This document shows, piece by piece, positions 1-64,000 of a stretch of DNA of 64,000 nucleotides. The notes below the pieces were generated by a model, which was given only the letters and a program-made list of their open reading frames with translations, was not told the DNA's origin and did not search any database. Both the position numbers and the translations under genes were made by a program. Location of the stretch: contig NZ_JACSMA010000001.1 of the NCBI RefSeq assembly GCF_018618415.1, positions 434,001-498,000 on the forward strand. Direction: 5' to 3'. Each line of letters starts with the position of its first letter. Position 1 is the first letter of the stretch. The DNA is from Exiguobacterium sp. s146 (GTDB taxonomy: Bacteria; Bacillota; Bacilli; Exiguobacteriales; Exiguobacteriaceae).

Positions 1-1
1 T

Positions 2-1519
2 AGCAGAGTTACCTTGAATCCGGTGACGAAAGTGCCGCTTCAAATCGAGACGTCGTTTGCCAACGGGCCGGTCGGTGAGATTACCGGTATGACTGCGCCG
101 AACATGACGGTGTATGTAACATGTGAAAACAACAAATACGCGAGCTGTGACGGGTCGGTCACGGCCGATGAGACAGGACGTTTCAAGTTCTCACGCGGCA
201 TTCTCTGGGGAAATCAAACAATCACGGTTTGGGCAGCAAATCACGCGACGTATGACCAAGCCACAAAAGCATCGGTCAAACAGACGTTCCAGATGAATGA
301 ACCGACCGACACGAACATCGCCGAGGTGTTGACCGAGACGGCGATGGAAGGTGTGACGATTCGGACGAAACCAAATGCCCGAGTCGAAGTGCGCCAATTG
401 TTCTCACCGACAAACTTTGAAGTTCGTGAAGTCAAGGCGGACGCGGCGGGAATCGCGAAGCTGACTGCGTACAATCGGGACAAGCCGATGTACTACCGTG
501 TCATTTATCGCATTCTCGACACGAACAGTCAGTATGCCAATCTTTACGTATCAACAGATTATCCGGTGCCTGACGTCACATGGACGGAACCACCGAAGAC
601 AGGTGATACGACCGTGACCGTTCATTATAACGGGACGCTCTCACCACTGCTCGCGGTTGCCCGAAATGGCAGAGATGAATCGGCAAAGCGTCTCGTTCCT
701 GGGACGAACGTCATCGCCTTGAAAGGTCCACTATGGGAAGGACAGACGATTCGACTCATCGCTAGCTTCCGTCCGGAGCTCAGTAAAACGTTCGAACAAA
801 TCGTAACGAGTGATGCGCCGAAGACGCTCAGCATCAAAGATGTGCTCGTCACATCGTCTACTTCAACGTTTACGGTATTGAAAGATACACCGGCCTACTT
901 AAACTTCATCGTGAATGGGAAACCGATCTCATTCACTGAGGTTGGAAAAGACCGCTACCGGATCTCGGTGAAACCCGGCACGTCGGTCGCCGTCGAGTCG
1001 TCGATCGGGTCGAAGAAAAAGCGGACGACGTACAAAATCCCGACGGCCTCGTTGACGTCTTTCGCGCCGTCTGACGAAGTGAGCACGTGGAAAGGCAAGA
1101 CACTCCCGAACGCCACGGTCAACGTCAAGGTCGGGACGAAAGTGATCGGACGGACGAAGGCGAACTCGACCGGCAGCTATCAAGTGAAGTTCGCCCGTCA
1201 GCGCGCCGGCACGAAGCTCGTGTTCGAGGCGAAAGTCGGAGTTGCCCGTGACGCGAAGAGCGCGACCGTCAAAGCAGGCGTGCGTCCGACGGTGAGCACC
1301 GGCACGATTCGTTCGACGACGAAAGCGATTGCTGTTCGCTCGAACGTCCCGTACGGCACGGTGACGATTTATAACGGGAAGACGCTCGTCGCGAAGAAGA
1401 CGATCACATCGACTTCGACGAACGTGTCTATCAAACCGCAAAAACGGGGGTCGAAGTTGACGATTAAAGTCGTGACGCCGGCCAACCGAAGCGGCCAGAC
1501 CGTAAAGACCGTTTTATGA
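2..1519 (+). CDS. Surface protein with Ig-like repeats, 5' end missing
   Basis: The reading frame is open to the left edge of the window, so this is the C-terminal 505 or so residues of a longer protein; the TTG at 14 is not a credible start because no ribosome binding site can be seen. The visible part is built of beta-rich modules of about 80 residues, rich in Thr, Val and Lys. The last two (from about nucleotide 1060) have the pattern 'G.tlpnAtVnVkvG...g.tkAnstGsy.vk', typical of bacterial Ig domains in secreted adhesins. The same module type recurs in the protein at 26994. There is no LPXTG motif and no C-terminal membrane anchor. It is probably exported, but the signal peptide would lie outside the window. 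Function unknown; a structural or adhesive surface role is inferred. Confidence 0.8.
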   Translation, partial: SRVTLNPVTKVPLQIETSFANGPVGEITGMTAPNMTVYVTCENNKYASCDGSVTADETGRFKFSRGILWGNQTITVWAANHATYDQATKASVKQTFQMNEPTDTNIAEVLTETAMEGVTIRTKPNARVEVRQLFSPTNFEVREVKADAAGIAKLTAYNRDKPMYYRVIYRILDTNSQYANLYVSTDYPVPDVTWTEPPKTGDTTVTVHYNGTLSPLLAVARNGRDESAKRLVPGTNVIALKGPLWEGQTIRLIASFRPELSKTFEQIVTSDAPKTLSIKDVLVTSSTSTFTVLKDTPAYLNFIVNGKPISFTEVGKDRYRISVKPGTSVAVESSIGSKKKRTTYKIPTASLTSFAPSDEVSTWKGKTLPNATVNVKVGTKVIGRTKANSTGSYQVKFARQRAGTKLVFEAKVGVARDAKSATVKAGVRPTVSTGTIRSTTKAIAVRSNVPYGTVTIYNGKTLVAKKTITSTSTNVSIKPQKRGSKLTIKVVTPANRSGQTVKTVL

Positions 1520-1530
1520 TGTAGTGAGAA

Positions 1531-1559
1531 GGTGACTGATTTTTCAGTCATCTTTTTTT
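1531..1559 (+). terminator. Rho-independent terminator
   Basis: An 8-bp stem (GGTGACTG / CAGTCATC) with a loop of T and a following run of T ends the Ig-repeat gene. Confidence 0.85.
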
Positions 1560-1639
1560 ATTTTGGTCAATCCACTTTAGATTCCTCGACGTCAAGACGA
1601 TATAGGAAGAAACGTTGCATGCGAGAGGGGAATATACAT

Positions 1640-3463
1640 ATGTCAGTGAAACAGAAGTGGATAGCGTTACGGAATCGTTTAAACGTCCAGCGCTTTCAAT
1701 GGAAACCGAAACAACGAAAGCCGAGCACGCGTGAAGGTAAACGAGTGACCGGCAAGAACCTGACCATCCGTCAAAAGCTGTGGGGACTCGTCATTCTCGC
1801 GCTCCTCATGGTCGCAGGTGTCGGTGGCTACTCGCTCTTGTCGCTCGCCGATGCGAACCGACAAGGTGATGATATCGTCAACAACTGGAACAAAGGGCTC
1901 GACTACGCCCACGAACTGAACACACTCGCGGCGAACTATCGCGCGCTCGAGCTCGAACACATCGTGACGGACGACACGGCCGCGAAAGAAGAATTGATGT
2001 CCGTGATGAAAGAGATTCGGACACGAATCAATGAAATCGCCCCGAAATATGAACAGACGGTGACGGGTGAGACGGACAAAGAACTGTTCGCCAACTTCAG
2101 TAAGCAGTGGGAGATGTATCAACGCGTGTCGGACAACATGCTGATTTTCAGCACGTCCGGAAACAACGGTATGGCTCGCTCGTATTATGACGCCCAGTCC
2201 CAATCGACATACGATAACTTCACGCAACGCCTGACCGAGCTCGTCGACTACAACTCGGAAGGCTCACAACGTGTCGGCGCCGACATGGAACGTGAGTTCG
2301 GGCAGTCGCTCATCGCGCTACTCGCGGTGACGATCGGTGCAATTGCGTTGCTATTCTTCCTCGGACTGAGCTTACTGCGCTCTATCATCAAACCGATGCG
2401 TGTGCTCCAAGAGAAATTCGACGAGTTGGCCTCACAAGGCGGCGACTTGACGATGGCCATCCCGGTCACGTCGAACGACGAGATTGCGCAAGTGAGCCGC
2501 TCGTTCAACACGTTCCTCGCGACGCTTCGCGACATCATGATTGACGTCGACAAGACGGCAAAAATCGTCCTCGTCTCGTCAAAAGAAGTAGCGACGGAAG
2601 TGACCGAACTGAGTCGTTATATGGAAGAGACGTCCGGCACGGTCGAGGAACTGACGGCCGGTATGGAAGAAACGGCCGCCTCGTCGCAAGAGATGAGCGC
2701 ATCGACGACCGAGATGGGCAGTTCCATCGATACGATTGTCGACTTGTCGAATGACAGCGCGACAACAGCAGGTGCCGTCGAGCGTCGGGCCCATGCGATG
2801 CGCGAACAAGCCGTCGCCTCGAAGACGGAAGCGAACGCCATCATCGAGCAGAAACGCATCGAGCTCGACGAGGCCATCAAAGGGGCCCAGTCGGTCGAAG
2901 AGATTCGTGTCTTGACGAAAGCCATCCTTACCATCGCCGACCAGACGAACTTGCTCGCCTTGAACGCATCCATCGAGGCGGCCCGGGCCGGAGATGCCGG
3001 TCGCGGTTTTGCGGTCGTCGCCTCGGAGATTCGTAAGCTGGCCGAGAACTCGCGGCAGACGGTGAACGAGATTCAAGCGGTGTCAACGACGGTCATCGAT
3101 TCGGTCGCCCGGCTCAACACAAGCTCAGCCGATATGTTGACGTTCCTCGACACGAAAGTGCTCGCCGATTACGACCGGCTCGAGGAGTCGGCCACACAAT
3201 ATGAAGCGGATGCGACCGTGTTCGGCCAGACGGCGGAGACGTTTGAGACGAACGCGCTCCAACTCCGTCATATGACCGACAACATCCTCCACGTCATCCA
3301 AGAGGTTGCGACGACCGTGACCGAAGGAGCGGACGGGACGCAGTCGATTTCGGAGAAGGTCCAATTGTCCGTCGAACGGTTCAACGACGTCCAGGCACGG
3401 ATGCAGGATACCGAACAACGTGCGGTCGAACTCTCGAACCGGGTGTCACAATTTAAACTATGA
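1640..3463 (+). CDS. Methyl-accepting chemotaxis protein
   Basis: Transmembrane chemoreceptor of 607 residues that would signal to CheA/CheW. The ATG at 1640 was chosen over upstream in-frame ATGs (1532, 1619) because GAGAGGGG lies 9 bases before it. A basic cytoplasmic N-tail of about 45 residues comes first. Then TM1 (about 47-68), an extracellular helical domain of the four-helix-bundle type (about 70-220), TM2 (about 221-245), HAMP (about 246-298) and the long signalling coiled coil with the conserved hairpin tip ([19 protein letters not shown], about 432-450). No C-terminal CheR-docking pentapeptide is seen. A second receptor follows in its own transcription unit. The ligand cannot be predicted. 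The long basic N-tail is unusual for this family. Confidence 0.95.
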
Positions 3464-3469
3464 TGCTAG

Positions 3470-3497
3470 ACCGCAGCCACGTGTTGCGGTTTTTTTG
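3470..3497 (+). terminator. Rho-independent terminator
   Basis: Stem ACCGCA / TGCGGT followed by seven T, directly after the chemoreceptor stop codon. Confidence 0.85.
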
Positions 3498-3652
3498 TGT
3501 GGCGAAACATTGAAACGGAAACTAGGAAATGAGGTCAATCTCCAAACAAATGTGCCAGAAAGTTGGAAAACCGTTTGCACTGTCCGATAAAACCCATGTA
3601 GTTCCAAAAATAGAGAAATAGAGGTGGGAGAGGACACAGTCCTCGAAGGATT

Positions 3653-5356
3653 ATGAAACGATTCAATCAACTGTCTTTGACACAAAAACTGTTTAGCGGC
3701 ATCGGATTGATTTTGCTGTTCGTCACGCTCGGCATGGGCTATAACCTATGGACGTTGCAAAATATGACGAGCCAATACGAAGACATGATTCGTGAAGATG
3801 TCATGAAGATGAAAGCGGCCGACGACTTGTCGCTCGGGATGACGCGTCAAGCATACGGCGTCCGCGGCTATATTCTCGTCCAAAATGACGAACAACGCGC
3901 CCAAATCGAACGCGGCGCGAAAGAAAAGAAAGAGGCGCTCGAACAATTGCTCGCCCTGTCGAAGACGGAAGCCGAGACGAAAGAACTCGAGAGCATGCTC
4001 TCCTATGCGAATGGCTATGACGACTTGGCGCAAGAAGTCATCGTCGCGGCCGACAACAACAACCAGGACGATATCGACCGCCTCACACTCCGCCTCATGC
4101 CAGACGTGACGGCATCGATTTCGGAGACGGGCGAACGGTTGCAGGCCGAGACCGAAGCGACCATCGTCGAGAAACAACAGGAACTCGAACGCCTTGGCGG
4201 ACAAGCGTTCCTCTACTCGACCGGAATCGCCCTTCTCATCTTGTTGCTCACGCTCGGGGCGGGCTATATGCTCCAACGCATGGTGACCGTACCGCTCCGC
4301 CAATTATCGGACGAGGTCGGCATCGTCGCCGACGGCGATTTGACGCGCGCCGACCTTCAAGCGCTCACACGCGATGAGATTGGAGAGCTCATGATTGGCT
4401 TCAACCAAATGAAAGGCAGCCTGCGCGAACTCATCGATGAGGTGAGCCGGAACGCCCAGGAAATCACGGCCCAGTCGGAAGAATTGTACGCAAGCACGGA
4501 AGAGATGTCGTCGCAGACAGAGGAGACGACGCGGATGATTGAACAAGTCGTCGGGGAGACGGTCAACCAGGCTGCCGCTGCCTCGAAGAGCGGACAGGCG
4601 GTCGCAGCAGCCGATGAAGGTGTCGAACGGATTGCCACATCGATCGGCACAATCAGCCAAGACGTCCAGACGAGTCTCTCGCTCGCGGAACGCGGCGAAC
4701 AGACGATTCAACAGGCGAAACAAGAAGTGCTCGCGCTTGAATCGGAGACGGTCGTGACGGGTCAGTCGATCACCGCGTTGAAACAACAGTCGGACGAGAT
4801 CGCCCTCATCACCGAGGTCATCCAATCGATCACCGACCAGACGAACTTGCTCGCCTTGAACGCGGCCATCGAAGCGGCCCGGGCCGGGGAGCAAGGAAAA
4901 GGTTTCGCCGTCGTCGCCGAAGAAGTGCGGAAACTTGCGGAGCAGTCGAAACAATCGGCATCCCAAATCGCCGGCTTGATTGAGTCGATTCAAGCCCAGT
5001 CGAACGCGGTGCTCGAGCGTCACGCTATCAGCGCCCGCCGCGTCGAGACGAACACGGCGCTGCTCGAAGAAGCGACGGCGTCGTTCCAGCAGATTGTCGG
5101 GCAATTGCACGCCTCGGTCGAGAACACGGAACAGATTCGGGTCGCCTCGAACGAGATTGCCATCACGACGAAACAAGTCGCGACCGCGGCCATCCATATG
5201 GCGAGCGACAGTGAAGGCACGGCCGAGACGATGCGTAGCGTCGGCGAGACGGCTGACGCCCAACTCGCGATGATTCAAGAGTTGAACGGTGTCGCCGAGT
5301 CACTCGGCAATATGACCGGTGACTTGCAGACGCTCATCGGTCGCTTCCAGACGTGA
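3653..5356 (+). CDS. Methyl-accepting chemotaxis protein
   Basis: Second chemoreceptor, 567 residues. It has a short N-tail, TM1 (about 12-32), a helical extracellular sensor of about 150 residues, TM2 (about 186-208), HAMP (about 209-262) and a cytoplasmic methylation/signalling region whose tip reads [19 protein letters not shown] (about 394-412). The AAGGA before the start ends only two bases from the ATG, an unusually short spacing, but the encoded N-terminus (basic residues, then TM1) is typical and no better start exists. It sits alone between two terminators. It resembles its neighbour only in the signalling part; the sensor domains differ, so the two receptors probably respond to different stimuli. 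Ligand unknown. Confidence 0.95.
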
Positions 5357-5360
5357 GTCG

Positions 5361-5396
5361 AACCGTCCTTGCCTGAACAGGCGAGGGCGGTTTTTG
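5361..5396 (+). terminator. Rho-independent terminator
   Basis: A strong 14-bp GC-rich stem (5362-5375 with 5378-5391, two G-T pairs) and a T run end the second chemoreceptor gene. Confidence 0.9.
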
Positions 5397-5480
5397 CGTG
5401 TTGTCAGGATTGACGGGGAGGCGTTACGGGAATTGCGGGAGAGAGACAACATCTCGACTAACGTGAAAAGGGGACACATC

Positions 5481-6227
5481 ATGAAATATACTGTCATCAC
5501 CGGAGCTAGTTCAGGTATTGGATACGAGGCAGCGAAGTTGCTCGCCAAGCAAGGGAAGTCGCTCGTGCTCGTGGCACGGCGGCACGACGAACTCGAGAAG
5601 TTGCGGAGTGAAATCCAGGCGATCGCACCGAAGAGCGAGGTCATCATCAAGGCGAAGGACTTGTCGTACAGTGAAAACGTGTACGGGCTGTATGAGTCGC
5701 TCGCCGATCTCGACATCGAGACGTGGGTCAACAACGCCGGGTTCGGCGATTCGAATTTCGTGAAAGACGTCGAGGTCGGGAAAATCGAGAACATGATCCG
5801 TTTGAACGTCGAGGCGTTGACGGTGCTATCGAGCCTATACGTCCGCGACTATCATAACGTCGAAGGGGCGACGCTGTTGAACGTCGCATCGGTCGTCGGC
5901 TATCACATCGCCAAAAAAGGTGTGACGTACAGCGCGACCAAGTTCTTCGTCAGCGCGTACACAGAAGGGCTCGCCCGCGAGCTCATGAACGACGGGGACA
6001 AACTGCGCGCGAAAGTGCTCGCCCCGGCCGCGACGGAGACGGGCTTTGCCAACCGGGCCCGCGAAGAGGACGACTTTGACTACAGCCAAAACGTCGAGAA
6101 GTATCATACGGCCGAAGAGATGGCCGGGTTCTTAGTCCAACTGCTCGAGAGCGATCAAGTCGTCGGCATCGTCAACCACGAGGATTACTCGTTCGAGTTG
6201 CGCGGACCGATTCATCCGTATATGTAA
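5481..6227 (+). CDS. Short-chain dehydrogenase/reductase
   Basis: Cytosolic NAD(P)H-dependent oxidoreductase of 248 residues, the usual length of classical SDR enzymes. The ATG at 5481 follows AAAAGGGG by seven bases. The cofactor motif TGASSGIG is at residues 7-14, with the NNAG structural motif at 84-87. The catalytic set is Ser137, Tyr150 and Lys154 (YSATK). The basic pair (A-R-R) after the second beta strand favours NADP(H) over NAD(H), by family rule. It is a single-gene unit between terminators, so context gives no clue to substrate. It most resembles the DltE/YciK-like general SDR group; an exact function cannot be assigned. Confidence 0.93.
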   Translation: MKYTVITGASSGIGYEAAKLLAKQGKSLVLVARRHDELEKLRSEIQAIAPKSEVIIKAKDLSYSENVYGLYESLADLDIETWVNNAGFGDSNFVKDVEVGKIENMIRLNVEALTVLSSLYVRDYHNVEGATLLNVASVVGYHIAKKGVTYSATKFFVSAYTEGLARELMNDGDKLRAKVLAPAATETGFANRAREEDDFDYSQNVEKYHTAEEMAGFLVQLLESDQVVGIVNHEDYSFELRGPIHPYM

Positions 6228-6240
6228 TCAGGTCAAATGA

Positions 6241-6290
6241 AAAAAACAGGGGTCCCGTCACCAACATATGGTGGCAGGACCCCTGTTTGA
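6241..6290. terminator. Bidirectional terminator between convergent genes
   Basis: A long near-perfect hairpin (AAACAGGGGTCC at 6244-6255 with GGACCCCTGTTT at 6277-6288, plus an inner CACCA/TGGTG stem). A-rich on the left and T-rich on the right, it can serve both the SDR gene and the convergent gene at 6297. Confidence 0.9.
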
Positions 6291-6296
6291 ATTCAA

Positions 6297-7181
6297 TTAA
6301 GACGAGCGCATCGAATCACCGTAGCCCCCGGTCAACCGGTGCGTGAGTCGGTGATACCAGTAGCGGAGACGCAAGCGATATACGTAAAGTTTCGACGTGT
6401 TCGGCAAGACGACGTTGTCGATATAATCGGCGAACATGGCGCGGAACATCTGGTCCTCGCTGTCGTCATACGTCGCGCTCCACATGCCGTGCTCTTCGAC
6501 CTCGAGCAACATCGCAATTGTCTCGTCGTCGAGCTGATGGTTGTCTTCCGGCAACCGTTTGACGAGCATCTCGACCCGATGGCTACAGATGGACGCATAG
6601 AGCGAGTGGGCGCGCGGGTTGCGCGGATTGGCGTTCAAATATCCGATGGCCGTCTTGAGCAACTCATCGTTCATCTCGAGCGGAATCTCATCGTACACTT
6701 GGAAGAAATCGAGCAGCATCGGCACGGTCTCTTCGTTGAATCCGGCGAGCCGGACGTAATGCATCAAATGGAGACCGGCCTCCCCGTAAAATTTGCGATT
6801 GAAGTAATGGACGGCGATGGTGCGTTGGACGATCGGCACGTCGGGATAGCGTTCGACGGCCCGAAGGAAATGTTGCTCGGCCTCGAACAAGAAGTTCGTA
6901 TCGTCGCTCAAGATGCCGTGGAGGCAATGAATCATGTAATGGTCGCCTTTCGTGCTCGCGGCTTCGAGCACGTCGCGGGCCCGGCCGAACTCGCCTTCAC
7001 GGATGAGCGGATAGGCTCGCATCGCCGTGAAGAACGGGTCGTCCGGGAAGTTCGTCTCGCCGCGGACGACGAGTGACTCAATCGATTCGGCGTTATAGTC
7101 GTCAATCATTTCTTCAAGGAGCATCATCTCGAGGAAGGTGCGTTGAAAGTCTGGATGGTGTAAATCGATGGTGTGTTTCAC
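6297..7181 (-). CDS. Helical-repeat (TPR-like) protein
   Basis: Soluble, acidic protein of 294 residues with no signal peptide or membrane segment. I chose the GTG start at 7181 because GGGAGGGA lies six bases upstream; longer in-frame starts (for example 7256) have no such site. The sequence is a series of amphipathic helix pairs with TPR-like spacing (for example 'EAEQHFLRAVERYPD' and 'ARDVLEAA'), pointing to a tetratricopeptide-type scaffold that binds a partner protein. No catalytic motif can be seen. It is a single gene, divergent from the small gene at 7307 and sharing a 125-base promoter region with it. Specific function not recognised. Confidence 0.85.
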   Translation of the reverse strand: MKHTIDLHHPDFQRTFLEMMLLEEMIDDYNAESIESLVVRGETNFPDDPFFTAMRAYPLIREGEFGRARDVLEAASTKGDHYMIHCLHGILSDDTNFLFEAEQHFLRAVERYPDVPIVQRTIAVHYFNRKFYGEAGLHLMHYVRLAGFNEETVPMLLDFFQVYDEIPLEMNDELLKTAIGYLNANPRNPRAHSLYASICSHRVEMLVKRLPEDNHQLDDETIAMLLEVEEHGMWSATYDDSEDQMFRAMFADYIDNVVLPNTSKLYVYRLRLRYWYHRLTHRLTGGYGDSMRSS

Positions 7182-7306
7182 AGAAGTCCCTCCCGGCGTA
7201 AATGAGTGTGGCTTCATTATACCGAGCAATTGGACAGACGAGTAGACTTTTTTCAAGATATGGGAAAAGAATAGGGAAGGATTTCCGAGGAAATGGAGGG
7301 ATGAAG

Positions 7307-7534
7307 ATGGTCACGTTCACAGGCTATATCGTCGAACTCGAGCCGACGCGAATCCGGGTCGCACCGGACTTGGATGCCGAGCCGTTCGATGGAATCGTGT
7401 TTCATTGGGAAGGCGTCTTGCGAGAGGACGAGACACCGCTCGCCGTCGGGCAATACGTCCGCGTCGAGCATGATGAGAAGATGACCCGCTCGCTGCCGCC
7501 CCAGGCGACGGCGCATCGGATCGATGTGCTATGA
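7307..7534 (+). CDS. Small beta-rich protein, DUF3221-like
   Basis: A 75-residue acidic protein without signal peptide. GGAGGG abuts the ATG at 7301 and is six bases before the in-frame ATG at 7307, so the second is the likelier start. The pattern of short beta strands, 'GYIVELEPTRIRV...VGQYVRVEHD...PPQATAHRI', resembles the OB-fold-like DUF3221 (YobA-type) proteins of Bacillus. That likeness is from memory and untested. It is followed closely by a small membrane protein gene, probably in one transcript. Function unknown. Confidence 0.7.
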   Translation: MVTFTGYIVELEPTRIRVAPDLDAEPFDGIVFHWEGVLREDETPLAVGQYVRVEHDEKMTRSLPPQATAHRIDVL

Positions 7535-7553
7535 TGAGACCGAGGTGAACGAA

Positions 7554-7718
7554 ATGGGACAGTCGAATTTCTTATGGATGGGTGTCGTCATCGCCATCAG
7601 TGCGCTGATCGTCTGGTTGTTACAGGACGTGATGCCGTTTTGGATGTTATCTATCATCCTGCTCCTATTCGGGGCGGCAGTCGGAAACTTGCAGCGACGC
7701 ACGCGAAAAGACACGTAA
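7554..7718 (+). CDS. Small two-helix membrane protein
   Basis: A 54-residue protein. The ATG at 7554 follows GAGGTGA by five bases. Residues about 8-25 and 30-47 form two hydrophobic helices with a short loop containing Asp and Pro, and the tail is basic (QRRTRK), so the C-terminus should be cytoplasmic. It lies 19 bases after the preceding small gene, suggesting co-transcription. Small orphan membrane proteins like this are common in Bacillales; no function can be assigned. Confidence 0.7.
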   Translation: MGQSNFLWMGVVIAISALIVWLLQDVMPFWMLSIILLLFGAAVGNLQRRTRKDT

Positions 7719-7750
7719 AAAGCACGTCATCATTCAGATGGCGTGCTTTC
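7718..7750. terminator. Bidirectional terminator
   Basis: AAAGCACGTCATC pairs with GATGGCGTGCTTT with one G-T pair. It ends the small membrane gene and overlaps the last codons of the convergent gene at 7730. Confidence 0.8.
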
Positions 7751-8962
7751 TTCGTCTTCAGCCGGCTCGTCCGTGGCTTCTTCGGTCGCGTCATCGGCGA
7801 CCGGTTTCTCTTTGGCGGCGGGTGGTGTCTCTTTCTTATCAGGCTTGGCGGTGGCTTTCGGCTTGTCTTGTTTCTTGACCGGTGCCGTCGCCTCCGCTTC
7901 TTTTTCCTGAGCTGCCGGTTGTTCTGGCTCGACCGGTTCCGCCGGTTCGGTCACGGGAACGTCGGGCTCGGTCGGTTGCTCCGTGACGGGAGGTGCCTCA
8001 GGTTCTTCGGCCGGTTGTTCCGGTTCGGCCGGCGGCTCTTCCTCGATCGGTGCCGGTTCTTCCACTGGCGGCTCGGTCGGTTCCGGTGTTTCGGGTGCTG
8101 CCTCGGCTTCCGGAGCTGGTGCCGGTTCTGGCGCTGGTTCCGGTTCAGGGGCCGGAGCGGGTTCAACCGGGTCTTCACGTTTTGGGACCGGTGTGATCGG
8201 TGCGACTGGTGCGAGTTCAGCGGCCGGGGTATCGTGTTTTGTCGTCGGTGGCGGGGCCGGTGTGTCCGACTCGAGGAACGACAGCACGTCTTGTTCGAAC
8301 AAGGCGACCGGAAGTGTCTTCGTCACCAAGTGAAGTCCGAGCACCCGTCCATTGGCCGTGACGATCGGGCTGCCGATGGCGCGGTTCGGTAAATCAAATT
8401 CGCGACGATAGCTATCTTCTTCGAACGTGAGCGTTCCTTCAAACTGTTCGTCCGGTGCGAGGGTCAACACCGATTCGTCCAGTCCGACAATCGCATGGCT
8501 GAACGAGAACGGGGTCGCTTTCACTTTTTCGATGCGGATGACGGCGATGGCGTCGGTCCGACCGATGACGGTTCCGTTCACTGCCTTGTCACCGTGTTTC
8601 ATCGTGACACGAGTGATGCCGGCGACGTTATGGGCCGCCGTCAACACGTCTTGCGGGCTAATCAAAAATCCGGTACCTGTGCCGACGGTATAAAGGCTTT
8701 CTTGCAACGTCTCGAGGTCGACGTTGGTGGCACCATCGGCTGAGACCGTGTCTTCCGTGATGTTCAAATCGACTTTGTCGGCGAGCGAATCACTCGAGCG
8801 CGGGCTGTCGGTCAGATAGGCGTTCGTTAAAAAGGAGACGAATGCGATGAGGGCAATGACGATGGGGGCAGCGATCCATTTCAAGCGACGTGGGCGATGG
8901 CCACACGTCGGACAAACAGTGGTTTTCGAGCGGGTCTTCGCTCCGCAGCGTGGACAAGTCAC
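7730..8962 (-). CDS. Membrane-tethered zinc-ribbon protein with inactive trypsin-like domain
   Basis: A 410-residue protein read from the GTG at 8962, which follows GGAAGG by nine bases. It opens with a four-cysteine zinc ribbon (C3, C6, C17, C20), then one membrane helix (about 30-48). A trypsin/HtrA-like domain (about 88-230) follows, with His111 in TAAHNV and Asp137 in the DAIAV motif. Where the family has GxSGxP this protein reads R-A-I-G-S-P, so the nucleophilic serine is replaced by Ile196. The last 175 residues are almost entirely Pro, Glu, Ala and Thr, a likely wall-spanning spacer. The zinc ribbon would face the cytoplasm and the pseudo-protease the wall. Catalysis is unlikely; a sensing or binding role is inferred. 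It resembles zinc-ribbon/serine-protease proteins of Bacillales in layout. Confidence 0.85.
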   Translation of the reverse strand: MTCPRCGAKTRSKTTVCPTCGHRPRRLKWIAAPIVIALIAFVSFLTNAYLTDSPRSSDSLADKVDLNITEDTVSADGATNVDLETLQESLYTVGTGTGFLISPQDVLTAAHNVAGITRVTMKHGDKAVNGTVIGRTDAIAVIRIEKVKATPFSFSHAIVGLDESVLTLAPDEQFEGTLTFEEDSYRREFDLPNRAIGSPIVTANGRVLGLHLVTKTLPVALFEQDVLSFLESDTPAPPPTTKHDTPAAELAPVAPITPVPKREDPVEPAPAPEPEPAPEPAPAPEAEAAPETPEPTEPPVEEPAPIEEEPPAEPEQPAEEPEAPPVTEQPTEPDVPVTEPAEPVEPEQPAAQEKEAEATAPVKKQDKPKATAKPDKKETPPAAKEKPVADDATEEATDEPAEDEESTPSE

Positions 8963-9090
8963 GGGATGACACCTTCCTTCTTTAACATAGATGATATGCC
9001 TATTCCTCATATGAACGAGGGGTAAACAAATATTTGTCATGGCTACCTACATTTTATGAATAAAATGATGTTTCAAACACACGGTGTCAA

Positions 9091-9127
9091 CAAAAACACG
9101 CTCGACCTCATGAGAGGACGAGCGTGT
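9091..9127 (-). terminator. Rho-independent terminator
   Basis: On the minus strand ACACGCTCG pairs with CGAGCGTGT around an inner CCTC/GAGG stem and is followed by T residues. It ends the NlpC/P60 gene. Confidence 0.85.
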
Positions 9128-9132
9128 ATGAA

Positions 9133-11184
9133 TTAAAGTGATTTGTAGCCAAGGAAGTGTGGCCGCCACTTCGGGTCATGAATCGAGTTGATTTGGAGCA
9201 TCTCGCCGCCCGCATGAATGAACGTCTCTTTATCGAGCATGATGCCGATATGAGACGGACCGGTGCGATACGTCCCATGGAAGAAGATGATATCGCCTCG
9301 TTTTCCACTCGAAATATTCGTCCTGCGGTTTTTGAAATGGTTACTTTGCCAATAGCCGTTCACATTCGTCCGTCCGCCGACTTTCCCGGCTTGGTTGGTC
9401 GCGTAATGGATGAGACCCGAGCAATCGAAGCCACCATTGAGCGGAGATTGTGAACCCCATGTGTACGGCGTTCCGAGATGTTTCGCGGCCGATGCGATCA
9501 TGCGCTCGGCCTGTGTATTGCCGCGCGACGCGAGTAACGGATCCGATTTCACGCGGATGTCCTGCTTCTTCACGTAAACCGGGCTCCAACTCTCTTGAAT
9601 CAAATACGAATCACCATGAAGCGAGCGGGGATAGACACGGCGGTTTGTATCGAGATAGCCGATTGGTTTCGTGTCTAACGGATTCGCATAGAAGGGAGTA
9701 CGTTTGAACGTGTAGTAATACGCTTTGACGTTCACGTTCTTCGCCGCGATTGCTTTCGGTTTCGTCTGAGCGATATACGGGTTCAAGACGTATACTTTTT
9801 TCCCCGAGGCAAGTCGGACCTGCCAAAAGTCGTCATCGATCGAACGAATCCCGACGAGTTTGGCGCCGCGCGCTAGCTGGCCGGCTGGGCGCGTGTAGGC
9901 GATATCACTCGAAAAGTATGGTGTCCCGCTAAGTTGCGTATAAAAGACGGTACCGGCTTTCGGTTTTGGGAGCGGCTTATTCAGACTCAAGTAAGACGAA
10001 GCGACGAAATAATACTTCGTTCCAATCTTGACCCGTGTATAATGTCCACTCGTCCCATACGTCTCAATCAAGCGACCTCGGTTGAATTCAGCCATCTGCT
10101 TCGAGAAGGTAGATGTGGTTTGATACACTTCCACCTCATCAAATTTGACATATCGTTTGCCCGTCGCGTCATAAAGCGGGGGTTTCTTTGTGCTCGTCAG
10201 GCTGGTGGCGACAAAGCGATATTGTCCGCCCGTGTAGACGCGCGTGTACTTTCCATATGTCCCGTACATGTTGACGAGCGACCCGCGCTTGAGCGTCCCG
10301 ACTTGTTTGAACGACTCGCTATATAGAGTGGCGTTTTTCGTGATGTAGCGTTGCCCGGTTTTCAGGGGTGCAGGCTTGGTCGTGCTCGTATGGCTCGTTT
10401 GAACGAACCGATACTGGCCACCCGTGTAAACACGCGAGCGGTTTCCTACTTCCCCGTAAATGCTGATGCGTTGCCCACGCTTGACGGTACCGACAATCTC
10501 GTCTTCAATCGAATCAGCGTAAAGCGATGTATCTTTCGTGATGTATCGTTCAGCTGTCTTGATTGGACGACTGAGTGTTGCGCTCATCGCGATATAATGA
10601 TAGGTGTCACCTGAGCGAATCCGGTAATATTTGTTTTTTGTCTGCCCGAACACGGTGATTGTCTGGCCGGATTGAACGTTACTGACGACCGGCCCGATAC
10701 GGGGTGTAGCGTAAACATTCGCCTTTGCTTTGACATACCGGGTCTCCCCGGCGAGGACAGGAGCAGTATCAGCGAGTGCGGTACGTTTGATGAATTGTGG
10801 CGTCTCTCCGACGACGCGAAGCAGGGCAGCCTCATCGCCTAAATCGTAAACGCTCACGGTTACACCATATGACAAAAACTCGACCGCGTTCCCTGTTTCA
10901 TCAAGCAGGTACGTTTCAGCGATGACAGTTTTCGTCACCGATTCGGCGAGGGCGTCGTTCGAGACATACCCGGTTTGGTCACCTGACGATACGTGGGCAT
11001 GGGTATCCGACCGCTCAAGGACGGTGACGGCCGTGCCTTTCGGTAACGTGGTGAAGCCATCCACTTCTTCAATCGACACGAAAAGAGGTGTGTCTAGCTT
11101 CAAGACGAGCGTTTCTGTCTCGGCGGACGCGGTATGGATGAGTAAAAAACTGAATAGCGCAATCAAGCTGAATAATCGTTTCAT
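9133..11184 (-). CDS. Secreted NlpC/P60 endopeptidase with SH3-like repeats
   Basis: Predicted exported peptidoglycan hydrolase of 683 residues. A signal peptide ends near residue 21 (HTASA). Eight SH3-like modules of about 60 residues follow; the ones starting at RYVK or RYIT are closest to each other ('vGtvkrGq.i.iyG..g.ytrVytGgqYrfVqtS'). The C-terminal NlpC/P60 domain (about 570-683) has the expected catalytic Cys588 (FDCSG), His645 (PSHIGI) and His657 (IHAGG). The family cuts gamma-D-Glu to diamino acid bonds in peptide stems; the repeats should bind the wall. The start follows AGAGGTGG by nine bases. It is a monocistronic gene. The high repeat number and lack of LysM or SLH domains set it apart from B. 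subtilis LytE/CwlS-type enzymes. Confidence 0.93.
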   Translation of the reverse strand: MKRLFSLIALFSFLLIHTASAETETLVLKLDTPLFVSIEEVDGFTTLPKGTAVTVLERSDTHAHVSSGDQTGYVSNDALAESVTKTVIAETYLLDETGNAVEFLSYGVTVSVYDLGDEAALLRVVGETPQFIKRTALADTAPVLAGETRYVKAKANVYATPRIGPVVSNVQSGQTITVFGQTKNKYYRIRSGDTYHYIAMSATLSRPIKTAERYITKDTSLYADSIEDEIVGTVKRGQRISIYGEVGNRSRVYTGGQYRFVQTSHTSTTKPAPLKTGQRYITKNATLYSESFKQVGTLKRGSLVNMYGTYGKYTRVYTGGQYRFVATSLTSTKKPPLYDATGKRYVKFDEVEVYQTTSTFSKQMAEFNRGRLIETYGTSGHYTRVKIGTKYYFVASSYLSLNKPLPKPKAGTVFYTQLSGTPYFSSDIAYTRPAGQLARGAKLVGIRSIDDDFWQVRLASGKKVYVLNPYIAQTKPKAIAAKNVNVKAYYYTFKRTPFYANPLDTKPIGYLDTNRRVYPRSLHGDSYLIQESWSPVYVKKQDIRVKSDPLLASRGNTQAERMIASAAKHLGTPYTWGSQSPLNGGFDCSGLIHYATNQAGKVGGRTNVNGYWQSNHFKNRRTNISSGKRGDIIFFHGTYRTGPSHIGIMLDKETFIHAGGEMLQINSIHDPKWRPHFLGYKSL

Positions 11185-11328
11185 CGTAAATGTCCACCTC
11201 TGGTCTATAGATTCATCTTTATATCGACCAACGAAAAGGAAAATGTTAGCAAAAAGTTGAGATGTTGTATCACTTGTCTGTTTTGACGTGCTAGAATGAC
11301 AAAAAGCAAAACGAAAGTGGGAAAGTGC

Positions 11329-11889
11329 ATGAAGTTCGTCGTATTATTCGGTCCACAAGCCGTCGGTAAGATGACGGTCGGACAAGAGCTCGCCAGCATC
11401 ACGGATTTAAAGTTGTTCCATAACCATATGACGATTGATCTCGTCAGTCCGTTCTTCAGTTACGGGACACCGGAAGGGCGCCGGCTCGTCCAACTGTTCC
11501 GCCATGAACTGTTCGATGCGGTCGCGAAAAGTGACTTGGACGGGATGATTTTCACGTTCGTCTGGGCGTTTGACTTGGAAGAGGATTGGGCGTATATCAA
11601 ACAAGTGACCGATTTGTTCGAGTCGAACGGGGCCGACATCTATTACGTCGAACTCGAGGCGGACATCGAGGAACGGCTCGTACGGAACACGACGGAAAAC
11701 CGGTTGACGCATAAGCCGACGAAGCGGGACATCGCCTGGTCAGAAGGCGAGTTGAAGCAGACGGCGACGCTGTACCGCTTGAATTCACGGGACGGGGAAC
11801 TCGACGTCGACAACTATTTGCGCATCAACAACACACATCTCGATGCGGCGACGGTCGCGCAACGAATCAAGGAACACTTTCAGCTATGA
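11329..11889 (+). CDS. P-loop kinase-like protein
   Basis: A 186-residue cytosolic protein. Its Walker A motif near the N-terminus reads GPQAVGKMTVG: the glycines and the lysine are kept, while Met stands where Ser or Thr is usual and Thr follows. This variant is known in a small AAA/shikimate-kinase-like family of Bacilli. An Asp-rich Walker-B-like strand ('DGMIFTFVWAFD') and a lid-like charged helix ('ERLVRNTTENRLTHK') suggest a nucleotide or small-molecule kinase. The ATG at 11329 was preferred to the upstream in-frame ATG at 11296 because the P-loop strand begins right after it; the ribosome site (AAGTGGGAAAG) is weak. Single gene with its own terminator. Substrate unknown. Confidence 0.8.
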   Translation: MKFVVLFGPQAVGKMTVGQELASITDLKLFHNHMTIDLVSPFFSYGTPEGRRLVQLFRHELFDAVAKSDLDGMIFTFVWAFDLEEDWAYIKQVTDLFESNGADIYYVELEADIEERLVRNTTENRLTHKPTKRDIAWSEGELKQTATLYRLNSRDGELDVDNYLRINNTHLDAATVAQRIKEHFQL

Positions 11890-11891
11890 CG

Positions 11892-11922
11892 AAAACGAGC
11901 CCTGTGAAGGAGCTCGTTTTTG
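11892..11922 (+). terminator. Rho-independent terminator
   Basis: Stem AACGAGC / GCTCGTT with flanking A and T tracts after the P-loop gene. Confidence 0.8.
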
Positions 11923-12017
11923 TTAGGCCCACCACTCGGGGAGTGAGCAGGTGATGAGGATTTTTTAACAAGGTGTGTATCAACGTATGTTCAGAAGTCA
12001 TGCATGCGTCTCATTCA

Positions 12018-12046
12018 TTGAAACGAAGAGATATGTTGCGTACAGT
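12018..12046 (+). promoter_or_regulatory. Putative sigma-A promoter of the FetAB operon
   Basis: TTGAAA and TACAGT separated by 17 bases, about 25 bases before the first gene of the five-gene operon. The -10 box matches only four of six consensus bases. Confidence 0.5.
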
Positions 12047-12070
12047 TAGAAGTAGAAAGGTGGGGGTATG

Positions 12071-12289
12071 ATGTTATTTAAGAAGAGAACCGCAGAGGAA
12101 GCGGCAGGGGCAAAACGATTTCAAGTCAAGTTGACGGAACAACTGCCGGAGCTCGGGCAGATCACCATCCTCGTCGACACGGCGACCGGCGTCAACTATG
12201 TCCAGACGTGGGTCGGGACGGGCGGCGGCATCACGCCACTGCTTGATGCGAACGGGGAAGCCGTGGTCGAGGAAGGATATCGACCGTGA
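12071..12289 (+). CDS. DUF6440-like small protein
   Basis: A 72-residue protein that opens the operon. AAAGGTGG lies upstream; ATG at 12068 and 12071 are both possible, and the second has the better spacing. The core 'RFQVKL......ITILVDTATGVNYVQTWVGTGGGITPLLD' matches what I remember of the DUF6440 family, a small beta-rich group in Firmicutes. No signal peptide. Its stop overlaps the next start (GTG at 12286), so translation is coupled to the acetyltransferase. Function unknown. Confidence 0.75.
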   Translation: MLFKKRTAEEAAGAKRFQVKLTEQLPELGQITILVDTATGVNYVQTWVGTGGGITPLLDANGEAVVEEGYRP

Positions 12290-12822
12290 AGTCGCTTCAG
12301 ACGGAACGACTCACCCTACGGCGGGTGACAGCGGACGATGCGCCGCACATGTTGGCATATTTATCGAAACCCGAGGTCGTCCGTCATATGGGACTCGATC
12401 CGTTCACGTCGTTAGCTGATGCGTTAGACGAGATTGCCTGGTACGACTCGATTCTCGAGGCAGGGACGGGTGTCCGCTGGGGGATCACGTTGACCGGGCA
12501 AGACGAGGTCATCGGCAGTTGTGGATTTTTGAACGTGTCAGCGAAGCACCAGCGAGCCGAAATCGGGTTCGAGCTCAACTCCGATCAGTGGGGAAGAGGC
12601 ATTGCCGGTGAGGCGCTCCGCGCGGTCGTTCGTCATGGATTCACACAACTCGGGTTCCATCGCATCGAGGCGCTCGTCGAACCGGAAAATACAGCATCGC
12701 AACAGCTTCTCGAGCGAGTCGGGTTCACACGGGAAGGGTTGCTGCGGGGGTATGAGTTCACACGCGGAAAGTATGACGATTTGTATATGTATTCATTGCT
12801 TGAGACAGACAGCATGACATGA
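12286..12822 (+). CDS. GNAT family N-acetyltransferase, RimJ/RimL type
   Basis: A 178-residue acetyl-CoA-dependent acetyltransferase. The N-terminus 'TERLTLRRVTADDAPHMLAYL' and the acetyl-CoA loop 'NSDQWGRGIAGEALRAVV' followed by 'HRIEALVEPENTASQQLLER' are typical of RimJ/RimL-like GNAT enzymes, which modify protein N-termini or small molecules. The GTG start overlaps the preceding stop, so no separate ribosome site is needed. It is co-transcribed with an ABC exporter, but the target cannot be read from sequence. Confidence 0.92.
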   Translation: MKSLQTERLTLRRVTADDAPHMLAYLSKPEVVRHMGLDPFTSLADALDEIAWYDSILEAGTGVRWGITLTGQDEVIGSCGFLNVSAKHQRAEIGFELNSDQWGRGIAGEALRAVVRHGFTQLGFHRIEALVEPENTASQQLLERVGFTREGLLRGYEFTRGKYDDLYMYSLLETDSMT

Positions 12823-12837
12823 TGGAGGGCGACGTCG

Positions 12838-13542
12838 ATGCAGATTATCGAATTCAAGAACGTGAGTCATGGAGACATTTTACATAACGTGACGGGATCT
12901 TTCCGGCAAGGACGCATCACGACGTTCGTCGGTCCGAGCGGGGCCGGCAAGACGACGTGTCTGAAACACATCAACGGCCTGTTATCACCGGACACGGGCG
13001 CGATTTACTTCAAAGGGGAGAACATCGATTCCATCGACGTCATCGAGCTTCGCCAGCGGATCGGCATGGCGTTTCAAAGCGCACCGATGATTGACGGGAC
13101 GGTGTACGACAACATGAATCTGCCGAAAGCCATCTTCGGCGAGACGCTCGAACGGGAGCGGGCGGCGGATTTGCTTCAGAAAGTCGACTTGGGCGGCATC
13201 TCGCTCGATCAGCCGATCAAGACGTTATCGGGCGGGGAACGGAGCCGTGTCGCCATCGCCCGGACGCTCGTCAACAAGCCGGACGTGCTGCTGTTGGACG
13301 AGATTACGGCGAGTCTCGACTACCGGACCGTGAAAGAGATCGAGCGGTTGATTGTGAGACTGCAACAAGACTTCGGGGTCACCGTCATCTGGATCACGCA
13401 CGACTTGGATCAGGCGCGCCGTGTCAGTGATGACATGTGGTTCTTGCGGAACGGGGAATTGATCGAGTTCGGCGACGCGACGTTCATCGACGAGTCGGAC
13501 AAGCCGATGATTGGTCGCTTCGTGAGGGGGGAGGAGCTATGA
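12838..13542 (+). CDS. ABC transporter ATP-binding protein, FetA/YbbL-like
   Basis: ATPase subunit of 234 residues. Walker A is GPSGAGKTT (about 32-40), the Q-loop is 'MAFQSAPMIDGTV', the signature is LSGGERSRVAIART, Walker B is VLLLDEITASLD, and the switch His is in 'IWITHDLDQARR'. Short length, the 'MIDGTVYDNM' Q-loop region and pairing with an UPF0014-type permease identify the FetA (YbbL) type, which in E. coli exports iron and protects against oxidative stress. GGAGGG precedes the ATG. The stop overlaps the next gene by four bases (ATGA). Iron as substrate is inference from the family. Confidence 0.88.
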   Translation: MQIIEFKNVSHGDILHNVTGSFRQGRITTFVGPSGAGKTTCLKHINGLLSPDTGAIYFKGENIDSIDVIELRQRIGMAFQSAPMIDGTVYDNMNLPKAIFGETLERERAADLLQKVDLGGISLDQPIKTLSGGERSRVAIARTLVNKPDVLLLDEITASLDYRTVKEIERLIVRLQQDFGVTVIWITHDLDQARRVSDDMWFLRNGELIEFGDATFIDESDKPMIGRFVRGEEL

Positions 13543-14312
13543 CGTTCATCGAACTGATGACCTCATTGATTTTTGTCGCCATCCCGCTCGGTTTGGCGCT
13601 GTTTTTGAAGCTCGGACTCGAACGCGACATTTTGATTGCGACGGTACGGTCGATTGTCCAGTTACTAATCATCGGTTATATTTTGACGTTCGTCTTCGAG
13701 AGCGACAGCCCGATTTTCATGCTGCTCATGATTCTTCTCATGATTGGGGCGGCGACACAGAACATCATCAAGAAAGGGGACGGCATCCCCGGCATCACGT
13801 GGATGATTCTGCTCACGCTCGTCACGGTCGAGACGCTGACGATGGGGCTCATGCTCGGGCTCGGCATCATCCCGTTCGAGCCGGAGAAAGTTATCCCGAT
13901 CAGCGGCATGGTCATCGGGAACTGTATGGTGTTGTCGCTCCTGTTCTTGAACAAGTTCAAAGACGAGGTCGAGCGGAGCGATGAAGTGATTGAACTCATC
14001 TTGTCGTTCGGCGGCACACCGAAAGTAGCGATTGAGCGCAGTTTGAAGAGTGCCATCCGCACGAGCATGATTCCGACCGTCGAGGCGCAAAAGACGATGG
14101 GGCTCGTCCAACTTCCGGGCATGATGAGCGGGCTCATCATCGGCGGGGCCGACCCAATGGAAGCGGTGCTGTATCAGTTGCTCATCTTGTTTCTCATCTT
14201 GACGACCGCATCCATCTCGGCGGTCATGGTCGGGTATATGGCGTATCCGCGCCTGTTCAACCAAAAATTGCAGTTCGTCGGATTGACGGATCGAAAGGGG
14301 AACACGACATGA
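13539..14312 (+). CDS. FetB/UPF0014-type ABC permease
   Basis: Membrane subunit of 257 residues with about seven hydrophobic helices. The start at 13539 overlaps the ATPase stop and follows GAGGAG. Conserved family stretches are seen: 'VRSIVQLLIIGYIL', 'PISGMVIGNCMVLSLLFLN' and 'PGMMSGLIIGGADPMEAVLYQ'. This is the YbbM/FetB family, also related to plant STAR2. With its ATPase it forms a predicted metal (iron) or phospholipid-linked exporter. The cytoplasmic region between helices carries the 'TPKVAIERSLKSAIRTSMIPTV' coupling segment. Translationally coupled to the next gene (ATGA overlap). Confidence 0.88.
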   Translation: MTFIELMTSLIFVAIPLGLALFLKLGLERDILIATVRSIVQLLIIGYILTFVFESDSPIFMLLMILLMIGAATQNIIKKGDGIPGITWMILLTLVTVETLTMGLMLGLGIIPFEPEKVIPISGMVIGNCMVLSLLFLNKFKDEVERSDEVIELILSFGGTPKVAIERSLKSAIRTSMIPTVEAQKTMGLVQLPGMMSGLIIGGADPMEAVLYQLLILFLILTTASISAVMVGYMAYPRLFNQKLQFVGLTDRKGNTT

Positions 14313-14671
14313 TTCAAGGCATCCATCACGTGCAAATCACGATTCCGAAAGGCGAAGAAGAACAGGCGCGCGCCTTCTATTGCGGCGTGCTCGGCCTGAG
14401 CGAGGTTGAGAAACCGGTGTCGCTTCAAGGACGAGGCGGCTTTTGGCTCGAGGTCGGCGACCGTAGCGTCCACATCGGCACCGAGGACGGGGTTGACCGG
14501 CTGTCGACGAAAGGACATGTCGCTTACGCCGTGACCGATTTAGCGGAGTGGGGACAGAAGCTTGAGGCGGAAGGGATTGAGCGGATGACTGGCATCCCGA
14601 TTCCGGGGTATGACCGATTCGAGTTCCGTGATCCGTTCGGCAATCGGGTCGAGATGATTCAAGCCATCTGA
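14309..14671 (+). CDS. VOC family (glyoxalase-like) protein
   Basis: A 120-residue single vicinal-oxygen-chelate domain pair. The beta-alpha-beta-beta-beta pattern repeats: 'GIHHVQITIP...ARAFYCGVLGL' and 'GHVAYAVTDLAEWGQKLEAEG'. Candidate metal ligands are His6 or His7, His76 region in 'HVAYAV', and the Glu of 'NRVEMIQ' at the C-terminus. Members act as glyoxalases, dioxygenases or antibiotic-resistance proteins; none can be chosen. It is the last gene of the FetAB operon, coupled by an ATGA overlap and followed by a hairpin. Confidence 0.85.
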   Translation: MIQGIHHVQITIPKGEEEQARAFYCGVLGLSEVEKPVSLQGRGGFWLEVGDRSVHIGTEDGVDRLSTKGHVAYAVTDLAEWGQKLEAEGIERMTGIPIPGYDRFEFRDPFGNRVEMIQAI

Positions 14672-14704
14672 ACAGGGAGTACCCATTGTGGGTGCTCCTT
14701 TGTT
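14672..14704 (+). terminator. Terminator-like hairpin
   Basis: GGGAGTACCCA pairs with TGGGTGCTCC around a three-base loop; the T tract is short. Ends the FetAB operon. Confidence 0.6.
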
Positions 14705-14707
14705 CGT

Positions 14708-15217
14708 TCAAGAGATACCGAATAGCTCGATGACGTCTTTCCAATTGGACGGATAGGCGTTGCTGCCACCATGCTGATGCAACAGCTTGCCATGACGTTT
14801 CACGGTGAAGTTCCACTGCGTCCCGTCCATCGTGAAGTACGCTTTTTCTTCAAATACTTCTGGCCAGCGATGGGAGGCGAATGACACGAATCGCTCGTGG
14901 ACGCGGAAGGAATCTGTTGCGTCATACCAACCGGACTTCGGGATCGCCGTGCTCAAGTCGAACGCTTCCCGCCAGATGACTTCTCGTTTGACCGCACCAT
15001 CTTCAAAGAATGAGAAGGTGGACTCGTTATGGATCCCAAAACCGCCGACTGTGAACGTGACAGTGACGGTCGGTTTCTTTCTATGGATGGCATCAAGCGG
15101 GATGGTCGGCTCGAACTTCAACTTAGCTTTATTTGATGCTCGAATGACTAGTTGTTCTTCTGCGGAACGTCTCGGTCGAACGGATTGAAACCATTGCGGT
15201 TGTGTATGTTGATGCAT
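14708..15217 (-). CDS. Hypothetical protein
   Basis: A 169-residue protein not recognised as a member of any family. GAGAGGAAG lies six bases before the ATG. It has no signal peptide or membrane helix. The composition is rich in aromatic residues and His, with alternating beta-strand patterns ('KKPTVTVTFTVGGFGIHNESTFSFF', written in part as PTVTVTFTVGG) and a conserved-looking tail 'WNFTVKRHGKLLHQHG'. It is a monocistronic gene in minus orientation between hairpins. Reading frame, codon use and ribosome site support a real gene. Confidence 0.75.
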   Translation of the reverse strand: MHQHTQPQWFQSVRPRRSAEEQLVIRASNKAKLKFEPTIPLDAIHRKKPTVTVTFTVGGFGIHNESTFSFFEDGAVKREVIWREAFDLSTAIPKSGWYDATDSFRVHERFVSFASHRWPEVFEEKAYFTMDGTQWNFTVKRHGKLLHQHGGSNAYPSNWKDVIELFGIS

Positions 15218-15302
15218 GTTGATCTTCCTCTCATCTCATCAGATAGCTTGATTATAAACAACATGAACACGAGGGGTATGTACAAAAACAAACCAGGTAT
15301 GA

Positions 15303-15336
15303 CGAAAGGGAGTGTCCATCGAGACACTCCCTTTTA
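15303..15336. terminator. Hairpin between two minus-strand units
   Basis: Perfect 12-bp stem AAAGGGAGTGTC (15305-15316) / GACACTCCCTTT (15323-15334). It lies after the stop of the NTF2-like gene and probably ends the TetR-SMR operon, although the T tract on that strand is short. Confidence 0.7.
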
Positions 15337-15345
15337 TCATGGTTT

Positions 15346-15699
15346 TTAGGTTTGGGACGGTGGAACGATCGTCCCTTGATGGAACCGCATCTTCCACTGA
15401 CCGTCGACGTTCACCCAAATTGAACTTCGCAAGGCGATGCGGCCGGTTGCATGATCTTCGGTCCGATACGTGGCCATGACGACGTCGTCTTGAACCGTCT
15501 CGAGCGCAAAGTCCGATAGGGTGATGTGAATCTCGCCGAGGTCCATTGTGGCGGCATCTGCCGTTCGATATAACATACGTCCCGAGCTTCCGATTTCAAA
15601 AAAGTCGTCCGTCAAGAGACGACGCAACTGCTCAGGCGATGTGCGCACCTCGGTCGTCAGTAAAGCCCGTTCCTGCCGTTCAATTAAATTAGCCAGCAT
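15346..15699 (-). CDS. NTF2-like (DUF4440/SnoaL-type) protein
   Basis: A 117-residue protein of the cystatin-like NTF2 fold: long N-terminal helices ('LIERQERALLTTEVRTSPEQL'), then 'LLTDDFFEIGSSGRM' and a beta sheet ending 'WVNVDGQWKMRFHQGT', as in DUF4440 proteins. Members are enzymes or binding proteins with a hydrophobic pocket. Its start overlaps the upstream SMR gene by 11 bases and it is the last gene of the TetR-SMR-SMR operon, so it may handle or bind the exported compound (inference). A relative lies at 26465. Confidence 0.82.
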   Translation of the reverse strand: MLANLIERQERALLTTEVRTSPEQLRRLLTDDFFEIGSSGRMLYRTADAATMDLGEIHITLSDFALETVQDDVVMATYRTEDHATGRIALRSSIWVNVDGQWKMRFHQGTIVPPSQT

Positions 15700-16030
15700 G
15701 TGCCTCCTCCTCTCGTTTCCCTAGATTCATCACGATGACGCCGAGCACGATGACGATCAGGCCGACGCTGTTCAGAGTAGACAATACTTCCCCGTAGACG
15801 AACACCCCAATCAGTCCTGTCGCGACCGTGCCGAGTCCGGCCCAGACGCTGTAAGCAATGCTGAGCGGGATTGTCTTTAAGACGATGCCCATCAAGGTGA
15901 ACGAGATGGCGAAGCTGATTAAGAGAATCAGACTCGGGAACAGGTTGGTGAATCCGTCCGATAGCTTCAACATCGACGTTCCGAGCACTTCGAACGCAAT
16001 CGATACCAATAAGATTCCATAAGCTTTCAT
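15689..16030 (-). CDS. SMR family multidrug efflux subunit
   Basis: Small multidrug resistance protein of 113 residues with four hydrophobic helices. AAGGAGGAG precedes the ATG by five bases. The essential membrane-embedded Glu of helix 1 is present ('ILLVSIAFEVLGTSMLKLSDG'), as is the helix 3 pattern 'IPLSIAYSVWAGLGTVATGLIG'. It lies next to a second SMR gene, so the two probably form a paired heterodimer like EbrAB or YkkCD of Bacillus and export cationic drugs or guanidinium-type compounds by proton exchange. Part of a TetR-led operon. Confidence 0.93.
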   Translation of the reverse strand: MKAYGILLVSIAFEVLGTSMLKLSDGFTNLFPSLILLISFAISFTLMGIVLKTIPLSIAYSVWAGLGTVATGLIGVFVYGEVLSTLNSVGLIVIVLGVIVMNLGKREEEAHAG

Positions 16031-16041
16031 GATACTCCTCC

Positions 16042-16350
16042 TTACACTTTCATCAAGACAAGGCCGACGATGACGAGCCCGATGCCCATGACGGTCTGAA
16101 TTCGGACTTGCTCCTTGAAGACAAGAAAGCCAATCAGCGCCGTCGCCGCTGTGCCGACCCCACTCCAAAACGCATAGGCGAAGCTGAGTGGAATCGTGAG
16201 GAGGGCGAGCGACAACAGATAGAACGCCGTCACGTATCCAAACGCGACTCCGGCGATTGGTAAGCGGCTGGAGGACGTCGCGTTCAGTTTCAACATGCTC
16301 GAGCCGAACAGCTCGGAGACGATGGCGCCAACGAGATAGACGAAGCCCAT
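16042..16350 (-). CDS. SMR family multidrug efflux subunit
   Basis: Partner SMR protein of 102 residues with four helices. The conserved Glu sits in 'VYLVGAIVSELFGSSMLKLN'. The helix 3 motif is 'IPLSFAYAFWSGVGTAATALIG'. The ATG at 16350 lies directly after the TetR stop, with its ribosome site GGAGAAT inside the end of the TetR gene, so the pair is translated from the same message. The two SMR proteins differ in loop charge, as is usual for dual-topology heterodimers. Confidence 0.93.
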   Translation of the reverse strand: MGFVYLVGAIVSELFGSSMLKLNATSSSRLPIAGVAFGYVTAFYLLSLALLTIPLSFAYAFWSGVGTAATALIGFLVFKEQVRIQTVMGIGLVIVGLVLMKV

Positions 16351-16351
16351 T

Positions 16352-16879
16352 TTACGATTCTCCTTTTGATAGCGCGTCGCATTTTTGTCGGATGATGCGA
16401 GCGGCCCGGTCTTTAAACGTATCGCTATAGCCAAACGTCAATGCGAACCAGAAACCATCGCATAAGAGTCTCAGTGCGAGCACTGCATCGGCATCGGGGC
16501 CATCGTTCGCGAACTGCGCGTCCCAACGTGTCGAGGCCACGTTCCATAAGTTGCCGCTCGTATCTTCTTGGGATGAGATGAAGACGGCAATCAAATCGGC
16601 ATCACCATCGCTATAATCGAGCGTCGCGAGGGCGTAGGCGCGTGTGAACGGATAAGGACCATCCAACCCGGTTTGATGATGGACGATCCGATTTTCAAAT
16701 TCATCGAGTGCCATTCTATTCATCTGCTGCAACAGGTTGGCCTTGCTGTCAAAGTGATACAAGACCCCGCCTTTCGTGATACCGGCGCGTTTTGCCAAGT
16801 GGTCCATCGACAGTTGCTGGATTCCTTCGGTCTGAATGATATGGGCCGCGGTCCGAAGTAGCAGTTGTTTCTTACTCAT
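16352..16879 (-). CDS. TetR family transcriptional regulator
   Basis: Repressor of 175 residues. The N-terminal helix-turn-helix (about 10-55) contains the typical 'LSMDHLAKRAGITKGGVLYHFDSKANLL'; I quote in part AGITKGGVLYHFDSK. The C-terminal ligand domain is variable and rich in aromatic residues, as in regulators of multidrug pumps. GGAGGAAG precedes the ATG. It heads its own operon with two SMR exporters and overlies a perfect inverted repeat just upstream, so it should repress its own operon until the drug binds. Confidence 0.93.
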   Translation of the reverse strand: MSKKQLLLRTAAHIIQTEGIQQLSMDHLAKRAGITKGGVLYHFDSKANLLQQMNRMALDEFENRIVHHQTGLDGPYPFTRAYALATLDYSDGDADLIAVFISSQEDTSGNLWNVASTRWDAQFANDGPDADAVLALRLLCDGFWFALTFGYSDTFKDRAARIIRQKCDALSKGES

Positions 16880-16892
16880 CTTCTTCCTCCTA

Positions 16893-16916
16893 ACTATACT
16901 GAACGGTCAGTATAGT
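16893..16916 (-). promoter_or_regulatory. TetR operator palindrome
   Basis: Perfect 10-bp inverted repeat ACTATACTGA / TCAGTATAGT around ACGG, starting 14 bases upstream of the TetR start codon. A TATACT -10-like box lies inside one arm on the minus strand, so repressor binding would block the promoter. Confidence 0.8.
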
Positions 16917-16989
16917 AAACGTACCAAAATGAGGCAGGGTTGTCGAGGTGAAACATCGAATGGGATAATTAGGAAAAGGAGGGGATAGC

Positions 16990-17174
16990 TTGGGTTCACA
17001 TTTGATGCATCTCGTCATCGCGAATGAGGTGTGGGCTGAATTAACTGACGTCGATCGCACGGCTTCGATTTCGACGTGTTAATCGATAGCGCGCAAGACG
17101 AGTTGTTGGCACTGATCCTCAAAATTAAGCGGGATGCGGAGGCAACAGAGGAAGGGACGTATAAGTGTTTTTGA
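16990..17174 (+). pseudogene. Remnant of a gene resembling zinc-dependent phospholipase C-like proteins
   Basis: AAAGGAGGGG and a TTG start lead into 'LGSHLMHLVIANEVWAEL', which resembles the N-terminus of the MGSxxMHL-type zinc-dependent phospholipase C family of Bacilli. After 30 codons the frame meets a stop (17080). A second frame from about 17068 to 17174 encodes a plausible charged C-terminus (FDVLIDSAQDELLALILKIK). The intact gene is about 600 bases or longer, so an internal deletion with frameshift is likely. The family name is from memory of the first residues only. Confidence 0.5.
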
Positions 17175-17253
17175 CGCACCAACTCGATGGATACGTCGAG
17201 ACGTGCATCCTTCGATGTCGACAGATGGTTTAACAGAAGAGTGGGGTGATTCT

Positions 17254-17544
17254 ATGATTCAACGACATTATGCACCGCTTTACGTGACATTCGGACTTTC
17301 GATTTTGACAATCGTGGCGCTGTTCACTGTGAACGCTCGCTTATTTCCGGATTTAGATTTGATGACGGCGATTTGGGTCTACATCGCCTTAGATGTCGCC
17401 CTCGTGGCCACATTAATTTGGGGCCTATTCTCGAAAGAGAAGACGGTGCGCGTGTTCAGTCTCGTTGGGAACTTGGGGTTGATCGTGCCGCTATCGATTT
17501 GGATCTTTTTGTTGCTACTCGCCAACGGGATTTCGGAAGCGTGA
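17254..17544 (+). CDS. Small integral membrane protein
   Basis: A 96-residue protein with three hydrophobic helices (about 10-28, 38-58, 68-90). The ATG at 17254 follows GGGGTGA by about four bases. Helix 2 contains a single Asp. Similar small three-helix proteins of unknown function are common in Bacillales, but I do not recognise this one. It is followed by a clear terminator and lies just upstream of the iron-uptake operon, on the same strand but separately transcribed. Confidence 0.72.
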   Translation: MIQRHYAPLYVTFGLSILTIVALFTVNARLFPDLDLMTAIWVYIALDVALVATLIWGLFSKEKTVRVFSLVGNLGLIVPLSIWIFLLLLANGISEA

Positions 17545-17583
17545 TCGGTCAAATGAGAATGATTTAACGAACTCAATGGACAC

Positions 17584-17616
17584 AGAAAGTGGACGAATGT
17601 TCCACTTTCTTTTTTA
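17584..17616 (+). terminator. Rho-independent terminator
   Basis: Stem AAAGTGGA / TCCACTTT followed by a long T tract. Confidence 0.88.
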
Positions 17617-17669
17617 TTGGCCTTATATAGAAAGAATAAAATTTCCATTTCCAATTTGAAAATTTGGCA

Positions 17670-17698
17670 TTGCACAACCTATTTTTGTTTGTTATGCT
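17670..17698 (+). promoter_or_regulatory. Sigma-A promoter of the siderophore operon
   Basis: TTGCAC, a 17-base spacer and TATGCT. The start of transcription would fall near 17705, just before the Fur box. Confidence 0.75.
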
Positions 17699-17716
17699 TC
17701 TCAATGAAAACGACAA

Positions 17717-17731
17717 TGATAATCATTATCA
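17717..17731 (+). promoter_or_regulatory. Fur box
   Basis: A perfect 7-1-7 inverted repeat, TGATAAT C ATTATCA, the exact Bacillus Fur consensus. It lies about 12-26 bases after the predicted transcription start, so iron-loaded Fur should shut the operon off. Confidence 0.93.
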
Positions 17732-17836
17732 GTGAGAAGACGTCAGTATCCATACATAGAGCAAAATTGTGAAACAGTTGCGGACTCATTGACAAGGTCG
17801 TCATTCAATAAACAGATACATAGGGAGATGGAAAGA

Positions 17837-18838
17837 ATGGGGAAATGGAAAGCAGCAGTCATGCTCACATCACTCGTCTTCACGCTAGCCGCATGCGGTA
17901 GCACGGACGAGACGAAAGACGAAGGAAGCGCGGAAGCGGAGACGGCACCGAAGACAGTGGAAATCAAGGACGCACACGGAACGATCGATGTGCCGGTCAA
18001 TCCAGAGAAAGTCGTCGCACTCGACAACCGAACGTTCGAGACGCTCTCGGATTGGGGAATCGATTTAGTCGCAGCACCAATCGGATTGATTCCAGCGGAC
18101 TTGCCTTATAAAAACGACAAAGACATCGTCGACGTCGGGATGCACAATGAACCGAACTTAGAAGCGATCGCCGGTGTGGATCCGGACGTCGTCATCGTCG
18201 GTCAACGATTCGCCGATTACTACGACGACATCAAAAAGTTGGTCCCAGAAGCAGCCGTCATCGATTTGGACATCGAGCTCCCGGAAGAGGCGGGCACGCC
18301 AGGCGAAATCTTGGTGGAAGGCTTCAAGACGACGACGCGTTCACTCGGCCAAATCTTTGAAAAAGAAACGGAAGCAGACGAACTTATCGCCGACTTTGAA
18401 GCATCAATCGACAGTGTGAAAACTGCGTACAACGGTGAAGACACAGTGATGTCAGTCATCGTCTCGGGTGGTGATATCGGCTTCTCAGCACCGAACACAG
18501 GTCGTGTCTTCGGCCCGATGTATGACATCTTTGACTGGACACCGGCCCTCGAAGTAGCGAAAACGACAGGGGACCATCAAGGGGATGAGGTCTCGGTCGA
18601 AGCGATTGCGGAGAGTGACCCGGATTGGTTGTTCGTTCTCGACCGCGATGCCGCCATTTCGAGCATGGAAGACGCAGTTCCTGCAGCGGACGTGATTGAC
18701 AATGCACCGGCACTCAAAAAAACGAAAGCCGTGACAGATGAAAAAATCGTGTATGCGCCGAACGACACGTACATCAACGAGTCGATTCAAACATACTCTG
18801 AACTATTCAACGACATCGCAGCCGCGCTTTCGAAATAA
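17837..18838 (+). CDS. Siderophore ABC transporter, substrate-binding lipoprotein
   Basis: A 333-residue extracellular binding lipoprotein. The ATG at 17837 follows AGGGAG by nine bases; the signal peptide ends in the lipobox LAAC with lipid-modified Cys20. The mature part is a periplasmic-binding-protein fold of the FhuD/CeuA class: 'PEKVVALDNRTFETLSDWGI', then 'GVDPDVVIVGQRF' and the lobe-bridging helix. It most resembles YclQ/CeuA-type receptors for catecholate siderophores such as petrobactin or enterobactin; the exact ligand is inferred. First gene of the Fur-controlled operon of five. Confidence 0.93.
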   Translation: MGKWKAAVMLTSLVFTLAACGSTDETKDEGSAEAETAPKTVEIKDAHGTIDVPVNPEKVVALDNRTFETLSDWGIDLVAAPIGLIPADLPYKNDKDIVDVGMHNEPNLEAIAGVDPDVVIVGQRFADYYDDIKKLVPEAAVIDLDIELPEEAGTPGEILVEGFKTTTRSLGQIFEKETEADELIADFEASIDSVKTAYNGEDTVMSVIVSGGDIGFSAPNTGRVFGPMYDIFDWTPALEVAKTTGDHQGDEVSVEAIAESDPDWLFVLDRDAAISSMEDAVPAADVIDNAPALKKTKAVTDEKIVYAPNDTYINESIQTYSELFNDIAAALSK

Positions 18839-18850
18839 GGGAGTCACGTT

Positions 18851-19855
18851 GTGCAAAAACCAATGACAGCAAGGGTTGAGACATTGTCTCAGCCCTCCTT
18901 TTCTAACATATGGACGAAGTCCTTTATCGTTGCGGTACTCATGGTGTGCGTGTTGGCGGGCCTTTCGCTCGTGACTGGCGTCTATGACATTCGTCAAGAA
19001 GGCGGGTCGGACATGTTTTGGATTACCCGCGTCCCGCGCACGTTGGCCATCATGTTGACCGGTGCCGCCATGGCGATGTCGGGGCTCGTCATGCAACTGA
19101 TCACGCAAAACCGTCTCGTCGAACCGACGACGACCGGTACACTCGAATGGGCGGGGCTCGGCCTGCTCGCTGTGTATCTGCTCGTCCCGGCACCGACGCT
19201 CATGATGCGGATGACGGGTGCCATCGTCTTCTCATTCATCGGGACGATGGTCTTCTTCTGGTTCCTGCGGTCGGTCAAACTCCGCTCGTCGTTGATTGTC
19301 CCGATTATCGGGCTCATGCTTGGAGCGGTCGTCTCGGCCGTGTCGACCTTTCTCGGTTTATTTTTTCAAGCAAGTCAGACGATTGAAGGGTGGTTCGTCG
19401 GGTCGTTCGCATCGGTGCAGGTCGGTCGCTATGAATACTTATGGCTCATCGTCATCGTCACGTTCTTCATTTTCATCCTCGCGAACCGATTGACGCTCGC
19501 CGGTCTCGGAGAAGATGTCGCGACGAGCCTCGGCGTCAATTATAGCCGTCTCATCTTGATTGCGACGGGATTGATTGCCCTCGCGGTCGGGGTCGTGGCG
19601 ACGGTCATCGGCAACTTGCCGTTTCTCGGATTGATCGTCCCGAATATCGTCTCGATGTTTCGCGGGGACGACCTCCGCAGCAACTTGCCGTGGGTATGCG
19701 TCATCGGGATGGGAACGGTGCTCGTCAGCGACTTGATTTCGCGCACGATCATCATGCCGTTCGAATTGCCGGTATCGCTCATTCTCGGGACGGTCGGGTC
19801 GGTCGTCTTCATCGCGATACTCTTGAGACAACGGAAGACGGGAGGGGTACGATGA
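18851..19855 (+). CDS. FecCD-type siderophore permease
   Basis: Integral membrane permease of 334 residues with about nine or ten helices. The GTG at 18851 follows AAGGGAG. Typical family stretches: 'RVPRTLAIMLTGAAMAMSGLVMQ', quoted in part as RTLAIMLTGAAMAMSG, and the ATPase-contact loop 'LPFLGLIVPNIVSMFRGDDLR'. It belongs to the YclN/CeuB side of the family. It forms a heterodimer with the next permease and overlaps that gene's start. Confidence 0.93.
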   Translation: MQKPMTARVETLSQPSFSNIWTKSFIVAVLMVCVLAGLSLVTGVYDIRQEGGSDMFWITRVPRTLAIMLTGAAMAMSGLVMQLITQNRLVEPTTTGTLEWAGLGLLAVYLLVPAPTLMMRMTGAIVFSFIGTMVFFWFLRSVKLRSSLIVPIIGLMLGAVVSAVSTFLGLFFQASQTIEGWFVGSFASVQVGRYEYLWLIVIVTFFIFILANRLTLAGLGEDVATSLGVNYSRLILIATGLIALAVGVVATVIGNLPFLGLIVPNIVSMFRGDDLRSNLPWVCVIGMGTVLVSDLISRTIIMPFELPVSLILGTVGSVVFIAILLRQRKTGGVR

Positions 19856-20928
19856 GCACTTTGATTGAAGAGAAGAAGCAACCACGGGACGCGTACGATG
19901 TGGATGGTCGGTCCGTGCATACAGAAGAACGGTGTGCGACGGCGTTTCGCTCGAAGCGAGAACAGCGCCGTTATTGGTTGTTCCTTACGTTCTTCATCGT
20001 CGGGGGATTACTTTGTGCGTTCGGGTTGCTCGTCTATAACAATCCGGTCCCGTTTGATTCACCGTCGTTCATCCCGGTCGTCGAACGTCGGGTCGTCGCC
20101 GTCATCACGATGGCGATTGCCGCGCTCTGTCAGAGTTTGGCGACGGTCGCGTTTCATTCGGTGACGAACAATCGCATCATCACGCCATCATTGCTCGGGT
20201 TCGACGCGCTCTACTCGACGATTCAGACGAGCATGATTTTCTTCTTCGGAGCGGGTGCGCTGATTGGCTTTTCGGGAACGGGTGCCTTTTTGACCCAGGT
20301 CGGTCTCATGGTGCTCATGAGTTTGCTGTTGTACGGCTGGCTCTTGTCAGGGAAATACGGCAACTTGCAACTCATGCTCCTCGTCGGAATCATCATCGGG
20401 ACCGGTTTGAACTCAGTGTCCTCGTTCATGCGACGCATGCTCGCACCGTCTGATTTTGATATCCTGCAGGCCCGTCTGTTCGGGTCGGTCATGCATGCCG
20501 ATGCCGCCTACTTCCCGATCGTCATTCCAATCGTGCTGATTGTCGGAATCTTGTTGTATAGCTTTTCAAATCGCTTGAACGTCGTCGCACTCGGGAAAGA
20601 TGTGGCGACATCGTTCGGGGTGAACCATCGGGGGAGCGTCATTTTTACGCTCATTCTGATCTCGCTGCTCATGTCGGTATCGACGGCGCTGATCGGACCG
20701 CTCACATTCTTCGGGTTCTTGGTCGCGACGCTCAGCTATCAAGTCGCTTCGACGTATGATCACAAATACGTCTTCCCGATGGCATTCGCGCTCGGCTTCT
20801 TCGTGTTGACGAGCGCCTATTTCTTTATGTATCACATTCTCAATACACCGAGTGTCGTGTCCGTCATCATCGAACTGTTCGGCGGCGTGATTTTCTTGGC
20901 AGTCATACTTAAGCGGAGGTCGCTATGA
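19852..20928 (+). CDS. FecCD-type siderophore permease
   Basis: Second permease, 358 residues. The ATG at 19852 overlaps the previous stop and follows GGAGGGG. An unusually long charged N-terminal tail of about 40 residues precedes the first helix; the rest is a typical FecCD fold with 'RRVVAVITMAIAALCQSLATV' (in part RRVVAVITMAIAAL) and 'IGPLTFFGFLVATLSYQVA'. It corresponds to YclO/CeuC. The ATPase gene starts within its last codon (ATGA). Confidence 0.92.
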   Translation: MSTLIEEKKQPRDAYDVDGRSVHTEERCATAFRSKREQRRYWLFLTFFIVGGLLCAFGLLVYNNPVPFDSPSFIPVVERRVVAVITMAIAALCQSLATVAFHSVTNNRIITPSLLGFDALYSTIQTSMIFFFGAGALIGFSGTGAFLTQVGLMVLMSLLLYGWLLSGKYGNLQLMLLVGIIIGTGLNSVSSFMRRMLAPSDFDILQARLFGSVMHADAAYFPIVIPIVLIVGILLYSFSNRLNVVALGKDVATSFGVNHRGSVIFTLILISLLMSVSTALIGPLTFFGFLVATLSYQVASTYDHKYVFPMAFALGFFVLTSAYFFMYHILNTPSVVSVIIELFGGVIFLAVILKRRSL

Positions 20929-21677
20929 TTCAATTGGAACAAGTACAAAAATCGTATGCGGACGATGTCCGCATCGGACCGATTACGCTCGATATCCCGA
21001 AGGCCGGCTTTACGTCGTTGATTGGTCCGAACGGGGCCGGAAAGTCGACAACGCTCATGATGATTGGTCGACTGCTCGACTTAGACGCGGGTCAAATCCA
21101 AGTCGCCGGCATGGACGTGTCGAGTACGAAATCGAAGGACTTGGCGAAGATCGTCACGATTTTACGGCAAGAGAACCATTTCGTGACGCGTCTCACCGTC
21201 CGTCAGCTCGCAGGATTCGGGCGCTTCCCATACTCGAAGGGACGGTTGACGCAAGAGGACGAACGCATCATCTCGAAATATATCGACTTCCTCGATTTGA
21301 CGGAGCTCGAGCATCGATATCTCGATGAACTGTCGGGCGGGCAGCGCCAGCGGGCCTACGTCGCAATGGTGCTCTGTCAGGAGACGGAATACGTGCTTCT
21401 CGACGAGCCGCTCAACAACCTCGATATCGCTCGCTCGGTGCAGATGATGGAATACTTGCGCCACGTCGCCGATGAGTTCGGACGAACAATCGTCACGGTG
21501 CTCCATGACATCAACTTCGCGGCGAAATATTCGGACCGCATCTGTGCGATGAAGGGCGGGCAGATTGCCGCTTTCGGTACGGTCGAAGAGATTATGGACG
21601 CAGACATCCTATCGGACATTTTCGAGACGAAACTAGAGATTATTCAAGGGCCTTATGGACCGATCGCGGTCTATTAA
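20925..21677 (+). CDS. Siderophore ABC transporter ATP-binding protein
   Basis: ATPase of 250 residues, YclP/CeuD/FhuC class. Walker A is GPNGAGKST (about 33-41), signature LSGGQRQRAYVAMVL, Walker B 'YVLLDEPLNNLD', switch His in 'VLHDINFAAKYSDR'. It is coupled to the permease by a four-base overlap and powers uptake of the ferric siderophore. The tail 'FETKLEIIQGPYGPIAVY' is typical of the class. Confidence 0.95.
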   Translation: MIQLEQVQKSYADDVRIGPITLDIPKAGFTSLIGPNGAGKSTTLMMIGRLLDLDAGQIQVAGMDVSSTKSKDLAKIVTILRQENHFVTRLTVRQLAGFGRFPYSKGRLTQEDERIISKYIDFLDLTELEHRYLDELSGGQRQRAYVAMVLCQETEYVLLDEPLNNLDIARSVQMMEYLRHVADEFGRTIVTVLHDINFAAKYSDRICAMKGGQIAAFGTVEEIMDADILSDIFETKLEIIQGPYGPIAVY

Positions 21678-21696
21678 TAGAAGGAGGGGATCAGGC

Positions 21697-22395
21697 ATGC
21701 AGATTTATTGGACACCGATTCAACAAGTCGTGCAGGAAGCGCGAGATACATACACGTTCAAACTCGAGTTACCTGGAGGCTTCACATGGGAAGAAGGGGC
21801 ACATACGCACTTTGCGCTTGAAGGCTTTAATCAAGGAGACAAACCGAACCGGACGTTGATTCGGCATATGTCGATTTCGACGCTACCGCATGAAGGTGCG
21901 ATCGGCATCACGACCCGGGTCAAACCGGAATGCTCGACGTTCAAATCGATGCTGCGTGACATGAAGATCGGGGACAAGGTCGCCATCTTTAAAACGTATT
22001 CGAACGTGCCGTTGAAGCGGGAAGGGAAGAACGTCTATCTGCTGTCGTCGGGTGTCGGCATCGCGACATTCCGCCCGCTCGTGCTCGCGTATTCGGCGAA
22101 TCGGGAAGGCGTACCCCATCTCCACTCGTTGAACGTCGACTCGTCGCAACAGTATCTGTTTAGCGATGTGTTCGAGTCAACAGATACCTTCACGTCTGAG
22201 TTCGTCGACAGTCGACCAGTTTACTACGAGAAAGTCGAGACACTTGCTTCAGATCAAGACGGCCTATTTTACGTGGTCGGTAGCGATGACTTCTTGCATG
22301 AGACGATTGCGACGTTGCGTCAAAACGGCGTCACGCCGGACCAAATCATGCTCGATAAGCACGACTTTCAATTTGAAGATTTCTTGAAAGCCTGA
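21697..22395 (+). CDS. FNR-type flavin reductase, putative ferric-siderophore reductase
   Basis: A 232-residue ferredoxin-NADP-reductase-like protein. AAGGAGGGG precedes the ATG at 21697 by seven bases. The FAD-binding barrel (1-105) has the flavin motif RHMS at 56-59 (in place of RxYS), and the NAD(P) lobe begins with 'LLSSGVGIATFRPLV'. There is no iron-sulfur domain and no membrane segment. As last gene of a Fur-controlled uptake operon it is predicted to reduce the ferric siderophore in the cytosol and release iron. It is not the usual SIP (FAD_binding_9) or FSR family, which makes the assignment an inference. Confidence 0.85.
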   Translation: MQIYWTPIQQVVQEARDTYTFKLELPGGFTWEEGAHTHFALEGFNQGDKPNRTLIRHMSISTLPHEGAIGITTRVKPECSTFKSMLRDMKIGDKVAIFKTYSNVPLKREGKNVYLLSSGVGIATFRPLVLAYSANREGVPHLHSLNVDSSQQYLFSDVFESTDTFTSEFVDSRPVYYEKVETLASDQDGLFYVVGSDDFLHETIATLRQNGVTPDQIMLDKHDFQFEDFLKA

Positions 22396-22398
22396 CAC

Positions 22399-22427
22399 TC
22401 AGACCGAGGACATGTCCTCGGTCTTTC
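22399..22427 (+). terminator. Rho-independent terminator (copy 1)
   Basis: Stem AGACCGAGGA / TCCTCGGTCT followed by T residues. The same stem recurs at 23724-23748. Confidence 0.85.
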
Positions 22428-22495
22428 TATGCATTCTCGTACCTGAAGCGTTCATTTCCCTTTATACTAGATACAACAATTAAGGGGGAACTCAC

Positions 22496-23713
22496 ATGGA
22501 ATACTTGTACCTATTGCTTGGTATTGCATTCGTCGCGGTCACTGTCCTCGTTTGGAAGAAGCGTCAGCAATTGACTGAAGAACCCATCCCGCTCGACGCA
22601 GAAGTTATTCAAATTGAACCATCTAGCGCAGCGCATGAATTGGTCAAGCATGAGCAATCGGCAACCGTTTTGCCAATCGTATTGGATGACGTCTCAAATA
22701 AAGAAGAGATTACGGTCGGGTCAGACACGGTACAATTATTGAAACGGGTGGTTCAATCCGTCGGCGTCCCGGTTGCGATGCAATCGCTCGGTAAAAAACC
22801 TGCGTACGAACTCGTCTTCTCACCTGAAGTGGAGGCCGCTTTAAAAAAAGGTGTCTACTCCTTAAGAAAATCAAAAGAAGACGGGTATTGGCGAGCCTTC
22901 GCGGTGGACGGGAAAAATGCAATTAAAGCGCAAGCGAATTTGAAACAAGTGAACCCGCTCCAAGTGCGGCGAATCGCCTTAGACTTGGCGACCACCGTCG
23001 TGGCCCAGGAACATTTACGCGAAATCAAACAGGCACTAGACAAGATTGAGACGATTGTCAGCAAGTTGGTCACGATGAAACTGAACGAGTATCACGGACA
23101 AGCCCGTAGTTCGTTCAACTATTTGGACCGGGTGTACGTGTTCTTGAAAACAGATACAGTCGACAGCAAAATCACTCATCAACTTGAAAACAACTATAAG
23201 ACGGACATCGATACGGTCTATGCGTTGCTCAAACATATCGATGGCCCACTCGGGAAGTTGTATGACCTGAAGAAACGAGCGCTCGTGTTCAAAGAAGCGA
23301 CTAAAATTAAGGCAATGAAAGACGTCATCGGTGAGTTTCAAGAGTACGAAGAGCTCGTCTATATGTTCCTTCTTAGTCTACAAGGCGAAATTCATGCGAT
23401 GCGCATGTTAGGTGATCCCGAAGAAACGATTGAACAAGCGACAAAACAAGTGAACGCTATTAGCCAAGAATTTGAAGCGAAACGACAATCGTTTCACCAA
23501 GGCTTGCAAAGCTTTGAACAAGAGTTTAAAGTTCGCTTCGCTTTGGCGAGCCGTGAACGAAATCAAATCCAGCTAATCGCGAGCGAACATGCGGCGGTGA
23601 AAGACCGGTCCGCGGCTCGAACGATTAACATCGATTTCAAGGCAGAAGTCGAACCGAGAAAATTATTCCTCGTCTCGGACGGGGATGACGTCAAAGTGTT
23701 GGCGAATCGATGA
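22496..23713 (+). CDS. Membrane-anchored coiled-coil protein, unrecognised
   Basis: A 405-residue protein that I do not recognise. AAGGGGGAA precedes the ATG. A single N-terminal helix (about 3-20) followed by KKRQQ should anchor it with the bulk in the cytoplasm. Residues 75-150 look like a small folded domain ('GVYSLRKSKEDGYWRAFAVDG'), and 150-370 is long alpha-helical coiled coil ('VVAQEHLREIKQALDKIETI'). Its codons are more AT-rich than those of its neighbours. It is flanked by two copies of the same terminator hairpin, which suggests insertion of this gene as a cassette. No catalytic motif is seen. Confidence 0.78.
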   Translation: MEYLYLLLGIAFVAVTVLVWKKRQQLTEEPIPLDAEVIQIEPSSAAHELVKHEQSATVLPIVLDDVSNKEEITVGSDTVQLLKRVVQSVGVPVAMQSLGKKPAYELVFSPEVEAALKKGVYSLRKSKEDGYWRAFAVDGKNAIKAQANLKQVNPLQVRRIALDLATTVVAQEHLREIKQALDKIETIVSKLVTMKLNEYHGQARSSFNYLDRVYVFLKTDTVDSKITHQLENNYKTDIDTVYALLKHIDGPLGKLYDLKKRALVFKEATKIKAMKDVIGEFQEYEELVYMFLLSLQGEIHAMRMLGDPEETIEQATKQVNAISQEFEAKRQSFHQGLQSFEQEFKVRFALASRERNQIQLIASEHAAVKDRSAARTINIDFKAEVEPRKLFLVSDGDDVKVLANR

Positions 23714-23721
23714 ATTAGTAC

Positions 23722-23753
23722 TCAGACCGAGGACACGTTCCTCGGTCTTTTTG
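23722..23753 (+). terminator. Rho-independent terminator (copy 2)
   Basis: Stem AGACCGAGGA (23724-23733) / TCCTCGGTCT (23739-23748) and a T tract. The hairpin also encodes the last residues of the convergent trpG. Confidence 0.85.
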
Positions 23754-24300
23754 TATGGCAAATCTCAACGAAGCGCTCGAACAGGTCGCGTCCGTCCGGT
23801 GTGCCGATTGACTCGGGGTGATATTGAACGCCATACGTCGGGTGTTCGGGATGCTCGAGTGCCATGATGACGCCGTCCGTCGTGCGAGCGGTCACGACGA
23901 GATTCGTCTCATGGACGACGAGCGAATGATAGCGCATGACCTCGCTCGAACCTCCATCGAACAAGGCGCTCGGTGTCGTCTCGATGATTGACGTCTTCCC
24001 ATGCATGACGAGTTCGGCCCGGCCGACCGTCCCGCCGAACGCCTCGGCGATGACTTGATGACCAAGACAGACGCCGAGGATGGGGATCATACCTGACAGT
24101 TCACGGACGACGTCGAGCGAGACACCGGCATCCGTCGGGCCGCCTGGACCCGGGGAGATGATGATACCAGAAGGGTTGAGGTCGCGAATGTCATCGACTG
24201 TCAGTTCATCATTGCGGACGACCGTGACGTCGCTGAACCGGGCGACGTCTTGATACACGTTATACGTGAACGAGTCATAGTTATCGATGAGCAGGATCAT
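23722..24300 (-). CDS. trpG: Anthranilate synthase component II (glutamine amidotransferase)
   Basis: Class I glutamine amidotransferase of 192 residues that releases ammonia from glutamine for TrpE. The nucleophile is Cys78 in GVCLGHQ, with His161 and Glu163 in 'QYHPES'; the oxyanion strand reads 'ISPGPGGP'. Its ATG overlaps the trpE stop (ATGA). In many Firmicutes one such protein serves both tryptophan and folate synthesis (TrpG/PabA); here the pairing with trpE under a Trp-specific T-box favours tryptophan. Its C-terminal codons run through the terminator of the convergent gene. Confidence 0.95.
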   Translation of the reverse strand: MILLIDNYDSFTYNVYQDVARFSDVTVVRNDELTVDDIRDLNPSGIIISPGPGGPTDAGVSLDVVRELSGMIPILGVCLGHQVIAEAFGGTVGRAELVMHGKTSIIETTPSALFDGGSSEVMRYHSLVVHETNLVVTARTTDGVIMALEHPEHPTYGVQYHPESIGTPDGRDLFERFVEICHTKRPRNVSSV

Positions 24301-25628
24301 GCGAACACCTCCAGAAGGGATTTGGCTTTATGCAGCGTCTCTTCATATTCTGACACCGGATCCGAATCATACACGATACCAGCGCCCGCTTGAACGTAGG
24401 CCGTGTCGTCTTGGACGACCATCGTCCGGATGGCTAGGGCAAAATCGTAGCCGCCCCGGACATCGAGATACCCGACGGCCCCGGCATAGACTTCGCGCTT
24501 CACCGTCTCGAGTTCGTCGATCAGTTGCATCGCCCGAATCTTCGGGGCGCCCGAGACGGTACCGGCCGGGAGACAGGCCCGTAACGCATCAATCGGATTC
24601 AAGTCGTCACGGAGCTCGCCTTCGACCTCGGAGACGAGATGCATGACATTTTTAAAGCGCTCGATTTCCATCTGTTTCGGAATCGTGACCGTCCCGACTT
24701 TGGCGACGCGGCCGATATCGTTGCGACCGAGGTCGAGGAGCATCCGATGCTCGGCGAGTTCTTTTTCGTCTTGAATGAGATCAGCGGCGTGACGCACGTC
24801 TTCTTCGATCGTCTTACCACGAGGGCGTGTGCCGGCAATGGGGTTCGTCGAGACGCGGGTACCTTCGACACGCACAAGACTCTCCGGGGACGCCCCGAGG
24901 ACGATGGCTTCGCCCAGGTCGATATAGAATAAGTACGGGCTCGGGTTTTGTTTCCGGAGCGTCCGGTAGAAGTGGAACGGGTCCCCGGTGAACGTCGCAT
25001 CGATGCGTTGAGACAAAACGAGCTGGAACACTTCACCGGCAAGGATGGCTTCTTTCGCTTTTAGGACGCGTTCGACGAATTCATCTTTGCTCGTCAACAC
25101 CCGTTCACTCGTGCGGACGACCGGTGCGAGGTCGTGTGTCTGCGCGGTCTCGAGCGACCGTTTGACATGGTCGAGTCGGCCCGTGGCATCGTCCTCTCCG
25201 GTGTCGATCACGATGACCTGTTCTTCGATATGGTCATAGAGGACGACCGTCTCATAACGTTGGAACAAGGCGTCCGGCAAGCCGCGGGTCTCACTCGGGG
25301 TGTTCGGAATCGGCTCGTAAACCCGCTGCATGTCATAACCGATATAGCCGACGGCACCGCCGATGAACGGATAGGGGGCGTCCGGTGTGTCTCGTGAAAC
25401 GAGTTCCGATAACAAGGCGAGCGGGTCGTCGGTGTGCATCGTACCGGACGCGTCGGTCACTTCGTTGCCGTTGGCGCGAATCGTCTCGACGGGATTCGAG
25501 GCGATAATCGAATAACGGCCGTGCTTCCCTTCGGCGCGGCTCTCGAGCAACACTTTCCGTTCGCCTGTTAATCGATGAAAAATGGCCACCGGTGTCAGTT
25601 CGTCGCCATTGATGATGAGTTGTTTCAT
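24297..25628 (-). CDS. trpE: Anthranilate synthase component I
   Basis: A 443-residue chorismate-utilising enzyme that makes anthranilate from chorismate. The ATG at 25628 follows AAGGAGGAG; longer in-frame starts would lie inside the T-box. The N-terminal LLES motif (27-30), which takes part in tryptophan feedback binding in TrpE and is absent from PabB, favours TrpE. The catalytic domain has 'PIAGTRPRGKT', 'EHRMLLDLGRNDIGRV' and 'SGAPKIRAMQLIDELE'. First gene of a two-gene operon; trpD, C, F, B and A are not beside it in this window. Confidence 0.95.
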   Translation of the reverse strand: MKQLIINGDELTPVAIFHRLTGERKVLLESRAEGKHGRYSIIASNPVETIRANGNEVTDASGTMHTDDPLALLSELVSRDTPDAPYPFIGGAVGYIGYDMQRVYEPIPNTPSETRGLPDALFQRYETVVLYDHIEEQVIVIDTGEDDATGRLDHVKRSLETAQTHDLAPVVRTSERVLTSKDEFVERVLKAKEAILAGEVFQLVLSQRIDATFTGDPFHFYRTLRKQNPSPYLFYIDLGEAIVLGASPESLVRVEGTRVSTNPIAGTRPRGKTIEEDVRHAADLIQDEKELAEHRMLLDLGRNDIGRVAKVGTVTIPKQMEIERFKNVMHLVSEVEGELRDDLNPIDALRACLPAGTVSGAPKIRAMQLIDELETVKREVYAGAVGYLDVRGGYDFALAIRTMVVQDDTAYVQAGAGIVYDSDPVSEYEETLHKAKSLLEVFA

Positions 25629-25648
25629 ATCTATCTCCTCCTTCAAAT

Positions 25649-25917
25649 AAAAAAATCCCCCGCCCGACATGTCTAAAAAAGACATGAAGGACGGGGGACC
25701 CGTGGTGCCACCTTCGTTGGGGGAGCTCCCCCCACTCATCGCGAACCATCATTCGCTATCCTCGGTAACGGGAGGACCCGTCAGAGCCTACATATCGGTC
25801 TGAACGCTCAAAAGCCCATTCACGCAAGACACGTCACCGGTTCGCATCGACCACCGGCTTTCTGAAGACGTCTCTTCGCGCTACTCTTCTTTCTCATCGC
25901 GAGTTCGTATGAATGTT
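25649..25917 (-). ncRNA. T-box leader, tRNA-Trp specific
   Basis: A leader of about 270 bases upstream of trpE. It carries the T-box core AAGGTGGCACCACG (25701-25714), which pairs with the uncharged tRNA end. A terminator follows whose stem arms contain CCCCCGTCC / GGGCGGGGG (25656-25699), then seven T. The specifier region reads GTGAATGGGC, placing codon TGG (tryptophan) at 25818-25816. When Trp-tRNA is uncharged the antiterminator should form and trpEG be expressed. Confidence 0.92.
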
Positions 25918-25923
25918 ATCGTT

Positions 25924-25952
25924 ACTTTAACGGGCTGAAGTTGGAATGTCAA
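25924..25952 (-). promoter_or_regulatory. Sigma-A promoter of trpEG
   Basis: TTGACA (25952-25947), 17-base spacer, TAAAGT (25929-25924); transcription should start just before the T-box. Confidence 0.78.
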
Positions 25953-25975
25953 GCTGTGAACTGTGAATCGGAACA

Positions 25976-26004
25976 AAGAAAAACCCACGCACGAGGCGTG
26001 GGTC
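25976..26004 (-). terminator. Rho-independent terminator
   Basis: Minus-strand stem ACCCACGC / GCGTGGGT followed by five T, ending the small membrane gene at 26003. Confidence 0.88.
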
Positions 26005-26293
26005 AAGAAAGGTTCTCCATGTGACGTTCGGTCTTGCGCTTGCCGATGAACGCGTAGGCGATAAGAAACGCAGGGATCGGGAGCAGTACATTCCAAGACG
26101 ATGGAGAATGGAGTGTTTCGTAATACACGAGGCTCATCGTCATTTCAATGGCGAGATTCAGGACCAACGTGATGAGCGGGGCGACGTACGCCTTTTCAAC
26201 TCGGATTGCGATGAGGACCCCCGTCCCGATGGTGAGGATTGGGACGATGACGAGTTGCCAGATAAACGAGTCGATGAAAAACACGAGCATCAT
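26003..26293 (-). CDS. Small integral membrane protein
   Basis: A 95- or 96-residue protein with three or four hydrophobic helices and a basic tail (KRKTERH). AGAGAGG abuts the first of two ATG codons, so the second (26290) may be used. Conserved-looking features are few: an acidic residue in helix 3 ('LNLAIEMTMSLVYYE'). Not recognised; monocistronic and ended by a clear terminator. It reads away from the gene at 26465. Confidence 0.72.
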   Translation of the reverse strand: MMLVFFIDSFIWQLVIVPILTIGTGVLIAIRVEKAYVAPLITLVLNLAIEMTMSLVYYETLHSPSSWNVLLPIPAFLIAYAFIGKRKTERHMENLS

Positions 26294-26464
26294 CCTCTCT
26301 AAATGGGATAAACTGTATATTGCTAAGTATACAGGGAATAGAGGATAAGGAAAAGAATACGCATGATGTGGTTACATGCAATCGAGCAAGTAAGACGACC
26401 GTTACAAGTGGGACGACTCGAGCATACGAGTATGTTATGATGGACGCGAAAGGTAGGTACATCA

Positions 26465-26839
26465 ATGGAAACCATCAACTTAAAACAACTTTCTGACGAA
26501 CGGGCCGCGCTTCAAGTCAAGGGCGACCTGGACGCGATGCGAGGCATCATGCATGACGAGTTTCGTTACGTCGACTCGAGCGGACGTCAGTTCGATAAAG
26601 AAACATTTTTAGACCAGTTCGTCGACCCGGCGTCTGTCCAGTGGATCACGCAGGAGACCGTCACGTTCGATGAGACGGTGGCTGGCGAGATCGCACTCGT
26701 GCAACTGTTGCTCGAGGAGCGTTTCATTCTCGGGACAAACGCTTACGAAGGCCGGTTCTGGGTATTGCACGTCTATATGAAACAAGAAGACACATGGCTC
26801 TGGCAAGGCGGCCAGTCAACAATGATTCATGAGGTATGA
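26465..26839 (+). CDS. NTF2-like (DUF4440-type) protein
   Basis: A 124-residue soluble protein with the cystatin-like NTF2 fold. It has N-terminal helices, then 'IMHDEFRYVDSSGRQFDKETFL' (in part HDEFRYVDSSGRQ), and a beta sheet ending with 'DTWLWQGGQST'. These match the DUF4440 pattern, which includes hydrolase and isomerase relatives but mostly proteins of unknown role. GAAAGGTAGG precedes the ATG. Single gene with its own terminator. It is a distant relative of the protein at 15346. Confidence 0.82.
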   Translation: METINLKQLSDERAALQVKGDLDAMRGIMHDEFRYVDSSGRQFDKETFLDQFVDPASVQWITQETVTFDETVAGEIALVQLLLEERFILGTNAYEGRFWVLHVYMKQEDTWLWQGGQSTMIHEV

Positions 26840-26847
26840 GAACCGCG

Positions 26848-26878
26848 AACTGCTTTGGGGAACCAAGGCAGTTTTTTT
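26848..26878 (+). terminator. Rho-independent terminator
   Basis: An 11-bp stem (AACTGCTTTGG / CCAAGGCAGTT) and seven T. Confidence 0.9.
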
Positions 26879-26993
26879 CGTGAAATCATTTACCTGATTT
26901 ACTAAAAAACCATCATTGTATGAAGTCGAATTATTACAATAGAATTTGGAAATCGACCAATTAACTGTAAAACCTACATAATGGAGGAAAGTC

Positions 26994-28316
26994 ATGAATC
27001 ATTCATCGTATTTGAAATTATTCTTAGCCGGTTCACTCATCGTCTCGCCACTCTTGCCACTTCAAGCGCAAGCGGAAGGCTCGACGGAACAACCACCGGT
27101 CGTCGAGACGGTCGACGTCACGGCACCGCTCGCACCGGTCGTTTCGACGCCACTCCATACGTCGACGTCACTGACGATTGAAGGAGAGGCTGGTACGACA
27201 GCGTTGATCGGCATCAACAGCAAAGTGTACACGCGTGTCGTCACGGAAGCAGGAACGGCTCAATTTAACATGAGCCCGCAATCGGTCGGTAAACGGATTT
27301 CGGTCAGTTTGCGCGATGCAGCGGGCAATGTCAGTGAGGCGACAGAGATCGTTGTCGCTGTCGACCCGGCCGCACGTCCGGTGACACCGAAAATCGGAAC
27401 GGTCAACAACTCGGCCCGTCAAATCGTCGTCACAGGAACACCTGGCGCGAAAGTGACACTCCAAGTCGGTGCAGCCACATACACGGCGCGCTATGATGCG
27501 AAAGGCGTCTATCGCCGTGCGACGATCGCCCTTCCAATCGGAACGGTCATCCGTGCGACAACTGTCGATGCGAAAGGCGCGACCAGCATCACGCGCTCGA
27601 CGAAAGTCATTAAAGACGGTGTAGCTCCAGCGCGCCCACGAGTCGCACAGAGCGTGACGACGACATCGACCTCGATTACAGGGACTGCCGAAGCGTATGC
27701 GACGGTGTATGCTCAAATCGGAACGAAGCTCTATAAAGCACCGGTCATGTCGACTGGCAAATTTGCAATCAAAATCCCGACACAAAAACGTGGACAAGCC
27801 ATCTCGTTGTATGCGGTTGACGGAGCCGGCAATAAAGGCGGCGTGCTCAAATTAGGTGTCCAACATGCACTCTACAACAAGTTCTATCGTTTCCCAGGTC
27901 CGGTAACGGTCCATCGTGAAGTGCTCGATAGCTATGGCGAGTTCCGTTACGCCGAGACGTTCGCACCGGTGTTTTATGGCTCACCATCGAAAGCGAACAT
28001 GCAGTTCTTCCTCAACATCGAATCAGAAGGTGGTTTCCTTGAAATGGACACGCTCCGCCTGAAAGTCGGAAGCAAGTCGTACAAGGTGAACCTCGATCAA
28101 GACGATGTCGAGTACATTGAATATGAGGATGGAACGGTCGCCGAGTACGTCGAGTTCAAACCAGATGCGAAGCTCGTGCAATTCGTGAAAGCGAATGTCC
28201 GTCCGGAGAACCGAATCGTCGTGATGGTAGAAGGCAGTGAGGATGTCATCGAATGGCCACTCTACGCTGCGGAGAAACGTGCGTTCATGGAATCACTCAG
28301 TTTCGTCGGTTATTGA
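26994..28316 (+). CDS. Secreted protein with three Ig-like domains
   Basis: A 440-residue exported protein. The ATG follows ATGGAGGAAAG. A signal peptide ends around residue 27 (LQAQA). Three bacterial Ig-like modules of about 80 residues follow (about 45-125, 127-207, 208-290). Their recurring signature is 'tiTGtA...atVyaqiGtk.ykA...stGkfa'. The C-terminal 150 residues form a different acidic beta-rich domain ('DQDDVEYIEYEDGTVAEYVEF'), which I do not recognise. There is no LPXTG, SLH or membrane anchor. The modules are related to those of the truncated gene at the left end. A surface structural or binding role is inferred. Confidence 0.87.
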   Translation: MNHSSYLKLFLAGSLIVSPLLPLQAQAEGSTEQPPVVETVDVTAPLAPVVSTPLHTSTSLTIEGEAGTTALIGINSKVYTRVVTEAGTAQFNMSPQSVGKRISVSLRDAAGNVSEATEIVVAVDPAARPVTPKIGTVNNSARQIVVTGTPGAKVTLQVGAATYTARYDAKGVYRRATIALPIGTVIRATTVDAKGATSITRSTKVIKDGVAPARPRVAQSVTTTSTSITGTAEAYATVYAQIGTKLYKAPVMSTGKFAIKIPTQKRGQAISLYAVDGAGNKGGVLKLGVQHALYNKFYRFPGPVTVHREVLDSYGEFRYAETFAPVFYGSPSKANMQFFLNIESEGGFLEMDTLRLKVGSKSYKVNLDQDDVEYIEYEDGTVAEYVEFKPDAKLVQFVKANVRPENRIVVMVEGSEDVIEWPLYAAEKRAFMESLSFVGY

Positions 28317-28331
28317 TCCGTATCAGTTTTA

Positions 28332-28363
28332 ATCGCCCTTCATAGAGAAGGGCGATTTTTTTG
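28332..28363 (+). terminator. Rho-independent terminator
   Basis: Perfect 10-bp stem ATCGCCCTTC / GAAGGGCGAT with a T tract. Confidence 0.92.
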
Positions 28364-28850
28364 TGCTCAAAAATAAGGAGTGGGGGTGTTGTGTGCAACA
28401 ACGGAACTCACAACCCAATATCCATTTACTGGATATATTCAAACATTTCTGCGAAAAACCATTCATTTTTTTGTATATCGTCCATTGGACTCACCTTCAA
28501 AAGTCCTATTCGAAAAGTATAATCATTTATTCAAGCATCCAATAAAGATTGAACTGGTAACAAAATGGTTTATTAGAAAACGTTATTCACATAACTATAT
28601 GGTATTATATGGTTATTTATTATCTTCTATTGTAAAAACCAAATTGATAATTGGTAATTATATTTTATGAGTTGGATTTATAAAAATCTAATCCGACGAC
28701 AGAAGTCTGAACTCTTTATAAAATATTGATAGCGCTTACTTTGTTGATTTAATGCGATTTTTATTACACTGGTAATTCATCTGTCGTGAATTGATTATTC
28801 TAAATAAAATCATGAAATTGCATTATCATTTCCCTTTTTCGCTAAAAAGT
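28364..28850. other. AT-rich intergenic stretch upstream of the S-layer-like gene
   Basis: Nearly 500 bases with much lower GC than the rest of the window and no convincing gene. A GTG at 28386 with AAGGAG upstream opens a 94-codon frame (to 28670) encoding a basic, aromatic-rich peptide ending 'VKTKLIIGNYIL'. It matches nothing I know, and its composition fits random AT-rich sequence. The stretch may be an upstream regulatory region, curved DNA, or the relic of an inserted element. Confidence 0.6.
28727..28740. promoter_or_regulatory. cre-like palindrome upstream of the S-layer-like gene
   Basis: TGATAGCGCTTACT, a near match to the CcpA operator. Its reverse complement shares GTAAGCGCTATC with the site upstream of the 5'-nucleotidase gene at 34443. 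Confidence 0.5.
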
Positions 28851-28853
28851 CGC

Positions 28854-28882
28854 TTGTTTCAACTGGAAACGTTATGTATATT
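28854..28882 (+). promoter_or_regulatory. Sigma-A promoter of the S-layer-like gene
   Basis: TTGTTT, 17-base spacer, TATATT. It predicts an untranslated leader of about 190 bases before the start codon at 29078, long enough to stabilise the message of a major surface protein. Confidence 0.65.
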
Positions 28883-29077
28883 ATGGATGTAAGCAATCTG
28901 GGACGATACATAGGCTAAAAGTCAATGTATGGTTTTAGATACCTGTTTTTGTATGACTCGAGTCCTATCGATGCTATACATAACTCGGGCAGTAAGGGTG
29001 TCCGCGGAGTGATCGAGAGGGCCGAGAATGTCGAAGACGCAGAAATCGCATTTTACCAAAGGGAGGATTTAAACAAG

Positions 29078-31489
29078 ATGGCAAACAAAAAACAATTTGT
29101 CACAGCAGCGGCAGCGTTTGCAGTGACAGCGGCAGCGGTCGCACCAGCAATGTCGGCTTCAGCAGCAATGCCTGTCGTCAAGCTAGGGTCAGATTATGTA
29201 CGCCAAGGCAATTTGGATGCAGCGCTTGACAAGAAGTATCACGGATCAGAAATCCACTGGTACAAATCTTCAGTCAACATGAACAAATTGGGAGTCTTCC
29301 AAACGGCGGTTGGTTTCGTCAAAGGGAAAGGCATCAAAGTCGAGAAGCGCGTTCGCGTCTTGAACTATGCCCAAGAAGTGGTCGGACCGAAAGATATGCT
29401 CGTCTTCGAAAAAGGGGAAGCTGTTTCGGGAATCCGCACACAGCCGGTGAAATTTGCAGATCGCGTCTACATGAAGCCGGGTTCATGGTCTGGCATCGAC
29501 ACATCGAAGGTCGGCGAGTTCATGGCGACATTCACGTACACGAACAAAGCGTACGGAACGGTCTCGAAATCGTTCAAGTATAAAGTAGTTGAATCAGCGC
29601 CGATGGTATCGAGCGTCAAGTTGCTCAATGCGAAGGAACTTGAAATCAACTTCTCGAAACCGGTAGACGCGAGCACGCTCCTTTACAACGGTATGCTCAA
29701 AGATGGAACGGTCGAAATCGATCACATTCCAGACGCGCAACGTCTCAAAGGACTTCGCGGCACACTTTCGAAAGACGGCAAAACGCTCGTCGTTCGCGCC
29801 GAGAAGACATTCGATGGCCGCTACGCCGTGCTTGCTAGCTCGAAAATCGAAGGACTCGACGGCAAAGCGCTCGTCCCGTTCAAAGAAATCTACACGTTCA
29901 CAGACAACGTACGCCCGGTCCTCAACGACCCTGAGTACCTTGAAAACAACCGCGTGAAGTTCACGTTCTCTGAGCCGGTCAACGTCGACTCGGAAGATGA
30001 GCTCGAGAAGAAACTCGAGTTGAAAGATGCTTCAGGCGCTGGCTACAAAGTGGACGTCGACAAACTCTCGTGGGACGGCAAATCGTTCATCCTTGACTTG
30101 TCTGACGCACAGTTCGTAGCAGGTAAAGACTACAAGTTGACGCTCGTCGGTCTCCGTGACTTCGCTGGTAACTTTATCTCGCCAAACCCAGTGACGAAAA
30201 TCGTTCAGAAGAAAGTCATCGACGCGGTTAATCCTTCAGTCGTCGGCATGTCTTCTTCGAAACCGGGCTACCTCACAGTCACATTCTCTGAGGCTGTCTA
30301 CGTGGATCGCTACAACCATGTCGCGAAAATCACGCTCACGAACGGTGAAATCGAAGCTGACCTTGATGACAACGCATGGCTCGACGAGTCAGGCATAGTC
30401 CTCACTGTCCGTGACCACTCGTTCATCGGTCAAATCGACGTGAAAGTGTCTCACTTCCGTGACCTCGCTGGCAACTATGGCGCAGCGTCAACAAAACTCG
30501 TCAACTTCACAAACGATGCGACAGCTCCGACTGTGACAGACGCGAAAGTGGAAGTCATCAACGGCAAAAACCACCTCGTCCTCACGTTCTCTGAAGAACT
30601 CAAACAGGGCGCTTACAGCGACGGCAAGATGATTGGTTCGTACATCACGCCGAACGGTGTCGAGAAGAAAGTGGCGGCATGGACTGACGCTTCGTACTAC
30701 TCGAAGAACCAAATCAAGACGCCGATCTCGGATCTTGAACTTGGAAACTACTCGGTCAAACTTCCGGCTAACCTCGTGAAGGATGTCGTCGGTAACGAGA
30801 GCCTCGAGCAATCGATCAAGTTCTCAATCGTCTCAAGCCCAATCGAGAAAGAGAAGCCAACGTTCGATGGCTACTACTTCCAAGAGAAGGACAACAGCAC
30901 GCTTTACCTCAAGTTCAGCGAGAAGCTCGACCCATCGTCACTCAACTTGGGTAACTTCTTAATCGAAGGCAAAGCGATTGCTGAGAAAGCTGTCTTCCTC
31001 AGTGAGAAACGTGACGTCATCAAGTTGACGCTTGCAGAAGGCGCGATTCAAACGTCTGGTAAGTATGCATTCGTGATCCAAAACATCAAAGATGTTGTGG
31101 GCAACGTCATGGATACAGTCTCGTTGAACGAGAAGTTCGCGGAGAACGACCTCCCAGGCTTGACGTCAGCGGTCCTCACGTCGAACAACGTGTCAGGTGA
31201 CTACGCGATCATCACGCTCACGTTCGATGAGTCGATTGCGAAGTACTCAATCGAAGATGGCTACGAAGACTTCAAAGTCCTCGTTGGCGACAAAGATCTC
31301 TCGAAATCTGCGACAGTCACAGAGATCATGGGATCGCAGTCGAACCAAGTTCAAATCACGATTGACCGTGTGTTGACTCCGGCTGAGACGGCTCAAACGC
31401 TCACGCTCAAGCCAGGCGCTGCGTTCGAGGTGCTCGACCTCGAGAACAACAAACACCCATTGTTCACTTCGGTGAACATCGCTAAGTAA
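29078..31489 (+). CDS. S-layer-like surface protein with tandem Ig-type domains
   Basis: An exported protein of 803 residues. The ATG at 29078 follows GGGAGG by ten bases; a signal peptide of about 30 residues ends in SASAA. Two N-terminal beta domains (about 33-95 and 97-165) resemble DUF5011/Big-type Ig folds ('LDAALDKKYHGSEIHWYKSS', 'GIKVEKRVRVLNY'). Five or six SbsA-type Ig domains follow, each with a 'LtvtFSEpv' strand and 'lrDlaGN' loop. There are no Cys residues, as is usual for S-layer proteins. Codons are strongly biased to C-ending forms, suggesting very high expression. The N-terminal pair is shared with the 5'-nucleotidase at 34501 and may attach both to a wall polymer. S-layer identity is inferred. 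Confidence 0.85.
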   Translation: MANKKQFVTAAAAFAVTAAAVAPAMSASAAMPVVKLGSDYVRQGNLDAALDKKYHGSEIHWYKSSVNMNKLGVFQTAVGFVKGKGIKVEKRVRVLNYAQEVVGPKDMLVFEKGEAVSGIRTQPVKFADRVYMKPGSWSGIDTSKVGEFMATFTYTNKAYGTVSKSFKYKVVESAPMVSSVKLLNAKELEINFSKPVDASTLLYNGMLKDGTVEIDHIPDAQRLKGLRGTLSKDGKTLVVRAEKTFDGRYAVLASSKIEGLDGKALVPFKEIYTFTDNVRPVLNDPEYLENNRVKFTFSEPVNVDSEDELEKKLELKDASGAGYKVDVDKLSWDGKSFILDLSDAQFVAGKDYKLTLVGLRDFAGNFISPNPVTKIVQKKVIDAVNPSVVGMSSSKPGYLTVTFSEAVYVDRYNHVAKITLTNGEIEADLDDNAWLDESGIVLTVRDHSFIGQIDVKVSHFRDLAGNYGAASTKLVNFTNDATAPTVTDAKVEVINGKNHLVLTFSEELKQGAYSDGKMIGSYITPNGVEKKVAAWTDASYYSKNQIKTPISDLELGNYSVKLPANLVKDVVGNESLEQSIKFSIVSSPIEKEKPTFDGYYFQEKDNSTLYLKFSEKLDPSSLNLGNFLIEGKAIAEKAVFLSEKRDVIKLTLAEGAIQTSGKYAFVIQNIKDVVGNVMDTVSLNEKFAENDLPGLTSAVLTSNNVSGDYAIITLTFDESIAKYSIEDGYEDFKVLVGDKDLSKSATVTEIMGSQSNQVQITIDRVLTPAETAQTLTLKPGAAFEVLDLENNKHPLFTSVNIAK

Positions 31490-31556
31490 TTAGCGTTGAC
31501 CTTCATTGACCCTCCCTTAGGGTTAAATAGAGCAAAGCCTTCGGGCTGCGCCATCT

Positions 31557-31589
31557 TGAAACCGGTAGCGTTTGACGCTACCGGTTTTA
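31557..31589 (+). terminator. Rho-independent terminator of the S-layer-like gene
   Basis: Perfect 12-bp stem AAACCGGTAGCG / CGCTACCGGTTT and a short T tract. A smaller UUCG-capped hairpin (AGCC TTCG GGCT) lies about 20 bases upstream. Confidence 0.92.
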
Positions 31590-31711
31590 CTATGTATGAA
31601 ACTGCAATAAATACATATTAATCCCAATTTATTATGGAAATTTAAAACAAGTACGGTATGATTATATTGTTCTATTTTTTTAGTGGATACTTTATAATTT
31701 GGAGGGGAATT

Positions 31712-32212
31712 ATGAGTCGAACACAACGGAAACAGAGGCAAAAGTTTCAACTTCTCATTAGGACTTTCATCCTGGTCTGTCTGGTCATGGCAGGGGTCAT
31801 TTACGAGCAAAACCAGGAAGCCGAGGCGGACGGGATGTTACATCCGTCCACATCGGGGAGTGAGTTGAGATTCAGCGGTATGGCGTTGCGTCTTGATCCG
31901 CAAGGACTATACATACATGCGAACGGGAGTCATAAGCCGCTTGGCTTCACCCAAGCCTATATTGAACCGACACGAGGCTATATCGTGGTCCGACGCGATC
32001 GGGCCGATTCGGTCGTCTCGATTATCGCCGAACCGGATGAGACGCTCACGAAGCGAGGTATCACGATTGGGGCGTCCGGGGGTGGGACGGTGACGCATTT
32101 GTTTGTCTATCAGAACGGCGTCCAACTGAACATGGCTGATCCTGTGGATTATGCCAAGACGGCTGGCGTTTTCTCCAATATTTGGATGACCATTATCAGT
32201 CAGAGTCGATGA
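31712..32212 (+). CDS. Hypothetical membrane-anchored or secreted protein
   Basis: A 166-residue protein. The ATG at 31712 follows GGAGGGG by five bases. A strongly basic N-terminus (MSRTQRKQRQK) and one hydrophobic helix (about 15-31) make a signal anchor or signal peptide with a possible cut after AEA-DG. The rest is beta-rich ('ELRFSGMALRLDPQGLYIHANG') and faces the outside. No known domain recognised. It lies between the S-layer-like gene and the surface-glycan locus, so a cell-envelope role is likely. Confidence 0.75.
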   Translation: MSRTQRKQRQKFQLLIRTFILVCLVMAGVIYEQNQEAEADGMLHPSTSGSELRFSGMALRLDPQGLYIHANGSHKPLGFTQAYIEPTRGYIVVRRDRADSVVSIIAEPDETLTKRGITIGASGGGTVTHLFVYQNGVQLNMADPVDYAKTAGVFSNIWMTIISQSR

Positions 32213-32243
32213 GCCGCCGGCACGACCGGTGCTCGTCTTTTTT
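32211..32243 (+). terminator. Terminator-like hairpin
   Basis: GAGCCGCCGG pairs with CCGGTGCTC (one bulge, one G-T pair) ahead of a T tract; it starts within the stop codon region. Confidence 0.7.
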
Positions 32244-32257
32244 AGAAGTGAAGAACG

Positions 32258-32272
32258 AACTTTCTATAGAAT
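32258..32272 (+). repeat. Short flanking repeat, left copy
   Basis: AACTTTCTATAGAAT. The sequence AACTTCTATAGAAT recurs at 34261-34274, so the two near-identical copies bracket the asparagine-synthase-like gene. The core TTCTATAGAA is itself a palindrome. Confidence 0.55.
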
Positions 32273-32283
32273 GAGGGAAAACG

Positions 32284-34236
32284 ATGCAAGCTTATCAACG
32301 TGGATTTTTAATGACCGCTACACGGCTAAACCGTGAAGGATGGAAAACGATTACATTGCCGAATGGCGATTTCTTTTATTACGACCCGCTCAGTCCGGTC
32401 GACTTGATTCAAGAAGGTGCCCGCTGGCTGCTCGCTTTTGGGGATATCCTCGACATCCGAGCGCATCAGCGTGATCGGAAAGGGGTACTCGAACGATTAA
32501 ACGGGCAAGATGTGGATGCCTTCCATGAAACGCTTGACTTCATGGGTGGCCGCTACGTGTTGATTCGGGGGGATGAAACGTCGGTTCGCCTCTATCATGA
32601 TGCGACCGGGATGCGAGGTGTCTACTTCACGACGGAAGCGCCGCTCCGAGCGGCGTCCCATCTGGAATTGTTGCAGGAAGATGTGCAGTCAAAGCCTCAC
32701 CCGCTTTGCTCGGATGAGTTGCGACACCATAACCATTATCACTTGCCAGGTCATTTCACGATTTATAAGTCGATTCGAATTCTCGTCCCGAACCATTTTG
32801 TGGATGAGGCGAACCGGATGACACGTTATTATCCACGTCGTCCGCTTGAGGCACTACCTGTCGAGGCGGCCATCGAACCGCTCCGGACGTGGTTCGACAA
32901 TCAGTTGCATCAGCTGTTCGAGTCGGACGAACGAATGATTTTCTCGCTCACGGCCGGTATTGACAGTCGCTTGTCGTTGGCGCTCCTCAAACCGTTTCTC
33001 GCGAACATCGAGACGTTCACGTATCAGAACGTGGCGACAGGTCATCACGTCGAATCGCTCGATATCGATGCCGAAGTCGCGTCGATGATGGCGCGTGACC
33101 TTCAATTTCAGCACCGGGTCATCCCGGTCGATGACAGAGCGTTCGAACGTGACGAGGAGACACGGGAGTTCCGTTCGATGTTGCGACAAAGCGTGACGTC
33201 ACGTCACGGTCATGCCCATGCATACGAATATATGAAACTGTATAAAGACCGTCCGACGCGCCACTTGCGCTCGAACATCCTTGAGATCGGGCGAGCGTTT
33301 TATCGGAAGAACCGGACGCTGCCGGCCGAGTTGACAGTCGAAGGGGCGATTCGTTGCTATTCATGGAAGTCGCGGGAAGACGAGCGTGTCGTCTCGCTTT
33401 GGACGTCTTATGTAGCTGCGGTCGGTTTGACGATAGAGACACTTCACGGCTACGACCCATATGACTTGTTGTACTGGGAATACCGGATGGGCGTCTGGCA
33501 CCAGCAAGTGCTCGCCGAAAGTGATGTCGCGTTTGAGACGTATATCCCGTTCAACGCGCGGGCCATCCTAGAATTGTTCTTGACACCTGATTATGGGGAT
33601 CGGCTATACGCCAAACTGTTTTATGAAGTGATCGGCCATGAGTGGCCGGTGCTCGCGTTCTGGGGTGTGAACAAGCGGGACACGATGCGTGACTATTTGC
33701 ATCCGACGCTCGATCAAGGATGGATGGCGCTCAATGGGGTCATCACGAGCGGTCGGCTGGACGAGACGACGATTCCGTTGAACGTCCGGCGCTTGACGAC
33801 GCACGTGTCGTACCACCTCGAGGCGAACGCGATGCAAAAAGGTGACCATATGGCGTATTCCCAAATCCTCACGACGAAACCGGGGCAGACGTATCGCCTG
33901 AACTTGAACGTGCTCAACCCGTTCGAGAAGCGGTCGTCACTCGGATTAGGACGGATGCGCTATGAAATTTGGGTCGGTGGCGTGCTTTATTTATCCGAAG
34001 ATATCGCCGCCTGGGGTGGACCGAACCAAGTATGGGTCGAGTTCGATGCGACAGATGACACGACGGAACTGATGGTCCGGACGGTCGCCCTTCGTGATTG
34101 CGGGCCGAATAAATGGGGGGCGGCCTCCAAGATGCAACTCGAGGCGCTCCGCCTCCAAGAGATCGAGCATGGGCATTTGAAAGCTGGTGCGTCAAGTCCG
34201 TTCACCCAACTTCACGAACTGGTTGAAACCGAATAA
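32284..34236 (+). CDS. Asparagine-synthase-like protein, no Cys nucleophile
   Basis: A 650-residue cytosolic protein with the layout of class II asparagine synthases. The N-terminal part (about 1-190) keeps the Ntn-like strand pattern ('GGRYVLIRGDETSVRLYHDA') but lacks the catalytic Cys2, so it cannot use glutamine in the usual way. The middle has the PP-loop FSLTAGIDSRLS (about 220-230), which replaces SGGxDS. The last 130 residues are a beta-sandwich-like domain ('GQTYRLNLNVLNPFEKRSS'). AsnB-like proteins of this sort occur in polysaccharide and capsule loci, where they amidate or otherwise modify uronic acids; that role here is inference. It precedes the glycosyltransferase cluster. Confidence 0.82.
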   Translation: MQAYQRGFLMTATRLNREGWKTITLPNGDFFYYDPLSPVDLIQEGARWLLAFGDILDIRAHQRDRKGVLERLNGQDVDAFHETLDFMGGRYVLIRGDETSVRLYHDATGMRGVYFTTEAPLRAASHLELLQEDVQSKPHPLCSDELRHHNHYHLPGHFTIYKSIRILVPNHFVDEANRMTRYYPRRPLEALPVEAAIEPLRTWFDNQLHQLFESDERMIFSLTAGIDSRLSLALLKPFLANIETFTYQNVATGHHVESLDIDAEVASMMARDLQFQHRVIPVDDRAFERDEETREFRSMLRQSVTSRHGHAHAYEYMKLYKDRPTRHLRSNILEIGRAFYRKNRTLPAELTVEGAIRCYSWKSREDERVVSLWTSYVAAVGLTIETLHGYDPYDLLYWEYRMGVWHQQVLAESDVAFETYIPFNARAILELFLTPDYGDRLYAKLFYEVIGHEWPVLAFWGVNKRDTMRDYLHPTLDQGWMALNGVITSGRLDETTIPLNVRRLTTHVSYHLEANAMQKGDHMAYSQILTTKPGQTYRLNLNVLNPFEKRSSLGLGRMRYEIWVGGVLYLSEDIAAWGGPNQVWVEFDATDDTTELMVRTVALRDCGPNKWGAASKMQLEALRLQEIEHGHLKAGASSPFTQLHELVETE

Positions 34237-34260
34237 GGTCTTTTTGCCTAACGTGTTTTG

Positions 34261-34274
34261 AACTTCTATAGAAT
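34261..34274 (+). repeat. Short flanking repeat, right copy
   Basis: AACTTCTATAGAAT, matching 32258-32272 apart from one missing T. Confidence 0.55.
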
Positions 34275-34304
34275 CCCTCGATGTTACAATCGGAGGATTT
34301 TTTG
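34271..34304 (+). terminator. Rho-independent terminator
   Basis: AATCCCTCGAT pairs with ATCGGAGGATT (one mismatch) followed by six T. Confidence 0.82.
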
Positions 34305-34335
34305 GAAAAGATACACGGAATTAACGAAAAATTAA

Positions 34336-34364
34336 TTGTATTTACTAGTGGAATTGGATATGTT
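34336..34364 (+). promoter_or_regulatory. Sigma-A promoter of the 5'-nucleotidase gene
   Basis: TTGTAT, 17-base spacer, TATGTT. The predicted leader is about 130 bases and contains the cre-like site at 34443. Confidence 0.65.
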
Positions 34365-34442
34365 TAGAGAGGAAAGTGGTCTCTGAAACGATAGGTCTGA
34401 AGACGGAATAGGGAGCAAGGCCGATTATGATCCGTCAGACAT

Positions 34443-34456
34443 TGTAAGCGCTATCG
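34443..34456. promoter_or_regulatory. cre-like palindrome in the 5'-nucleotidase leader
   Basis: TGTAAGCGCTATCG, close to the CcpA operator consensus. GTAAGCGCTATC is shared, in opposite orientation, with the S-layer-like gene's upstream region. Confidence 0.55.
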
Positions 34457-34500
34457 TTCGTTTTAGTTCTGCTTCACCACATTTGAAAGGGGAAAATCAA

Positions 34501-36576
34501 ATGCTCACACGTAAAACGAACAAGTTGTACGCTTCACTCGCTGTAGCGGCAATCACCGCCTCATCGATCGTTCCGGCAGCGACAGCTGACGCGGCACCAA
34601 AAGTTAAGACGGTCAAACTGAAAGCCGACTTCGTCCGCGGAGGCGACCTCGATGCCACGCTCGACAAAACATACAACGGTGCCAAAATCCATTGGTACAA
34701 GTCATCGGTGAAGTTGAACAAACTCGGTACATATCAAACGGCGAAAGGAATCGTGATCGGCAAGGGGATTAAAGTCGAGAAACGCGTCCGCGTCTTGAAC
34801 TATCCGGTGGCGATTGTTCCAGCTGAAGGGCTTTCGTTCAAACAAGGGGAGAACGTGCCGAGCGCACTTCGTCTTGATGTTCGCTTCGCGAACGGTACGG
34901 TCGAACGTCTCGTCCGTGTCCACGGCATCGACACATCGAAAATCGGTTCGTTCACAGCTCACGCTAAATTCACGAGCAATGGCCGCACAATCGAAGCTGA
35001 ACTTCCATATTCGGTCGGTGGGAACACGGTGTCGTTCATGCACACGAACGACACACACGCCTCACTCGACTTGGCACCAAAACGTGCGACAGCCGTGAAA
35101 CAAGTCCGCGCCGAGAAGCCAAACGCGCTCTTGATTGACGCTGGGGACGTATTCTCAGGTTCGCTTTACTTCAACAAGTTTGAAGGAATGGCCGACTTGA
35201 AACTTATGAACTACATGAAGTACGACTTGATGACACTCGGGAACCACGAGTTCGATCTCGGTGGCGACGAAGACGGCAACGCCGAACTTGCCAAGTTCAT
35301 CCGCTACGCGAACTTCCCGTTCGTCAGCTCGAACCTCGACTTCTCAGCAGATACAGATTTGAACCCGCTCTTCCGTGACGCGGTGACGGACAAACCGTAT
35401 AACGGTCGTCTCTATGAAGGCGTCATCAAAGAAGTGGACGGCGTCAAAGTCGGCTTCTTCGGTCTCACGACAGAAGAGACGGCTGACATCGCAAGCCCGG
35501 GCAGCACCCAGTTCCAAGATTACATCGCAGAAGCGAAAGCGGCAGTCGCAGCGTTCGAAGCAGCCGGTGTCAACCAAATCGTCGCCGTCACGCACTTAGG
35601 CTATGATGACAACCCGGCGGTCGACAACGACCAAATCCTCGCAGAAGAAGTCGCAGGCATCGATGTCATCATCGGCGGACACTCGCACACGCGTCTCGCA
35701 GCTCCAGTCTTGAAGAACGCGGATACGGACAACCCGACGTTGATCGTCCAGGCGTATCAATACAGCCAATACCTCGGCACACTTGACGTCACGTTCGACC
35801 AAGATGGAAAAGTTGTCGCCCATGAGGGTTCTTTAATCGATGTGACGAAACTTGAAGCGGACGCGAAAGCGACTCAACTCCTCGCTCCGTTCAAAGAAGA
35901 AGTTGATGAGTTGAAAAACCAACCAACTGGCGCCGAAGCAAAAGTGGCTTTGACGAACCCGCGTACGAGTGACATCGGAAACACGACGGGCGAGAGCGTC
36001 CGTAAGAACGAGACGCCACTTGGGAACTTGATTACGGATGGCATGCTCGCGAAAGCGAAGACGTTCAACGCGGACGTCATCGGCGCGATGCAAAACGGCG
36101 GCGGAATCCGTGCGGCGATTGATGCTGGAGATATCACGTTGGGAGATGTGCTCACGACGCTTCCGTTCGGGAACACGCTCGCGATCGCTGACCTCACGGG
36201 AACAGAGATTTATCAAACGTTCGAGCGCAGCGTCGGGCCGCTTCCGAACGAGAACGGTGGCTTCCTTCACGTCGCTGGCTTGAAAGTGACGTACGATAGC
36301 TCGAAACCGTCAGGCGAACGCGTGACGAAAATCGAGTACATGAAAGACGGAGCACCAGTACTCGTAGCAGAAGATTCAACACGTTATAAAGTCGCAACGA
36401 ACGCGTTCACAGCGAAAGGCGGCGACGGCTTCGCAGAGCTCGGTGTGGCTTACACTGAGGGCCGCGTCCAAGACCTCGGTCTCTCGGACTGGGAAAACTT
36501 GCGTGACCACGTGGCTGGCCTCAAAACGGTCGAGCCAAAAGTGGAAGGTCGCATCGTCGACGTAGCAGCCGAATAA
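34501..36576 (+). CDS. Secreted 5'-nucleotidase / 2',3'-cyclic phosphodiesterase family protein
   Basis: A 691-residue exported phosphatase of the UshA/YfkN family. The ATG at 34501 follows AAAGGGG by eight bases; a signal peptide ends near residue 32 (TADAA). Residues about 35-175 are two beta domains closely similar to those of the S-layer-like protein ('LDATLDKTYNGAKIHWYKSS', 'GIKVEKRVRVLNY'). The metallophosphatase domain starts at about 180 with HTNDTHA, GDVFSGS, GNHEFDLG, THLGYDDN and GGHSHT, all metal ligands present. The C-terminal substrate domain includes 'MQNGGGIRAAID' (about 530). It should release phosphate from extracellular nucleotides. No LPXTG or SLH anchor, so the N-terminal pair may hold it to the wall. 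Confidence 0.93.
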   Translation: MLTRKTNKLYASLAVAAITASSIVPAATADAAPKVKTVKLKADFVRGGDLDATLDKTYNGAKIHWYKSSVKLNKLGTYQTAKGIVIGKGIKVEKRVRVLNYPVAIVPAEGLSFKQGENVPSALRLDVRFANGTVERLVRVHGIDTSKIGSFTAHAKFTSNGRTIEAELPYSVGGNTVSFMHTNDTHASLDLAPKRATAVKQVRAEKPNALLIDAGDVFSGSLYFNKFEGMADLKLMNYMKYDLMTLGNHEFDLGGDEDGNAELAKFIRYANFPFVSSNLDFSADTDLNPLFRDAVTDKPYNGRLYEGVIKEVDGVKVGFFGLTTEETADIASPGSTQFQDYIAEAKAAVAAFEAAGVNQIVAVTHLGYDDNPAVDNDQILAEEVAGIDVIIGGHSHTRLAAPVLKNADTDNPTLIVQAYQYSQYLGTLDVTFDQDGKVVAHEGSLIDVTKLEADAKATQLLAPFKEEVDELKNQPTGAEAKVALTNPRTSDIGNTTGESVRKNETPLGNLITDGMLAKAKTFNADVIGAMQNGGGIRAAIDAGDITLGDVLTTLPFGNTLAIADLTGTEIYQTFERSVGPLPNENGGFLHVAGLKVTYDSSKPSGERVTKIEYMKDGAPVLVAEDSTRYKVATNAFTAKGGDGFAELGVAYTEGRVQDLGLSDWENLRDHVAGLKTVEPKVEGRIVDVAAE

Positions 36577-36582
36577 GCAGTC

Positions 36583-36613
36583 AAACTCTCCTGATGATTC
36601 AGGGGAGTTTTTT
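36583..36613 (+). terminator. Rho-independent terminator
   Basis: Stem AACTCTCCTGA / TCAGGGGAGTT with six T. Confidence 0.9.
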
Positions 36614-36685
36614 GTTATCGGCTCAAAAAGTCGGGTATTACAAAAGAGGGGAATGGCAAGTCGTCCGATTGTCATCTGACTGAAA

Positions 36686-36714
36686 TTGCTTGCCTATCTG
36701 ATATTTGATACTAT
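36686..36714 (+). promoter_or_regulatory. Sigma-A promoter of the glycosyltransferase cluster
   Basis: TTGCTT, 17-base spacer, TACTAT, about 60 bases before the start codon at 36775. Confidence 0.55.
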
Positions 36715-36774
36715 GACAGAGGGTGTAGGTGTGAAACCTACGATACGACATGATGAAAGAATGAGGCGAATTGA

Positions 36775-39459
36775 ATGGATGTAAGACGATTATTGTCCGA
36801 CGTTCAAGTGCACGCGAAATGGGTACGTGCGGAACGGGAACGGATTTCACAAAAAGAACCGCTAGATGAAGGCGATGTCATTTTGATTAACGACTTGCCG
36901 TCGTTGACGAAGAAAGCGCAACTCCCGTATTGGGATGACCAAAAGCTCGAAACGTATCATACCGGTCTCAAACAAGAATGGGACGCGGCGACCGAGCGTT
37001 TCCCGAACGACTTACCAGAATATCCGACTTCGAACGGGAGTGCTTATTATAAGAAGAAACTCATCGATGTGGCGTTCGTCGGACCGGTCGAACGGGCCGA
37101 ATTATGGAAAAACGTCTGTAACATCCATACGTTCAAGACGGTCACCGAGTTTTTAGAGCTCGTCAATGCAGGTGTGAACATCGAGTTCCTCATGATTAGT
37201 CCAATCCTTCTTGGTGACGAGGCGACGAGTTTTGAACATATGGCGACACCGCGCTCGCACTCGCGCCAATGGCTCGAAAAATTGATTAAGCAAGCCAACT
37301 ACCGCGACATCCCGGTCGTGTTCCATACCGAGGCCGACACGAATCATTACGCGCGCTATGCGTCTCTCGCGGCGAAGTGTGATGTCGTCTTCACGGCAAA
37401 CGAAGAGCGGGTTCAAGATTACACAGAGCTGTGCCAGCATGACCGCGTCTTCGTCATCAAGCCGTTCGTCAACCAATTGCGTCACAATCCGATCGGCATG
37501 ACGCGCGCCCGCTTGAATGACGTGCTCGTCACGAACACGTTCCCGATGCGAAAAGCATTCATGGAAGACGTCGACAAATTGATGGATGGCGTCTTAGAGA
37601 CGAACCACCGTCTCCATGTGGTCAAAGCGGACCGTGACAAAAACGAGGAGCTTGGCGAAGCGTACCGTCAGTATCTCGTCGCGAGCGAGACGGACATGGA
37701 CCGTTTGAAGAAGTCGGTCGATTGGGTGCTTCATGTCAACGAAGTGAAGAACAGCCCGACGTATAGTGCGCAGGCGATTTACGATGCGCAAGCACGCGGC
37801 AATCTCGTCTTGACGAACTACAACATCGCCGTCAACAACGATTTCCCGAACGTGTTCATCGCGACGGGCCGTCTTGATGCGAAACAGATCTTGAACATGT
37901 TCAAGACCGAGGACGAGAAGTATCGCCAGCAATTAGCGGGCGTCCGTACAATTATGGCCGGGCACACGATGCATGACCGCTTCGAGGAGATGCTGTTCGC
38001 GCTCGGACTCGAGACGGAAGCACTCGGGGCCCGTCCGGTCCTCGTCGTCGGTTCAGGTGTCGAGTCGCGGCTTCAAGCCATGGTCGCCGATCAGACGTAT
38101 GCCAACGTCCGTTTCCGCATGGCGGATGCCGTGACGGAGACTGATTTGCAGGAAGTGGCGTTCGTCGCGTTCTTCGACTCGGCGTACACGTATGAAGCGT
38201 ATTATTTAGAAGACTTGATTAACGCCTTCAAATACACGGACGTATCGTTCGTGACGAAAGCTGCTTACTTCGATGGCGAGACGCTCGTCTCGGGTCCAGA
38301 ACACGATTACGTGACGGACGTGACCGATGTCCATCGTTCCGTGTTCATTGCGGAGCAATTGTCACTGAAAGAAGTCGTGACACGGACGCTCAAGAGTCGG
38401 ACATTGCCGGGCTATGCAGTCGACCGGTTCGAACTCGTCAAAGGCGAGGTCGTCTTCGAACCGAACGCACCGAGTGACTACAAACTGTCTGTCGTCGTGC
38501 CGGTCTATAATAACGGTCGTTACTTGTACAACAAGTGCTTCTTCAGCTTGAAGCGGAGCACGATGTTCGACGATATGGAGATTTGGCTCGTGGATGACGG
38601 GTCGACCGACAACGAGACGAGCCGTTACGTCGAACGCTTGGCGCGCGAACACAAAAACGTCTACACGTACTCGTTCGCGGATGGCGGCAGTGGCAGTGCC
38701 TCACGCCCTCGTAACAAAGGCGTCGAGTTAGCGACGACTCCGTATATCGCCTTCCTTGACCCGGATAACGAAGCGGTCAACGACGGCTATCACGAATTGT
38801 ATCAATTGATGACGCGCGAACCGGGACTCGACCTTGCCGTCGGCAGCATGTTGAAGCTATCGAACCGCGAAGCGATGATTGAACTCGAAGGGCTCGAAAA
38901 AGGCGGCATCCGCATGATTGAAGACCCGCGCGCTTACCTGCTTGAGCACAACTTCAAAGTGCAAAGCATCCAGGCGATGGTCATCCGTCGCGACTTTATC
39001 GTCGACAACGGCTTGAAACAAGTCATCGGTGCGGTCGGACAGGACTCGCTCTTCTTCCAAGAGATGTTCCTCTCGGCCGAACGCGTCGCACTCGTCGACT
39101 TGACGATTCACGACTATTACGCGGCTGTAGCGGGGTCGACCGTCAACACAATCACACGTCGTTACTTTGAAAAGTGCGTGTTGCGTGAGACGGCTCGAGC
39201 GAAGGCGTTCGAGCGCGAAGGTGTGCTCGATGTCTATCGTGAGACTCGCTTCGAACGGTTCTTTGAACTGTGGTATCTCCAGTTCATCCGCCGGTCGCGG
39301 GACGAAGACTTCTTCGGCAACGCCGATTTGTTATATGCCATCTACGAGCAGTTCAAACCGCTCGAACCGAAGAGTCCCCGCTTCAAACAGTTCATCGATC
39401 TGTATGAGAGCGGTCAAAAAAATGAATTGAAGCGTCTATATTTCGACGTATTCCGTTGA
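36775..39459 (+). CDS. Large two-domain glycosyltransferase (CgeB-like plus GT2)
   Basis: An 894-residue cytosolic protein. The N-terminal half (about 90-430) resembles CgeB/DUF3880-type glycosyltransferases: 'PVVFHTEADTNHYARYASLA', then 'CDVVFTANEERVQDY' and 'VNEVKNSPTYSAQAIYDAQA'. A linker with a degenerate transferase-like stretch follows. The C-terminal GT-A domain (from about 565) is a family 2 transferase: 'SVVVPVYNNGRYLYNKC', 'EIWLVDDGSTDNET' and the metal site 'IAFLDPDNEA' (D-x-D). Such fusions polymerise or decorate wall teichoic acids and other polyol-phosphate or glycan chains. The ribosome site is weak (GAGGCG). First gene of a four-gene cluster with the coiled-coil protein and two more transferases. 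Confidence 0.87.
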   Translation: MDVRRLLSDVQVHAKWVRAERERISQKEPLDEGDVILINDLPSLTKKAQLPYWDDQKLETYHTGLKQEWDAATERFPNDLPEYPTSNGSAYYKKKLIDVAFVGPVERAELWKNVCNIHTFKTVTEFLELVNAGVNIEFLMISPILLGDEATSFEHMATPRSHSRQWLEKLIKQANYRDIPVVFHTEADTNHYARYASLAAKCDVVFTANEERVQDYTELCQHDRVFVIKPFVNQLRHNPIGMTRARLNDVLVTNTFPMRKAFMEDVDKLMDGVLETNHRLHVVKADRDKNEELGEAYRQYLVASETDMDRLKKSVDWVLHVNEVKNSPTYSAQAIYDAQARGNLVLTNYNIAVNNDFPNVFIATGRLDAKQILNMFKTEDEKYRQQLAGVRTIMAGHTMHDRFEEMLFALGLETEALGARPVLVVGSGVESRLQAMVADQTYANVRFRMADAVTETDLQEVAFVAFFDSAYTYEAYYLEDLINAFKYTDVSFVTKAAYFDGETLVSGPEHDYVTDVTDVHRSVFIAEQLSLKEVVTRTLKSRTLPGYAVDRFELVKGEVVFEPNAPSDYKLSVVVPVYNNGRYLYNKCFFSLKRSTMFDDMEIWLVDDGSTDNETSRYVERLAREHKNVYTYSFADGGSGSASRPRNKGVELATTPYIAFLDPDNEAVNDGYHELYQLMTREPGLDLAVGSMLKLSNREAMIELEGLEKGGIRMIEDPRAYLLEHNFKVQSIQAMVIRRDFIVDNGLKQVIGAVGQDSLFFQEMFLSAERVALVDLTIHDYYAAVAGSTVNTITRRYFEKCVLRETARAKAFEREGVLDVYRETRFERFFELWYLQFIRRSRDEDFFGNADLLYAIYEQFKPLEPKSPRFKQFIDLYESGQKNELKRLYFDVFR

Positions 39460-39468
39460 GGTGACAAC

Positions 39469-39774
39469 ATGAGCGAACAATTGAAACAAGAAAAGAACCT
39501 TCTCGAGATTCAGCTCGCTGAACAAATCGAGGAAAATAAACGACTTCAACGTGAATACCGCATCACGAGCCAACAATATCAACGTCTGTTGCATCGGTAC
39601 GCCGAATTGCTCTATACGGTGGAATGGATTTCAAAAGAAGTCGAGAAGGCCGATAAACGCTATCGCCAACTCAATCGTAAATATCAAAGTTTGACCCAGT
39701 CGAAAGTCGGTAAAGGATTGCTCGCAGCGCGTGCCGTCCGCAGCCGTGTCGGCAAAATCGTCAAACGGAAATGA
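39469..39774 (+). CDS. Small coiled-coil protein of the glycan cluster
   Basis: A 101-residue protein, GAGGTGA before the ATG, nine bases after the preceding stop. Residues 1-75 form a continuous heptad coiled coil ('EQLKQEKNLLEIQLAEQIEE'); the tail is strongly basic ('ARAVRSRVGKIVKRK'). No membrane helix. The next gene's product starts with a similarly basic segment ('KARRAAHLGVQRSRRVGKR'), so the two could bind membrane lipids or each other. It probably acts as a scaffold or chain-length element for the large transferases; this is inference. Confidence 0.8.
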   Translation: MSEQLKQEKNLLEIQLAEQIEENKRLQREYRITSQQYQRLLHRYAELLYTVEWISKEVEKADKRYRQLNRKYQSLTQSKVGKGLLAARAVRSRVGKIVKRK

Positions 39775-39855
39775 CCAGCCGGGAGCGACATGTGATGTGT
39801 CGCTTCCTTATTAGTGAAATCGAGGGGAATACCCCGCAGTTTGGAGGAAAGACAT

Positions 39856-42800
39856 ATGGGTTGGCAAACGAAAGCACGTCGGGCGGCACATCTCGGTGTC
39901 CAACGCTCGCGTCGCGTCGGGAAACGCATCATCAACAAGGCGCTCAACCGCGTGACATCTCGTCAAGCGGGACCAATCGTCCCGAATTGGTACGCCGCAT
40001 CGGATGCGGTCCATCTAGAAGGGGCCGACGTCGTCATCTCACGCCCGGAAGCGGTCGTCTTGACGTATCGCCCGGACGAGAAAGAAGACACAATCGACAT
40101 CAAAAAAGTGTTCTCGAAATCGAACCGGACGATGCACGTCCAATTCCGCGCGAAGGCGGCCGGTGATGTCACACCTGCCATCAAAGTCTCGCTCTATCAA
40201 CGGAACAAGCATTCACGTGACGTGTTCGTCTACAATCAGACGCCGACCGATATCGCCTTGCTCGCGAACGAGACGAAAGTCCGCTTCACGGTCGAGACGG
40301 AAGGAAAGGGCTCTTATAGTGTCATCGAGCTGAACGTGAACGGGGTCTCGCTCTGGGATGTCGAAGGGATGGCCAACCACATGCAGGACAGCGATTTCGA
40401 CTATCGCATCGATTTGACACCGAAACAGCTCGAATTGATTTCGGCCATCAACCGTGTCGTCGATTTTGAAGATGACAAACTGTTTCTGCACGGCGTCGGT
40501 GGCCAATATGTCCACTTCGGCGTCGGTGAATCGGCCTTGCCGCATGTGAACACGAAACGTGCCATCGATTTCCCGCTCGGGGATATGGATGATGATGTCT
40601 ATCGTTTCTATTTAAAAGGGACGGTGACGGGCACGGCGAACGCCTCGTTGTTCGTCGTCACGTATACGGCCGATGGACAAGATCAAATGATCGAGGTCCC
40701 GCTCGGCTTGAGCGGCATCATCCGTCTGACACCGAGCCATACGACGGTCCGTTATTTCGTCCGTTTGTCTGGTCACGGTGAACTGCATGGTTTGAAACTC
40801 GGCATGGTCCGCGAGAAGAGCGTCCGCCGGGAAGAGATTCTATCACTCAAACCATCGATGTGGACGGTGCCGACACCGGACACGATCAAGCTGAAACATA
40901 AGAATGAACAACTCGTCGTCAAGCTGAAGACAGGGGAAGGCAATCGCCGCTATATCTCCTACGCCGAGACGAACAATAGCTTCAAGCTGTTGCCGGTCGA
41001 CTTCTTGTTCGACGTCAAATCGAACAGCCGTTACCGCGTCACGCTCGACGGCGAGATGGGGGAAGGGACGAACGTCGTCCTCTACATCATCACGTATTCG
41101 ACGGAAGGCCGTTTGAATATGCAACAAGTCCAACTCGGCTCGGAGAAGATTTTCGAGTTCGAGAAAGAGGCGCGTCGTCTCCGCTTCGCCCTTCGTGTCG
41201 ACGGAGACGGGGAAGCGGTCATCGACCGGATTCGCGTCACCGAAGAGATTATCAGCGACCGCACAAGAAGCCCGGAATGGCTTGATGTACGCGAGGCGAG
41301 ACTCTTCCGTGCCGTGCCGCGCGAGCTGCGCGAATTGAAAGTCGCCGCCATCTTCGATGAGTTCACGACCGCCTCGTACCGTCCGGAATGTGACTTGATC
41401 ACGTTCACGCCGGATAACTGGCCGGCCGTCCTTGCCGATGAGCAACCGGACTTCTTGATGGTCGAGTCGGCGTGGAAAGGGAATGCCGGGGCGTGGGAGA
41501 AGAAGGTCGTCAAATACGGCACGAACACGTGGGAAGAACTCGACGGTCTGCTCGAATGGTGCCGTCACAATAACATCCCGACCGTGTTCTGGAACAAGGA
41601 AGACCCGATTCACTACGACCGCTTCATCGAGACGGCGAAACGGTTCGACTACGTCTATACGACGGACGAGAACCGGGTCGAGGATTACATCCGCGACTGT
41701 GGACATGACCGTGTCGGCGCGCTCCCGTTCGCCGCACAACCGAAAGAACATAACCCGATTCGCCTACCGGGGACGCGTGAACCGTACGCCTCGTTCGCGG
41801 GCTCGTATTATGCGAACCGTCACGAGTCGCGTCGTCAGGACATGGACCGTCTGTTCGCCGCGGCGGACCGTTACGGCCTCGTCATTTATGACCGCAACTA
41901 CGAGATGAACCAACGTGGCGAGACGGACCAGCTCCAATTCCCGGAACAGTTCCGTGATTCGATTCGCGGAAGTCTGAAATATAACCAGATTGCAAAAGCA
42001 TATAAAGGCTTCAAAGTCATGCTGAACGTCAACTCGGTCAACGACTCACCGACGATGTTCTCGCGTCGCGTATTCGAAGGGCTCGCTTGTGCGACGCCGG
42101 TCGTCAGCACGCGCTCAATCGGTGTCAAACAGATGCTCGGCGATTATGTCTTCCTCGACGAGGGTGACGCCATGCTCGACGAGACGTTCAAGAAGCTGTT
42201 GACCGATGACGCGTTCTATGAGGACGTCGCCATGCGCGGGATGCGTCACGTGTTGACGTATCATACGTACACACAGCGCCTCGCCCAAGTCGTCGGTGCA
42301 ATCGGCATCCCATACCGTGTCGACCACGCGCGCGTGGCCATGGTCGCCATCGTCCGCTCGAAAGAGGAGATGGAGCAGGTCGTGTCGATTTATCAAGCGC
42401 AAGACTATACACACACGCACCTCGTCGTGTTCCTCGATAAGTTCGACGGCTATATCGACGTCTATAACGAGTACAATACCGAGACGATCTCGACGTTCAT
42501 GCTCAGTTATTTGACGCAATACAACGCCTTGTCTGAGATTTTGGACGGCTTCGAATGGATGGCGTTCGTGAACCGGGACGACTATTACGGTCCGTCGTAC
42601 GTGTCCGACTATATCTTGGCAGCGCGTTATGCCGACGCCAACATCTTGACGAAAGGGGACCATTATACGTTTGATGGGACACTTGAGAAACAAGATGTGG
42701 ATGCGAGCTATCGCTACGTGTTCGACGCCGTGCCGACGCGCTCGCTCGTCAAACCGGCGGCGCTCCGCTTCTACAGCATCCAAGAGGCACTCGACGTGTT

Positions 42801-42927
42801 GACGAACGATGCGTCGCTCCAAGAGTTGGCCCAGTCCGGCGAGCGGATCTTCAGCATCGACCCGTATCAATACGTCAAAGGCGGAGCCAATCTCTCCGAC
42901 GAGATGGCCCAGGAGGTAACGTTATGA
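39856..42927 (+). CDS. Very large glycosyltransferase with N-terminal beta-sandwich repeats
   Basis: A 1023-residue cytosolic protein; the ATG at 39856 follows TTGGAGGAAA. After a basic N-tail come three beta-sandwich modules of about 130 residues (about 55-170, 215-335, 350-475). The second and third are clearly alike ('SLFVVTYTADGQDQMIEVPLG' in part SLFVVTYTADGQ, versus 'LYIITYSTEGRLNMQQVQLG'). A CgeB/DUF3880-like transferase domain (about 490-820) follows, with 'TVFWNKEDPIHYDRF', 'FDYVYTTDENRVEDY' and 'VNDSPTMFSRRVFEGLACATP'. The last 190 residues look like a GT2 domain that has lost its DxD ('EWMAFVNRDDYYGPSYVSDY'). It is homologous to the protein at 36775 across the transferase part. It overlaps the next gene by four bases. 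Confidence 0.85.
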   Translation: MGWQTKARRAAHLGVQRSRRVGKRIINKALNRVTSRQAGPIVPNWYAASDAVHLEGADVVISRPEAVVLTYRPDEKEDTIDIKKVFSKSNRTMHVQFRAKAAGDVTPAIKVSLYQRNKHSRDVFVYNQTPTDIALLANETKVRFTVETEGKGSYSVIELNVNGVSLWDVEGMANHMQDSDFDYRIDLTPKQLELISAINRVVDFEDDKLFLHGVGGQYVHFGVGESALPHVNTKRAIDFPLGDMDDDVYRFYLKGTVTGTANASLFVVTYTADGQDQMIEVPLGLSGIIRLTPSHTTVRYFVRLSGHGELHGLKLGMVREKSVRREEILSLKPSMWTVPTPDTIKLKHKNEQLVVKLKTGEGNRRYISYAETNNSFKLLPVDFLFDVKSNSRYRVTLDGEMGEGTNVVLYIITYSTEGRLNMQQVQLGSEKIFEFEKEARRLRFALRVDGDGEAVIDRIRVTEEIISDRTRSPEWLDVREARLFRAVPRELRELKVAAIFDEFTTASYRPECDLITFTPDNWPAVLADEQPDFLMVESAWKGNAGAWEKKVVKYGTNTWEELDGLLEWCRHNNIPTVFWNKEDPIHYDRFIETAKRFDYVYTTDENRVEDYIRDCGHDRVGALPFAAQPKEHNPIRLPGTREPYASFAGSYYANRHESRRQDMDRLFAAADRYGLVIYDRNYEMNQRGETDQLQFPEQFRDSIRGSLKYNQIAKAYKGFKVMLNVNSVNDSPTMFSRRVFEGLACATPVVSTRSIGVKQMLGDYVFLDEGDAMLDETFKKLLTDDAFYEDVAMRGMRHVLTYHTYTQRLAQVVGAIGIPYRVDHARVAMVAIVRSKEEMEQVVSIYQAQDYTHTHLVVFLDKFDGYIDVYNEYNTETISTFMLSYLTQYNALSEILDGFEWMAFVNRDDYYGPSYVSDYILAARYADANILTKGDHYTFDGTLEKQDVDASYRYVFDAVPTRSLVKPAALRFYSIQEALDVLTNDASLQELAQSGERIFSIDPYQYVKGGANLSDEMAQEVTL

Positions 42928-45098
42928 CGAAAGCACCGCTTCGCGTCCTCGTCTATGGGGACGTGAACTTGAACTTGATTGACGGGTCGGCCATCTGGCT
43001 GACATCCGTCGTCCATATGTTGAAACAAGACCCGTCGATTCACGTCGATATCTTATTGAAACGCTCCATCGTCAAACCGGAAGTGACAGCGTCGATCCGT
43101 GAGTTGCCGAACGTGCGCTTCCTTGATGTATTCGGCGAAACGTCACCGAAGAAGGACGAACCGTACTATGAGAAGAAAGTGCTCGAGCCGTCTGAAGCGG
43201 CCCAGCTCATCCATGAGCTCATGATGAGCGGCTCATACGACTTGGCGTTCATCCGTGGCTTCCAGCTCGCCTACAACTTGTCGGCGTATGAGGACACGAT
43301 GGCGAAGACGTGGACGTATATCACCGACTTCACCCACGACCATACGCAGGCGTCGGACGAGGAGCTGGCCCGCTTGAAGCAAATCGCCTCACGCTCGGCC
43401 CGCATGCTCTGCCAAACGTCGGCGATGAAGGATTATTTTGAGACGTTCCTCCCGACGGAGCGGCCGTTCCTCATCTTGAACCCGATGATTCCGAACGTGA
43501 AAGAAGCGACGCCGTCGTTCACGAAACCGAACGACCGCCTCGTCTATACGGGCAAGTTCGCACCGCTCTGGTATTCGAGCGAGATTTTGACGGCGTTTGC
43601 GAAGCTTCGGTCCGTTCACAAGACCGCAGAGCTTCATGTCGCCGGCGACAAGTTCAATCAAGACCCGAACAACCCGAACTTCCGCAAAGAGGTGACACAC
43701 CGGCTCGGTCACGACCCGGGCGTGACATGGTTGAAAGGCATCCCGCGCCGTGACGTCGAGACGTTAATCGAGTCGAGTGCAATCGGGGTATCATGGCGCC
43801 ATCCGGAACTCGATGCCTCGCTCGAACTGTCGACGAAGTTGCTCGAGTACGGCGCGCTCGGAAAACCGGTGTTGCTCAACCGCAACCCGATGCACGAGCT
43901 CATCCTTGGAGCGGACTATCCGTTGTTCGTTAATTCGGAGACGGAGTTCATCGACAAGGCGCGTCTCGCACTCTCAGACGCAGACGTGTACCGTGACGCC
44001 GCGAAGCGCTTGTACGACATGGCCCAGTACTATACGTTCACGAACACGTATGCGCGTCTCCGTGACGAGCTGTGGGCGATGAAAAAGTTGACGATCGTCT
44101 TCGCCGGCCATGATTTGAAGTTCTTGAAGCTGTTCATGCAGAAGTTCTCGGAGAACCCGCGCTTCAACGTGCTCGTCGACCAATGGGACGGCCATAAGAT
44201 TCACAACGTCAACCATAGTAAGGCGTGCTTGGAGCAGGCCGATATCATCTTCTGTGAATGGGGACTCGGCAACGCCGTCTGGTACTCGGAGCATAAGCTG
44301 CCGCACCAGAAGCTGATCGTGCGGATTCACCGTCAAGAGAAAGAGACGCCGTTCCCACGTCAGTACAACTTGCACAACATCGACAAAATCATCCTCGTCT
44401 CGCCGTATATGCTCGAAGAGATGTACCGTCTGTTCCGCATCCCGCGCCATAAGATGACGATGATTTATAACGCCGTCGACGGGAATCGCTTGAATCAGCC
44501 GAAAGTGAAGCAAGATTTGACGTTCCACCTCGGGATGATCGGCGTCAATCCGAAGTTGAAACGGCTCGACTTGGCGCTCGACATCCTCGAGCAGCTGTTG
44601 CAACAAGACAGTCGTTATAAACTCTTCATTAAAGGACATCACCCGAATGAGATTTATTGGATCAATAAACGGGAAGATGAAAGAGCGTATTACGATAAAT
44701 TGCTCGCCCGTCTCGAAGAACCGCAGTTCCAATCGAGCGTCCAGTTCGATGGACACGGCGACGACGTGGCCGAATGGTTGCAAAAGATTGGCTTCGTCCT
44801 CTCGATGAGCGATCTCGAGAGCTTCCATTTGGCGCCGGCCGAAGCGATGACGTCGGGTACGTACCCGCTCATCCGACACTGGACCGGCAGCGAGACGATT
44901 TATCCGGACGACTTATTGCTGGAAGATGTGTCCGACGCCGTCGGCATCATCCGCTCGTTCGCTGACAATTCTGACCGTCTACTCGAAGCGGGAAAACCGC
45001 TTCAAGCCTATGCATTTGAGCACTTCGCGGTCGAAACACTTGCTAAAAAGCTGGAACAGCTTATACTAGAGGCGTTGTCCGAAACGGAAAAACATTGA
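42924..45098 (+). CDS. Tandem GT-B glycosyltransferase
   Basis: A 724-residue fusion of two GT-B transferases. The first (1-388) reads 'VLVYGDVNLNLIDGSAIWLT', then 'RLVYTGKFAPLWYSSEIL' and 'SLELSTKLLEYGALGKPVLL'; the second (389-724) reads 'HLGMIGVNPKLKRLDLALDIL' and 'LSMSDLESFHLAPAEAMTSG'. Both carry the GT4-type donor site with acidic residue (E in 'STKLLEYG', 'APAEAM'). The ATG overlaps the previous stop. The second half looks like TagE/TarE-type or sporulation glycosyltransferases. It likely builds the repeat unit together with the two preceding enzymes. Sugar specificity unknown. Confidence 0.87.
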   Translation: MTKAPLRVLVYGDVNLNLIDGSAIWLTSVVHMLKQDPSIHVDILLKRSIVKPEVTASIRELPNVRFLDVFGETSPKKDEPYYEKKVLEPSEAAQLIHELMMSGSYDLAFIRGFQLAYNLSAYEDTMAKTWTYITDFTHDHTQASDEELARLKQIASRSARMLCQTSAMKDYFETFLPTERPFLILNPMIPNVKEATPSFTKPNDRLVYTGKFAPLWYSSEILTAFAKLRSVHKTAELHVAGDKFNQDPNNPNFRKEVTHRLGHDPGVTWLKGIPRRDVETLIESSAIGVSWRHPELDASLELSTKLLEYGALGKPVLLNRNPMHELILGADYPLFVNSETEFIDKARLALSDADVYRDAAKRLYDMAQYYTFTNTYARLRDELWAMKKLTIVFAGHDLKFLKLFMQKFSENPRFNVLVDQWDGHKIHNVNHSKACLEQADIIFCEWGLGNAVWYSEHKLPHQKLIVRIHRQEKETPFPRQYNLHNIDKIILVSPYMLEEMYRLFRIPRHKMTMIYNAVDGNRLNQPKVKQDLTFHLGMIGVNPKLKRLDLALDILEQLLQQDSRYKLFIKGHHPNEIYWINKREDERAYYDKLLARLEEPQFQSSVQFDGHGDDVAEWLQKIGFVLSMSDLESFHLAPAEAMTSGTYPLIRHWTGSETIYPDDLLLEDVSDAVGIIRSFADNSDRLLEAGKPLQAYAFEHFAVETLAKKLEQLILEALSETEKH

Positions 45099-45116
45099 TT
45101 TGTCATTAAAATGTAA

Positions 45117-45146
45117 TTGCCCGGCTGATTTGTTCAAGAGTATAAT
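45117..45146 (+). promoter_or_regulatory. Sigma-A promoter for the sugar-nucleotide and export genes
   Basis: TTGCCC, 18-base spacer and a perfect TATAAT. The leader before the start at 45240 is about 85 bases. Confidence 0.72.
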
Positions 45147-45239
45147 GAGTATTGTTTTATTGTCGAAACTGAAATAAAATGATGGACATGCTCGCACCGA
45201 GAAATCGCAGGGCACACACACACTTGGAGGTTACTACAA

Positions 45240-46529
45240 ATGAAAGTATGTACAGTAGGTCTTGGGTATATTGGTTTGCCGACATCGGCAGTCTTCGCTA
45301 AATATGGCGTCGACGTCGTTGGGGTAGACATCTCTCAAAACGTCGTAGATAAATTGAACCGTGGTGAAATCCACATTGAAGAGCCAGGTCTCGGCGAAGT
45401 CGTCGCAGACGTCGTCGCGCAAGGCAAGTTCCGTGCGTCACTCTCACCGGAGAAAGCGGACGCATTCATCATCGCTGTCCCGACACCAAACAATGATGAC
45501 GAGCACAAGTCGTGCGACCTCACATACGTCTTGGACGCGACACGTAAAGTCCTTCCATTCGTCGAGAAAGGCAACGTCATCATCGTCGAGTCGACGATCG
45601 CGCCACGTACGATGGACGATTTCGTCAAGCCACTCGTCGAAGAAGCTGGATTCGTCGTCGGCGAAGACATCTTCCTCGTTCACTGCCCAGAGCGTGTCCT
45701 TCCTGGACAAATCTTGCATGAGCTCGTGCACAACAACCGCATCGTCGGCGGCATCACGCCTGAATGTGCGGAAGCTGGCGCACGCGTCTACGGCACATTC
45801 GTCGAAGGCGAAATCGTCAAGACGGACGCGAAGACGGCTGAAATGTCGAAGCTCATGGAGAACACGTTCCGTGACGTCAACATCGCCCTCGCGAACGAAC
45901 TCGCGAAAGTGTGTAACGACCTCGATATCAACGTCCTCGACGTCATCGAAATGGCGAACAAACACCCGCGCGTCAACTTGCATAGCCCAGGTCCTGGCGT
46001 TGGTGGTCACTGCCTCGCGGTCGACCCATACTTCATCGTCGCGAAGTCACCAGACCTCGCGAAAATCATCAACTTGTCGCGTGAGACGAACGTCTCAATG
46101 CCAGCCTACGTGGCCGACAACGTCGAGAAGCTCGTTGCGGGCATCGAAGACGCGAAAGTCGCTGTCTTCGGCGTGACGTACAAAGGAAACGTCGATGACA
46201 TGCGTGAAAGCCCAGCTGTCGACATCTGTGAGCTCTTGCTCGACCGCGGTGTGAACATCTCGGTTCATGACGGTCACGTCGAGAAGTCGACATCGAGCCG
46301 CTTCGACCTCGTCTCGAAAGAAGAAGCGATCGCTGGAGCGGACCTCGTCCTCGTCCTCGTCGACCACAACGAGTTCAAGACACTCGATTTCGCTGAACTC
46401 AGCGGAGCGATGCGTCGTCCGATGATCTTTGACACGCGTAACATCGTGAAGCCAGCTGGCGAAGATGTCGCGGTCGTCAACTACGGCAACTTGTACAAAT
46501 TTACAAAGGAAACGAATCTCGTACGTTGA
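45240..46529 (+). CDS. wecC: UDP-N-acetyl-D-mannosamine dehydrogenase (UDP-ManNAcA synthesis)
   Basis: A 429-residue NAD-dependent sugar dehydrogenase that oxidises UDP-ManNAc to UDP-ManNAcA in two steps. The Rossmann motif is GLGYIGLPT (7-15). The catalytic Cys258 is in GVGGHCLAVDPYF, the signature that separates ManNAc dehydrogenases (WecC, CapL) from UDP-glucose dehydrogenases. The Lys/Asn helix 'KLMENTFRDVNIALANELAK' is typical as well. GGAGG lies before the ATG. The 2-epimerase that supplies its substrate is four genes downstream (48208). Codon bias here is as strong as in the S-layer-like gene, suggesting high flux. Symbol given by family resemblance. Confidence 0.9.
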   Translation: MKVCTVGLGYIGLPTSAVFAKYGVDVVGVDISQNVVDKLNRGEIHIEEPGLGEVVADVVAQGKFRASLSPEKADAFIIAVPTPNNDDEHKSCDLTYVLDATRKVLPFVEKGNVIIVESTIAPRTMDDFVKPLVEEAGFVVGEDIFLVHCPERVLPGQILHELVHNNRIVGGITPECAEAGARVYGTFVEGEIVKTDAKTAEMSKLMENTFRDVNIALANELAKVCNDLDINVLDVIEMANKHPRVNLHSPGPGVGGHCLAVDPYFIVAKSPDLAKIINLSRETNVSMPAYVADNVEKLVAGIEDAKVAVFGVTYKGNVDDMRESPAVDICELLLDRGVNISVHDGHVEKSTSSRFDLVSKEEAIAGADLVLVLVDHNEFKTLDFAELSGAMRRPMIFDTRNIVKPAGEDVAVVNYGNLYKFTKETNLVR

Positions 46530-46545
46530 TTCAAGGTGAATTCAC

Positions 46546-47343
46546 ATGTTTAAATCCGCGAAAGCTATTCTTTCAGAACTGCAGTCGAGTAAGTATCTGA
46601 TCATGCGTCTCGCGACGTATGAGACGAAGAGCAACTATTCAATGCAGTACCTCGGATTTTTATGGGAATTCGTCACGCCATTGCTGCAAATCGCAGTCTA
46701 TTGGTTTGTATTTGGATTTGGTATTCGAAGCGGCAGGCCGATTGATGGCGTGCCGTTTCTGCCATGGCTCGTTGCAGGGATTGTCGTCTGGTTCTTTATT
46801 GCCGCGGCAATCACTTCTACGGCTCGGTCTGTCTATTCGAAGATTGGGTTAGTTTCCAAAATGAGCTTTCCAATCTCAACGATTCCTGCTTACGTCCTGT
46901 TATCGTTGTTTTATCGCCATGCCATTTTAGTGGCGGTATCCTACGTGTTAATGTGGGCGTTCGGCTATCCGATGGGGCTCCATTCGCTATGGTTCATATA
47001 CCTGGCGATCAGTGCTCTTGCCTTACTTTACTCGCTAGCGTTAATCACATCCGCACTGACGACGATCGTGCGCGACTTACAAAACTTACTGCAATCGCTC
47101 ATGCGAATGCTCATGTACTTGACGCCGATTTTTTGGGTTCCGACCGGCCGTCTCGCAGACATCCTTCAAGTCAATCCGCTCTATTATTTGATTGAAGGGT
47201 ATCGTTCGATGTTCCTCGGCACTGATTGGCTCGCGAACAACTGGGCGTATGGTCTCTACTATTGGGCGATCGTGCTCGTCCTCTTCTTTGTTGGTTCGAT
47301 GATCCATATGCGCTTCCGCCGTTATTTCATCGATTACATTTGA
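46546..47343 (+). CDS. Polysaccharide ABC exporter permease, TagG-like
   Basis: ABC-2 type membrane subunit of 265 residues with six helices. AAGGTGA precedes the ATG. It keeps family stretches: 'MQYLGFLWEFVTPLLQIAVY', 'GIVVWFFIAAAITSTARSV' and 'YLTPIFWVPTGRL...NPLYYLIEGYRSMFLG', as in TagG of wall teichoic acid export and in O-antigen exporters. With the next gene it should move the finished undecaprenyl-linked polymer across the membrane. Its codons are less biased than those of the dehydrogenase just upstream. Confidence 0.93.
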   Translation: MFKSAKAILSELQSSKYLIMRLATYETKSNYSMQYLGFLWEFVTPLLQIAVYWFVFGFGIRSGRPIDGVPFLPWLVAGIVVWFFIAAAITSTARSVYSKIGLVSKMSFPISTIPAYVLLSLFYRHAILVAVSYVLMWAFGYPMGLHSLWFIYLAISALALLYSLALITSALTTIVRDLQNLLQSLMRMLMYLTPIFWVPTGRLADILQVNPLYYLIEGYRSMFLGTDWLANNWAYGLYYWAIVLVLFFVGSMIHMRFRRYFIDYI

Positions 47344-47353
47344 GGAGGCTACC

Positions 47354-48211
47354 ATGTATCAAGTTAAATTTGAGAACGTGTCAAAACGTTATACGTTGTA
47401 CAATAAGCCGACCGATAAGTTGAAGGAGATTTTCCTCAATAAAACGAACGGCAAGCAATTCTATGCGCTCCGGAACGTCACGTTTGAAGTGCCGCCGGGC
47501 GAAGTCGTCGGCATCATCGGCATCAACGGGTCAGGAAAGTCGACGATGTCGAACCTGCTCGCGGATGTCATGCCGCCAACGCACGGTCAAATCGAACTGA
47601 AAGGCAAGACGGCGCTCATCGCGATCTCGTCTGGCCTGAACGGGAACTTGACCGGAATGGAGAATATCGAATTGAAAGGGCTCATGCTCGGGATGACGAA
47701 ACATGAGATTGCCGAGCTGACACCTGAAATTATCGAATTCGCCGATATCGGTGACTTCATTCATCAACCCGTCAAGACGTATTCGAGCGGGATGAAATCG
47801 CGTCTCGGGTTTGCGATTTCGATTAACATCGATCCCGACATTCTCGTCATCGATGAGGCGCTCTCGGTCGGTGACCAAACGTTCACCGACAAGTGTCTCG
47901 CCAAAATGAACGAGTTCAAGGATCAAGGCAAGACGATTTTCTTCATCAGCCACTCCGTGTCCCAAGTCCGACAGTTCTGTACGCTCGGACTATGGCTCGA
48001 GTTCGGTGAGGTACGCGAATACGGACCGGTCGAAGAAGTCGCTCGTGAATACAATAAGTTTTTAAAATGGTTCCGTAACTTATCGAAAGATCAGCAAGAC
48101 GCGTTCAAAGCGGATAAGTTGAAACGCCGGACAACCGTTGTCGAATCTACAGAGCTCGGCGAGACGTATATCTTGCCGCCGCTCACAGAAGAGGAGTTAG
48201 CGAATCGATGA
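47354..48211 (+). CDS. Polysaccharide ABC exporter ATP-binding protein, TagH-like
   Basis: ATPase of 285 residues. Walker A is GINGSGKST (57-65), signature 'YSSGMKSRLGFAISI', Walker B 'ILVIDEALSVGD', switch His in 'IFFISHSVSQVRQFC'. The 'ALISSGLN' region (here AISSGLNGNLTGMENI) is diagnostic of TagH/Wzt-type polymer exporters. The C-terminal 60 residues are shorter than the extracytoplasmic extension of B. subtilis TagH. The product acts with the permease at 46546, and its stop overlaps the epimerase start. Confidence 0.93.
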   Translation: MYQVKFENVSKRYTLYNKPTDKLKEIFLNKTNGKQFYALRNVTFEVPPGEVVGIIGINGSGKSTMSNLLADVMPPTHGQIELKGKTALIAISSGLNGNLTGMENIELKGLMLGMTKHEIAELTPEIIEFADIGDFIHQPVKTYSSGMKSRLGFAISINIDPDILVIDEALSVGDQTFTDKCLAKMNEFKDQGKTIFFISHSVSQVRQFCTLGLWLEFGEVREYGPVEEVAREYNKFLKWFRNLSKDQQDAFKADKLKRRTTVVESTELGETYILPPLTEEELANR

Positions 48212-49314
48212 AAAAAGTAATGACTGTCTTCGGGACACGCCCAGAAGCGATTAAAATGGCACCACTCGTTCTTGAATTGAAGAAACGGGAAGGGGTCGAA
48301 CCAATCGTCGTCGTCACGGCGCAGCACCGTCAAATGCTTGACCAAGTGCTCGAATTGTTCGAAATCAAGCCAGACTACGATTTGGATATCATGAAAGACA
48401 AGCAAACGTTGTATGACGTGACGTCACGCGTCCTCAAAGGAATGGGCGAAGTCATCGCTGAAACGAAGCCGGACATCGTTCTCGTCCATGGTGACACGAC
48501 GACGACGTTCGCGGCCTCGCTCGCAGCGTTCTACAACCAAACTGCGGTCGGGCACGTCGAAGCGGGTCTTCGTACGTACAACAAGTACTCGCCGTTCCCA
48601 GAAGAGATGAACCGTCAGCTCACGGGCGTCATGGCTGACCTTCATTTCGCACCGACGGAAACGTCGAAAGAGAACTTGCTTCGTGAAGGCAAGCCGGAAG
48701 ACAAAATCTTCGTCACCGGCAACACAGCGATTGACGCACTCAAAACGACGGTCCGTGAGGACTACTCGAACGAGTTGCTCGATTCGATTCGTGAATCGGG
48801 ACGCCGTCTCGTCTTGCTCACGGCCCACCGCCGCGAGAACCTCGGCGAGCCGATGCGCAACATGTTCCGTGCTGTGCGCCGTTTGATTGAGAAGTATGAC
48901 GATATCGAAGTCGTGTATCCGGTCCACATGAACCCGGTCGTCCGCGAACTCGCCAACGAGATTTTGCACGATATCGACCGTGTCCACTTGATTGAACCGC
49001 TCGACGTCTTCGACTTCCACAACTATGCATCGATCTCGCACTTGATCCTCACGGATTCGGGCGGCGTGCAAGAAGAAGCACCGTCACTCGGTGTTCCAGT
49101 CCTCGTCCTTCGTGACACGACGGAACGTCCGGAAGGCGTGGCCGCTGGTACGTTGAAACTTGCTGGTGTCGAGGAAGAAGTCATCTTCGGTCTCGCCGAT
49201 GAGCTCCTCTCAGACGAAGCCGCATACAAGTTGATGTCACAAGCCTCGAACCCATACGGTGACGGGGAAGCATCACGTCGCATCGTCGACGCCATTTTGG
49301 CAACCGACTTCTAA
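48208..49314 (+). CDS. mnaA: UDP-N-acetylglucosamine 2-epimerase
   Basis: A 368-residue non-hydrolysing epimerase (WecB/MnaA) that interconverts UDP-GlcNAc and UDP-ManNAc. Family motifs: 'VFGTRPEAIKMAPL', 'VLVHGDTTTTFAASLAAFY', 'GHVEAGLRTYNKYSPFPEE', 'LTAHRRENLGEPM', 'ILTDSGGVQEEAPSLGVPVL' and 'RDTTERPEG'. The catalytic Asp, Glu and His residues of the family are all in place. It supplies UDP-ManNAc for the dehydrogenase at 45240 and perhaps for a ManNAc-GlcNAc linkage unit. Overlaps the TagH-like gene by four bases and is followed by a terminator. Confidence 0.97.
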   Translation: MKKVMTVFGTRPEAIKMAPLVLELKKREGVEPIVVVTAQHRQMLDQVLELFEIKPDYDLDIMKDKQTLYDVTSRVLKGMGEVIAETKPDIVLVHGDTTTTFAASLAAFYNQTAVGHVEAGLRTYNKYSPFPEEMNRQLTGVMADLHFAPTETSKENLLREGKPEDKIFVTGNTAIDALKTTVREDYSNELLDSIRESGRRLVLLTAHRRENLGEPMRNMFRAVRRLIEKYDDIEVVYPVHMNPVVRELANEILHDIDRVHLIEPLDVFDFHNYASISHLILTDSGGVQEEAPSLGVPVLVLRDTTERPEGVAAGTLKLAGVEEEVIFGLADELLSDEAAYKLMSQASNPYGDGEASRRIVDAILATDF

Positions 49315-49332
49315 TAACTTAATGTAAAAGAA

Positions 49333-49372
49333 TAAGAGTTGTCTCGTACATGCGTACGGCAACTCTTTTCTT
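49333..49372 (+). terminator. Rho-independent terminator
   Basis: Stem AAGAGTTG / CAACTCTT with an inner CGTAC/GTACG stem, then TTTTC. Confidence 0.75.
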
Positions 49373-49391
49373 ATAAAACGGAGGAAACGAT

Positions 49392-49871
49392 ATGGCAGTC
49401 AAAAGAATCCGCCCTGCGATTTATCATTATTATCCGCGCGGTTACCAGAAGGATCACTTACGGATGCGCGAAGAAGGGTATAAGACAGAGGTTACGTTCA
49501 TGCCGGAGAGTGAGTCCGACTCGATTTACGTGCAACTGTTCGATTTGAAATTCGAGATTCCGCCGTCGCAAATGTTTTTGCCGGACGCGCAGATGGACCC
49601 TTGCCAAACGATTGGCCTCGATACGCATATTCACGTGCTCAGTGATAAGACCGTGAAGCTCGAGATGTATTTCATGCAATATACGAAGAAAGAACGCGTC
49701 TCGAACAAACGCTTCAAGTTGACGCTGAACCCGGGCGACAACCACATCGAGGAATCGATCCCTCAAGTCGAAGGGGCGGAGTACTTCAAACTCTCTTACA
49801 AATATGTGATTGAGACGACGGAGCCGCAGACGATTCGACTCGATGATTTATACCTCTCGTTTGAGGAGTAA
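49392..49871 (+). CDS. Beta-sandwich protein of the glycan locus, unrecognised
   Basis: A 159-residue soluble protein. ACGGAGGAAACG precedes the ATG. It has no signal peptide. Its last 90 residues ('LEMYFMQYTKKERVSNKRF', 'GAEYFKLSYKYVIETTEPQT', 'IRLDDLYLSF') have the same strand order as the N-terminal modules of the giant transferase at 39856, so it looks like a free-standing copy of that module. Those modules may bind glycan or nucleotide sugar. It lies 24 bases before the MBOAT gene and is probably co-transcribed with it. Function not recognised. Confidence 0.75.
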   Translation: MAVKRIRPAIYHYYPRGYQKDHLRMREEGYKTEVTFMPESESDSIYVQLFDLKFEIPPSQMFLPDAQMDPCQTIGLDTHIHVLSDKTVKLEMYFMQYTKKERVSNKRFKLTLNPGDNHIEESIPQVEGAEYFKLSYKYVIETTEPQTIRLDDLYLSFEE

Positions 49872-49895
49872 TCTTGTAGGAAGGGACTAACTGAT

Positions 49896-51329
49896 ATGCT
49901 ATTTAGTTCAACCGTCTTTTTATTCTATTTCTTGCCGATTGTACTCGGCTTGTACTTTATCTCACCGCGTCCCATTAAAAACACGATTTTGCTCGTCGCG
50001 AGTCTGTTTTTCTACGCCTGGGGTGAACCGCGATTTGTATTGATTATGCTCGCGTCGATTGCGATGAACTACGTCTTTGGACTGCTCGTCGACCGCGACC
50101 GGCATCATGAAAAGAAAATCAAGCTGTGGATGACGCTCATGGTGCTCGGGAACCTCGGGATGCTTGGGGTGTTCAAATATGCGAGCTTCTTCGTCGAGAA
50201 CGTCAACAGTGTCCTCGGCTTCTCGTTGAATGACCCGGAAATCCCGCTCCCGCTCGGTATCTCGTTCTTCACGTTCCAAGCGATGAGTTACGTCATCGAC
50301 GTGTATCGTAAAGATGGACAAGTCCAGCGCAACATCTTTGACTTGGCCTTGTACGTTTCGTTCTTCCCGCAATTGATTGCCGGACCGATCGTCCGCTATC
50401 AAACGGTCGCCGATGAGATTGTCGATCGCCGTGAGACGATTGATGACTTCGTGTCTGGGATTCAGCGCTTCGTCATCGGTCTCGGGAAGAAAATGATTTT
50501 GGCGAACAGTGCTGGCTACGTCGCCGATCAAATTTTTGGCATGCCGGCCGGAGAGATGTCGACGACACTCGCCTGGATCGGGATTATCGCCTATTCGCTC
50601 CAAATTTACTTCGATTTCTCAGGTTATTCAGATATGGCCATCGGGCTAGGGCGTATGTTCGGGTTCCACTTCTTAGAGAACTTTAACTACCCGTATATCT
50701 CTCGTTCTGTTTCGGAGTTTTGGCGCAGATGGCATATGTCACTCGGTAGCTGGTTCCGTGACTACGTCTATATCCCGCTCGGCGGAAATCGCCAAGGCGA
50801 ATGGAAGACGTACCGCAACTTGGCTGTCGTCTGGTTCTTGACTGGGATTTGGCACGGGGCGAGTTGGACGTTTATCGCCTGGGGTGTATACTATGGGGTA
50901 TTCATCATGCTCGAACGTGCATTCCTCGGGAAATGGTTGAAGGCGATGCCGTCATGGCTGTCGCTCTCATTCACGTTGTTCGTCGTCATCATCGGTTGGG
51001 TCTTCTTCCGAGCTGACGATTTCCCGTATGCGATTGCTTACTTGCAGACAATGTTCGGCCTTCACGGCGGACCGCTGTTCGATCAACAAGCGCTCTATTA
51101 CTTGGTCCAATATGGGGTCGTACTCTTGGTCGCCATCATTGCGGCCACGCCGATTCCACGGATCGTGGTCGGGAAGTTCTTGAGTCAAGAACTCGACGAC
51201 ACGAAAACGATGGCGACCCGCCGAATCGTCGGGCTCGTCCGAGTGAGCGGTGTGCTCGTGCTCTTCTTCTTGTCGATTTCATATATCGTGTCGAGCACGT
51301 TCAACCCGTTCATCTACTTCCGCTTCTAA
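49896..51329 (+). CDS. MBOAT family O-acyltransferase (AlgI/DltB-like)
   Basis: Polytopic membrane acyltransferase of 477 residues with ten or more helices. The N-terminus 'MLFSSTVFLFYFLPIVLGLYF' and the stretch 'RSVSEFWRRWHMSLGSWFRDYVYIPLGGNR' (in part FWRRWHMSLGSWFRDY) are typical of AlgI. The catalytic His320 lies in 'GIWHGASWTF', with the second conserved His in 'RRWHMSL'. It should transfer acetyl groups across the membrane for the SGNH/DHHW partner encoded next. In this locus the acceptor is probably the exported polymer (inference). Confidence 0.93.
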   Translation: MLFSSTVFLFYFLPIVLGLYFISPRPIKNTILLVASLFFYAWGEPRFVLIMLASIAMNYVFGLLVDRDRHHEKKIKLWMTLMVLGNLGMLGVFKYASFFVENVNSVLGFSLNDPEIPLPLGISFFTFQAMSYVIDVYRKDGQVQRNIFDLALYVSFFPQLIAGPIVRYQTVADEIVDRRETIDDFVSGIQRFVIGLGKKMILANSAGYVADQIFGMPAGEMSTTLAWIGIIAYSLQIYFDFSGYSDMAIGLGRMFGFHFLENFNYPYISRSVSEFWRRWHMSLGSWFRDYVYIPLGGNRQGEWKTYRNLAVVWFLTGIWHGASWTFIAWGVYYGVFIMLERAFLGKWLKAMPSWLSLSFTLFVVIIGWVFFRADDFPYAIAYLQTMFGLHGGPLFDQQALYYLVQYGVVLLVAIIAATPIPRIVVGKFLSQELDDTKTMATRRIVGLVRVSGVLVLFFLSISYIVSSTFNPFIYFRF

Positions 51330-51344
51330 AGAGAAAGGAGCAAT

Positions 51345-52589
51345 ATGATGCAGAAGCCATTAGATTCTAGAAAACCTAGCCCGCGGCCGATTGAGAAAAA
51401 GCCGAAAGGGCTCGAACAATCCTGGTTCGCCGATTTTCTGTTGCTCGGTGTCTTTTTAGGAGTGATTTTCCTCGGGCTGGCCACGTACTGGTTCGGTCAA
51501 GATCGGGAAGTATCGGTGCTAGAAGGGCGTCAGCTCGCGCAACAGCCGGAAGCCACGGTCAAAGCCGTGCGGGACGGTTCGTATATGGAGGAGTTTGAAA
51601 GCTACACGAGCGACCAAGTGTTCCAACGTGACCGTTGGATGGGACTGCAAGCGGGCTTCCAAAAGAACGTCTTCCAACAAAAAATCAATAATGGGGTACT
51701 CGCCCTCGACAATGGCGTGCTGATTGGTCCGGATGAGCCCGTACGCGGGTTTGATAACATGAAGCGTCTGTTCCCTGAGTTCGGGGCCACGATGCAAGAA
51801 CAGGATGTCCCGGTCTACTTCGCCTCTGCGCCGAGTAAGCCGGTCCATGCGGCGCAAAATGAGATGATTCCGGACTACGTCATCAGCGGCGACTTAGACA
51901 GCCGTGGCAATCTCCATGACGCGGTCGAAGGAGCCGACTTTGAGCTCATCGACCTCGGAGAGACACTCTTTGAGCAGCCGATGGAAGACATCTATTTCTA
52001 TAACGATCACCACTGGAACGTCCAAGGGGCCTTCCTCGGGTATCAACAAATCATTGAACGACTCCAACAAGATTATGAGGACATCCCGAAATTAGAGGCG
52101 TCCGACATGGAGACGTTCAAAATCGATCAGCCTTATTACGGCTCTTACGCTCGTGAGATTTCTCTCCCGTATGTCGAGAAGCTCGACTACTTGGAGTGGA
52201 TGGAACCAAAAGACGGTTTCACGACCGAGGTATGCCGGAACGGGGATGATTGCGGTCATTCGGTCATCGCCCGCGAGGAAGCGGAAGAGACGAACCGATT
52301 CGCTGATTTCTATAAAGTGTTCATGAAAGACAACTATGGACAGTTGCGCATCGAGCAGAAAGATCCGGTCAACGACTTGCACGTGCTAGTCTTGAAGGAT
52401 TCGTATGCTAACCCGGTGCTTGGCTTCCTCGGGGAGTCGTTCGGGACGGTATCGGCGATTGACGTCCGCTACGCGGAAGGAAAAGTCGATATTACGGACT
52501 ACGTCGAAGAGAACGATGTCGACCTCGTCTTGTTCATGCATAACGACCGGATCTCTGGGATGTCCGGGGATTACGAAGATAGCTTTTAA
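51345..52589 (+). CDS. DHHW/AlgJ-type SGNH-like acetyltransferase partner
   Basis: A 414-residue protein with one membrane helix (about 32-52) and a large extracellular domain. AAAGGAG precedes two ATG codons. The DHHW motif (221-224, YNDHHWNVQG) and the later 'LKDSYANPVLGF' strand supply the Asp-His and Ser of the SGNH-hydrolase-like AlgJ/AlgX/DHHW family, which completes O-acetylation outside the membrane with MBOAT proteins. The gene follows the MBOAT gene by 15 bases. Last gene of the glycan locus; a strong terminator follows. Confidence 0.9.
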   Translation: MMQKPLDSRKPSPRPIEKKPKGLEQSWFADFLLLGVFLGVIFLGLATYWFGQDREVSVLEGRQLAQQPEATVKAVRDGSYMEEFESYTSDQVFQRDRWMGLQAGFQKNVFQQKINNGVLALDNGVLIGPDEPVRGFDNMKRLFPEFGATMQEQDVPVYFASAPSKPVHAAQNEMIPDYVISGDLDSRGNLHDAVEGADFELIDLGETLFEQPMEDIYFYNDHHWNVQGAFLGYQQIIERLQQDYEDIPKLEASDMETFKIDQPYYGSYAREISLPYVEKLDYLEWMEPKDGFTTEVCRNGDDCGHSVIAREEAEETNRFADFYKVFMKDNYGQLRIEQKDPVNDLHVLVLKDSYANPVLGFLGESFGTVSAIDVRYAEGKVDITDYVEENDVDLVLFMHNDRISGMSGDYEDSF

Positions 52590-52594
52590 CAAAC

Positions 52595-52627
52595 TGCCAA
52601 TCATCCACATGATGATTGGCTTTTTTT
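52595..52627 (+). terminator. Rho-independent terminator
   Basis: Perfect 10-bp stem GCCAATCATC / GATGATTGGC and seven T. Confidence 0.93.
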
Positions 52628-52668
52628 GATGTAAAGTCGCTATACTAACAAGTAGGCAGGTGAGAGAG

Positions 52669-53172
52669 ATGAAACGACGAACCGCCGACGGGACGTATCG
52701 GTACGTCCTCGTCCTCGGCGCCAAAGTGAATGGCATCCAACCCTCGCGCGCCTTGCGCTATCGGATTGAGGCGGCCGCGGCCTATGCGAAACGGTATCCG
52801 CACGTCGAACTGATTGCTTCCGGCGGAAAAGGTCCCGATGAAGGGATGGCCGAAGCACGCGTCATTGCCCGGGAATTAATGGCCCGAGGTATTGAAGAGT
52901 CGCGAATCCATATCGAGGCGGAGTCGACGTCGACGGTGGAAAACTTTCAGTTGAGCCGTTCGATTTGGGACGGTGCACCCGGGCTGACCATCGTCACGAA
53001 CGACTTTCACGTCAGACGGGCCCGGCTTGTCGGTCGTTTGTATTTTGGGCTATCGACCGACGCGCTCTACGCGAAGACGCCGCCGGCAACGAAACTGAAA
53101 TACGTCGTCCGGGAACAACTGGCGTACGTAAAACTGTTCATCAACTATATGCGCTGGAAATGGCGGCCATGA
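52669..53172 (+). CDS. YdcF-like (DUF218) protein
   Basis: A 167-residue DUF218 protein. The ATG at 52669 follows AGGTGAGAG; a GTG nine bases upstream is a weaker choice. Family motifs: 'VLVLGAKVNGIQPSRALRYRI', quoted in part VLVLGAKVNG, 'IASGGKGPDEGMAEARVIAREL', then 'STSTVENFQLSR' and 'IVTNDFHVRRARLVGR'. It belongs to the YdcF/SanA/ElyC group, which acts in envelope biogenesis or binds nucleotides; here the N-terminal membrane helix common in SanA and ElyC is missing. Single gene. Confidence 0.9.
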   Translation: MKRRTADGTYRYVLVLGAKVNGIQPSRALRYRIEAAAAYAKRYPHVELIASGGKGPDEGMAEARVIARELMARGIEESRIHIEAESTSTVENFQLSRSIWDGAPGLTIVTNDFHVRRARLVGRLYFGLSTDALYAKTPPATKLKYVVREQLAYVKLFINYMRWKWRP

Positions 53173-53205
53173 CAAAAGGGACTTCATTGTGAAGTCCCTT
53201 TTTGA
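53172..53205. terminator. Bidirectional terminator
   Basis: Perfect 13-bp stem AAAAGGGACTTCA / TGAAGTCCCTTTT with a three-base loop between convergent genes. Confidence 0.92.
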
Positions 53206-53207
53206 TG

Positions 53208-54392
53208 TTATAGCGTACCGATGATCATCCCACCGATAACACCGACGATGACAAGCGCCCACGGCGGCATCTTCCAATACGCGATCATGGCGAACAAGAA
53301 GGCCGCGAAGACGAAATCGACCGCACCGTTGACAGTACTTGTGAAGATTGGCTGATAAAAGGCTGCAATCAAAATCCCAACGACGGCTGCGTTGACCCCG
53401 ATGAGTGCGCCCGCGACTTTCGGGTTGCGACGGAGCGCATCCCAAAACGGCAAGGCACCGAGAATCAACAGGAACGCCGGCAAGAAGATGGCGAGTGTCG
53501 CGAGGAGGCCTCCCGGCACACCATTGATAACCGTCCCGAGGTAAGACGCGAACGTGAAGAGCGGTCCTGGTACAGCTTGGGCGGCCCCGTAACCAGCGAG
53601 GAACGCTTCTTCGCTCAAGAAGCCGGTCGGTACGAGCTCACGCTCGAGGAGTGGCAAGACGACGTGACCGCCACCGAAGACGAGCGCCCCGGCCCGGTAG
53701 AAGCTATCGAACAGAGCAATCGATTGACTTTCAATCGTCTCCCGCAAAATCGGCAAGATGACGAGCAAGGCCCCGAAGAGACCGAGCAATGTCGCCCCGA
53801 GTCGTTTCGAGAGCGGGAACGAAGCCGATTTGACGTCCAAGTTGTTCGGTTTGAAAAGCAAGAATCCAGCCAGACCGGCGAGCAAGATGACGAGGACTTG
53901 GCTATAAGTGGTTTGCCATAACAACACGCCGGCGAGCGCGAAGAACGCGATCGTGCGAGTCTTCGCATCCGGCGTCAATTTGCCGGCCATACCGAGAATG
54001 GCATGGGCGACGATGGCGACCGCGACGACTTTCAAGCCGTAGAGCCAGCCCGCGTCCGAGACGTCGAGCCCCGAGACGAGCAAGGCGAACAAGATGAGGG
54101 CGATGACGGACGGTGATGTGAAGCCGATGAACGACGTGATCCCACCGATAATCCCGCCTCGGACGATGCCGATGCCGATGCCGACCTGACTGCTGGCCGG
54201 ACCCGGCAAGAATTGACAAAGGGCGACGAGGTCGGCGTAGGCGCGTTCATCCATCCACTTACGGCGACGGACGTATTCCTCGTGGAAATAACCGAGGTGG
54301 GCGACCGGTCCGCCGAACGAGGTCAGGCCGAGCCGGGTCGAGACGAATAAAATCTCTAGTAACGTCTTGAACGTTACACGTTGGTTAGTCAT
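53208..54392 (-). CDS. chrA: Chromate transporter, long-chain (two-domain) type
   Basis: Integral membrane protein of 394 residues made of two homologous halves. The N-terminal half has 'RLGLTSFGGPVAHLGYFHEE' and 'CQFLPGPASSQVGIGIG'; the C-terminal half has 'ALVFGGGHVVLPLLE' and 'GYGAAQAVPGPLFTFASYLG'. These paired FGGP/FGGG and PGP motifs define the CHR family, which exports chromate or related oxyanions. The ATG at 54392 follows AAGGAG by eight bases and lies just after the PadR gene, so the two form an operon. Resistance to chromate is the family's function and is not proven here. Confidence 0.93.
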   Translation of the reverse strand: MTNQRVTFKTLLEILFVSTRLGLTSFGGPVAHLGYFHEEYVRRRKWMDERAYADLVALCQFLPGPASSQVGIGIGIVRGGIIGGITSFIGFTSPSVIALILFALLVSGLDVSDAGWLYGLKVVAVAIVAHAILGMAGKLTPDAKTRTIAFFALAGVLLWQTTYSQVLVILLAGLAGFLLFKPNNLDVKSASFPLSKRLGATLLGLFGALLVILPILRETIESQSIALFDSFYRAGALVFGGGHVVLPLLERELVPTGFLSEEAFLAGYGAAQAVPGPLFTFASYLGTVINGVPGGLLATLAIFLPAFLLILGALPFWDALRRNPKVAGALIGVNAAVVGILIAAFYQPIFTSTVNGAVDFVFAAFLFAMIAYWKMPPWALVIVGVIGGMIIGTL

Positions 54393-54397
54393 GTGTG

Positions 54398-54715
54398 TCA
54401 CTCCTTGATCTCTTTAAATAGTTCATACGCTTTTTGACGGGCTTCCGCCAAGACGACGATACCTTTCTCGGTCGTCGTATAGTTTTTACGGATATGGCCT
54501 CCGACGAGCTCATTTGTCCGGACGAGCAGGCCATCCTGCTCCATCGTGTGTAAAATCGGGTAGAGTGTGCCGGCACTGATCGAGTAGCCGTGCTCCCGAA
54601 GTTCTTCGACCATCCACGCGCCATAAACCGGATGTTCGGCCGCATGGTGCAAAATGTGAATATGAATGAAGCCGAGAAACAGTTTGCGAAGGACGCGGTC
54701 TTCCACGTACATCAT
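54398..54715 (-). CDS. PadR family transcriptional regulator
   Basis: A 105-residue winged-helix regulator. AAGGAG lies directly before ATG-ATG, so the second ATG (54712) or the GTG at 54706 may be the true start. The core 'HILHHAAEHPVYGAWMVEELREHGYSISAGTLYPILHTME' (in part ISAGTLYPILHTMEQDGLL) is the diagnostic PadR recognition region. The C-terminal helix is for dimerisation. It heads the chrA operon and probably represses it in the absence of inducer. A perfect palindrome lies 17 bases upstream. Confidence 0.93.
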   Translation of the reverse strand: MMYVEDRVLRKLFLGFIHIHILHHAAEHPVYGAWMVEELREHGYSISAGTLYPILHTMEQDGLLVRTNELVGGHIRKNYTTTEKGIVVLAEARQKAYELFKEIKE

Positions 54716-54731
54716 CTCCTTGAAATCGATT

Positions 54732-54743
54732 TTCGATATCGAA
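54732..54743. promoter_or_regulatory. Candidate PadR operator
   Basis: Perfect 12-bp palindrome TTCGATATCGAA just upstream of the padR gene, with related TCGA-containing words on both sides. Confidence 0.5.
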
Positions 54744-54908
54744 TGTCGAAATCAGTGTAACAACCTAGGGAAATTTATGCAACCGTCGGACGTGCGCCTT
54801 TACAAAAACGTAATATAACCAATGAATAAGAATCGATTCGGCAAATATAGGGAATTCATAAAAAATGAGGTAAACTGAATAATAGAAGTAAGCAGAGGAG
54901 GGACCGAC

Positions 54909-57593
54909 GTGGCAGACCTAGACCAAACCAAATTTCAATCCTTGTTGCGCCATATGCCCCAAGGCTACGTCGAATTTAAAGTGCTCTACGATGAGGCGGG
55001 GGAGCCCGTCGATTATGAGTTCTATGAAGTGAACGAGGCGTTCGAGCGCATCATGAAAGCGAAGCGCGAACACTTTCTCGGCGGACGAATCACCGATAAG
55101 TTGAAAGACTTTGAGTACAGTGAGCGGGAGTGGATCGTCCAAGTCGCACGAGCCGTCGATAGCGGTGAAGCAATCACGTTCGAACACTTCTCGCGCCGCA
55201 ATAAGGCCTGGTATGAACTGTCCGTGTTCAGTGAACGACCGGGCTACGTGTCGACGTTGTTCCATGACATCACGCCACACGTCCAAGAGAACAATGCGTT
55301 GAAGCAACTCGTCAACGTATCGCATCGGTTCGTCACGACCGGGCGTGAACTGCTGATGAACCAACACTTCCTCGATCAGATTCGAGGCTTCACCGGTGCC
55401 AAGGCCGTGACGCTCAACTTGATGGATGATGACGGGAAGACGTATTCGACCGTGGCGCTGTCTGGGATGGATGAGCTACTCGAACGGAGTCTCGATGTGC
55501 TTGGCTTTCATCCGGTCGGCAAGAAATGGCCGATGATTCCAAAACGGTTGAAGTTATTGGAAGCACAAAGTCCAATCATCTTCGATGATATTTTACCGCT
55601 CGTCGAGGGTGTGTTGCCAAGACGGCTCATCAAAAACATTTTGCGCATCTTCGACCTCGGCCAAGTCGTCCTTTTCAAAATCGAGAAAGACGGTGTGTTT
55701 TACGGGGACTTGACGATTGTCATGCAGGGCAACAAACAAGCGAACCGCCTCGGTCTCGTCGAGTTGTATATCGTGCACATCCTCGAACAGATGACGAAAG
55801 CGGACCGGCAAATCGGGGATGCGAAAGAATCGATGTTCGAAGGGTTTGCGACCGTCGATTTGGAGTGCATCATGTCGCTCGCCAAACACGAGATTTTCCA
55901 CTTGAACGTGGCGTGGGAACGTGTCCTTGGTTTCCCGCTCGAAGAACTCGAGAATATGGATTTCACGAGTCTCGTCCATCCCGATGACGTCGATAAGACA
56001 GGCGAGGCGTTCGCCTTGCTGGAAGAAGGGAAAGACATCTTCCGGTTCGTCAACCGATATCGGACAATCGACGGGGACTATCGTTCCATCGAATGGCATT
56101 CGAAAGCGCAAGGCAACTATATTTATGCCGTCGCCAAAGATGTGACCGAGCGGGTGCAACTCGAGGAAGAACTGGCCGAACGGGATCGGTTGCTCACGAA
56201 ACTGTCGGATCAAGTTCCGGGTGCCATCTATCAATTCGAGCGCTTGCCCGATGGTAGTTTCAACTTCCCGTTCTTTAGCCGGGGATTTGAGGATTTGACG
56301 GGCATCACGCTCGAACAGATGAAACGAGAGCCGAGTCTCGTCTTCTCCAAAATTCATCCAGATGACTATCCGAATGTGATGGCGAGCATCGAGACGTCAT
56401 ATGAGAACCTGACGATTTGGGACGCGGAGTTCCGTGTCATCACGCCAGATGGCGGAACGACATGGATTTTGGGATCGTCGCGTCCAGAGAAGCTCGACGA
56501 AGGTCATGTCCTCTGGCACGGCTATATTGGCGACGTGACCGAAAAGAAAAAGTACGAGATGGAAATCGAATATTTGAGTTATCACGATCAATTGACCGGC
56601 GTGAAGAATCGTCGTTATTTTGACGAAGCATTAATGACTTACGACGAAACGGCGTATTATCCGCTCGCCTTGATTGTCGTAGATATCAATGGCTTGAAGC
56701 TGACGAATGATGCGTTCGGCCATCTGATCGGAGACCGCTTATTGATTGAGGCGACGATGATGCTCAAACGCGAGATTCGCGGGAAGGACACGGTCGCCCG
56801 CATTGGTGGCGACGAGTTCGTCATTATCCTTCCGAATACGACATTGGAGGAAGCGAAGCGATTGTCCGATAACTTGAGCCATCAGTTCTTGGCTAAATCG
56901 ATTGAAGGTTTGCCAATCTCGGCGTCGTTCGGAGAAGCGGTGAAGCATGACGATTCTCTCTCCGTCGTCGAAGTGTTCAACTTGGCCGAGGACCGGATGT
57001 ACCATCATAAAGTATCGGAGAAGCAGAGCCGTCGCCATTACTCGATTCAACTCATCATGCGGACGCTCTATGAGAAGATTCCACGCGAGGAAGCCCACTC
57101 GCAGCGTGTCGCCGAGCTGTCACGACAACTCGGGCAGGCGATGAACTTCACGAGCGCTGAAGTGAACGAACTCGTCACGGCCGCGACGCTTCACGACATC
57201 GGCAAGGTCGCCATCAGCAATGAGATTTTAGACAAGCCTGGGACGTTGACCGAGGCCGAGTGGCGCGAAATCAAACGTCATCCCGAAGTGAGCTATAACA
57301 TTTTGAGCACCGTGCCGGAATACGGCCCGCTGTCAGAAATCGTACTCGCCCACCATGAGCGTTGGGACGGCAACGGTTATCCGAAAGGCATCAGCGGTAA
57401 ACAGATTCCGCTCGCGGCCCGCATCATCTCGATCGCCGACACGTTTGACGTGATGGTGACGGGACGCCCTTACCGGAAAGCGAAGACGCTTGATGAAGCG
57501 CTAGCAGTGATTGAAGAAGAAGCAGGCCGGCAGTTCGACCCTGAACTCGTCGAGATGTTCTTCAAGAAGGTCGTACCGACGTTGCAACGGTGA
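54909..57593 (+). CDS. PAS-GGDEF-HD-GYP cyclic-di-GMP turnover protein
   Basis: An 894-residue cytosolic signalling protein from a GTG start (GAGGAGG upstream). It begins with a PAS domain (about 10-130), a GAF-like or degenerate region (about 130-300) and two more PAS domains (about 305-420, 425-550, 'VIHPDD'-type loops). The GGDEF domain has an intact active site (GGDEF at about 633-637). The HD-GYP domain (about 725-890) has HDIGK, 'LAHHERWDGNGYPKG' and 'ADTFDVMVTGRPYR'. It could both make and break c-di-GMP, with input through the PAS domains. No membrane helix or receiver domain. Single gene. Confidence 0.93.
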   Translation: MADLDQTKFQSLLRHMPQGYVEFKVLYDEAGEPVDYEFYEVNEAFERIMKAKREHFLGGRITDKLKDFEYSEREWIVQVARAVDSGEAITFEHFSRRNKAWYELSVFSERPGYVSTLFHDITPHVQENNALKQLVNVSHRFVTTGRELLMNQHFLDQIRGFTGAKAVTLNLMDDDGKTYSTVALSGMDELLERSLDVLGFHPVGKKWPMIPKRLKLLEAQSPIIFDDILPLVEGVLPRRLIKNILRIFDLGQVVLFKIEKDGVFYGDLTIVMQGNKQANRLGLVELYIVHILEQMTKADRQIGDAKESMFEGFATVDLECIMSLAKHEIFHLNVAWERVLGFPLEELENMDFTSLVHPDDVDKTGEAFALLEEGKDIFRFVNRYRTIDGDYRSIEWHSKAQGNYIYAVAKDVTERVQLEEELAERDRLLTKLSDQVPGAIYQFERLPDGSFNFPFFSRGFEDLTGITLEQMKREPSLVFSKIHPDDYPNVMASIETSYENLTIWDAEFRVITPDGGTTWILGSSRPEKLDEGHVLWHGYIGDVTEKKKYEMEIEYLSYHDQLTGVKNRRYFDEALMTYDETAYYPLALIVVDINGLKLTNDAFGHLIGDRLLIEATMMLKREIRGKDTVARIGGDEFVIILPNTTLEEAKRLSDNLSHQFLAKSIEGLPISASFGEAVKHDDSLSVVEVFNLAEDRMYHHKVSEKQSRRHYSIQLIMRTLYEKIPREEAHSQRVAELSRQLGQAMNFTSAEVNELVTAATLHDIGKVAISNEILDKPGTLTEAEWREIKRHPEVSYNILSTVPEYGPLSEIVLAHHERWDGNGYPKGISGKQIPLAARIISIADTFDVMVTGRPYRKAKTLDEALAVIEEEAGRQFDPELVEMFFKKVVPTLQR

Positions 57594-57601
57594 TGAAAGC
57601 A

Positions 57602-57636
57602 TGAAAAAGGAGAGCCATCGCGGTTCTCCTTTTTCA
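57602..57636. terminator. Bidirectional terminator
   Basis: AAAAAGGAGAGCC pairs with GGTTCTCCTTTTT (one G-T) between the convergent signalling gene and the ABC operon. Confidence 0.88.
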
Positions 57637-58734
57637 TGTGAGCGGTCGTTTCTTCAACGCCCAGCCGATGACGAGAAAGATGACGAGCGCCATCCCGAGC
57701 AAGATGAGGACCGAGTTGAGCGGGAAGCGGTCCTCGTACATCTGAGCGACCCCGTAGTTGAACCAATACGTCGGCAAGAAGCGACCGACGACTTGGAGCG
57801 TCTCCGGAAGCCACGTCAGACTGATGAATGCGCCGCCGGTGATGGCCGCCGCCATCGTCACGGACGTCTGCCATATGTTCGCCTTCTCTCGGTGCGTCGC
57901 AAGAATCGCGATAAGCGACCCGATGGCGAGACAGACGAACAGATAGACGATGAACAACAACGTGAGGACAGGCAGGTGCGTCAAGATATCTTGTCGGTAA
58001 AGCACGGCACTGAAAACGAGCAGCATGAACACATAGATCAGTCCGACCGCACAGAACGAGAGGAACAGCGAACCGATGTAACGCCGTGGCGTGACTGGGG
58101 CCGCGAACAGGCGCGCGTAAATCTTCTCGTCCCGGTCGTCGGCGACGAACAACGGGATGAACTGGAGAAAGGCCGACATCATAACGAATGATAGTAGACC
58201 GAGGAACGCCTGCGTCCGCGCTGTCGTCGCCACGCTCTGTTGGAACGGTTCACTCGAGAGCGTATAGCCGTTCTCCGTCTCACGCTCGGCCAGTTCGGTG
58301 AACCGATCTTCGTCAAACCCGCTCGCCACAAGCAATTGCCGCTCCCGGGACAGATGCGAGTTGAGTGCCTGCTCGATCAACGCGGCGTCACTTCCTTCAG
58401 TCGCGCTGAACGAGAGACGCGGCGTCTCGCCATTCAAGAGCGCCTCGGTGAATCCGTCCGGAATCGTCAAGACGACGTCTTGTCCTTGCAGTAACGCCTC
58501 ATCGGTCTCGTCCGTCTCGAGCGGTGTCACCGAACCGAACCGTCCCGCCTCTTCAATCACACGACCGGCGAGCGTCCCGCCATCGCGGTCGAGGATGCCG
58601 ATTGAGGCGTTCAAGGTCGACGTCGAACTGAGAAACGAGAGAATCAAGGCGAAACCGAATACGGAGACGAACGTGAACACCCACAGCCCTTTTTTTCGAA
58701 GCATGCGTTTGGCGACATGTCTAAATAGCACCAC
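57634..58734 (-). CDS. ABC-2 type transporter permease
   Basis: A 366-residue permease from GTG at 58734 (AAAGGGGTGA six bases upstream), overlapping the previous gene by 14 bases. One N-terminal helix, a long extracellular domain (about 45-165), then five helices ('AFLGLLSFVMMSAFLQFIPLF' and onward), as in YhgE/DrrB-like ABC2_membrane_3 proteins. It forms a heterodimer with the next permease. The operon (ATPase, permease, permease) is of the kind that exports antimicrobial peptides, drugs or sodium ions; substrate unknown. Confidence 0.9.
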   Translation of the reverse strand: MVLFRHVAKRMLRKKGLWVFTFVSVFGFALILSFLSSTSTLNASIGILDRDGGTLAGRVIEEAGRFGSVTPLETDETDEALLQGQDVVLTIPDGFTEALLNGETPRLSFSATEGSDAALIEQALNSHLSRERQLLVASGFDEDRFTELAERETENGYTLSSEPFQQSVATTARTQAFLGLLSFVMMSAFLQFIPLFVADDRDEKIYARLFAAPVTPRRYIGSLFLSFCAVGLIYVFMLLVFSAVLYRQDILTHLPVLTLLFIVYLFVCLAIGSLIAILATHREKANIWQTSVTMAAAITGGAFISLTWLPETLQVVGRFLPTYWFNYGVAQMYEDRFPLNSVLILLGMALVIFLVIGWALKKRPLT

Positions 58735-59860
58735 GACGGTTCACCCCTTTCCAAAGCAACAGACTGAGGACGGCGAACACGAGGAGATGCAAGGCGAGCC
58801 ACCCGAGGCTTTGCCAAAACACGGCCGAATCCCCGCCGCGCAGGAGAACCTGAAGGATGCCTTCCCGCATGAAAATCGGCATGAAAACGTACTGGGCCCA
58901 TGGCGCCACGCTCAACGTCACTTGATCGAAACCAGGGACGTAACCGCCAGAGAGAATCATGATGATGGCGACGAATCCGTTGACGATCGCGTCTTTCGTA
59001 CTGCGCGAGAGACGGGGCAGGCTCGACACGAGAAAGCCGAATGCGGTGCCGTATAGGGCCAGGGCGAGCCAAGCGATGAATAAGAGCCCGAAATGGACAT
59101 AATCGAGCGAGAAACTGCGATACACGAAGTGACTGAACCAAAACACGAGCACGAGTTGCAGGAAGATGAGGGTGTACCGACTCAGGCTGCGGGCCAGGCG
59201 GTACTCGATCCGTTTGACCGGAGCGGCTTGAATGCGGAGATAACTCCCGGTCATCGGCTGTTCCTCGCTGAGCATGCCGGTGATATAGAACGCACCGAAC
59301 AGCGCCGTCATGATGGAAATCGTGACGGTGAAGTATTCGAGTGACGTCGGGGTCCGGCCCGATAAATCGACGCTCTCGCTGTCGATGAACGTTTCGGCCT
59401 CGAACGGGGCGGAGACACCTGCCTCGGCGAGCATAATCTGCTGATTGGCGACGTCCGTATATTGCCGCAGGATGGCCTCGATGACATCGAATTCGATGGT
59501 CGATGGTTCCTCGTACAACAGACGAACATCGGGACCGTCCAAATGGAGGATGACGTCGGCGTCACCGTCGTTCACGCCCGTTTCGGCAGCGGCGATACTC
59601 TCGTACGGGACGAGATTGATGAATGATTGGATGTCGTCGTCGGCGAGGAACGTCTCGAGTGGCGCCCGGTAGTCATCCGTCGATTGCTCGACGTAAGCGA
59701 CGTCCGTGACCGGGAGCGAGAAGTTGTTGTTGAAGATGGCCGACAACATCGTTCCGAGCCCGAAAATCAGGATGATTGGGAAGAGGAGCATCCAAAACAA
59801 GGTCGAGCGGTCGCGCAGTTGCTGTTTGACATCATATTTGATGAACGTCCATAGTCTCAT
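58721..59860 (-). CDS. ABC-2 type transporter permease
   Basis: A 379-residue permease of the same family as its neighbour. The ATG at 59860 is eight bases after AAGGGAG; earlier in-frame GTG/ATG codons overlap that site. N-terminal helix (about 20-42), large extracytoplasmic domain (about 45-170) and five C-terminal helices with 'SLPRLSRSTKDAIVNGFVA'. The stop of the ATPase gene lies six bases upstream of the start, so the genes are tightly coupled. Confidence 0.9.
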   Translation of the reverse strand: MRLWTFIKYDVKQQLRDRSTLFWMLLFPIILIFGLGTMLSAIFNNNFSLPVTDVAYVEQSTDDYRAPLETFLADDDIQSFINLVPYESIAAAETGVNDGDADVILHLDGPDVRLLYEEPSTIEFDVIEAILRQYTDVANQQIMLAEAGVSAPFEAETFIDSESVDLSGRTPTSLEYFTVTISIMTALFGAFYITGMLSEEQPMTGSYLRIQAAPVKRIEYRLARSLSRYTLIFLQLVLVFWFSHFVYRSFSLDYVHFGLLFIAWLALALYGTAFGFLVSSLPRLSRSTKDAIVNGFVAIIMILSGGYVPGFDQVTLSVAPWAQYVFMPIFMREGILQVLLRGGDSAVFWQSLGWLALHLLVFAVLSLLLWKGVNRRGAI

Positions 59861-59865
59861 CGTCA

Positions 59866-60798
59866 TCACTCCCTTAGTGTCTTACCGGTCAGGGCCAGGA
59901 AGACGGTGTTGAGCGACGGACGGTCGACCGAAATCGAGGTGAAGCGGACGCGCTCGTCATGCAGGACATCAAGTAGCGGGGCGAGCGGTGTATCCTTCTC
60001 GAGCGACACGTCGAGGAATGGTTCCTCGTATTCGACTTTCTTCACCCGTTCGAGCGCTTCCAATCGTTCGAGAAGACCCGGGGTGAGGGCGTCGACTTTG
60101 ATGCGGGCCGTCTCGAGTGTCATGACTTGGTCTTTCAGCTCGTCTTGCGTCCCCTCGGCGATAATCCGCCCCTCATCGACGATGGCGACCCGGTCGCATA
60201 GCATCTCGACTTCCTCCATATAGTGGGAGGTGTAGATGATGGTCGCCCCGCGCCGATTCAACTCGCGGATGTTCTCAAGGATGGTATTGCGTGACTGCGG
60301 GTCGATGGCGACGGTCGGCTCATCCATGAAGATGAGCTCCGGCTCATGGACGATGCCGCAGGCGATGTTGAGACGACGAAGGAGCCCCCCGGACAGTTCC
60401 GGCGGACGTTTCTTTTGATGGGGCGTGAGCTCGACAAAGTCGAGGGCGGCCACGGTCTTTTGTTTGGCCTCGGAAGGGTTGAATCCATATAACTCGGCGA
60501 AAAATTGAATGTTCTCGAATACCGTCAGCTGGTCGTACACGGAGACGTGCTGCGGTACGATGCCGACACGCCGCTTAATCGTCTGCTCGTCCTTTGGCAT
60601 CGACTGATCAAAAATTTGAATAGTGCCACTGTCGGCGGGATATAAGTTCAGCATGACGGAGATGGCGGTCGTCTTCCCGGCCCCGTTCGGTCCGAGCAAA
60701 CCGAACAGCTCGCCGGCCTCGACGTGAAGTGAAAAGTCGTTCAAGGCAATCGTCTCACCGAACCGTTTCGTGACATGGTCGAGCGCGATGATAGACAC
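59866..60798 (-). CDS. ABC transporter ATP-binding protein
   Basis: ATPase of 310 residues, DrrA/CcmA-type. The GTG at 60798 lies ten bases after AAAGGAG. Walker A GPNGAGKTT, Q-loop 'GIVPQHVSVYDQLTV', signature LSGGLLRRLNIACG (Leu-Leu in place of Gln-Arg), Walker B 'LIFMDEPTVAIDP', switch His 'IYTSHYMEEVEMLC'. The C-terminal domain (about 220-310) is regulatory. First gene of the exporter operon, divergent from the gene at 60945. Confidence 0.93.
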   Translation of the reverse strand: MSIIALDHVTKRFGETIALNDFSLHVEAGELFGLLGPNGAGKTTAISVMLNLYPADSGTIQIFDQSMPKDEQTIKRRVGIVPQHVSVYDQLTVFENIQFFAELYGFNPSEAKQKTVAALDFVELTPHQKKRPPELSGGLLRRLNIACGIVHEPELIFMDEPTVAIDPQSRNTILENIRELNRRGATIIYTSHYMEEVEMLCDRVAIVDEGRIIAEGTQDELKDQVMTLETARIKVDALTPGLLERLEALERVKKVEYEEPFLDVSLEKDTPLAPLLDVLHDERVRFTSISVDRPSLNTVFLALTGKTLRE

Positions 60799-60944
60799 GT
60801 GGACGCAACTCCTTTCAAATGAGGAACGTGAAAAAGCATACAATGTTTTGTTCCCGTTTGCAGGAACTTCCGAACCCGATGCCGAATGAATTATAATAGT
60901 CGAATTATTCAGACAATTAATGGGAGTTGAAGTGAGGGATCGCG

Positions 60945-61343
60945 ATGAAAGGGTGGCAGTTCAATAAAGAAGAGTCGAGCGAGAAGTTTCCGGACGAGAT
61001 GGCGTGGGCGTTGTTTTGTACGGTTGAACCGAAGCGGATGGATACGACACTTCCGTTTTATTACGACGAGTCGGTGTTCCGTTTCTCGAACGGGACGGAG
61101 TCGTTTTATTTCAAAATCTCTCCGAGTTATCACGAGTTCGAGGTGAACGTCAAAGACGCGTCGGGCGAGTTGCTGTACTATCAGCTGTTGCGAACGGTCG
61201 GGAAAGTCGAGGTGCTCGAGGATCGGCGCGATCACGGCGAGCTGTTGATCGTCATGAACGAGGACCGGGACCGCACGGTGACGACGATTGAATTGACCGT
61301 CCGACCGCGTTTCCGGGTACTCGTCAAAGAACACTATGTTTGA
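60945..61343 (+). CDS. Hypothetical protein
   Basis: A 132-residue soluble acidic protein, AGTGAGGGA before the ATG. No signal peptide or membrane helix. It is rich in aromatic and beta-branched residues, with an alternating pattern that predicts an all-beta fold ('SFYFKISPSYHEFEVNVKDA', 'TVTTIELTVRPRFRVLVKE'). I do not recognise the family. It is divergent from the ABC operon and 58 bases before the CsbD-like gene, which has its own ribosome site. Confidence 0.75.
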   Translation: MKGWQFNKEESSEKFPDEMAWALFCTVEPKRMDTTLPFYYDESVFRFSNGTESFYFKISPSYHEFEVNVKDASGELLYYQLLRTVGKVEVLEDRRDHGELLIVMNEDRDRTVTTIELTVRPRFRVLVKEHYV

Positions 61344-61400
61344 GTTTTCCTCACAGTGGTACATCAATTAGACAGCATGTACAACGAGGAGGAGATTCAC

Positions 61401-61598
61401 ATGAAAGACGGACTTAACAAAAAAGTTGATGGTTTGATCGATAAAGCGGCAGGCAAAGCGAAAGAAGCGGTCGGCAAAGCAACGGACAATCAATCGCTCA
61501 AACGTGAAGGCCAGAAAGATCAAGTGAAAGGGACGGCCAAAGAGAAGACCGGCCAAGCCCAACAAAACCTCGAAAGCCTGAAAGACGAACGACGCTAA
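61401..61598 (+). CDS. CsbD-like stress protein
   Basis: A 65-residue hydrophilic protein; GAGGAGG precedes the ATG. The sequence 'KVDGLIDKAAGKAKEAVGKA' followed by 'LKREGQKDQVKGTAKEKTGQ' is the CsbD signature, rich in Lys, Ala, Gly and Glu. CsbD proteins are induced by general stress (sigma-B in Bacillus) and are largely disordered; their molecular role is unknown. It is highly charged and has no hydrophobic core. Confidence 0.92.
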   Translation: MKDGLNKKVDGLIDKAAGKAKEAVGKATDNQSLKREGQKDQVKGTAKEKTGQAQQNLESLKDERR

Positions 61599-61640
61599 CA
61601 AAATGGGGAAGTCGCAATCGATGCGACCTCCCCATTTTCA
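61599..61640. terminator. Bidirectional terminator
   Basis: AAATGGGGAAGTCGC (61601-61615) pairs with GCGACCTCCCCATTT (61623-61637), one mismatch, between convergent genes. Confidence 0.92.
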
Positions 61641-62561
61641 TTTGGTCAAAAAGACTTGGACGTGAATCGTCGAGCCTTGCGCATTCTTGGCGGTACCGAC
61701 ACCGAGGTGGGTGAAGTTCCCGTTCAAGATGTTGGCGCGGTGCCCGCTCGAGTTCATCCAGGCGTTCACGGCTTGTGCCGGATCGCTCGACCCCATATAG
61801 ATGTTCTCACCCCAACCGCGATAGCTGACGTTGTAAGCGTCGAGTGTGTCACCTGGGCTCCCGTTCTCACGGAGCTGATGCGAGAATTGCCCCGTCCGTG
61901 CCATCTCGTCGGCCCGGACTTGGGCGACGCGGTTGGCTTCGCTCGACACTGCGAGTGCCGATAGACCTGCTGTCTGACGCTCTTCGTTCGTCTCGGCCAA
62001 GACACCGCTCGCCGGCGCTTTGAACGTGATATGTTTTGCCAAAATATACCCGGTCTTCGTGCCGATGTTCACTTTATACCAACGTGTCGTGCCCGTATAC
62101 CGATACGAGATCGTCTCGAGCTTCATCCCTTGGCGCAAGAACACGACATTCGACGAGGTCGTGAGCGGGCGTGACTTCAAGTAGACGCTTGATGGGGCGA
62201 CGAACGTCGTCTTCGTGAACGCGACTTCGGCTGTCGATAGCTTGACATACGTGGCCGGGACATACCCATAGCCTGTACCCCATTGGATTTTGTACCAACG
62301 GGTGCCATTCGTCGTGAATGACGTCCGGACCATCATCGTGCCGTCCCGAACAATTTTACCTAGACTTGACGCTGAGCCTGACGGTGTTTTGCGGACGTTG
62401 ATTTGACTGATGCCCGTAACGGAACCTTTTGTGTTGACGGACGTCTCACGATAGGAGGCTTCGACCGTGGTCGGGTTGACGGTGAGCGGAGTGGTCGGCG
62501 GAGTAAATGTGAACGCGGTCGCGAGGGCGGCAGCGAGCAAGACTGAGGCAGATTTTTTCAA
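61638..62561 (-). CDS. Secreted CAP-domain protein with SH3-like repeats
   Basis: A 307-residue exported protein. The TTG at 62561 is placed nine bases after AAAAAGGAG and begins a standard signal peptide (MKKSASVLLAAALATA), which makes it better than the upstream ATG. Two bacterial SH3 domains follow (about 45-105, 'INVRKTPSGSASSLGKI'; about 115-180, 'VYLKSRPLTTSSNVVFL'). The C-terminal CAP/SCP domain (about 185-307) has 'NEERQTAGLSAL', 'HQLRENGSPGDTL' and 'GENIYMGSSDPAQAVNAWMN...GHRANILNGNFTHLGVG', with His and Glu residues of the CAP cavity present. Like YkwD-type proteins it is probably wall-associated; its activity is unknown. Confidence 0.92.
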   Translation of the reverse strand: MKKSASVLLAAALATAFTFTPPTTPLTVNPTTVEASYRETSVNTKGSVTGISQINVRKTPSGSASSLGKIVRDGTMMVRTSFTTNGTRWYKIQWGTGYGYVPATYVKLSTAEVAFTKTTFVAPSSVYLKSRPLTTSSNVVFLRQGMKLETISYRYTGTTRWYKVNIGTKTGYILAKHITFKAPASGVLAETNEERQTAGLSALAVSSEANRVAQVRADEMARTGQFSHQLRENGSPGDTLDAYNVSYRGWGENIYMGSSDPAQAVNAWMNSSGHRANILNGNFTHLGVGTAKNAQGSTIHVQVFLTK

Positions 62562-62637
62562 AATGGGAAGCTCCTTTTTCGATAATATAACCATATAATA
62601 TATTGAATAGGGCGATAATGGGTATTACCATTTCATT

Positions 62638-62672
62638 ACAAAAAGAGACAGACTCCGTGGAGCCTGTCTGGT
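62638..62672 (-). terminator. Rho-independent terminator
   Basis: Minus-strand stem AGACAGGCTCC / GGAGTCTGTCT (one G-T) followed by T residues; ends the muramidase gene. Confidence 0.85.
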
Positions 62673-62674
62673 CC

Positions 62675-63910
62675 TTATTTATACAACAAATACTCTTTCC
62701 GAATCGGCAAGAACGCATCGCGCTCGGCATCGACTTTCGTCATGATTGCCTCAAGCGATTCGCCGGAGAGAATCATATCTTTCACGTAGGCGTTCCCGGT
62801 CAGCTTCGTGATGAAGTCGTTGGCGAGGAACTCGAAGTCGTCCGGATACAGGTCGTGTGCCGTCTTGACCATAGCGATGCCGGTCTTGACCGCTTCGAAC
62901 TTCGTCGGCTCCGTAACGTATACTTCGACGCCGTGCGACAGTTTGCCTGCGTTCTTCGAGAACGTCGGTGTGAACGAGGCGGCGCGGAACGTGACACCTG
63001 GTAGTTCGAGGTCGTTCAACGTTTTGGCGTAGTCATGCGCCTTCACATACGGGGCGCCAATCAATTGGAACGGCTTCGTCGTGCCACGTCCTTCCGACAG
63101 GTTCGTCCCTTCAAATAGTCCAGTCGCCGGATAGACGTTGACCGTGTCCGTCGTCGGCATGTTCGGTGACGGCATGACGAACGGGAGTCCGGTATCTTCG
63201 TACAGCATCGAACGCTTCCAGCCCTTCATCTTGACGACTTCGAGGTCGGCTTGAATCTGATATTCCGTGTTGAACAAGCGGGCGAGCTCACCGACGGTCA
63301 TGCCGTGCTTGAGCGGGATCGGATAGAGGCCGATGAAGCTCGAATAGGCCGGGTCGAGCACGGGTCCTTCGACACGGAGGCCACCTTGCGGGTTCGGCCG
63401 GTCGAGGACGACGAACGGAATATCATTCTCGGCTGCGGCTTCCATTGCATACGCCATCGTATAGATGTACGTATAGAAGCGCGTACCGACATCTTGAATG
63501 TCGAAGACGAGAACATCGACGTCTTTGAGCATTTCAGCCGTCGGTTTTTTCGTCGCCCCGTACAGACTATAGACAGGGAGTCCGGTCACTTCGTCAATAT
63601 AAGAGCTGATTGTCGATCCGGCTTGCGCATCACCGCGGACACCGTGTTCCGGTCCATACAGTGCCGTCAATTCGAAATCATCCGAGTTATGGAACAAGTC
63701 GACGATGCTCGTCATGTTGGCATCGATTCCGGTCGGGTTTGTGATCAGACCGACGCGTTTACCAGCCAATATGTCAGGGTTGTCCATCAACCGGTCGACC
63801 CCGAGCTCGACTTTCGGTTTCTTCGGCTCTGACTTGGCATCGGCATCGAGCAACATGACAGATGACGTGACGAGCGTGAGGGCGGCGAGGCCGCCAATCC
63901 ATTTCTTCAT
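62675..63910 (-). CDS. namZ: Exo-beta-N-acetylmuramidase NamZ-like (DUF1343)
   Basis: A 411-residue secreted protein of the YbbC/NamZ family, which removes terminal MurNAc from peptidoglycan fragments for recycling. AAGGAGG precedes the ATG; a signal peptide ends near residue 25 (DADA). Family stretches: 'GLITNPTGIDANMTSIVDLF', 'LYGPEHGVRGDAQAG', 'DVLVFDIQDVGTRFYTYIYT', 'VVLDRPNPQGG' and 'PSPNMPTTDTVNVYPATG'; the conserved Glu of 'PEHG' is in place. In B. subtilis namZ is in an operon with other MurNAc-recycling genes; here it stands alone with a cre site on its promoter. Confidence 0.95.
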   Translation of the reverse strand: MKKWIGGLAALTLVTSSVMLLDADAKSEPKKPKVELGVDRLMDNPDILAGKRVGLITNPTGIDANMTSIVDLFHNSDDFELTALYGPEHGVRGDAQAGSTISSYIDEVTGLPVYSLYGATKKPTAEMLKDVDVLVFDIQDVGTRFYTYIYTMAYAMEAAAENDIPFVVLDRPNPQGGLRVEGPVLDPAYSSFIGLYPIPLKHGMTVGELARLFNTEYQIQADLEVVKMKGWKRSMLYEDTGLPFVMPSPNMPTTDTVNVYPATGLFEGTNLSEGRGTTKPFQLIGAPYVKAHDYAKTLNDLELPGVTFRAASFTPTFSKNAGKLSHGVEVYVTEPTKFEAVKTGIAMVKTAHDLYPDDFEFLANDFITKLTGNAYVKDMILSGESLEAIMTKVDAERDAFLPIRKEYLLYK

Positions 63911-63930
63911 AACTGTTCCTCCTTCATGAA

Positions 63931-63944
63931 TGTAAGCGCTTTAC
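63931..63944. promoter_or_regulatory. cre site upstream of namZ
   Basis: TGTAAGCGCTTTAC, a good CcpA operator match, lying just downstream of the predicted transcription start, where CcpA binding represses. Confidence 0.65.
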
Positions 63945-63956
63945 TACTTACTGGAA

Positions 63957-63984
63957 AGTGTACCATTTTGTATTTTTAATTCAA
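63957..63984 (-). promoter_or_regulatory. Sigma-A promoter of namZ
   Basis: On the minus strand TTGAAT, 16-base spacer, TACACT; transcription should start near 63950. Confidence 0.55.
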
Positions 63985-64000
63985 TATAAAGTAACTAAAA

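Follow-up and report, generated by a model that had tools for sequence, protein, structure and literature searches.

A zinc-ribbon, membrane-anchored protein of Exiguobacterium carries a fixed trypsin-fold pseudoprotease domain

The window, by which we mean the whole stretch of 64,000 nucleotides of Exiguobacterium sp. s146 analysed here, contains a gene whose product resembles a membrane-bound protease and has isoleucine where the catalytic serine is needed. This raises the question of whether the protein can still cut and, if it cannot, what it is kept for. In the 410-residue product, a Cys4 zinc ribbon is followed by a single transmembrane segment, then by a trypsin-fold domain and finally by a long tail rich in Pro and Glu (Table 1); in the order of its first three parts the protein belongs with the zinc-ribbon-TM-Trypsin_2 group of proteins. 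All 19 orthologs have a GA-rich stretch 5' of the GTG start codon, which by eye is a ribosome-binding site. Zinc-ribbon models of Pfam match the window protein weakly: PF13248 is found in 19/19 members at E up to 0.1, with a score below gathering in the member shown. The ribbon presumably lies in the cytosol. A single hydrophobic segment follows in every ortholog, starting at residue 27–30 and with a best 19-residue Kyte-Doolittle mean of 2.12–2.59.

The fold of the next domain was assigned by sequence profile. Trypsin_2 (PF13365) matches the window protein at E 1e-5 with 26.7 bits, just below the cut-off of 27.6, and is found in 19/19 members at an E of 0.1 or lower, 2.8e-8 being the best. 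The profile match runs across the domain and places it in the Trypsin_2 / S1C fold superfamily. No PDZ domain was matched by Pfam at E up to 1, and no NTF2 domain, PF22819 included, was among the Pfam matches of the protein. The tail of the window protein is 27% Pro and 22% Glu; across the 19 orthologs, tails are 147–215 residues long, with 24–30% Pro, 20–32% Glu and a net charge of -18 to -61. Neither Pfam nor NCBIfam models supplied a family name, and no literature directly on this protein was found among the open-licence papers listed.

Table 1. Positions in the window of the pseudoprotease gene, its parts and the adjoining elements
Feature	Coordinates	Strand	Basis
Whole coding sequence, 410 aa, GTG start	7730–8962	-	GTG start in 19/19; dN/dS far below 1
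N-terminal Cys4 zinc ribbon, residues 1–26	8885–8962	-	PF13248 match; C3, C6, C17 and C20 invariant across orthologs
Single transmembrane segment, about residues 27–49	8816–8884	-	Hydropathy maximum
Degenerate trypsin-fold (pseudoprotease) domain, residues 81–233	8264–8722	-	PF13365; hhalign; MarP structures by sequence profile
His111 codon (catalytic His column)	8630–8632	-	His 7, Ser 11, Tyr 1 of 19
Ile196 codon (catalytic Ser column)	8375–8377	-	Ile 10, Tyr 6, Val 3 of 19
Pro/Glu-rich, net-acidic tail, residues 234–410 (177 residues)	7733–8263	-	Composition in 19 orthologs
Terminator-like hairpin between two convergent genes; holds the TGA stop, one arm encodes C-terminal STPSE	7719–7749		Read in 19 orthologs; covariation over 13 distinct sequences
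Convergent 54-aa hydrophobic microprotein	7554–7718	+	Same 19/38 genomes as the pseudoprotease

The catalytic residues were read column by column in the 19 orthologs. A first-pass annotation of this DNA had given the nucleophile site as R-A-I-G-S-P with Ile in place of Ser, and the sequence is indeed R194-A-I-G-S-P199, in which Ile occupies the nucleophile column. None of the 19 orthologs has Ser there. Since 19 genomes agree on a residue other than Ser, a sequencing error at this codon, which had been named as a way in which the reading could fail, is excluded. At the oxyanion Gly193 column, Gly was never found (Arg 8, Tyr 5, His 5, Asn 1). The earlier statement that His111 is kept is true of the window protein and of 7/19 orthologs and fails for the other 12 (Table 1), and the statement that Asp137 of the triad is kept proved wrong: the catalytic Asp column corresponds to Ala138 in the profile alignment, with a two-residue deletion before Asp. 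This column, which was anchored on the motif I-A-V and for which MAFFT on a larger set placed the gap elsewhere, holds Ala in 10 orthologs, Leu in 6, Ser in 1, Phe in 1 and Asp in 1 (L008 only). A complete triad is present in 0/19 orthologs, and the His-Asp-Ser triad with oxyanion Gly that would identify an active serine protease is lacking.

Two residues of the domain, Ser198 and His211, are invariant in 19/19 orthologs. Ser198 had been put forward as a possible true nucleophile. It falls two positions beyond the column of the former Ser, on a column that is Gly in 43/43 aligned relatives (see below), so that by alignment it is not a displaced nucleophile. The domain was also remodelled. Compared by MAFFT with seven active relatives, it is about 15–16 residues shorter in the stretch that joins the Asp strand to the Ser loop; from the loop after the Ser strand, which lines the substrate site in the trypsin fold, about 8 residues are missing. 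Because of these shortened segments and the larger residues at the oxyanion Gly column in all 19 orthologs, a classical peptide-binding groove in the domain is doubtful. As judged from the sequences, the protein is a fixed pseudoprotease that has lost its catalytic residues.

The gene is present as a single ortholog in each of 19/19 Exiguobacterium genomes, none with an internal stop, and in none of the 19 genomes of the sister genus. Thus, it is restricted to the genus within its family; the order-level search took in the same 38 genomes. No second copy was found in its own genome at E up to 10. Among named records of close loci is E. chiriqhucha RW-2, with 97% identity over the 238-residue N-terminal part. 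The dN/dS ratio (Nei-Gojobori) of the domain was 0.06–0.12 in 12/12 pairs tested; dS was near saturation for some pairs, and the 9/12 pairs with a domain dS of 0.16–0.55 agree. For the tail it was 0.09–0.21, while for the transmembrane and stalk region it was as high as 0.50 in one pair. The low ratio in the domain indicates a constrained protein rather than a decaying gene: the protein is kept by purifying selection, and selection acts on something other than classical catalysis.

Outside the genus, 19 genomes among the 398 of the class that were searched have matches at E up to 0.01, and several of these share the order of zinc ribbon, hydrophobic segment, spacer and Trypsin_2. Relatives were then sought with a profile of seven intact members. 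Family f3 gave 74 matches in 58/101 genomes (E up to 1e-40) and family f29 gave 13 matches in 13/24 genomes (E up to 1e-30); the best 30 of the 74 f3 matches and the 13 f29 proteins made up a first set of 43. All 43 carry an N-terminal CxxC...CxxC pair, followed within 50 residues by a hydrophobic segment in 42/43 (in the exception, L117, the segment is further on, as read by eye in the overlapping L137). When aligned, they retain the catalytic His (43/43), the Ser (43/43), a D-[IV]-A motif at the catalytic Asp (43/43) and the oxyanion Gly (42/43). The other 44 f3 matches comprise 5 with a zinc ribbon and 39 with none. All 44 keep His and Ser, and 43 keep Asp, four of them with a variant motif by eye; in the 39 lacking a ribbon the triad is intact, as judged from the motif or by eye, and the 5 with one have His 5/5, Ser 5/5 and Asp 4/5. 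Together, the 48 zinc-ribbon relatives of the two families all keep His and Ser, and 47 of them keep Asp, in a set found with an intact-member profile, which strongly degenerate relatives could escape. The first-pass annotation had proposed an alignment with active homologs of relatives to see whether the Ser loss is fixed; here, 19/19 orthologs are non-Ser and all 48 relatives are Ser, and the description of a zinc-ribbon, membrane-anchored pseudoprotease is also borne out.

These Trypsin_2 proteases of other Bacilli resemble the window protein in having a zinc ribbon, a hydrophobic segment and a trypsin-fold domain in that order. They differ from it in their triad, which is complete in 47 of these 48, in the spacer ahead of the domain, which is acidic or variable, and in their C-terminal parts: a TcaA NTF2-like domain in 3/3 f3 members scanned, and acidic tails in 13/13 f29 members by eye, with motifs (L123–L135) that we take to be EF-hand-like. 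In three f3 proteins (L027:814-2256, L033:1225-2625 and L035:2107-3573), a zinc ribbon, a transmembrane segment, an active Trypsin_2 protease and a TcaA NTF2-like domain are predicted in one protein, which is by its sequence a protease-bearing layout related to TcaA. Two other relatives depart from the intact pattern: L134 retains His and Ser, with Val in place of the oxyanion Gly, and the zinc-ribbon protein of L138 (a 440-aa frame) has Asn at the catalytic Asp. These members are perhaps losing activity.

Next, the profile of the 19 orthologs was compared with that of the seven relatives by hhalign. The match had a probability of 99.5% and an E of 1.7e-22 over residues 1–211, that is, zinc ribbon, transmembrane segment and domain together. 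A 45-row tree united the pseudoproteases with a support of 100/100; their branch measured 4.5 changes per column and was placed among the f29 zinc-ribbon proteases at 97/95. A tree of 35 rows gave the same f29 grouping at 90/92; grouping with HtrA-type rows was not rejected (p-AU 0.117), and the placement rests on a very long branch of 4.3–4.5 changes per column. Descent from zinc-ribbon, membrane-anchored proteases of trypsin/HtrA fold is the better reading, and a likely rather than a proven one.

How does the protein compare with known systems? MarP (Rv3671c) is its best NCBIfam match (NF033740, in 19/19 members), and the MarP structures (PDB 3k6y, 3k6z and 3lt3) are its best PDB sequence match (sequence profile E 5.5e-9). 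The window copy scores 35.9 bits against a NF033740 cut-off of 250, and it differs from MarP, which has a membrane part of several passes and retains Ser in the aligned chains of 3k6y and 3k6z. It shares the trypsin fold with HtrA/DegP and differs in having neither a PDZ match nor a triad. TcaA is not known to have a protease fold, and the window protein reaches 8.7 of 550 bits for the TcaA model NF053815. Another parallel is MamO of Magnetospirillum, likewise a trypsin-fold pseudoprotease with a residue other than Gly at position 193 and with the nucleophile Ser replaced, in its case by Thr; MamO differs in its C-terminal TauE transporter domain, its di-histidine metal site and its alphaproteobacterial host, and the available portion of that paper makes no mention of a zinc ribbon (PMC4794232). 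Trypsin-fold pseudoproteases are already known; one that is anchored by a zinc ribbon, has a Pro/Glu tail and is fixed throughout a Gram-positive genus seems to be a new form.

At its 3' end the gene runs into the hairpin of Table 1. The C-terminus reads STPS[E/D/A] in 18/19 orthologs and STSSE in L007; we did not keep a functional C-terminal peptide as the simplest reading, since a hairpin arm encodes these residues and a constraint on the nucleic acid accounts for their conservation. Over 13 distinct sequences, 93.7% of the hairpin cells are paired, compared with 31–59% when the pairing is slid, and 4/11 pairs have changes on both sides; one of the 11 is unpaired in 8/13 sequences. In 500 shuffles, the percentage paired, the number of covarying cells and the covariation score were equalled in 0/500, whereas 83/500 attained the count of pairs with two-sided changes and 108/500 the pair-type count. 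The terminator scan by itself was not above chance (6 sites versus 3.6 +/- 2.0). Since the convergent gene has its end next to the stem, the hairpin may stop the transcripts of both genes.

The convergent gene encodes the conserved 54-residue microprotein, which is probably two-helix, occurs in 19/19 Exiguobacterium genomes and 0/19 of the sister genus, and reads 64 residues from an upstream ATG in 11/19. That it is a partner of the pseudoprotease is possible but unproven. A genus-wide envelope module, in which the pseudoprotease would act as a receptor or adaptor paired with this membrane microprotein at a fixed locus with a shared hairpin terminator, seems to us improbable. On the tail side, a TPR-like gene is found in 19/19 Exiguobacterium genomes, with a homolog in 15/19 sister genomes at 29–32% identity. 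A search for a syntenic counterpart at six TPR-homolog loci of the sister genus recovered no other gene of at least 100 aa from the 16-kb neighbourhood at E up to 1e-4. A DUF3221 ORF is in 10/19 ORF lists, which follow a longest-ORF rule, so that absence from them means little.

The upstream side varies among genomes, so the pseudoprotease gene probably has a transcript of its own; no protease stands beside it throughout. In the window, positions 9133-11184 (minus strand) encode a wall hydrolase with four SH3 stretches and an NlpC/P60 domain, a gene that varies among relatives. It was considered as a partner because MarP is said to act on an NlpC/P60 enzyme, and was set aside, its cluster being in the fetched stretch in 6/19 genomes and directly upstream in 2. 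In L064 and L069, about 1.5–2.8 kb downstream, a further secreted protease is encoded, in which GNSGGP is intact and the N-terminal region is, by eye, Ig-like; similar proteins are encoded in L079–L081. As a partner it was set aside, being near the gene in 2/19 genomes only. An anti-phage role was rejected, as PADLOC showed no more than weak similarity to LmuA (E 0.001).

What, then, could the protein do? We favor a non-catalytic, membrane-anchored adaptor or regulator of the envelope, working in the manner of MamO, to which we give a probability of roughly 0.6. MamO acts by activating MamE and by binding metal, and its residue other than Gly at position 193 was argued to likely prevent an oxyanion hole (PMC4794232). 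The loss of this Gly in all 19 orthologs, together with that precedent, is what favors a binding role. An ancestral zinc-ribbon, membrane-anchored protease of trypsin/HtrA fold would have lost its catalytic residues. To judge by the layout, the zinc ribbon would sit in the cytosol and the trypsin-fold domain just beyond the membrane, with the tail extended into the wall. The remodelled domain would bind a protein or wall partner and position or regulate it. This partner is possibly an active protease or hydrolase, as MamE is for MamO, and the first candidates are two PDZ-containing proteins of HtrA type that the same genome encodes at other loci.

Two alternatives start from the layout. The first-pass annotation had proposed a transmembrane sensor, in which a dead groove would bind peptides outside and the zinc ribbon would report inside. 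The layout that it described stands, as a zinc ribbon, one transmembrane segment and a Pro/Glu tail, and the four invariant zinc cysteines agree with such a role. The role itself is not supported: the segments near the substrate site are shortened, position 193 has lost its Gly, no regulator was recognised among the listed neighbors, and nothing specific speaks in its favor, so we hold it unlikely. Alternatively, the protein may act on wall polymers like TcaA of Staphylococcus aureus, with the protease fold as its outer domain. TcaA is predicted to have an intracellular zinc finger, a single transmembrane segment and a large outer part, which affects wall teichoic acids (PMC10328498), an inside/outside order that the layout suggests here as well. 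The zinc-ribbon relatives of f3 end in PF22819 in 3/3 scanned (L027, L033 and L035), while the f29 protein L024 does not. With no NTF2 match in the window protein, and with NF053815 weak in 12/19 members (best E 0.33, and covering the zinc ribbon only in the member shown), this explanation is rather unlikely too.

The remaining alternatives turn on single residues. Metal binding as a second function, with the zinc ribbon and His211 as ligands, has the invariance of His211 and the example of MamO (PMC4794232) behind it. His211 is, however, the sole invariant His, and L134, a relative with intact His and Ser, also has His at this position, which leaves metal binding very unlikely. That Ser198 and His211 form a relocated active site is suggested by their invariance while the classical triad drifts; the Gly column on which Ser198 falls argues against it, no third member was identified, and we give it a small chance. 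Finally, the change from Ser to Ile and the drift of the catalytic His between species could be the marks of a decaying pseudogene or a sequencing artefact. This is already refuted to within a negligible chance by stop-free reading frames in all 19 genomes, the low dN/dS ratio of the domain, and the conserved start and hairpin.

In conclusion, Exiguobacterium maintains a pseudoprotease that evolution has preserved carefully, and which therefore probably works by binding and not by cutting. Few bacterial trypsin-fold pseudoproteases have known roles, MamO being the one among the papers listed. The present protein is fixed in a Gram-positive genus, and relatives of the same layout with an intact triad exist in other Bacilli. 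With such relatives at hand, and with the protein fixed in a culturable genus, the loss of catalysis and the gain of a binding role could be followed.
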